This document shows, piece by piece, positions 1 to 21,611 of a stretch of DNA of 21,611 nucleotides; positions within the stretch are counted from its first letter, which is position 1, and each line of letters starts with the position of its first letter. Both the position numbers and the translations under genes were made by a program. This DNA is from a virus. The notes under the pieces were generated by a model, which saw only the letters and a list, made by a program, of their open reading frames with translations, was not told where the DNA came from and did not search any database. The DNA is taken from positions 1-21,611 of IMG/VR virus record IMGVR_UViG_3300012001_000036. One strand, written 5' to 3'.

Positions 1-87
1 CTCTACGAGCACTTCAAGGTGTTCGGTCGATGTATGTTTTTTTAGTTCTTCTAGTAGGTCGATAAGCCAAGGGTATTCAGGTGTCAT
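1..87 (-). CDS. Partial hypothetical protein (N-terminal 29 residues)
   Basis: Reading frame open from an ATG at 87 to the left edge. It begins MTPEYPWLIDLLEEL and continues with an acidic, Leu-rich, probably helical stretch. The ATG shares one base with the TGA of the upstream 244-aa gene (TGATG), and AGGAGA lies a few bases before it, so it looks translationally coupled to that gene. Too short to assign a function. It is the leftmost visible member of the leftward operon that starts at the promoter at 1637-1665. Confidence 0.6.
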   Translation of the reverse strand, partial: MTPEYPWLIDLLEELKKHTSTEHLEVLVE

Positions 88-821
88 CACAATCTCCTAC
101 GTTTCAACGATTTCAATTTCTCACGCACATATGCGTTAATGGCCACCATCCTGTCGTGCTCGATAATCTGCATATCAGCGAACGGAGCAGGTATATGCTG
201 CTGCATATTATCTCGTACTGCGATGTGCCGTTCTAGCATGTAGAGCTGTTCGGGCGTTAGCGACGCCAAGAGCATCGGGAACGGTTTCTGTGACGTCAGC
301 CCTGTTAGTTTGTGGCGAGTGTAGTGTTTGATGATGTTCAATATTGTCGTCGATGCCGGCCCCACGATCACTTCTAGGGAAGGCGTTTGCTTGCCGCGCT
401 CTTTATCTATCAAATAGCGCAGAACATATTCCTTCTGCATATTGGTCGTGAACGCCTCAAACGCAGCCGCATTGGTCGTTTGCTGATCGTACAATAACGC
501 CGTTATCATATGCCGGCCGATCCCTTTGGCATGTGCACGAAGCCGATCGTCTTTATGACGACGCGCAGTTATCTCGTGCTGCAGCACTTTGTTGCGCTCG
601 TGGATATAGTCGGCAATATCATTCTGGTGGACGCCTTGCAAAACAACAATAGGTATAGGCATGACTTCTGGTATGAACGCTGTGGCCGCGCCTCGTTTTA
701 AAGCCGACGCAGTAACGTTGCGGCTCTTGGCATACAACCAACACGCTTTTTCTAAACGGCGCACATGCACAGGATCAAGAATTAACTTGTCCTTAATTTG
801 TGTGGGGTCGAAGAACATCAT
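87..821 (-). CDS. Hypothetical protein, 244 aa, left-arm operon
   Basis: Not recognised. The 244-residue product is largely helical and rich in His, Lys and Arg, with a very basic C-terminus ending KLKSLKRRRL, which could bind nucleic acid. There is no signal peptide or membrane segment. Two ATG codons stand in tandem (819-821 and 816-818). The first overlaps the TGA of the 52-aa gene upstream, with a weak AGGAAA site 8 bases before it, so coupled translation is likely. Position in a short-gene minus-strand operon suggests an early, host-interaction or replication-accessory role, but this is inference from position only. Confidence 0.75.
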   Translation of the reverse strand: MMFFDPTQIKDKLILDPVHVRRLEKACWLYAKSRNVTASALKRGAATAFIPEVMPIPIVVLQGVHQNDIADYIHERNKVLQHEITARRHKDDRLRAHAKGIGRHMITALLYDQQTTNAAAFEAFTTNMQKEYVLRYLIDKERGKQTPSLEVIVGPASTTILNIIKHYTRHKLTGLTSQKPFPMLLASLTPEQLYMLERHIAVRDNMQQHIPAPFADMQIIEHDRMVAINAYVREKLKSLKRRRL

Positions 822-976
822 AATAATTTCCTGCTTTCTGCATCGGCAAGTAATTTTTCAACTTCCGCGAACCATTTAGCTTCTTCTCTAATTTCTTCCC
901 ACATACTTTTCACAATGTCGGAATCTTCTGCGCACCATCCACCCAATTCTACAAACCATTCTGTTTTTGCACTCAT
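818..976 (-). CDS. Small hypothetical acidic protein, 52 aa
   Basis: A 52-residue ORF beginning MSAKTEWFVELGGWCAEDSD and ending with a charged helix rich in Glu and Lys. It sits between two other genes of the same strand: its TGA overlaps the ATG of the 244-aa gene, and its ATG lies 9 bases after the stop of the 54-aa membrane protein. The start context GAAATTATTATG nearly repeats the one before the 54-aa gene. Function unknown. The tight packing and coupling make it more likely real than chance. Confidence 0.6.
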   Translation of the reverse strand: MSAKTEWFVELGGWCAEDSDIVKSMWEEIREEAKWFAEVEKLLADAESRKLL

Positions 977-1015
977 AATAATTTCTCACTTAGGAAAGTT
1001 AGGGTCGATGTATTT
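974..1015 (-). repeat. Leader duplication, copy A
   Basis: About 42 bases nearly identical to 1148-1188, differing by a short change around 991-996. On the minus strand both copies run TACATCGACCCTAACTT, a variable step, AAGTGAGAAATTAT, then a start codon. This copy encodes the C-terminus of the 54-aa protein and forms the leader of the 52-aa gene. Confidence 0.85.
983..1002 (-). repeat. Dispersed left-arm motif, copy 1
   Basis: Minus strand CTAACTTTCCTAAGTGAGAA. Member of a four-copy family of the form CTAACTT-N3/4-AAGTGAG, located in the leader of the 52-aa gene and containing the stop codon of the gene before it. Confidence 0.7.
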
Positions 1016-1150
1016 AATGCCGAGTAGTGCACCTATAAATCTCACAACTATGTAGATAAACAATAACCAACATTGTGCAAGCACTACTGCAACACCAGCG
1101 GCGATTACACCTACAACAATACACACAAACAAATAGAATAAAACCAACAT
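986..1150 (-). CDS. Small membrane protein, 54 aa
   Basis: A 54-residue ORF with a strongly hydrophobic body: MLVLFYLFVC at the N-terminus, a second hydrophobic stretch around residues 22-44 containing one Arg, and a short polar tail KYIDPNFPK. It probably spans the membrane once or twice. The last codons lie in a segment near-identical to the leader just upstream of this gene (974-1015 versus 1148-1188), suggesting a local duplication. No family is recognised. Small membrane proteins in early phage operons often act on the host envelope or in exclusion, but nothing here shows that directly. Confidence 0.6.
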   Translation of the reverse strand: MLVLFYLFVCIVVGVIAAGVAVVLAQCWLLFIYIVVRFIGALLGIKYIDPNFPK

Positions 1151-1188
1151 GATAATTTCTCACTTTCTAAGTTAGGGTCGATGTATTT
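1148..1188 (-). repeat. Leader duplication, copy B
   Basis: About 41 bases nearly identical to 974-1015, ending at the ATG of the 54-aa gene. Immediately upstream on the minus strand is a strong AGGAGG that has no start codon at usual spacing. In frame with KYIDPN the segment would encode the tail of a gene whose body is missing, so it may be the scar of a deleted or duplicated small gene. Confidence 0.8.
1157..1175 (-). repeat. Dispersed left-arm motif, copy 2
   Basis: Minus strand CTAACTTAGAAAGTGAGAA in the leader of the 54-aa membrane protein gene. Identical in all 19 bases to the copy on the opposite strand at 3520-3538. Confidence 0.75.
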
Positions 1189-1204
1189 CCTCCTGCTTGC
1201 TGGG

Positions 1205-1612
1205 TTAGGTCGGCACTTTAATGCACTGGCTTAATGCCGCGGCGAACGCATGGATCGGGCTTGCGTAAGGTCCATAGGCTACACCAGAGACGTAGAAAAA
1301 ACCGTCCGACTTCACACGTACGCCGTAGTCCTTCAGGTATGCTCGTATTGCCGTGATATGTTCAGCATTCTCATCGACAAACGGCACAAGCTGGATGAAC
1401 GGATCTGGTCTTAACGGCTTCTTTATTGCTGGTCTGCCACTATTTTGATGTACAAGACAGCCGCAGGACTTGGTATTGCCTGACCGTAATGATGATCCAG
1501 CGATAATCTTTTCGCCGCCGCAGTCACATACACAACGCCAACAGCCGGGAGTGGTGGACTCTTTAACAGTGAGCATGTCGAATTTCCGGCCGGTTAAGTC
1601 TATACATTTCAT
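1205..1612 (-). CDS. Zinc-ribbon protein resembling the DNA-binding module of phage homing endonucleases
   Basis: 135 residues. The N-terminal half carries LTGRKFDMLTV (residues 6-16) followed by Cys24, Cys27, Cys29, Cys31, Cys50 and Cys52 (WRCVCDCG ... SCGCL), a zinc-ribbon signature that I know from the N-terminus of many phage HNH/AP2-type endonucleases. The C-terminal half has no HNH core; it may be an unrelated domain or a degraded remnant. It is the first gene behind the consensus promoter at 1637-1665, with GAGAGGA before the ATG. DNA binding is likely from the family resemblance; the cellular role is unknown. Confidence 0.75.
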   Translation of the reverse strand: MKCIDLTGRKFDMLTVKESTTPGCWRCVCDCGGEKIIAGSSLRSGNTKSCGCLVHQNSGRPAIKKPLRPDPFIQLVPFVDENAEHITAIRAYLKDYGVRVKSDGFFYVSGVAYGPYASPIHAFAAALSQCIKVPT

Positions 1613-1636
1613 AACATTCCTCTCAAGTAATATTAC

Positions 1637-1665
1637 ATTATAGGACGGATATATATAGAAGTCAA
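1637..1665 (-). promoter_or_regulatory. Consensus sigma70-type promoter
   Basis: On the minus strand: TTGACT (1665-1660), a 17-base spacer, then TATAAT (1642-1637). The spacing is ideal and only one base departs from consensus. The predicted start lies near 1630, giving a leader of about 18 bases before the ATG at 1612. It should drive the zinc-ribbon gene and the genes to its left. Confidence 0.85.
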
Positions 1666-2088
1666 GGAAAATATAATTGGGGGCATGCGCAAAGTATGAC
1701 TATATAGCGTTGGTTTGTTACACTACAAATACATTGTTTTACGATGTTTATGCGCCGGAAACCCGCATAAATACTAGATATGCTATAGATATATGTCTGC
1801 ATGACACAAAGTGACACGAATCCAGGAGAGCGAAAACAAACGGACCCGAAAAAAGCCTCCAAAGCACAATGCTCTAGGTACATATACATAGACAGATCAG
1901 AATCTCAAACCTTCCTTTGTATTTTCTTAAAATGGTGTCTATATATATATTCTTAAAAATAAATAATAGGGGGGTTTTTCTTTCTGCTACACGGTGCGGT
2001 GCGGATATCTTCAGCATAGATATAATTTGATTATAATAATGTTGCTGTATCAATAACGATACTTGAACTTTTTTATGTAAAGCTATCA
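1666..2088. other. A/T-rich intergenic stretch without a convincing gene
   Basis: Lies between the terminator of the 2187-3372 unit and the promoter at 1637-1665. Open frames here are short, lack ribosome binding sites and encode low-quality Ile/Cys/Tyr-rich products. The only structure I see is an 8-bp inverted repeat at 1747-1771. Confidence 0.5.
1747..1771. repeat. Inverted repeat in the intergenic stretch
   Basis: TTTATGCG (1747-1754) and CGCATAAA (1764-1771) with a 9-base loop. It lies about 80 bases upstream of the leftward promoter. It has no T-run, so it is not a terminator; a protein-binding site is possible but unproven. Confidence 0.5.
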
Positions 2089-2112
2089 TTAAAAAACCCG
2101 CATGGCAGCGGG
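2089..2112 (-). terminator. Intrinsic terminator of the leftward small-gene unit
   Basis: On the minus strand CCCGC-TGCCAT-GCGGG (2112-2097) followed directly by six T (2096-2091). It lies 75 bases beyond the stop of the 60-aa gene and separates this unit from the next promoter at 1637-1665. Confidence 0.8.
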
Positions 2113-2186
2113 CTCTCTAAACAGCACCATTATAGTAACATAGCGGCGGCTGTAGCGAATCTAGGTGACGCTGGTACTGCACCAAA

Positions 2187-2369
2187 TTAGTGCAACCAAA
2201 CACGCGAGCATAGAACGTTATGGACCTCAGGATATTGGAATGCCTCATCGGTCCATTCTTCCATGGCAGGCTCATTGTCAAAAAACTTGATAGGAGGGTT
2301 GGGGGATATGGTTCCTTCACAGAGAATCAGCTCTGCGACATAGATCGGCTTGCTTGTGTCAACGTTCAT
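2187..2369 (-). CDS. Hypothetical protein, 60 aa
   Basis: 60 residues beginning MNVDTSKPIYVAELILCEG, acidic in the middle (EPAMEEWTDEAF) and ending CSRVWLH. The ATG has GTGAGG about 9 bases upstream, within a copy of the dispersed CTAACTT motif. It is chosen over the overlapping 67-aa frame at 2117-2320, which has only a GTG start and no ribosome binding site. It is the last gene before the terminator at 2089-2112. Function unknown. Confidence 0.55.
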   Translation of the reverse strand: MNVDTSKPIYVAELILCEGTISPNPPIKFFDNEPAMEEWTDEAFQYPEVHNVLCSRVWLH

Positions 2370-2376
2370 TTTGGAG

Positions 2377-2394
2377 CCTCACTTAGTAAGTTAG
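2377..2394 (-). repeat. Dispersed left-arm motif, copy 3
   Basis: Minus strand CTAACTTACTAAGTGAGG. It spans the stop codon of the 40-aa gene and forms the leader of the 60-aa gene. Confidence 0.65.
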
Positions 2395-2513
2395 GAAATG
2401 CCGCGAGCATAGAGCAAGTCGGCGTACATTTTCTTGGCCGCTGCGCGCGTGATGCAGCCACACATCAAGCTATTGAGGATAGCGACACCCTCGAGGTCGA
2501 GTTCGAGTTTCAT
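2391..2513 (-). CDS. Small hypothetical protein, 40 aa
   Basis: 40 residues: MKLELDLEGVAIL, then a Cys pair (MCGCI) and a basic helix. The start at 2513 is preferred because GAGGGGG lies just upstream and the ATG overlaps the TGA of the 27-aa hydrophobic ORF (ATGA). A longer in-frame reading from a GTG at 2591 (66 aa) is possible but its extra N-terminus looks non-coding. Function unknown. Confidence 0.5.
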   Translation of the reverse strand: MKLELDLEGVAILNSLMCGCITRAAAKKMYADLLYARGIS

Positions 2514-2593
2514 AGTGCGCCCCCTCGCACGACGCAGATTATAGCTATGACCGCGACGGCATAAGACGAACAGAGTGCAATGATTGTCCACAC
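2510..2593 (-). CDS. Tiny hydrophobic peptide, 27 aa, GTG start
   Basis: GTG start at 2593 with GGAGA 7 bases upstream. The product is almost entirely one membrane-type segment (WTIIALCSSYAVAVIAIICVV) followed by RGGAL. Its TGA overlaps the ATG of the 40-aa gene. Too short for homology-based calling; placement between two other tiny genes with matching couplings is the main support. Confidence 0.4.
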   Translation of the reverse strand: MWTIIALCSSYAVAVIAIICVVRGGAL

Positions 2594-2608
2594 GATAGAT
2601 TCTCCAGA

Positions 2609-2692
2609 TTAGAATGGACCGTATCCATAGGGCATAGTGCCGGTCCGAATCAACGTACCATAATCGTCTACTACGAAGTAGTAACGGAACAT
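2609..2692 (-). CDS. Tiny hypothetical peptide, 27 aa
   Basis: ATG at 2692 with AGGAGA upstream. The 27-residue product is rich in Tyr and Gly (MFRYYFVVDDYGT ... MPYGYGPF). It follows the 212-aa gene after a stable hairpin. The good ribosome binding site and polar order of tiny genes support it; function unknown. Confidence 0.45.
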   Translation of the reverse strand: MFRYYFVVDDYGTLIRTGTMPYGYGPF

Positions 2693-2704
2693 GATAGTTC
2701 TCCT

Positions 2705-2724
2705 GCCCGGCCTTGCGGCCGGGC
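2705..2724 (-). promoter_or_regulatory. Stable GNRA-loop hairpin between genes
   Basis: On the minus strand GCCCGGCC-GCAA-GGCCGGGC, a perfect 8-bp GC stem with a GCAA tetraloop, just after the stop of the 212-aa gene and just before the AGGAGA of the next tiny gene. There is no T-run, so it is more likely an mRNA-stability or processing element than a terminator. Confidence 0.6.
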
Positions 2725-2733
2725 GCTATGTGA

Positions 2734-3372
2734 TTACTTCTTGACGCCGACCGCGACGTTCACTTGCGATAACAAGTCTTGCGCCATCTTGCGGATTTGC
2801 AACAAGGCTTGAGAACCGTCGTTGAGTTCGATCCATGCGGCGAGGAACTTGCCAAGCGGCGCAGCACCTTTGATTTCTACAGTCTTGACGATATCGACTG
2901 TGCCTTGTTTCTTGGCTTTAGGAGTCGCCGACTTGCCGGACGTGAGCGCCATGGCCGCGGCGCGCAGGTTGCCGAAGATATCCAAAGGCTTCGTAGTATC
3001 TTTCACGAACGACCGGATACGCGACACATAGTTATCGCGTGTAGCATCCGCGAGCGGCGCGACCTTGTTGGATAGGCGCACCGATTGAATCGCGTCGACT
3101 AGCGCGACGTAAGCGGGTAGGCCGGCCTTCAGCATCTCTACAGTCAGGCCGGCACTGATAGCACCTTTAAGCGCGGCAGTCATGGCCTCGGCGCATGTGG
3201 TGCGCGCCCCCAAGTCCGACGTGGTATAGGAACCGAGCGCGTTGCCTGCCGCGCACAGCGAGACATTGATCTGGTTGGCGGCGTCCTTCTTGCCTTTCGC
3301 AGTGCGCACCCTTTTATCGAGAGAGACTGCAGCGACGGGCGAAGCGCTAAGGGAAGTGGTAGAGACTTTCAT
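2734..3372 (-). CDS. Hypothetical protein, 212 aa
   Basis: Not recognised. The 212-residue protein is Ala- and Lys-rich and soluble. It has a low-complexity, basic N-terminus (residues 1-35, with VRTAKGKK), a helical centre and a second Lys-rich stretch around residue 150. It could be a DNA-associated early protein, but no motif proves this. AGGAG lies 8 bases before the ATG. It heads the leftward unit that ends at the terminator at 2089-2112 and sits next to the intergenic hub. Confidence 0.75.
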   Translation of the reverse strand: MKVSTTSLSASPVAAVSLDKRVRTAKGKKDAANQINVSLCAAGNALGSYTTSDLGARTTCAEAMTAALKGAISAGLTVEMLKAGLPAYVALVDAIQSVRLSNKVAPLADATRDNYVSRIRSFVKDTTKPLDIFGNLRAAAMALTSGKSATPKAKKQGTVDIVKTVEIKGAAPLGKFLAAWIELNDGSQALLQIRKMAQDLLSQVNVAVGVKK

Positions 3373-3419
3373 GATGTAACTCCTAGTTGATTGAGTGGTT
3401 CATCCGAATGGATAACGAT

Positions 3420-3448
3420 AGGTTAGTTCATCATATTTACTTTGTCAA
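3420..3448 (-). promoter_or_regulatory. Possible leftward promoter for the 212-aa gene
   Basis: Minus strand TTGACA (3448-3443) is a perfect -35, with a 17-base spacer to TAACCT (3425-3420), a poor -10. Position is right for the unit beginning at 3372. An A/T-rich TATGAT lies inside the spacer and could serve as an alternative -10. Confidence 0.35.
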
Positions 3449-3463
3449 GGCGATAGTTATAGC

Positions 3464-3524
3464 GATAGCATCGTAGTGTAGTGAGACTAACGTAGTGATA
3501 GCATCGTAGTGTAGTGAGACTAAC
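3464..3524. repeat. Tandem direct repeat, 28 bp twice, 33-bp period
   Basis: Positions 3464-3491 and 3497-3524 are identical over 28 bases (core ATCGTAGTGTAGTGAGACT) with 5 bases between. They lie between the divergent left and right arms, close to both candidate promoters. They could be operator sites, iterons or part of the packaging site. Confidence 0.85.
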
Positions 3525-3538
3525 TTAGAAAGTGAGAA
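3520..3538 (+). repeat. Dispersed left-arm motif, copy 4 (opposite strand)
   Basis: CTAACTTAGAAAGTGAGAA on the plus strand, identical to the minus-strand copy at 1157-1175. It overlaps the end of the tandem repeat and no start codon follows it, so here the motif is not a gene leader. Confidence 0.75.
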
Positions 3539-3760
3539 CGGCGACGCATAGCCGAACGTTCTGGATCACGACGCGCCCGCGCGACCCCACGCCGTCCCAC
3601 CCCTTCACTTTTGGGGCCGCCCTCCTTCCGCGAGTACATGCTATTTTCGGTCCGCGAATAGCATTTTGTTGAATTTTTAATAATACTTAACACTGTAAAT
3701 ACACATACCCCCCCCCTAAAAAATTTTTTAAAAATATTTCGCCTCGGCAGGCTAAATTAG
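3525..3760. other. Intergenic hub, possible packaging or control region
   Basis: No gene is visible. The first part is GC-rich; the rest is A/T-rich. It contains the inverted repeat ATGCTATT (3638-3645) / AATAGCAT (3657-3664), a repeated CCGCGA (3628-3633 and 3652-3657), a run of nine C (3708-3716) and the palindrome TAAAAAATTTTTTA (3717-3730). Cos and pac sites of many phages lie directly upstream of the terminase small subunit, as here; calling this one is inference. Confidence 0.45.
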
Positions 3761-3789
3761 TTGACTTTAATAAATAAGTAAGATATACA
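3761..3789 (+). promoter_or_regulatory. Rightward promoter before the terminase genes
   Basis: TTGACT (3761-3766), 17-base spacer, TATACA (3784-3789). Predicted start is near 3796. This fits a start codon at 3826 for the first gene better than one at 3793. No other plausible rightward promoter is seen before the packaging operon. Confidence 0.6.
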
Positions 3790-3825
3790 CATATGCAGTT
3801 TCCCCCACGCACATGCGCGCCGACA

Positions 3826-4365
3826 ATGGACAATGCTTACGAACCGGAGATAATCCGGCTGCCGTTCCCCACCGACTTCCAAGACGAGTCGGACGAGGAT
3901 GTGCTGTCAAGAGCCAGTGCTATGTGTGGTGCGGCAGAACTCATATTCCAGCACGCCATGCAGTCGGGACAGACGATCACTATCACACCCGATGACCGCC
4001 AAGAAGCCCGCACCATCTTCGATACCCCCGCCCTGACTACTACCATCCAGACCACCGCCGTCGGCATCCACTTGGCCGCACTGCTGACCGAGTACGACAT
4101 CACCGTTGTGCAGAGCGCCCACCAACTGCGTAATTTCTGTACCAACATCTTGATAGATAAAGCGGTGAATGGGAGATCCGAACAGGTGCAGCTTCGGGCC
4201 GTGGAAATGATCGGCAAGATTAAGGACGTGGCGCTGTTCGAGGAACGGTCGACGATTCTGGTAGCACAGATGCCGACTGACAAAATCAAAGATGCCCTGC
4301 GTGACAAGATCAACAACATGCGCGCCCGAGTCACCAACGCAACGACGATAGAGGCCACATCATGA
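3826..4365 (+). CDS. terS: Terminase small subunit
   Basis: About 179 residues from this start. The C-terminal half has QVQLRAVEMIGKIKDVALFEE, a pattern known from small terminases of podovirus-type phages (a helix ending in LLGK/MIGK-x-x-x-VGLF). The small subunit recognises the packaging site and loads the large subunit. It lies first in the rightward operon, and its TGA overlaps the next ATG (ATGA). An in-frame ATG at 3793 would add 11 residues, but it lies upstream of the predicted transcript start; neither start has a clear Shine-Dalgarno. Identification rests on motif and position. Confidence 0.7.
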   Translation: MDNAYEPEIIRLPFPTDFQDESDEDVLSRASAMCGAAELIFQHAMQSGQTITITPDDRQEARTIFDTPALTTTIQTTAVGIHLAALLTEYDITVVQSAHQLRNFCTNILIDKAVNGRSEQVQLRAVEMIGKIKDVALFEERSTILVAQMPTDKIKDALRDKINNMRARVTNATTIEATS

Positions 4366-4622
4366 CTGACCAGATCGAACCGTTGGCTGAAGTCAAGTCG
4401 ATTTACAGTACAAACTTTCGTCAGGTGGCTGCAACCTTGCGCGTGATCGCAGACGGCCTCGACAAAGGCGAGTATGGTGAAGTTACAGAGGCCGCCGTCG
4501 TAATGAAAGTGCCGGATGGCATCGATATGTTTGGTTTGGGCGCCGGACAGACCGGAGCCACGACCGCACTGCTGTTCCATGCCGCGGCGATCAAGATGGC
4601 GATAGCGGCGTCGGAGCCCTGA
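4362..4622 (+). CDS. Conserved-looking small protein between terminase genes
   Basis: 86 residues. It has the segment YSTNFRQVAATLRVIADGL, an acidic stretch (EYGEVTEAAVVM) and a Gly/Ala-rich end. It resembles small hypothetical proteins that I associate with phage terminase genes, but I cannot name a function. Its ATG overlaps the TGA of the small subunit by 4 bases and its TGA shares a base with the ATG of the large subunit, so the three genes look translationally coupled. A role in packaging regulation is inferred from position only. Confidence 0.75.
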   Translation: MTDQIEPLAEVKSIYSTNFRQVAATLRVIADGLDKGEYGEVTEAAVVMKVPDGIDMFGLGAGQTGATTALLFHAAAIKMAIAASEP

Positions 4623-7138
4623 TGGCTGACTTCTCTCCAGAAGAGTTGGATTTCTTGGTCGACAACCTCGAACTGCTACCGGCGCACGAGCGGGCCGAAG
4701 TCCAGTCCATGATCGAGGCGCTAGGCCAGCGCAATGCACAGACGGACGCGCAAAATCACTTCCTTTCGTTTATGAACACAGTCGAGCCCAGCTTGTTGAT
4801 GGGGCCGCAGCACAAGATTATTGGCAACGCCTTCGAACGTATCTGCGATGGGACGCTCAAGCGGGTGATAATTAATATTGCCCCGCGGCATTCCAAAAGC
4901 ACGCTAGCTTCGTATCTATTTCCTGCGTGGTTTTTAGGCCGTTTCCCAACTAAGAAGATCATCATGGCATCCCATACCGGCGACCTCGCAGTCGATTTTG
5001 GCCGTAAGGTGCGCAACTTGGTCGCCTCTCCAATTTATCGTAGTGTATTTCCTGATGTGGCATTAGCTCCCGACAGCAAGGCTGCAGGACGTTGGAACAC
5101 TAACCTCGGCGGCGAATACTTTGCTCTTGGAGTAGGCGCGGCGATGGCAGGACGTGGGAGCGATTTGTGCGTCAATTTAGCTTCTATTGTGATTTCAAAA
5201 CGTGGCAATATAAAAGCCGTAGACGTTGTAGTAGGTGACTATTTATGGGGCCGTTTAGGTTGGGGCATGGTACGTCATGTCATACACAGCGAACACACAA
5301 ACACTATAGTAATTAACAACAAACTTCGCGTTTCAAGAAAACACCCAATATGGACTGCTAACAGGGGATGGGTGAATGCAGAAAATTTAAATACCAAAGA
5401 TAAATTGTGTACGACATCTGTTTGTGATAAAATACGTATCATCTACAATAAAATAGAAGGTACGTACCATGAAAAGCTACACAAGGGAATACAACATATG
5501 GGCGATGATGCGCCAACGTTGCAGCAACCCGAAGGCAGCAAACTACATTGGGTACGGCGCGCGTGGAATAAAAGTGTGTTTGCAGTGGGCCAAATTCGAT
5601 GTGTTCTTAGCCGATATGGGTCCGGCTCCGACCCCACAGCACACACTGGATCGGGAGAACAACGAAGGGGATTACACACCAGCCAATTGCAGATGGGCGT
5701 CGTCGGAAGTGCAACAGAACAATCGACGGGATACGGTCTCTATAACCGCCTTTGGCAAAACACAAAGTCTGGCACAGTGGGTTCGAGAGACTGGATTAAG
5801 TCGCACACAAATAAAACATCGAATTTTTGTAATGGGGCTACAGCCGGAGGCGGCGTTAAAGGCCGAACGAATGAGCTGGAACCAACGCCCTGTTATTCAG
5901 AGGGCGTTGTCAGGAGATTTTATAGAAAAGCATGCATCCTTAGCGGAAGCTTCAAAAAATACAGGAATGCCTGCTGGGGGAATCTGGAACGCGCTGGCCA
6001 AAAAGTCAAAGACTGCTTATGGCTTTCTATGGGAATACGAAGTGTTGTCATAGAAGAGCATGCACCACGCGAGTTTGTTAATTTCCATGTGGAGGGAGAC
6101 AATACATTTATATGTGATACGTATTTGACCCATAACTGTGTCATCGATGACGCCCACTCGGAACAAGAGGCGCGCTCCGGCAACCCGACTATTTTCGACA
6201 GCGCCTATGAATGGTATCAGTCTGGACCGCGGCAGCGGCTGCAACCGGGCGGGGCAATAGTTGTATTAATGACAAGATGGAACAAGCGAGATTTAAGTGG
6301 CCGGCTTATAGAAAACATGATCCGCTCGCCCGACGGTGACGAATGGGAAGTCATAGAACTGCCGGCGATCATGCCATCCGGACTGCCACTCTGGCCAGAG
6401 TTCTGGAGTCTGGAAGAACTGCTGCGTACCAAGGCATCCATGGACTCGCGCTACTGGCAGGCCCAGTACATGCAGGCGCCGACTTCCGAAGAAGGTGCGC
6501 TGGTCAAACGCGAATGGTGGCGGCCGTGGACATTCAAGGAACCGCCCGATTGCGAGTACATCATCGGCTCGCTGGACGCTGCCGCAGAAACTAACAACCG
6601 GGCCGATCACACATCCATCACCGTGTGGGGTGTCTTCTACCGTGAGGACGAGGCCAGCGGCGAGCGCGCGGCTAACATCATCCTGCTCGAATCAATCCGA
6701 GAGCGCATGGAGTTTCCCGACCTTAAAGATACAGCCTACTCGATGTACAAAGAGTGGGATATGGACTGCCTCATCGTTGAGAAAAAATCCAACGGGGTGG
6801 CGCTCTACCAAGAGATGCGGCGTGCTGGCGTCCCAGTATCGGAAGTCACACCTAGCCGCGGCTCTATCATGGCGCCTAACGACAAGACAGCGCGATTGAA
6901 TTCAGTAGCGGATATTATCCGAGCCGGGTTAGTATGGTATCCAGAGAACGAGCGCTGGGCTATAGACTTGATCGATGAGATTGCAGGCTTCCCCAGCTTC
7001 GGTTCGGATGACCGGGTAGATACGACAATCATGGCGCTGGCACGCTTCCGGGCCGGTGGGTTCATCAAGCTGCCGAGCGATCGCGGCTTCGACGAAGAAG
7101 AGCAGAAATTCAGATCACGCCAACGAAAATATTACTAA
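4622..7138 (+). CDS. terL: Terminase large subunit (packaging ATPase and nuclease) with an intein
   Basis: 838 residues as translated; about 515 after removal of residues 183-505, a normal TerL length. The ATPase domain shows a variant Walker A (PRHSKST, residues 88-94), MASHTGD (115-121), and a Walker B split by the intein: GRGSDL ends at residue 182 and CVIDD resumes at 506-510. The motif III-like MTRW follows. The nuclease domain shows an RNaseH-like acidic set: Asp652 in SLDAA, Glu720 in VEKKSNG and Asp800 in DDRVD. The enzyme pumps DNA into the prohead and cuts the concatemer. Because the intein divides the ATPase core, activity should depend on protein splicing. Confidence 0.95.
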   Translation: MADFSPEELDFLVDNLELLPAHERAEVQSMIEALGQRNAQTDAQNHFLSFMNTVEPSLLMGPQHKIIGNAFERICDGTLKRVIINIAPRHSKSTLASYLFPAWFLGRFPTKKIIMASHTGDLAVDFGRKVRNLVASPIYRSVFPDVALAPDSKAAGRWNTNLGGEYFALGVGAAMAGRGSDLCVNLASIVISKRGNIKAVDVVVGDYLWGRLGWGMVRHVIHSEHTNTIVINNKLRVSRKHPIWTANRGWVNAENLNTKDKLCTTSVCDKIRIIYNKIEGTYHEKLHKGIQHMGDDAPTLQQPEGSKLHWVRRAWNKSVFAVGQIRCVLSRYGSGSDPTAHTGSGEQRRGLHTSQLQMGVVGSATEQSTGYGLYNRLWQNTKSGTVGSRDWIKSHTNKTSNFCNGATAGGGVKGRTNELEPTPCYSEGVVRRFYRKACILSGSFKKYRNACWGNLERAGQKVKDCLWLSMGIRSVVIEEHAPREFVNFHVEGDNTFICDTYLTHNCVIDDAHSEQEARSGNPTIFDSAYEWYQSGPRQRLQPGGAIVVLMTRWNKRDLSGRLIENMIRSPDGDEWEVIELPAIMPSGLPLWPEFWSLEELLRTKASMDSRYWQAQYMQAPTSEEGALVKREWWRPWTFKEPPDCEYIIGSLDAAAETNNRADHTSITVWGVFYREDEASGERAANIILLESIRERMEFPDLKDTAYSMYKEWDMDCLIVEKKSNGVALYQEMRRAGVPVSEVTPSRGSIMAPNDKTARLNSVADIIRAGLVWYPENERWAIDLIDEIAGFPSFGSDDRVDTTIMALARFRAGGFIKLPSDRGFDEEEQKFRSRQRKYY
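5168..6136 (+). mobile_element. Intein inserted at the Walker B motif of TerL
   Basis: 323 codons. Splicing residues are visible: Cys1 (TerL residue 183), block B with VSRKHPIW (His59 of the intein), a C-terminal block F of the form EFVNFHVEGDNTFICDTYLTHN (interrupted here only by naming: VEGDNTFIC then TYLTHN), and His322-Asn323 followed by Cys as the +1 residue. Block B has Ser where Thr is usual. About 100 N-terminal and 30-35 C-terminal residues form the Hint splicing domain. The middle, about 195 codons, overlaps an endonuclease gene in another frame and is Gly/Ser/Thr/Arg-rich without recognisable domains in this frame. The Hint-coding DNA at 5200-5460 is visibly more A/T-rich than flanking TerL, fitting horizontal acquisition. 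Confidence 0.92.
5469..6053 (+). CDS. Homing-endonuclease-type protein nested out of frame inside the intein
   Basis: 194 residues in the +1 frame relative to TerL, with AGAAGG (5455-5460) 8 bases before the ATG. The core is MMRQRCSNPK (13-22), YGARGI (29-34), W40, FLADMG (46-51), TLDRENNEGDYTPANCRW (59-76) and Q82/N84-N85, a signature of a phage HNH-like endonuclease family; the N-G-Y-x3-NCRW part resembles the second half of an HNH motif, but the first catalytic His is not obvious. Residues 93-130 and 142-190 look like NUMOD1-type DNA-binding repeats (SLAQWVRETGLSRTQI; SLAEASKNTGM ... GFLWEY). A homologue lies at 21025-21525. Most likely it cuts intein-less terL alleles. Confidence 0.88.
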   Translation: MKSYTREYNIWAMMRQRCSNPKAANYIGYGARGIKVCLQWAKFDVFLADMGPAPTPQHTLDRENNEGDYTPANCRWASSEVQQNNRRDTVSITAFGKTQSLAQWVRETGLSRTQIKHRIFVMGLQPEAALKAERMSWNQRPVIQRALSGDFIEKHASLAEASKNTGMPAGGIWNALAKKSKTAYGFLWEYEVLS

Positions 7139-7147
7139 GGGATTAAC

Positions 7148-9751
7148 ATGGCTTTTAGCAAACCACTTTACCCGCAGCCGCAAGGCATCTCCGGCGCCAA
7201 CGACCCAACGCCGGATGTGTCGATCGCGGACGACGCTGACAAGACCGAGAACGAGGATGGTTCTGTCACGCTGAATTTGGCAGAGCAGGATGAGCCGTTG
7301 AAGGATAAGGCCGACCTGAAACATGACGACAATCTGGTCAACCACATCCCTGAGTCTGAACTCCGGGTATTCGTATCCGACTTGATGGAGGATGTCAAGC
7401 AGGACAAATCATCGCGTAACGAGTGGGAGAAAACCTACAAAGATGGCTTGAAACTGCTGGGCTTGAACGTCGAGGAACGCACCGAACCATGGGAAGGTGC
7501 CTGCGGCATCGTGCACCCGGTGCTGGCCGAGGCAGTCGTACGGTTTCAGGCTGAACTCATTACCGAGACATTCCCCGCGGCTGGCCCAGTCAAAACAAAA
7601 ATCCTCGGTGTCATCACGCCGCAGAAAGAAGAAGCCGCCGAGCGCGTGCGCGACGACCTGAACATCGAGATTACCGACCGCATGACCGAGTATCGTAACG
7701 AGCACGAGCGGCTTCTCTGGAATCTGCCGATCGCTGGCTCCGCGCTCAAGAAAGTCTACTTCGATCCGACACTTGGCCGGCAGACATCCATGTTCGTCAG
7801 CGCCGAGGACTTCATCGTCAGCTACGGCGCCAGCGATCTGGCGTCTTGCGCGCGCTACACGCACGTCATGCGCTATACCAAGAACGACCTGAAGAAGTTG
7901 ATGGTGTCCGGCTTCTATCGCGACGTCGACTTGGACGACCCAGTGAGTAATACGGACACGATTACAGCTGAAAAAGACAAGATCGCGGGGCATACCCCAC
8001 TCACAAACGACTCCCACTACACCCTGTATGAGATAAACGTCGACGCCGACATCCCCGGATTCGAAGATAAACTTGGAATTGCACTCCCTTACGTCATCAC
8101 GGTCGTGGAAAGCACGGGGGACGTGCTCGCAGTGCGCAGGAATTACGACGAAAATGATGAGCAGCGCAAGAAAAAACAACATTTTGTCCACTACACCTAC
8201 ATCCCCGGCTTCGGATTCTATGGATTCGGCCTGATCCACTTGGTCGGTGGTTTTGCAGAAGGCGCCACGTCGATTTTGCGTCAGTTGGTCGACTGCGGCA
8301 CACTCTCTAACCTACCGGGGGGCTTCAAGTCACGCGGTATGCGCGTGGTGGGCGAGGATACGCCGATCGGACCCGGCGAATGGCGGGACGTGGACATTTT
8401 GTCTGGCACGTTGAAGGAAAACCTGATCCCACTGCCGTATAAAGAGCCATCCATCGTGCTCGCCGGCCTGCTGGACAAAATCGTGGAGGAAGGGCGCAAG
8501 TTTGCAGCGGTCGCCGAGATGAGCGTGACCGATTTCGACAGTAATTCTCCGGTCGGCACCACGATGGCGCTGCTCGAACGCACACTGAAAGTTATGTCGG
8601 CGGTACAGGCGCGCATCTACGAGGCGATGAAGCTGGAATTCCGCCTGATCGCCGGCATCATCAAGACACAGGGCGCCGACGCCTACCTGTATGACCCGGC
8701 AACCGGCGACAAATCCATGCGTCGGGCCGACTATGAGCTGGTCGATGTCATGCCGGTAGCCGACCCGAACGCCGCTACCATGTCACAACGTATCGTGCAG
8801 TGGCAAGCAGTGATGCAGCTCGCCGCCATGGCTCCACAAATTTACGATCTGCCTGAACTGCACGGGCAGATGCTCGACATTCTCGGCGTCAAGAACATAG
8901 ACAAGCTGATCCCCGGACGTAAAGATAATCAGGAGGCGCTTGATCCGGTATCGGAGAACATGGCGATCATGAATGGCAAACCAGTCAAGGCGTTCATTAC
9001 GCAAGACCACAAGTCACACATTGCAGTCCATCAAGCAGCGATGCAAGACCCGAAGATCATGGCAGTGGTCGGTCAGAACCCAATGGCCCAGCAAATTATG
9101 GCTGCTGGAATGGCACACGTTATGGAACATGTAGCGTTCGAATACCGCAACCAGATCGAGCAGCAGATGGGCACGACGCTGCCGCCGCCAGAACAGCCGC
9201 TACCACCACAAGTCGAAGTCCATCTGTCGGCGCTCATTGCGCAGGCGGCGACGCAACTACTTGGCCAGAACAAGAACGAGGCAGCGCAGCAGGCCGCCCA
9301 GCAGCAGGCGCAAGACCCTGTGTTAATGCAGCAGCAGGCAGACACCAAGGTCAAACAATCCGAAGTCGACCGTAAAGCAGCGCGCGACAAGGAAGATATC
9401 CGCATCGAGGAAGAACGCATCGCGCTCGATCGCGAGAAGCTGAAGAGCAGCCAGACGGAAGCCGGCGTGAAGATTGGCGTCGATGTAGGCAAGCATCACG
9501 ACCAAATGGCACAGCAATCCGGCAACACAGAAAGTCAGGCGCAGCAAGCCGGGTTCGGCCATGTAGTCGCGGCGGTCAGCCAGCACAGCAAGCAGTCGCA
9601 TGAAGCGAAGATGGCCGTACTGAATACAGCGCACGAACACTTGCTGCAGAAAGACGGCAACGAGCACGATCGGAATTTGGCCGGGCAGCAGGCGGCCGAC
9701 ACGCTTGCGCTTGAAAATGCGAAACCGAAACCAACGAAAGGCAAAAAATAA
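7148..9751 (+). CDS. Portal protein
   Basis: 867 residues. EPWEGACGIVHPVLAEAVV (113-131) and the following region resemble large portal proteins of podovirus-like phages. The portal forms the dodecameric ring at one head vertex through which TerL pumps DNA and to which the neck attaches. The C-terminal 200 residues are rich in Gln, Ala and charged residues (QQAAQQQAQ ... KGKK), probably helical barrel plus a disordered tail. It begins 9 bases after terL with a modest AAGGGA site, and its TAA shares a base with the next ATG. Position directly after terL agrees. Confidence 0.9.
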   Translation: MAFSKPLYPQPQGISGANDPTPDVSIADDADKTENEDGSVTLNLAEQDEPLKDKADLKHDDNLVNHIPESELRVFVSDLMEDVKQDKSSRNEWEKTYKDGLKLLGLNVEERTEPWEGACGIVHPVLAEAVVRFQAELITETFPAAGPVKTKILGVITPQKEEAAERVRDDLNIEITDRMTEYRNEHERLLWNLPIAGSALKKVYFDPTLGRQTSMFVSAEDFIVSYGASDLASCARYTHVMRYTKNDLKKLMVSGFYRDVDLDDPVSNTDTITAEKDKIAGHTPLTNDSHYTLYEINVDADIPGFEDKLGIALPYVITVVESTGDVLAVRRNYDENDEQRKKKQHFVHYTYIPGFGFYGFGLIHLVGGFAEGATSILRQLVDCGTLSNLPGGFKSRGMRVVGEDTPIGPGEWRDVDILSGTLKENLIPLPYKEPSIVLAGLLDKIVEEGRKFAAVAEMSVTDFDSNSPVGTTMALLERTLKVMSAVQARIYEAMKLEFRLIAGIIKTQGADAYLYDPATGDKSMRRADYELVDVMPVADPNAATMSQRIVQWQAVMQLAAMAPQIYDLPELHGQMLDILGVKNIDKLIPGRKDNQEALDPVSENMAIMNGKPVKAFITQDHKSHIAVHQAAMQDPKIMAVVGQNPMAQQIMAAGMAHVMEHVAFEYRNQIEQQMGTTLPPPEQPLPPQVEVHLSALIAQAATQLLGQNKNEAAQQAAQQQAQDPVLMQQQADTKVKQSEVDRKAARDKEDIRIEEERIALDREKLKSSQTEAGVKIGVDVGKHHDQMAQQSGNTESQAQQAGFGHVVAAVSQHSKQSHEAKMAVLNTAHEHLLQKDGNEHDRNLAGQQAADTLALENAKPKPTKGKK

Positions 9752-9948
9752 TGGACGACTTACCGTTTAACTTTGATAAGCTGTTCCTGCAATACACACA
9801 GGAGCAGAAGGATGTAGTCGATGCAGCAGTCGTCGAAGGACACTGCAAGGATTTTACAGAATACGTTCGGCTTACCAGCCGACGGTATGGGCTTGAGTTG
9901 GCAGAAATCCACTTCAAGCGTTTGGTAGAGCAGTGGAACAACCGATAA
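9751..9948 (+). CDS. Small hypothetical protein, 65 aa
   Basis: 65 residues, begins MDDLPFNFDKLFLQYTQEQ, mixed charge, mostly helical by appearance. TAATG overlap with the portal gene implies coupled translation. No recognised motif. A role in portal or head assembly is possible from position only. Confidence 0.7.
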   Translation: MDDLPFNFDKLFLQYTQEQKDVVDAAVVEGHCKDFTEYVRLTSRRYGLELAEIHFKRLVEQWNNR

Positions 9949-9963
9949 ATTTTGGAGAATATT

Positions 9964-10353
9964 GTGGAAAACCAACCAATTGATTTGACAGCAGAAGTAG
10001 CCGCCGAAGTAGCAATAGATGTTCCAGCCGAAGCGCCCTCAACCGCATCCGTACCTGCGGACACAACACAGCCTGACTGGATCGCCAATGCATTGCCGCC
10101 TGACCCCGCACCAGTCGTTGAAGTTGTAACACCCGAAGCAGATATGTCGGTGCCGCCTCATCCGTCCGAAGTTTTTCAGTTGGTTGGAGACGTTGCTCCT
10201 GTGGTAGTGGACAACGGCGCGCAGGCACAGGTGGGCGAGTTTCATCCGGCACATCCGCTGCTCGATAGCATCGAGACGATGGTAGCCTTCGCATCGTCGG
10301 AAGTGAATCATACCGTTCGCGACTTGGTGAAAAAAGTTCGCGCTATGTTGTAG
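9964..10353 (+). CDS. Hypothetical acidic, low-complexity protein (GTG start)
   Basis: About 129 residues, rich in Ala, Val, Pro, Glu and Asp (e.g. AEVAAEVAIDVPAEAPS), probably disordered in its first hundred residues, with a short helical C-terminus ending VRDLVKKVRAML. The GTG at 9964 is chosen because TGGAGA lies 6 bases upstream; a TTG at 9952 is in frame but has no such site. No family recognised. It lies in the head operon between portal and scaffold. Confidence 0.65.
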   Translation: MENQPIDLTAEVAAEVAIDVPAEAPSTASVPADTTQPDWIANALPPDPAPVVEVVTPEADMSVPPHPSEVFQLVGDVAPVVVDNGAQAQVGEFHPAHPLLDSIETMVAFASSEVNHTVRDLVKKVRAML

Positions 10354-10367
10354 TCAGGAGAGCTGTC

Positions 10368-10712
10368 ATGAACACCATTACTGCTGTATTTCTGATGTGT
10401 GTTGTAGCGCCGGTCAGCGCGCATTTGTTAGACCAAAAGGACTGTCAGGCGGTAACGCGCACTGCAATTTCAATGGCGCAGATTCATGACAGCGACCCGA
10501 GCGAGTGGGCAGCAAACAAAGTAGCGCTCGTGAAAGCTGTTGAGGAAGCGAAAGCCGATCCGCAGATGGTAGTCAAGGACGATGAAGATGTCGAACTCAT
10601 GAAACACATAATGGAATTGATCGAGAAAAAAATTCCAAACCTGTCGCCGGAAGTGTTTGGGATGAAGATTTATTCCATATGCTTGCGGTACTCAAACAGC
10701 AAACAAATCTAA
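10368..10712 (+). CDS. Secreted or periplasmic small protein with signal peptide
   Basis: 114 residues. Residues 1-18 (MNTITAVFLMCVVAPVSA) form a signal peptide with a likely cut after VSA. The mature part is helical and charged with Cys at two places (KDCQAV near its start, SICLRYS near its end) that could pair in the periplasm. AGGAG stands before the ATG. A Sec-exported protein in a head operon is unexpected; it may be a passenger gene acting in superinfection exclusion or host envelope change. That role is inference. Confidence 0.75.
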   Translation: MNTITAVFLMCVVAPVSAHLLDQKDCQAVTRTAISMAQIHDSDPSEWAANKVALVKAVEEAKADPQMVVKDDEDVELMKHIMELIEKKIPNLSPEVFGMKIYSICLRYSNSKQI

Positions 10713-10721
10713 GGAACCATC

Positions 10722-11171
10722 GTGGAAAAGTTCTACCCAAAAATAACCGAGTCAGACAACCGGCTGTATGACCCACTGCGCAACATCGAAAATCGTATGC
10801 CGCCGATAGAAGAGACCTTGACGGACGAGCAACTTGAGCAGGCGCTGCCGAAACCGTGCGGACACAAACTTCTCATTGCGCTACCAAAACCGGAAGAAAA
10901 ATTCGAAGGCAGCTCTTTAGTTAAGGTCGATGTAACAAAATCGAACGAGGAAGTGCTGTCGATCATAGGCATCGTGCTTGACATGGGACCAGACGCTTAC
11001 ATGGACAAAGAGCGGTTCCCGTCCGGCCCTTGGTGCAAGGTTGGGGACTATATCCTTACGGGGCCATACAAGGGGCAGCGTTTTAAATTGAACGGGCAGG
11101 AATTCAGAATTCTCAACGATGACAGCCTCGAAGCCACGGTGAACGATCCAAAAGGTTATAGGAGAATCTGA
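10722..11171 (+). CDS. GroES-like co-chaperonin fold protein
   Basis: 149 residues, GTG start with AAGGAACC upstream. The segment from KPCGHKLLIALPKPEE (about residue 44) through VLDMGPDAYMDKERFPSG and CKVGDYILTGPYKGQRFKLNG to the FRILNDD end matches the beta-barrel pattern of cpn10/GroES proteins seen in phage head operons. A phage GroES-like cap would pair with host GroEL to fold the capsid protein, as T4 gp31 does; that function is inferred by analogy. The N-terminal 40 residues are an extension not found in bacterial GroES. Confidence 0.75.
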   Translation: MEKFYPKITESDNRLYDPLRNIENRMPPIEETLTDEQLEQALPKPCGHKLLIALPKPEEKFEGSSLVKVDVTKSNEEVLSIIGIVLDMGPDAYMDKERFPSGPWCKVGDYILTGPYKGQRFKLNGQEFRILNDDSLEATVNDPKGYRRI

Positions 11172-11172
11172 C

Positions 11173-11364
11173 ATGACCACACGCGTAATTATCAGCACCC
11201 CATTGCACAACCACGAAGACGTGCGCATTGAAGTAAAAAACAACGCAGAGGCTGTGCTGATTACGCACCGGCTCACCGACGGGCAGCACAAGGAATTGTT
11301 TGTTTATGGCGGTCAGTATTTGACCATATCCGAAGTCGCGAAGGAAGAAAAAAATGGCAAATGA
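11173..11364 (+). CDS. Small hypothetical protein, 63 aa
   Basis: 63 residues beginning MTTRVIISTPLHNHEDVRIEV, predicted beta-rich from alternating hydrophobic residues. AGGAGA lies 8 bases upstream. Its 3' end overlaps the start of the scaffold-like gene by 11 bases. Resembles small uncharacterised proteins of phage head operons; function unknown. Confidence 0.7.
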   Translation: MTTRVIISTPLHNHEDVRIEVKNNAEAVLITHRLTDGQHKELFVYGGQYLTISEVAKEEKNGK

Positions 11365-12322
11365 AAAACTAGAAAGCGGTGTGGGCGGCGAGGATGACGC
11401 ACTTGAAGTCAATGTTATTGACGATACGCCACCAGAAGATCAAGGGCGCAAACCGATCGAGGCGAAGACTGCCGCAGCTGCAGCCGACGACGAAGTTGAA
11501 CAGTATTCCGATGCGGTAAAGAAGCGTCTCGGCGCGCTGAAACATCAATACCACGACGAACGCCGCAGCCGCGAATCTGCCGAACGTGAGCGGGACGAAG
11601 CAGTGCGTGTGGCGCAGACGGCTTATCAACGGACCAAAGCGCTGGAACAGCAGCTGACATATGGCGAAGCGTCCTATGCCGGCGAAGTGCAGGATAAAGC
11701 AGTTCTATCGGTCGCCAGCGCCAAGGAAAAATATCGTAAGGCGTTCGATGCCGGCGACCCTGAAAAGTTGGCGGAAGCTGCCGGCGAACTAGCAGAAGCC
11801 TCTCTTGCAGCGGCCAATGCAAAGCAGTGGAAAACGCAAGCAGTAAAAAAAGCAGAAGATGCTTTACAGAATCAAAAAAATGTTGTAGAGTCGCCTCAAC
11901 CTCGCCAAGTCGCGGCCAATCCAATAGCGAAACCTGACAACAGGGCGCTGGAATGGGCAGACAGCAACAAGGATTGGTTCGGCACAGACCCAACCATGAC
12001 TTCGTTAGTGTACGGCGTGCACGAAAAACTCATCAAAGACGGGCTAAGTCCGGTCGACGATGCTGATGAATACTACTCGAAGATCGACGCAGAAATGCGC
12101 AAACGATATCCCGAGTACGAATGGCAGGATGAAGGTAGCGCCCCGCGCGAAACCCCAGCTCCGAAGAAGCCAAAAACTGTTGTGGCGTCAGTATCTCGCG
12201 TATCGACGGGCAGCAAAACCAAGATTACCCTCACCAAATCGCAAGTCGCCATGGCTGAAAAACTCGGGCTCACGCTCGAACAATATGCCAGAGAACTTGT
12301 AAAACTTGATAGCGGAGCCTGA
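11354..12322 (+). CDS. Scaffold-like coiled-coil protein
   Basis: 322 residues, highly charged. An acidic N-terminus is followed by a long helical region (about residues 50-185) with heptad-like Glu/Arg/Ala/Leu composition, then a WADSNKDWFG segment and a Lys/Pro-rich tail. Length, coiled-coil nature and place between portal and major capsid gene fit a head scaffolding protein, which shapes the prohead and is then removed. AAGGAAG is upstream of the ATG. The N-terminal WADSN...P-Y-E block is conserved in similar phage proteins I recall, but no catalytic motif is present. Confidence 0.75.
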   Translation: MANEKLESGVGGEDDALEVNVIDDTPPEDQGRKPIEAKTAAAAADDEVEQYSDAVKKRLGALKHQYHDERRSRESAERERDEAVRVAQTAYQRTKALEQQLTYGEASYAGEVQDKAVLSVASAKEKYRKAFDAGDPEKLAEAAGELAEASLAAANAKQWKTQAVKKAEDALQNQKNVVESPQPRQVAANPIAKPDNRALEWADSNKDWFGTDPTMTSLVYGVHEKLIKDGLSPVDDADEYYSKIDAEMRKRYPEYEWQDEGSAPRETPAPKKPKTVVASVSRVSTGSKTKITLTKSQVAMAEKLGLTLEQYARELVKLDSGA

Positions 12323-12323
12323 T

Positions 12324-12791
12324 ATGAGCGCAAACAACCAAAAGGACGTTCGCGCACCGCGCGAGTTGGATACACGTGAAGCATTTTCTCGGCCGGAAAC
12401 GTGGGCGCCTCCAGAGTTACTGCCCACCCCGATGCCGGAAGAAGGCTATGTGTTCCGGTGGGTTCGCACTGCGACGCTGGGTGTGGACGATGCAATGAAT
12501 GTGAATTCAAAACGCCGCGAGGGATTCTCTCCGGTGCCAGCTGAAGAACAACCCGGTATTGCTGCCAACAGCGATACGCGCTCGAAGTATAAAGGCTGTA
12601 TTGAAATTGGTGGGTTGTTGCTCTGCAAAGCGCCGGTCGAGTTCATGCGACAGCGTGCAGCGTACTACGAGGCTCAAACCCGGAATGCGCAGCAAGCGGT
12701 AGACAACAGCCTGATGAAAGAAAATGATCCGCGTATGCCCATGTTCAAAGAGGGCAAGACAAAGATTACATTCGGTAGCGGCGGCGCATAG
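12324..12791 (+). CDS. Conserved virion-module protein, 155 aa
   Basis: 155 residues from the ATG at 12324, preferred to an in-frame TTG at 12306 because GGAG lies 6 bases before it. Contains TWAPPELLPTPMPEEGYVFRW (residues 28-48 region) and NVNSKRREGFSPV, a pattern I associate with small structural proteins placed just before phage capsid genes. Probably a minor head protein; no enzymatic motif. It begins one base after the scaffold gene ends. Confidence 0.65.
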   Translation: MSANNQKDVRAPRELDTREAFSRPETWAPPELLPTPMPEEGYVFRWVRTATLGVDDAMNVNSKRREGFSPVPAEEQPGIAANSDTRSKYKGCIEIGGLLLCKAPVEFMRQRAAYYEAQTRNAQQAVDNSLMKENDPRMPMFKEGKTKITFGSGGA

Positions 12792-12817
12792 CGTCACGCT
12801 AAAACAGGAGAAATACC

Positions 12818-13420
12818 ATGAGTGCTGTATCCGCACCCTACGGACTGAAACCGATCGGATTGATCGGCAGTCAGCAGTTCGCGGGTTCCATGCGAGAAAT
12901 CCCGATGACCGTGAATTCGGCCACCGCCTTCTTTTTTGGCGACCTTGTGAACATCACTGCAGGCGCACCGATCCCGGTCGCAGCAACACCTACTACCACT
13001 GCCGGCACCGCAACTCCGGTCGGCGTGTTTGTCGGCGTACGCTACACGGATTCAACCCTGCACCAAGAGCAGCACGCTCAGTATTTCCCAGCCAACGGGA
13101 TCACTGGCGGCGCGACCAAGGTCTACATCCAAGTGGTCGACGATCCTGATGCACTGTTCTTAGTGCAGTCCAGCGGCGCCATCACGCGCGCGCAAGTCGG
13201 CCTGAATGCGACGTTGACGAACTTCTCGGCCGGCAGCACATTGTTCGGTACGTCGGGCGTTCAGCTCAATGCCACCACACCAGCGGCAACTGCGACGTTT
13301 GCAGTGCGTATCGTTGATCTGGTCAATGGCCCAACCTCCACAGCGGGTGATGCTTACACCGACTGTATCGTGAAGTTTAACGTCGGCGTCCACGCGTATA
13401 ACAACGCGACCGGACAATAA
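12818..13420 (+). CDS. Capsid decoration or minor structural protein
   Basis: 200 residues, rich in Gly, Ala, Thr and Val, beta-type composition, beginning MSAVSAPYGLKPIGLIG. This N-terminus (APYGLKPI) and placement directly upstream of the major capsid gene are typical of head decoration or stabilisation proteins of related phages. AGGAG precedes the ATG. It may trimerise on the capsid surface, but that is family-level inference. Confidence 0.65.
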   Translation: MSAVSAPYGLKPIGLIGSQQFAGSMREIPMTVNSATAFFFGDLVNITAGAPIPVAATPTTTAGTATPVGVFVGVRYTDSTLHQEQHAQYFPANGITGGATKVYIQVVDDPDALFLVQSSGAITRAQVGLNATLTNFSAGSTLFGTSGVQLNATTPAATATFAVRIVDLVNGPTSTAGDAYTDCIVKFNVGVHAYNNATGQ

Positions 13421-13433
13421 CAGGGGATAAATC

Positions 13434-14345
13434 ATGGCTATTAGTCGCGCACAGCTACTGAAAGAGCTTTTGCCCGGCCTGAATGGTTTATTCGGGCTGG
13501 AGTACAAACGCTACGGTGAAGAACACAAGGACATTTATGAAATCGACAAGTCCAACCGTTCTTTCGAAGAAGAACAAAAAATCTCTGGTTTCGGTGCCGC
13601 TCCGAACAAGAGTGAGGGCGCCGGTATTGCTTACGACAACGCGCAAGAGTCGTACACCGCCCGCTATACGCACGAAACCATTGCTCTCGGTTTTGCGATC
13701 ACGGAAGAAGCCATTGAGGATAATCTCTATGACTCTCTGTCATCTCGCTATACTAAGGCACTGGCTCGCGCAATGGCCTACACCAAGCAAGTCAAAGGTG
13801 CTGCGGTCTTGAACAATGCGTTCAATAGCTCGTTCCTAGGCGGCGACGGTGTGGTGTTGTGCTCCACTGCGCATCCAACGGTTGGTGGCTTCACCAACTC
13901 CAATCGCCCTTCAACCGGCGTTGACCTGAATGAGACTTCTCTCGAAGCCGCCACCATTCAGATCGCTGGCTGGGTCGACGAGCGTGGGTTGTTCATCGCC
14001 GCCAAACCGAAGAAGCTGGTCATCCCTCCAGCGCTGCAATTCGTGGCTACCCGCTTGCTGCAAACTGAAGGTCGCGTCGGCACCACTGACAACGACATCA
14101 ACGCGCTCAAGACCAACGGCACGGTGTCTGGTGGCTATACCATCAACCACTGGCTGACGGATACCAACGCGTTCTTCCTGACCACCGACGTGCCTAACGG
14201 CCTGAAGATGTTCGAGCGCGTTGCAATCAAGACCGCTATGGACGGAGACTTCGAAACCGGCAACGTCCGCTATAAAAGTCGGGAGCGCTATTCGTTTGGA
14301 TACAGCGATCCCATGGCCCTTTTTGGTTCTCCCGGCAGCTTCTAA
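13434..14345 (+). CDS. Major capsid protein
   Basis: 303 residues. The N-terminus LLKELLPGLNGLFGLEYKRY, the block YTHETIALGFAITEEAIEDN and the end RERYSFGYSDPMALFGSPGSF fit HK97-fold major capsid proteins of the Mu-gpT-like group. It lies after the scaffold and decoration genes and is followed by a strong double hairpin and terminator, as expected for the most highly expressed virion gene. GGGGATAA precedes the ATG. It assembles the icosahedral shell. Confidence 0.88.
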   Translation: MAISRAQLLKELLPGLNGLFGLEYKRYGEEHKDIYEIDKSNRSFEEEQKISGFGAAPNKSEGAGIAYDNAQESYTARYTHETIALGFAITEEAIEDNLYDSLSSRYTKALARAMAYTKQVKGAAVLNNAFNSSFLGGDGVVLCSTAHPTVGGFTNSNRPSTGVDLNETSLEAATIQIAGWVDERGLFIAAKPKKLVIPPALQFVATRLLQTEGRVGTTDNDINALKTNGTVSGGYTINHWLTDTNAFFLTTDVPNGLKMFERVAIKTAMDGDFETGNVRYKSRERYSFGYSDPMALFGSPGSF

Positions 14346-14368
14346 AAACCCTTTAAAATCAAGGGTTT
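14346..14368 (+). terminator. A/T-rich hairpin just after the capsid gene
   Basis: AAACCCTT (14346-14353) pairs with AAGGGTTT (14361-14368) around a 7-base loop. It has only a short T-run, so alone it is a weak terminator; it stands 9 bases before the stronger one and may protect the capsid mRNA 3' end. Confidence 0.55.
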
Positions 14369-14377
14369 GCACACAAG

Positions 14378-14399
14378 GCCACCTTCGGGTGGCTTTTTT
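14378..14399 (+). terminator. Strong intrinsic terminator of the head operon
   Basis: GCCACC-TTCG-GGTGGC (14378-14393) followed by six T. The UUCG tetraloop is very stable. It stands directly after the major capsid gene. Confidence 0.9.
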
Positions 14400-14529
14400 A
14401 TCAGATTTGCACGCACACAAGCGTGTATATTACGTATTCATTAGCTTTATATCGGAGGTTATCTTGAAACAGGTAATTTGACATCCTCCCCGGCCTGAAG
14501 GCCGAGGTTTTTCGTGCAAATCTGATAAA
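14397..14529. mobile_element. 133-bp element bounded by a perfect 17-bp inverted repeat
   Basis: TTTATCAGATTTGCACG (14397-14413) is the exact reverse complement of 14513-14529. Between them lie a small CACGC/GCGTG hairpin (14410-14425), an orphan CGGAGG followed by TTGAAACAGG, and an IS200/IS605-like hairpin at 14488-14507. This could be a MITE-like mobile remnant or a structured RNA. There is no transposase, so the class is inferred. Confidence 0.55.
14488..14512 (+). terminator. IS200/IS605-like hairpin with T-run
   Basis: CCCCGGCC-TGAA-GGCCGAGG with one C-A mismatch, then five T. The context ACATCCTCCCCGGCCTGAAG closely matches the subterminal palindrome common at ends of IS200/IS605-family elements. 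It may act as a terminator here whatever its origin. Confidence 0.6.
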
Positions 14530-14558
14530 GGGCTTCAATTTAAATATCTTTAGTTTTT

Positions 14559-14579
14559 AACCCGCTCCGGCGGGTTTTT
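14559..14579 (+). terminator. Second intrinsic terminator behind the capsid gene
   Basis: AACCCGC-TCCG-GCGGGTT then T-run to 14579. A 7-bp stem. Together with 14378-14399 it isolates the capsid unit from the following genes. Confidence 0.85.
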
Positions 14580-14696
14580 CTTGACGTGCACCAACACCCA
14601 TGGTACAACGTGCATACCAAGAAAATTCGCAGCACGCGAACGTACTCGGGCAGATTCTGTAGCACCAAAATTCGATGTCGTTTTTGGGGGTCTGCC

Positions 14697-15050
14697 ATGT
14701 ACATGTATGCCGTCTTTTACCCGCTTGCTTGTGTGTCTATAATCTACACACTGTGGGTTTTTTTCTTGGCAGTTATGTCATTAGACAGGGCGAAGCGGAC
14801 CGGCACATTGCGGCCGGTAGCTTTTGCTCTCGGAATCCCCATCCTCACCATCGGACTTTTAGTAGATTTTTTGACAAACGTTTTAGTTATGACGTTCGTA
14901 CTGCTAGAACTCCCGCGCGAGTGGACCGTTACGGCCCGCCTGCGCCGCCACATCAAGGGAACTAGTTGGAGAAAGAGTGTCGCTCTGTATATCTGCGGCA
15001 CGTTCTTGGATTATTTTGACCCGAATCCGCAGGGGCACTGCGGCGAATAA
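14697..15050 (+). CDS. Phage membrane protein, about 117 aa
   Basis: From the ATG at 14697, which has GGGGG 7 bases upstream. An in-frame ATG at 14586 would add 37 poor residues directly after the terminator and is not favoured. Two hydrophobic segments (about residues 4-27 and 40-68) are followed by LPREWTVTARLRRHIKGTSWR and an end FLDYFDPNPQGHC, a pattern I know from uncharacterised membrane proteins common in phage virion and lysis regions. The C-terminal part is probably cytoplasmic. Function unknown. Confidence 0.7.
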   Translation: MYMYAVFYPLACVSIIYTLWVFFLAVMSLDRAKRTGTLRPVAFALGIPILTIGLLVDFLTNVLVMTFVLLELPREWTVTARLRRHIKGTSWRKSVALYICGTFLDYFDPNPQGHCGE

Positions 15051-15070
15051 CGTAAATAAGAGGAAATGAC

Positions 15071-15526
15071 ATGGGTATGTTCACACATTTAGGCGGCATT
15101 CGGCTCGGAACTATCAAAGAGGGCGCGGCTAACAACTGCGGCGCTGTACTAGCAGCGCAAACCAACACGATCGTTTTCGCTGCTGATGGCACAGTGACTA
15201 CACTGTTCACATTGCCAGCCGGCGCACAGATTACAAATGTCAATCTCGACACCACTACCGTATTCAACGCGGCCACCACCAACACGCTGAAGCTCGGTAC
15301 GACTTCTGGCGGCGCCGAACTGATGACCGCAACTGCGATCGGCCCACTAGGGCGCGCTGCGATCACAACCACCCCAGTGTTCTCTGCATGGATGATCGGC
15401 ACCACGGATGTCACGGTGTACGCCACCTACAATCAATCCGGCGCAGCAGCGACTACCGGCGCCGGTCGCGTCACGATGCACTATATCGTCAAGAACCCTG
15501 ACGCTACCATCGCCAACCCAGCGTAA
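15071..15526 (+). CDS. Virion structural protein, 151 aa
   Basis: 151 residues, Thr/Ala/Gly-rich, beta-sandwich-type composition, beginning MGMFTHLGGIRLGTIKEGAA and ending MHYIVKNPDATIANPA. Resembles small structural proteins encoded near phage capsid genes. AAGAGGAA precedes the ATG. Which virion part it builds cannot be told. Confidence 0.65.
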   Translation: MGMFTHLGGIRLGTIKEGAANNCGAVLAAQTNTIVFAADGTVTTLFTLPAGAQITNVNLDTTTVFNAATTNTLKLGTTSGGAELMTATAIGPLGRAAITTTPVFSAWMIGTTDVTVYATYNQSGAAATTGAGRVTMHYIVKNPDATIANPA

Positions 15527-15538
15527 TAGGGGGCTGAC

Positions 15539-15850
15539 ATGAGATATTCCAAAATAACTACTACAGGGGTCAGTAGCTCACCATGGCTGCCGTTGGAGAA
15601 TCTCGGCGACCAATTTAGTGTTGGGTTCGGCTGCGTCGTGACTGGCACTGCGACCTATACGATTGAGTACACGTTCGACAACGTGTTGATGGGAGAGACA
15701 GCGACGGTGTTCGCTAACTCCAGTATTACCGGCGTCACCGCCAACAAAGATGGGAACTTCAACGCGCCCATCAACGCCATGCGCGTGACAATCACGGCCG
15801 GAACGGGGACTGTGACAGTGAAAGTTATTCAATCAGGGCAAGGCGGCTGA
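15539..15850 (+). CDS. Virion structural protein, 103 aa
   Basis: 103 residues, almost wholly beta-type: alternating Thr/Val stretches such as TATYTIEYTFDN and TAGTGTVTVKVIQSG. It lies 12 bases after the preceding gene and 2 bases before the SGNH hydrolase gene. It may form part of a head fibre or spike base with those neighbours; this is positional inference. Confidence 0.65.
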   Translation: MRYSKITTTGVSSSPWLPLENLGDQFSVGFGCVVTGTATYTIEYTFDNVLMGETATVFANSSITGVTANKDGNFNAPINAMRVTITAGTGTVTVKVIQSGQGG

Positions 15851-15852
15851 TT

Positions 15853-17007
15853 ATGACATCCGCAGTAATATACAACAACGCGAGTACGGTGCCTACATAC
15901 CTAGGTCAGGTCGCGACTGGCACGTTCGTCCCCAACCAACTACATGCATCCAACACGTTCAGCTTCAGCCGTAGCCCACACTACACCCGTGACGATATTG
16001 TGTCGTTACAAGTCGTGCTGCCAAACTGGTATGTCAATGCTTCGATGGTAGAAACTAACGGTGCCAGTAGCGCATCGTGGACGGCAGCCATCGAGTATCC
16101 CGCAGCGACGTACACACAAGTTATGTTCAGCGGAAGTGCTACTGGCACTGTGGTAGCGGGCAGCAACCTGATATCGGATGCCTGTGCGGTAGCGATCCCA
16201 AAAAATTCAAAATTCTGGATTCGACTATACCAGTCTGCCACTGGCCATATACTCTGGTTCAACCAGTATGACGGCGACGGAACCGCTCAGTTCGCCGTAG
16301 GGACCACGGCAGTAGGTTGTCCTGACTACACGATGGGCGGTGGAGCGGGTACTGTTTGCACGCCTCAAGCAGGAGGCATCACGATTCCGGCAGCAATCAT
16401 CGCACAAACATCCATGCCAACAGTCGCTATTGTTGGCGACAGCATCGCAGTGGGCACGGGGGACATTGCAGATTCCTCTAGCCGTCAAGGATATCTATGT
16501 AGGGCGTTCGGGGGCAAGTATGCCTGCTTGAATGTCGCGGTGTATTCTGACACAGCGCAGAATTTCGTAGCATCGCATGCGAAAAGAGCAGCGCTGGTCG
16601 CGTATGCATCGCACGTTATAGTCGAGTATGGGTCGAATGATGTCGTAAACAGTAGGACTGCCGCACAAATTCTTGCGGACACAACCACAATCATCGGCTA
16701 TTTCACAGGCAAGCCTGTTGCAATTTGCACGCTAACGCCTCGTGTAACAACCATTGATGCATATGTGACTGTAGCAAACCAAACTGTCCTAGTATCTGAA
16801 GCTGTGAGATTGGTGGTTAATGCTCAACGTCGCAATGGTCTTTCAGTTGGCAATACACTTGGTCCAGCATTCACGGTGTTTGATATCGAGCGTGCTGCTG
16901 AGAGTTCATATTTGAGCGGTAAGTGGCAGGTTATCAGCGGCACCATATTACCGGGGACTGCAACATATACGGATGACGGAGTCCACCCAAATCGTACTCG
17001 GCACTAA
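15853..17007 (+). CDS. SGNH-fold hydrolase (virion-associated esterase), apparently cut short
   Basis: 384 residues. A beta-rich N-terminal part (1-180) is followed by an SGNH hydrolase domain: GDS with Ser197 (block I), G260-S-N262-D263 (block III) and D375-G-V-H378 (block V), a complete catalytic set. Such phage enzymes deacylate surface glycans of the host. Family members usually continue after HPN with a helix. Here the frame stops with TAA at 17005-17007, and the next 12 codons read AIVNAINTSMFI before a second TAA at 17044-17046. CAA to TAA would explain this. The active-site residues all precede the stop, so the product may still work. Confidence 0.85.
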   Translation: MTSAVIYNNASTVPTYLGQVATGTFVPNQLHASNTFSFSRSPHYTRDDIVSLQVVLPNWYVNASMVETNGASSASWTAAIEYPAATYTQVMFSGSATGTVVAGSNLISDACAVAIPKNSKFWIRLYQSATGHILWFNQYDGDGTAQFAVGTTAVGCPDYTMGGGAGTVCTPQAGGITIPAAIIAQTSMPTVAIVGDSIAVGTGDIADSSSRQGYLCRAFGGKYACLNVAVYSDTAQNFVASHAKRAALVAYASHVIVEYGSNDVVNSRTAAQILADTTTIIGYFTGKPVAICTLTPRVTTIDAYVTVANQTVLVSEAVRLVVNAQRRNGLSVGNTLGPAFTVFDIERAAESSYLSGKWQVISGTILPGTATYTDDGVHPNRTRH

Positions 17008-17050
17008 GCCATCGTCAATGCGATCAACACATCAATGTTTATTTAAAACT

Positions 17051-17122
17051 ATGAACATTTTCACTATTTTCATGATTTTGCTCGGGATATTTTTTCCGGG
17101 TATTTTTGGAGCGTCAAAATGA
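17051..17122 (+). CDS. Tiny hydrophobic peptide, 23 aa (uncertain)
   Basis: ATG at 17051; product MNIFTIFMILLGIFFPGIFG plus three residues, a single membrane-type segment. Its TGA overlaps the ATG of the next gene (ATGA). No Shine-Dalgarno is visible. Could be a coupled leader peptide or chance. Confidence 0.35.
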   Translation: MNIFTIFMILLGIFFPGIFGASK

Positions 17123-17526
17123 AAGCATTCGGAAGCGGTAAGCGCGGCACAGGTGCCAACGCAGAGAAAAAAGCTGGCGATAAAGGGTATAAAAAAGGCG
17201 GCTCTATTCCGCTTCCTACTGTCGCCAAGATCGCCATGTTGAGCAATATGGCAGGTAAGCGTGAGGCTGGCGGCCCATTGGTGCGTCCTGCCAAGGCAGC
17301 CCCTGTAGCTATGCCTGCGCAGTCACCAGCTGGCGGTCCTCCGGGCGGTCTGCCCGGCATGAAGAAGGGTGGCAAGGTCAAGTGGACCGATGCGTCGGAC
17401 GACAAGATGGACAAGAAAGCCGGCATCAAGGAAGGCTCCAAGAAAGACATGGCGATCGACAAGAAGCGTGGCGTGCCGGAAAACGACATGAAGCGCGGTG
17501 GCAAGGTCAAGTCGAAGAAAAAATAA
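17119..17526 (+). CDS. Lys/Gly-rich basic protein, 135 aa
   Basis: 135 residues, strongly basic, with repeated KKGG/RGGK units (YKKGGSIP, MKKGGKVKW, MKRGGKVKSKKK) and a Pro/Gly linker in the middle. TGGAG stands 8 bases upstream. Such KKGG-rich proteins are common in virion operons and may bind DNA or nucleate assembly; I cannot assign a function. Its TAA shares a base with the next ATG. Confidence 0.7.
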   Translation: MKAFGSGKRGTGANAEKKAGDKGYKKGGSIPLPTVAKIAMLSNMAGKREAGGPLVRPAKAAPVAMPAQSPAGGPPGGLPGMKKGGKVKWTDASDDKMDKKAGIKEGSKKDMAIDKKRGVPENDMKRGGKVKSKKK

Positions 17527-18185
17527 TGGGTGCCCAGCAAAGCAGCTCTGGATTCGGATCGGCTCCGACGGCCGCTACACCAAGTAGCGGCAATTCGTCG
17601 CCCGCGTTCACCGGCTTCGGCGGGATGAACGGCCAGAGTATGTCTACGCAACAGCAGCAACCGCAGCAGCAACCGCAGCAGTACCAGCCGCAGCAATGGC
17701 AGAGCCCGTATGCGGCCCGTTCGACGCAGCAGTGGACGCCATATGGGAATCCGCAACAGCAGCAACCAACAGCACCGCCAAATCCGATGCTAATTCCGGG
17801 CGACCCCGGTTATTCTGGTGCCCCTTCGCCGCAGCAACCACAGCAGCAACCGCAGCAGCAACCGCAGCAGCAACCGCAGCAGCAAGGCATTGGGCAGTTC
17901 TACATGGATCAGTTCAACGGCGGTAACCACCAAAACTGGGGTAATTCCTATCACCCACAAGGCGGCTATAACGGATTTCGGGCGATGGGGAATGAAAACA
18001 GCGCCAACTTCGCATGGCAGCCACCTGCTGTGCCGGACGGCACAAACCCGATCTTGGCGCAACGAGCATCTGATTTACAAGCGTCCTTACAGAAACAACA
18101 AGCAGACGCGAAGACGGCATCGGATGCAAATGCTGTGCAACAGGCTATTGCTGATTCATACCACCCACCTTGGGACGGCGGCTAA
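17526..18185 (+). CDS. Gln/Pro-rich low-complexity protein, 219 aa
   Basis: 219 residues from the TAATG start. Two Gln/Pro blocks (about residues 41-60 and 101-120), the second made of PQQQ repeats, are joined by Gly/Ser/Asn-rich segments. A short helical region (LAQRASDLQASLQKQQADAK) precedes the C-terminus HPPWDGG. Composition is prion-like and probably disordered. The C-terminal WDGG and the following gene's overlapping start suggest co-translation. Function unknown; possibly an internal virion protein. Confidence 0.7.
   Translation: MGAQQSSSGFGSAPTAATPSSGNSSPAFTGFGGMNGQSMSTQQQQPQQQPQQYQPQQWQSPYAARSTQQWTPYGNPQQQQPTAPPNPMLIPGDPGYSGAPSPQQPQQQPQQQPQQQPQQQGIGQFYMDQFNGGNHQNWGNSYHPQGGYNGFRAMGNENSANFAWQPPAVPDGTNPILAQRASDLQASLQKQQADAKTASDANAVQQAIADSYHPPWDGG
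17829..17885 (+). repeat. 12-bp tandem repeat coding PQQQ
   Basis: Units of CCGCAGCAGCAA, three exact and one with a single change, after a shortened unit. A shorter related array lies near 17650-17690 in the same gene. Copy number could vary by slippage. Confidence 0.85.
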
Positions 18186-18868
18186 TGGCTACTTCATCCA
18201 TAAATTTTGATTTGTCGGAAATTATCGAAGAAGCGTTCGAAAACGCTACTGGTGGTACTCGCCAACTTCAGACAGGGTACGACTATCGCACAGCGCGGCG
18301 TAGTTTAAATTTGTTGACGATGGAGTGGGCCAACCGCGGCATCAATCTATGGACGATGGAGCAGGGCACGATCCCGTTGATTAGTGGATTGGCCAGCTAC
18401 CAGCTGCCGGCAGATACTGTCGACATGATCGAGTTCACGATCCGATCGGCTGTGAATGGACAGAACATCGATCTTCCCATATCGCGTGTGTCGGTCAGCA
18501 CGTACGCGAACATGCCGAACAAAACAACGCCCGGCCGCCCGCAGATGATTTTCCTGCAGCGCATCGCTCCGTATCCGGTATTGACGCTCTGGCCTGTGCC
18601 GGATAAGGACATCTACACGCTGGTTGGATGGCGCATGCGGCGTATTCAAGATGCCGGCGCGATCGGTAACGCCACGATGGACATCCCGTTTCGCTTCATG
18701 CCGGCATTGATCGCTGGCCTGTCGTTCTTTCTGTCCAAAAAATTGAAAGAAGGCGAGATGCGGGCGCCGTTACTGAAGCAAGAGTACGAGGCCGCCTACG
18801 ACTTGGCTTCGCTTGAAGATCGCGAAAAAGCTCCGCTGCGCGTGGTCCCACGCATTTCGAGGACATAG
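18185..18868 (+). CDS. Neck or head-tail adaptor-like protein
   Basis: 227 residues from the TAATG start at 18185 (an upstream in-frame TTG at 18170 is not favoured). Features: YDYRTARRSLNLLTMEWANRG, LWTMEQGTIPL, then LASYQLPADTVDMIEF, a WPVPD motif and DIPFRFMPALIAGL. This is a widespread phage structural family that I associate with head-tail joining in podovirus-like phages. It should sit between portal and tail. Exact role is inferred. Confidence 0.75.
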   Translation: MATSSINFDLSEIIEEAFENATGGTRQLQTGYDYRTARRSLNLLTMEWANRGINLWTMEQGTIPLISGLASYQLPADTVDMIEFTIRSAVNGQNIDLPISRVSVSTYANMPNKTTPGRPQMIFLQRIAPYPVLTLWPVPDKDIYTLVGWRMRRIQDAGAIGNATMDIPFRFMPALIAGLSFFLSKKLKEGEMRAPLLKQEYEAAYDLASLEDREKAPLRVVPRISRT

Positions 18869-18870
18869 CG

Positions 18871-19185
18871 ATGGCAAATAACTTCGCTTCCGGTAAGAAC
18901 GCAAATGCTGAGTGTGACGAATGCGGACTGACCTTCAAACTACACGAGCTTCGCAAGCTGACCGTCAACGAAATTGTGACCAACATGAAGGTGTGCCCCG
19001 ACTGCTGGGTGCCGGATCAACCACAGTACAAACTGAGCCACATCAAGATATCGGACCCGCAGGCGTTGTTTGAGCCGCGACCTGACGCCAGACCAAATGA
19101 TTTAACGAATATCACTTGGGGGTGGCTTCCTGTGTATGCAGTGACTTCTTCTGTTCAACTCGGCACAGTGACGGTGAACGTATGA
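18871..19185 (+). CDS. Zinc-ribbon virion-module protein, 104 aa
   Basis: 104 residues with two CxxC knuckles: Cys15-x2-Cys18 (CDECG) and Cys42-x2-Cys45 (CPDC), then SDPQALFEPRPDARP. The combination GKNANAECDECG ... DPQAL is characteristic of a conserved phage protein beside neck genes. It probably binds zinc; whether it is structural or assists assembly is unknown. Its TGA overlaps the next ATG by 4 bases. Confidence 0.8.
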   Translation: MANNFASGKNANAECDECGLTFKLHELRKLTVNEIVTNMKVCPDCWVPDQPQYKLSHIKISDPQALFEPRPDARPNDLTNITWGWLPVYAVTSSVQLGTVTVNV

Positions 19186-19826
19186 TTTACTTGGAACTAG
19201 TCACAGCGGTGCAAGACTACTTGGAAACTAGCGAGACGAAATTCGTGTCGAGTATCCCGATGTTCGTGCGTGCGGTAGAGAACCGTGTATATAACGCAGT
19301 CAAATTACCAGCGTTACGCAAGAACGTTCTTGGAAATTTCACAACATCCAACCGCTACCTTACCGTTCCGACCGACTACCTGTCTATGTTTTCGCTGGCG
19401 GCTATTGACGCAAGTGGAAATTACACTTACTTGTTGTTCAAAGACGCCAACCTGATTCGCGAAGTGTATCCATCGCCGACTATAACAGGCACACCAAAAA
19501 TGTTCGGTGTGATGGATGCTGTGACTTTGATCCTAGGGCCGACACCGGATATCAACTATGGCGCGGAGCTACATTATTTTTATTACCCGGCGAGTCTGGT
19601 AGATGCGGGCACATCGTGGCTCGCTACTAATTTTTACTCGGTTATTTTGTACGGCGTCATAGCTGAGGGATACAGATTTCTGAAGGGTGACGCTACGCAG
19701 CAGGCCACATACGACAAGCAATATGATAGCGCGCTGGGGTTATTGCGTAACTTCGCAGAAGGTAAAGAACGCAACGATGCATACAGCAGTAAGCAGCCTA
19801 AACCACAAATCGTAACAGGAGAATAA
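19182..19826 (+). CDS. Tail or neck adaptor protein, 214 aa
   Basis: 214 residues from ATG 19182 (coupled ATGA; longer in-frame readings begin inside the previous gene). Contains FVSSIPMFVRAVENRVY, LTVPTDYLSMFSLAAID and LGPTPDINYGAELHYFYYPASL, a known pattern of a phage structural family next to the head-tail adaptor. It probably belongs to the neck or tail tube connection. No enzymatic motif. Confidence 0.75.
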   Translation: MIYLELVTAVQDYLETSETKFVSSIPMFVRAVENRVYNAVKLPALRKNVLGNFTTSNRYLTVPTDYLSMFSLAAIDASGNYTYLLFKDANLIREVYPSPTITGTPKMFGVMDAVTLILGPTPDINYGAELHYFYYPASLVDAGTSWLATNFYSVILYGVIAEGYRFLKGDATQQATYDKQYDSALGLLRNFAEGKERNDAYSSKQPKPQIVTGE

Positions 19827-19829
19827 ATC

Positions 19830-20267
19830 ATGGCATGGACCGGCTCGTATATGGCAACCAGCTTTAAAGCGGAATTACTTAGTGGAACGCACGTTATCGC
19901 GTCTTCTGGCGGCGATGTGTTCAAAATGGCGCTCTATACCAACGCCGCTACGATGGATTCGACGACTACGACATATTCGAGCACCAACGAAGTATCGTCA
20001 GTATCCACAAACTATACTACTGGCGGCGTAACGCTCACGAACGTTGATCCGACCACAGGCGGAACTGCTGGGTTCACACAGTTCGGCAATGTCACATTCA
20101 CTGCGGTATCGCTGACTACGCGCGGCGCGCTGATATACAACACATCCAAAGCGAACCGCGTGGTTTGCGTGCTCGACTTCGGTGCGGATAAAACAGCGAC
20201 CGCTGGCGACTTTGTAATTACGATGCCGGCTAATACGAGCACAACCGCATTGCTGCGGCTAACTTAA
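19830..20267 (+). CDS. Virion structural protein, paralogue 1
   Basis: 145 residues. SFKAELLSGTHV near the N-terminus, ALYTNAATMDSTTTTYSSTNEV, NYTTGGVTL, and a C-terminal FVITMPANTSTTALLRLT. It shares this scheme with the protein at 20487-20954, so the two are divergent paralogues. AGGAG lies before the ATG. A beta-rich tail or capsid surface protein is likely; the part is not known. Confidence 0.75.
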   Translation: MAWTGSYMATSFKAELLSGTHVIASSGGDVFKMALYTNAATMDSTTTTYSSTNEVSSVSTNYTTGGVTLTNVDPTTGGTAGFTQFGNVTFTAVSLTTRGALIYNTSKANRVVCVLDFGADKTATAGDFVITMPANTSTTALLRLT

Positions 20268-20279
20268 TCGGAGGATGAC

Positions 20280-20471
20280 ATGGCATTGATATCGACAACC
20301 AAGGGCGACCTCGACGAATCCCTGTTGCTCAAAACAGAAGGCGGTCACGACAATGATACCGAGACGGTCAGGTGGGTGCAGTACGAGCTGGATGGTGAAG
20401 TAGTACGGCGGGATGTAGATATGGTTTTGAAAAAAGGTCTGTCTCTTTTCGCAGACGCTGCTTCGTTTTAA
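20280..20471 (+). CDS. Small conserved-looking protein, 63 aa
   Basis: 63 residues: ISTTKGDLDESLLLKTEG, then VQYELDGEVVRRDVDMVLKKG. It resembles small uncharacterised proteins that accompany this type of structural gene in phages. CGGAGG precedes the ATG. It lies between the two paralogous structural genes. Function unknown. Confidence 0.65.
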   Translation: MALISTTKGDLDESLLLKTEGGHDNDTETVRWVQYELDGEVVRRDVDMVLKKGLSLFADAASF

Positions 20472-20486
20472 CACTGGAGAATAATC

Positions 20487-20954
20487 ATGGCAAACACACA
20501 AGCAATGTGCACCAGCTTCAAGGCTGAAATCCTGAAAGGGAGCCACGCACTTGGCACGCAATCGGCTAACGGCACGCGCACTGTCACCACAGCCGACGTT
20601 GTGAAAGCGGCGCTTTATCTGACCACTGCGACGACCGGTGCCGCTACCACGGCATACAGCGCAACCAATGAAGTATCTGGCACCAATTACACTGCTGGCG
20701 GCGTCGTCGTCACCAACGCTACCGCGCCCAGTACGTCTGGAACAGGTGCACTGTGGACGCCTTCAGCATCGATTGTGTACACGACTGTCACACTGTCGAC
20801 AGCTTTTGATTGTGTGCTGTTGTATAACTCGTCGTCTACTGGCTTGCTCGCTATTAGCGCACATACATTTGGTGCGCAGACGGTCACGGCGGGCACGTTC
20901 ACCCTCACAATGCCTGCGAACACAACTGGTAACGCGCTGATACAGATAGCCTAG
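20487..20954 (+). CDS. Virion structural protein, paralogue 2
   Basis: 155 residues. SFKAEILKGSHALG, ALYLTTATTGAATTAYSATNEV, NYTAGGVVV and FTLTMPANTTGNALIQIA align with the protein at 19830-20267; this copy has an insertion after residue 20 (SANGTRTVTTADV). TGGAG precedes the ATG. The pair may make two versions of one virion surface part. Confidence 0.75.
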   Translation: MANTQAMCTSFKAEILKGSHALGTQSANGTRTVTTADVVKAALYLTTATTGAATTAYSATNEVSGTNYTAGGVVVTNATAPSTSGTGALWTPSASIVYTTVTLSTAFDCVLLYNSSSTGLLAISAHTFGAQTVTAGTFTLTMPANTTGNALIQIA

Positions 20955-20969
20955 GGTAAATGGTTATGT

Positions 20970-20998
20970 TTGTGTTTTCTCTCTGAATGCCGTACAAT
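20970..20998 (+). promoter_or_regulatory. Private promoter of the second endonuclease gene
   Basis: TTGTGT (20970-20975), 17-base spacer, TACAAT (20993-20998). Predicted start is near 21005, with AGGAGG at 21014-21019 before the ATG at 21025. A separate promoter is typical of late-inserted passenger genes. Confidence 0.6.
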
Positions 20999-21024
20999 GT
21001 TGCTTCCAACAACAGGAGGATAAC

Positions 21025-21525
21025 ATGAAACAAGGCTGGAATGAAGAGGCACATGGACATAACCGTATCCATGGGCAGCGCAGCGGTGAGCATTACGATG
21101 GCAAACGCCCCAAGGCTTATGCTGCTTGGGTGAACATGAGACAGCGTTGCACGAACCCTAAACGCAAAGATTTTAAGAACTACGGCATGCGAGGTATTAC
21201 TTATTGTCGTGAGTGGGAAAAGTTTGAAACTTTCTATGCCGATATGGGTGAACCAGAGGCAGGTATGACATTAGATCGCGAAGATAATAATGGCGACTAC
21301 ACCAAAGATAATTGTAGATGGGTAAGCCGCGCCATTCAGAACCTAAACAAACGTAATTGTGTTCGGTACGAATTGGATGGCAAGTCGCAGACATTAGCCG
21401 AATGGTCTAGGGAAACAGGGATCGGGAGAATTACACTTCTAAAACGCATACAACGTGGCGTGCCTCTAGAGCTAGCGCTCACTGTCAGCGGATTTCTTAA
21501 GATGCCTCATAACCGGAGCGAGTGA
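21025..21525 (+). CDS. Free-standing homing-endonuclease-type protein
   Basis: 166 residues. MRQRCTNPK (38-46), YGMRGI (53-58), W64, FYADMG (70-75), TLDREDNNGDYTKDNCRW (82-99), Q105 and N108 match the nested endonuclease in the TerL intein closely. GKSQTLAEWSRETG (119-132) is a NUMOD1-like DNA-binding repeat; the second such repeat of the relative is missing. The core resembles the second half of an HNH motif, but the first catalytic His is not obvious. It has its own promoter and a strong AGGAGG, and lies at a junction in the virion operon as a mobile passenger would. Its TGA shares a base with the next ATG. Confidence 0.85.
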   Translation: MKQGWNEEAHGHNRIHGQRSGEHYDGKRPKAYAAWVNMRQRCTNPKRKDFKNYGMRGITYCREWEKFETFYADMGEPEAGMTLDREDNNGDYTKDNCRWVSRAIQNLNKRNCVRYELDGKSQTLAEWSRETGIGRITLLKRIQRGVPLELALTVSGFLKMPHNRSE

Positions 21526-21587
21526 TGGCTATAACTCAGTACCCACTCACGTCCAGTGGGTCATATACTGTTCAGTACTTCTTTTAG
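21525..21587 (+). CDS. Short ORF, possible start of the next virion gene, stopped after 20 residues
   Basis: MAITQYPLTSSGSYTVQYFF then TAG at 21585-21587. CGGAG lies upstream and TGATG couples it to the endonuclease gene. The N-terminus looks like that of a phage tail protein. After TTC TTT TAG C the +1 frame is open to the window edge. Alternatives: a truncated gene, a frameshifted gene, or chance next to a convergent minus-strand gene. Confidence 0.35.
   Translation: MAITQYPLTSSGSYTVQYFF
21541..21561. repeat. Perfect 7-bp inverted repeat
   Basis: ACCCACT (21541-21547) and AGTGGGT (21555-21561), 7-base loop. No T-run on either strand. It would fit a weak bidirectional stop between convergent genes if the minus-strand frame at 21561-21611 is real. 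Confidence 0.4.
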
Positions 21588-21611
21588 CACAGCATCGATA
21601 GCACCGACAGC
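21561..21611 (-). CDS. Possible C-terminus of a minus-strand gene
   Basis: Frame open from the right edge to TGA at 21563-21561; last 16 residues AVGAIDAVLKEVLNSI. The helical pattern looks coding, but 16 residues cannot decide. It is antisense to the short plus-strand ORF, so at most one is likely to be functional. Confidence 0.3.
   Translation of the reverse strand, partial: AVGAIDAVLKEVLNSI

Follow-up and report, generated by a model that had tools for sequence, protein, structure and literature searches.

Inteins are usually described either as bifunctional in-frame proteins or as elements without an endonuclease. The canonical full-length form is seen in the dCTP deaminase of CL131, where a Hint domain and an HNH endonuclease lie in one frame (PMC6293099). 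In fractured genes, a split intein is accompanied by an endonuclease that stands free (Dassa et al. 2009, as cited in PMC6892783), and the PolB of MIJ3 is a fractured gene with a split intein (PMC6892783). An out-of-frame HNH gene is known from phage DNA methylases, which contain the ShiLan domain and the Pacc40 insertion; the authors tested for an intein and rejected it, and there was no intron either (Arsenault, Gosselin and Gogarten 2025, PMC11855218).

This study examines a stretch of virus DNA of 21,611 nucleotides, referred to here as the window (IMG/VR record IMGVR_UViG_3300012001_000036). Its terminase large subunit (TerL) gene very probably carries a mobile intein with its homing endonuclease encoded apart, by a +1-frame gene overprinted on the linker between the splicing halves. 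Like canonical inteins the insert combines Hint and HNH parts, with the endonuclease at the usual insertion place, but the endonuclease is in another frame. Fractured genes also have the endonuclease as its own protein between the intein halves, but there the host gene is two ORFs and in the window it is one. The ShiLan and Pacc40 insertions resemble the window in having an out-of-frame HNH inside an open host gene, an exact insertion and a scattered distribution. They differ in lacking a splicing domain and a ribosome site, in the host gene, and in using the +2 frame, and the ShiLan HNH matches the zinc-finger type found in other TerL inteins rather than the HNH type of the window. I-HmuI-like HNH enzymes of phage group I introns have their fold in common with the window protein (1u3e), but their carrier is an intron.

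No intein with an out-of-frame endonuclease is described in the papers retrieved from the open PubMed Central set (one preprint on non-canonical phage inteins lies outside that coverage), and the ShiLan domain was the only described out-of-frame HNH of such a sort found in that set. A preliminary description of the locus, made from its sequence, had known of no described class like it. That view is nearly right, the ShiLan study having already described out-of-frame HNH genes that lack an intein (PMC11855218).

Results

The TerL gene and its intein

The TerL gene (4622-7138, + strand) encodes 838 aa in one frame that stays open across the insert. The exteins occupy 4622-5167 and 6137-7135 (+ strand), match Terminase_6C (1.1e-9) and TIGR01630 (8e-11), and are 40-60% identical to TerL from cultured and metagenomic phages. 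The insert between them (5168-6136, + strand) is 323 aa long, corresponds to TerL residues 183-505, and runs from C1 to HN, followed by C+1. These end residues had been named before and were located at TGC 5168-5170 (C1), 6131-6136 (His-Asn) and TGT 6137-6139 (C+1). C1, His59 and H322-N323 are invariant among 11 aligned inteins. The block-F position, often His in inteins, is Asp, Ser or Thr in window-type inteins.

The structures of the insert and of the nested protein were predicted with AlphaFold (AF2) from shallow alignments of 10-11 sequences; the intein model was built from 11 related inteins. A confident Hint beta fold was predicted for intein residues 1-95 and 284-323. These are the N-terminal splicing half (5168-5452, + strand, pLDDT ~80-90) and the C-terminal splicing half, which contains block F/G and ends in HN (6017-6136, + strand, pLDDT 76-90). 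Residues 96-283 had pLDDT <50. Using Foldseek, the best PDB match of the intein model was the gp41-1 intein (6qaz, E 1.6e-5), and the ten PDB matches <0.001 were all inteins or intein-like, in agreement with the earlier view that the TerL frame encodes the splicing domain.

A search with Hint profiles, suggested in the preliminary description, gave a divided answer. PF14890 (Intein_splicing) matched much of the intein up to its end with E 0.002, but its 18.4 bits fall below the Pfam cut-off of 35.8, and no NCBIfam intein model matched the window intein. Pfam and NCBIfam are too insensitive to serve as the sole intein test here, so structure was used instead; a curated-profile score is a sensitivity aid, not a defining trait of inteins. 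The end residues, the predicted Hint fold and the exact insertion support the assignment of the insert as an intein, which would be expected to splice.

The nested HNH gene

TerL-frame intein residues 101-295, stop-free and predicted to be mostly disordered, are overlapped by a second gene (overlap 5469-6050, + strand). The nested gene (5469-6053, + strand) is +1 relative to TerL and encodes 194 aa, with its own ATG and a TAG stop. The AGAAGG described earlier precedes the nested ATG by 8 nt and falls within a Shine-Dalgarno-like region at 5450-5468 (+ strand). The window ribosome site is modest (-4.6 kcal), and 21% of window ATGs are equally good; over 10 lineages the Shine-Dalgarno-like sites upstream of nested ATGs gave a combined p of 1e-4.

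The nested protein matched the PHROG 3377 HNH endonuclease family at 2e-48. Its AF2 model (pLDDT 82) had one significant PDB match, I-HmuI (1u3e, E 2.2e-4, Foldseek). Of the candidate catalytic residues, H58 was present in 9/10 sequences and D61, N73, N84 and N85 were invariant. Family profile and fold support the identification of an HNH homing-endonuclease-type gene, whose product would be expected to cleave DNA. The earlier reading, that the endonuclease is confined to the +1 frame and sits in the usual endonuclease place, is thereby borne out. A search of contigs from the genomes of 84,980 bacterial and archaeal species found 26 relatives of the HNH, every match partial.

Three described arrangements were rejected for the window. 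A canonical bifunctional intein does not fit, with the HNH in the +1 frame only and the TerL-frame segment predicted to be disordered. Nor does a fractured gene with a split intein, as the TerL frame is open and forms a single ORF, or a ShiLan-type insertion, as the window has a Hint domain.

Nested and split relatives

IMG/VR was scanned with the nested protein and with the intein junction. A 100% identical copy of the window locus is present on a separate contig (L002). Full-length window-type HNH genes occurred in TerL inteins only in these scans. Nine lineages are contiguous: the window with L002, L003-L004, L005, L173, L006-L007, L012, L013-L016, L042-L044, and L047, which is cut by the contig end. 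The window-type HNH is +1 relative to the host in all nine. Two TerL insertion sites are used (a slash marks the junction): GADL/C..IDD, as in the window, and DDL/C..SEQ, about seven residues on, in L012-L016 and L047. A sequencing frameshift can be rejected given the identical contig and the many diverged relatives with the same layout; a single one is excluded because both Hint halves and both extein halves are in one frame.

Two further lineages (L008-L011) are of the fractured kind. They have a relative of the window HNH between an IntN ORF and an IntC-TerL ORF, and the host frame is broken (split TerL, split intein and free HNH at 3672-5684 in L008 and 2614-4626 in L011). The IntC-TerL ATG overlaps the 3' end of the HNH gene in these split relatives, by ~19 nt in L008. 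The change between the nested and split forms may have run in either direction; on the HNH tree, a clade of nested HNHs that leaves out the split pair was not rejected (p-AU 0.506). A search of cultured phages with the whole intein using tblastn gave no match.

Other arrangements were seen in the same set. Fractured TerL genes with another HNH subfamily occur at the same site in L183, L184, L187, L188 and L190, and in L187 and L188 an HNH-like remnant lies ahead of IntC within one ORF. In L004, L014-L016, L042 and L047 the TerL carries two inteins, and the second one of L004 (after PPRH, ATPase domain) appears to hold an in-frame LAGLIDADG-type domain.

Mobility

The intein site is empty in 77/77 alignable top TerL relatives and also in the cultured phages HTVC027P, 023Pt_psg01, DSL-LC04 and MinM2. 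The +1 residue of empty alleles is usually L or F, and the intein flanks match the empty allele exactly. A single clade of carriers was rejected on the TerL tree (p-AU ~1e-82), which required at least nine changes between intein and empty states. The HNH genes of the carriers form one clade versus free-standing HNHs (97/97), in disagreement with the TerL tree. Since carriers are scattered among empty TerL relatives, the intein is mobile.

Selection on the two frames

The preliminary description had noted that both frames are open. Openness of the TerL frame was tested by holding the HNH protein fixed, redrawing synonymous codons and counting TerL-frame stops. The window overlap has 0 TerL-frame stops versus 7.5-8.0 expected and was open in <1/4000 draws, while the third frame has 12 stops. 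The open TerL frame is therefore not due to chance. Each of the contiguous carriers was expected to have 4-11 host-frame stops, and 0 were observed. The probability of openness was <1/4000 for the window, L003, L004 and L006, <1/2000 for L173, 0.006-0.011 for L005, 0.0005-0.002 for L012, ~0.002 for L013 and <=0.0003 for L014-L016. The split relatives L008, L010 and L011 have 22 host-frame stops inside the HNH gene.

Codon choice follows the same division. Among pyrimidine-ending HNH codons of contiguous carriers, 0/180 end in T before AA, AG or GA versus 48% elsewhere; split relatives do not avoid T (79% before AA, AG or GA versus 72% elsewhere). In the +1 layout a TerL-frame stop requires T at the third position of an HNH codon. 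NNT is always synonymous with NNC, so the +1 host frame stays open at no cost to the enzyme, and no HNH tested had a minimum above zero host-frame stops in this layout. For nearly all of them, the +2 layout would force one stop or more unless an amino acid were changed. We infer that this difference in genetic-code cost explains the +1 bias.

The HNH frame is under purifying selection. Between the window and L003, L005 and L006, third codon positions of the HNH gene differ at 0.59-0.67 and first and second positions at 0.26-0.34; for L003 the third position value is 0.59 versus 0.31 and 0.26 at the other positions. The split pair L008 and L011 has the same pattern, with third positions changing fastest. 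Fourfold sites in the HNH frame are near saturation, and this third-position saturation rules out fine dN/dS estimates.

Host-frame identity was simulated under two conditions alone, a fixed HNH protein and an open host frame. Observed versus simulated amino acid identities in the overlap were 0.27 vs 0.26, 0.25 vs 0.25 and 0.33 vs 0.28 +- 0.03. Removal of stops is the sole clear constraint on the overlapped intein segment. Taken with the HNH codon pattern, host-frame identity near simulation indicates that the HNH is the selected protein and that the overlap, read in the TerL frame, behaves as a linker for which the one demand is to lack stops.

Nesting with other HNH groups

The junction scans also revealed zinc-finger HNHs nested in +1 in the TerL inteins of L181, L185, L194 and L195. 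When these HNHs were searched against cultured phages, +1 matches were found in TerL of Gordonia phage Clown and Synechococcus phage S-EIVl; the ShiLan methylase HNH was matched as well. Both TerL proteins pass the NCBI intein profiles TIGR01443 and TIGR01445 (N- and C-terminal), and in both phages the region matching the HNH is annotated as terminase only. The search for phage TerL inteins with a +1 ORF, suggested at the outset, was thus productive in cultured phages too.

A profile scan for the zinc-finger kind identified 29 further TerL inteins, each with the HNH in +1. It also gave three methylase cases resembling ShiLan, each in +2 (L264, L272 and L275, where the HNH lies early in methylase-like genes from uncultivated phages). 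The T-avoidance count of the zinc-finger set is partly definitional, as these loci were picked for an open host frame, and is not independent proof. In a junction-only scan, 34/36 inteins at the Walker-B site were nested +1, two were mini-inteins and none had an in-frame endonuclease; some of the 34 have short HNH matches only, and the sample is skewed to inteins like the query junctions and overlaps partly with the 29-intein profile scan.

A third HNH group, with zinc-finger-like motifs, is nested +2. Its inteins use other sites, for the most part close to the C-terminal nuclease motif of TerL (L364 3424-4005; L348, L353, L366-L368, L372, L378 and L381-L383). The host frame was open in 11/11 tested. 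Locus by locus the probability ranged from 0.001 to 0.75, and single +2 cases are often non-significant alone. Speaking of three HNH groups is a grouping only and makes no claim on kinship beyond the HNH core.

Out-of-frame nesting is therefore recurrent and has largely gone unnoticed, with at least nine window-type lineages and dozens of TerL inteins with two other HNH groups, and the arrangement is not rare as the preliminary description had supposed.

Outside the Walker-B site, 19 loci (L342-L380) have intein C-terminal junctions in ORFs that begin just 12-31 codons upstream. In Escherichia phage BUCT618 (L198, 1501-2112) a DNA methyltransferase overlaps an out-of-frame ShiLan-like HNH that is broken by a stop. 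Synechococcus phage MC09 (L199) has short "DNA polymerase" ORFs, one matching an HNH endonuclease, among hypothetical proteins; they look like a mis-annotated fractured polymerase gene.

Discussion

The proposed working of the element is as follows. Ribosomes starting at the TerL ATG would translate the whole 838-aa precursor from a shared mRNA, and the Hint halves would fold around the disordered linker and splice TerL together. Other ribosomes may initiate at the internal site and the ATG at 5469, giving a free 194-aa HNH enzyme. This enzyme would cut intein-less terL at the Walker-B site, after which the whole element would be copied.

Other explanations were considered. Programmed frameshifts are used by some phages, and the HNH lies in +1 directly downstream of IntN, so ribosomes might shift from the TerL frame into the HNH and make the enzyme as an IntN-HNH fusion, not in free form. 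We think this improbable, because a TAG lies in the nested frame just 4 codons before the window's nested ATG, and in several relatives the nested frame opens just 4-13 codons upstream of the ATG. Each relative has an ATG and, on the whole, a Shine-Dalgarno-like site, and the HNH of the split relatives clearly stands as an ORF by itself. Some related copies look truncated, with short HNH matches, as they might if a free HNH gene had landed in an old, decayed intein with neither part working and the host frame open by chance or assembly error. Such decay is very improbable: many diverged lineages keep the host frame open, the HNH is under purifying selection, the splicing residues are invariant, the empty sites are exact, carriers are scattered and an identical copy exists on a separate contig. 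Enzymes of the I-HmuI fold occur in phage group I introns, and the HNH could in principle be carried by such an intron or another RNA element, the intein-like ends being accidental. This can be given almost no weight: Rfam finds no match in the window and no group I intron RNA core, the exon frame is stop-free, and a predicted Hint fold and an HN/C junction are present.

A separate matter is whether the overlapped segment also has a role in the host frame, for example as a linker that tunes splicing, so that the overlap is kept for both proteins. Some pairs have a small excess of host-frame identity (z 2-3), which residual shared ancestry could also give, and the host frame has an invariant motif, QH.G.D. 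This motif lies opposite highly conserved HNH codons, however, identity equals the simulated value for the window versus L005, L006 and L012, and AF2 predicts disorder; a host-frame role is thus unlikely. A separate HNH gene overprinted on a linker accounts best for these observations.

More broadly, the loci may represent a general class of phage inteins, not described until now, with an overprinted out-of-frame endonuclease, comprising at least three HNH groups, dominating the TerL Walker-B site and forming a bridge to split inteins. We offer this tentatively and consider it somewhat doubtful. On this reading, once the HNH stands as a gene of its own, a contiguous intein would become a fractured gene by gaining stops in the host frame and an internal start close to where the HNH ends. 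A single HNH family that occurs in both contiguous and split form gives a direct route to study the origin of split inteins and fractured genes.

In the proposed element splicing and homing would be uncoupled at the protein level, yet remain on a single compact element, so either part would be free to change without disturbing the fold of the other. The overlap is a clean natural case of two frames under unlike selection, the one as protein, the other essentially for the absence of stops only. As annotation misses the nested HNH in Clown and S-EIVl, counts of mini-inteins and endonuclease-less inteins may be wrong.

Two other genes of the window were identified in passing. A GroES-like co-chaperonin gene (10722-11171, PHROG 3188) lies among structural genes, and a lysophospholipase L1-like esterase (15853-17007, PHROG 8480) lies in the structural region.
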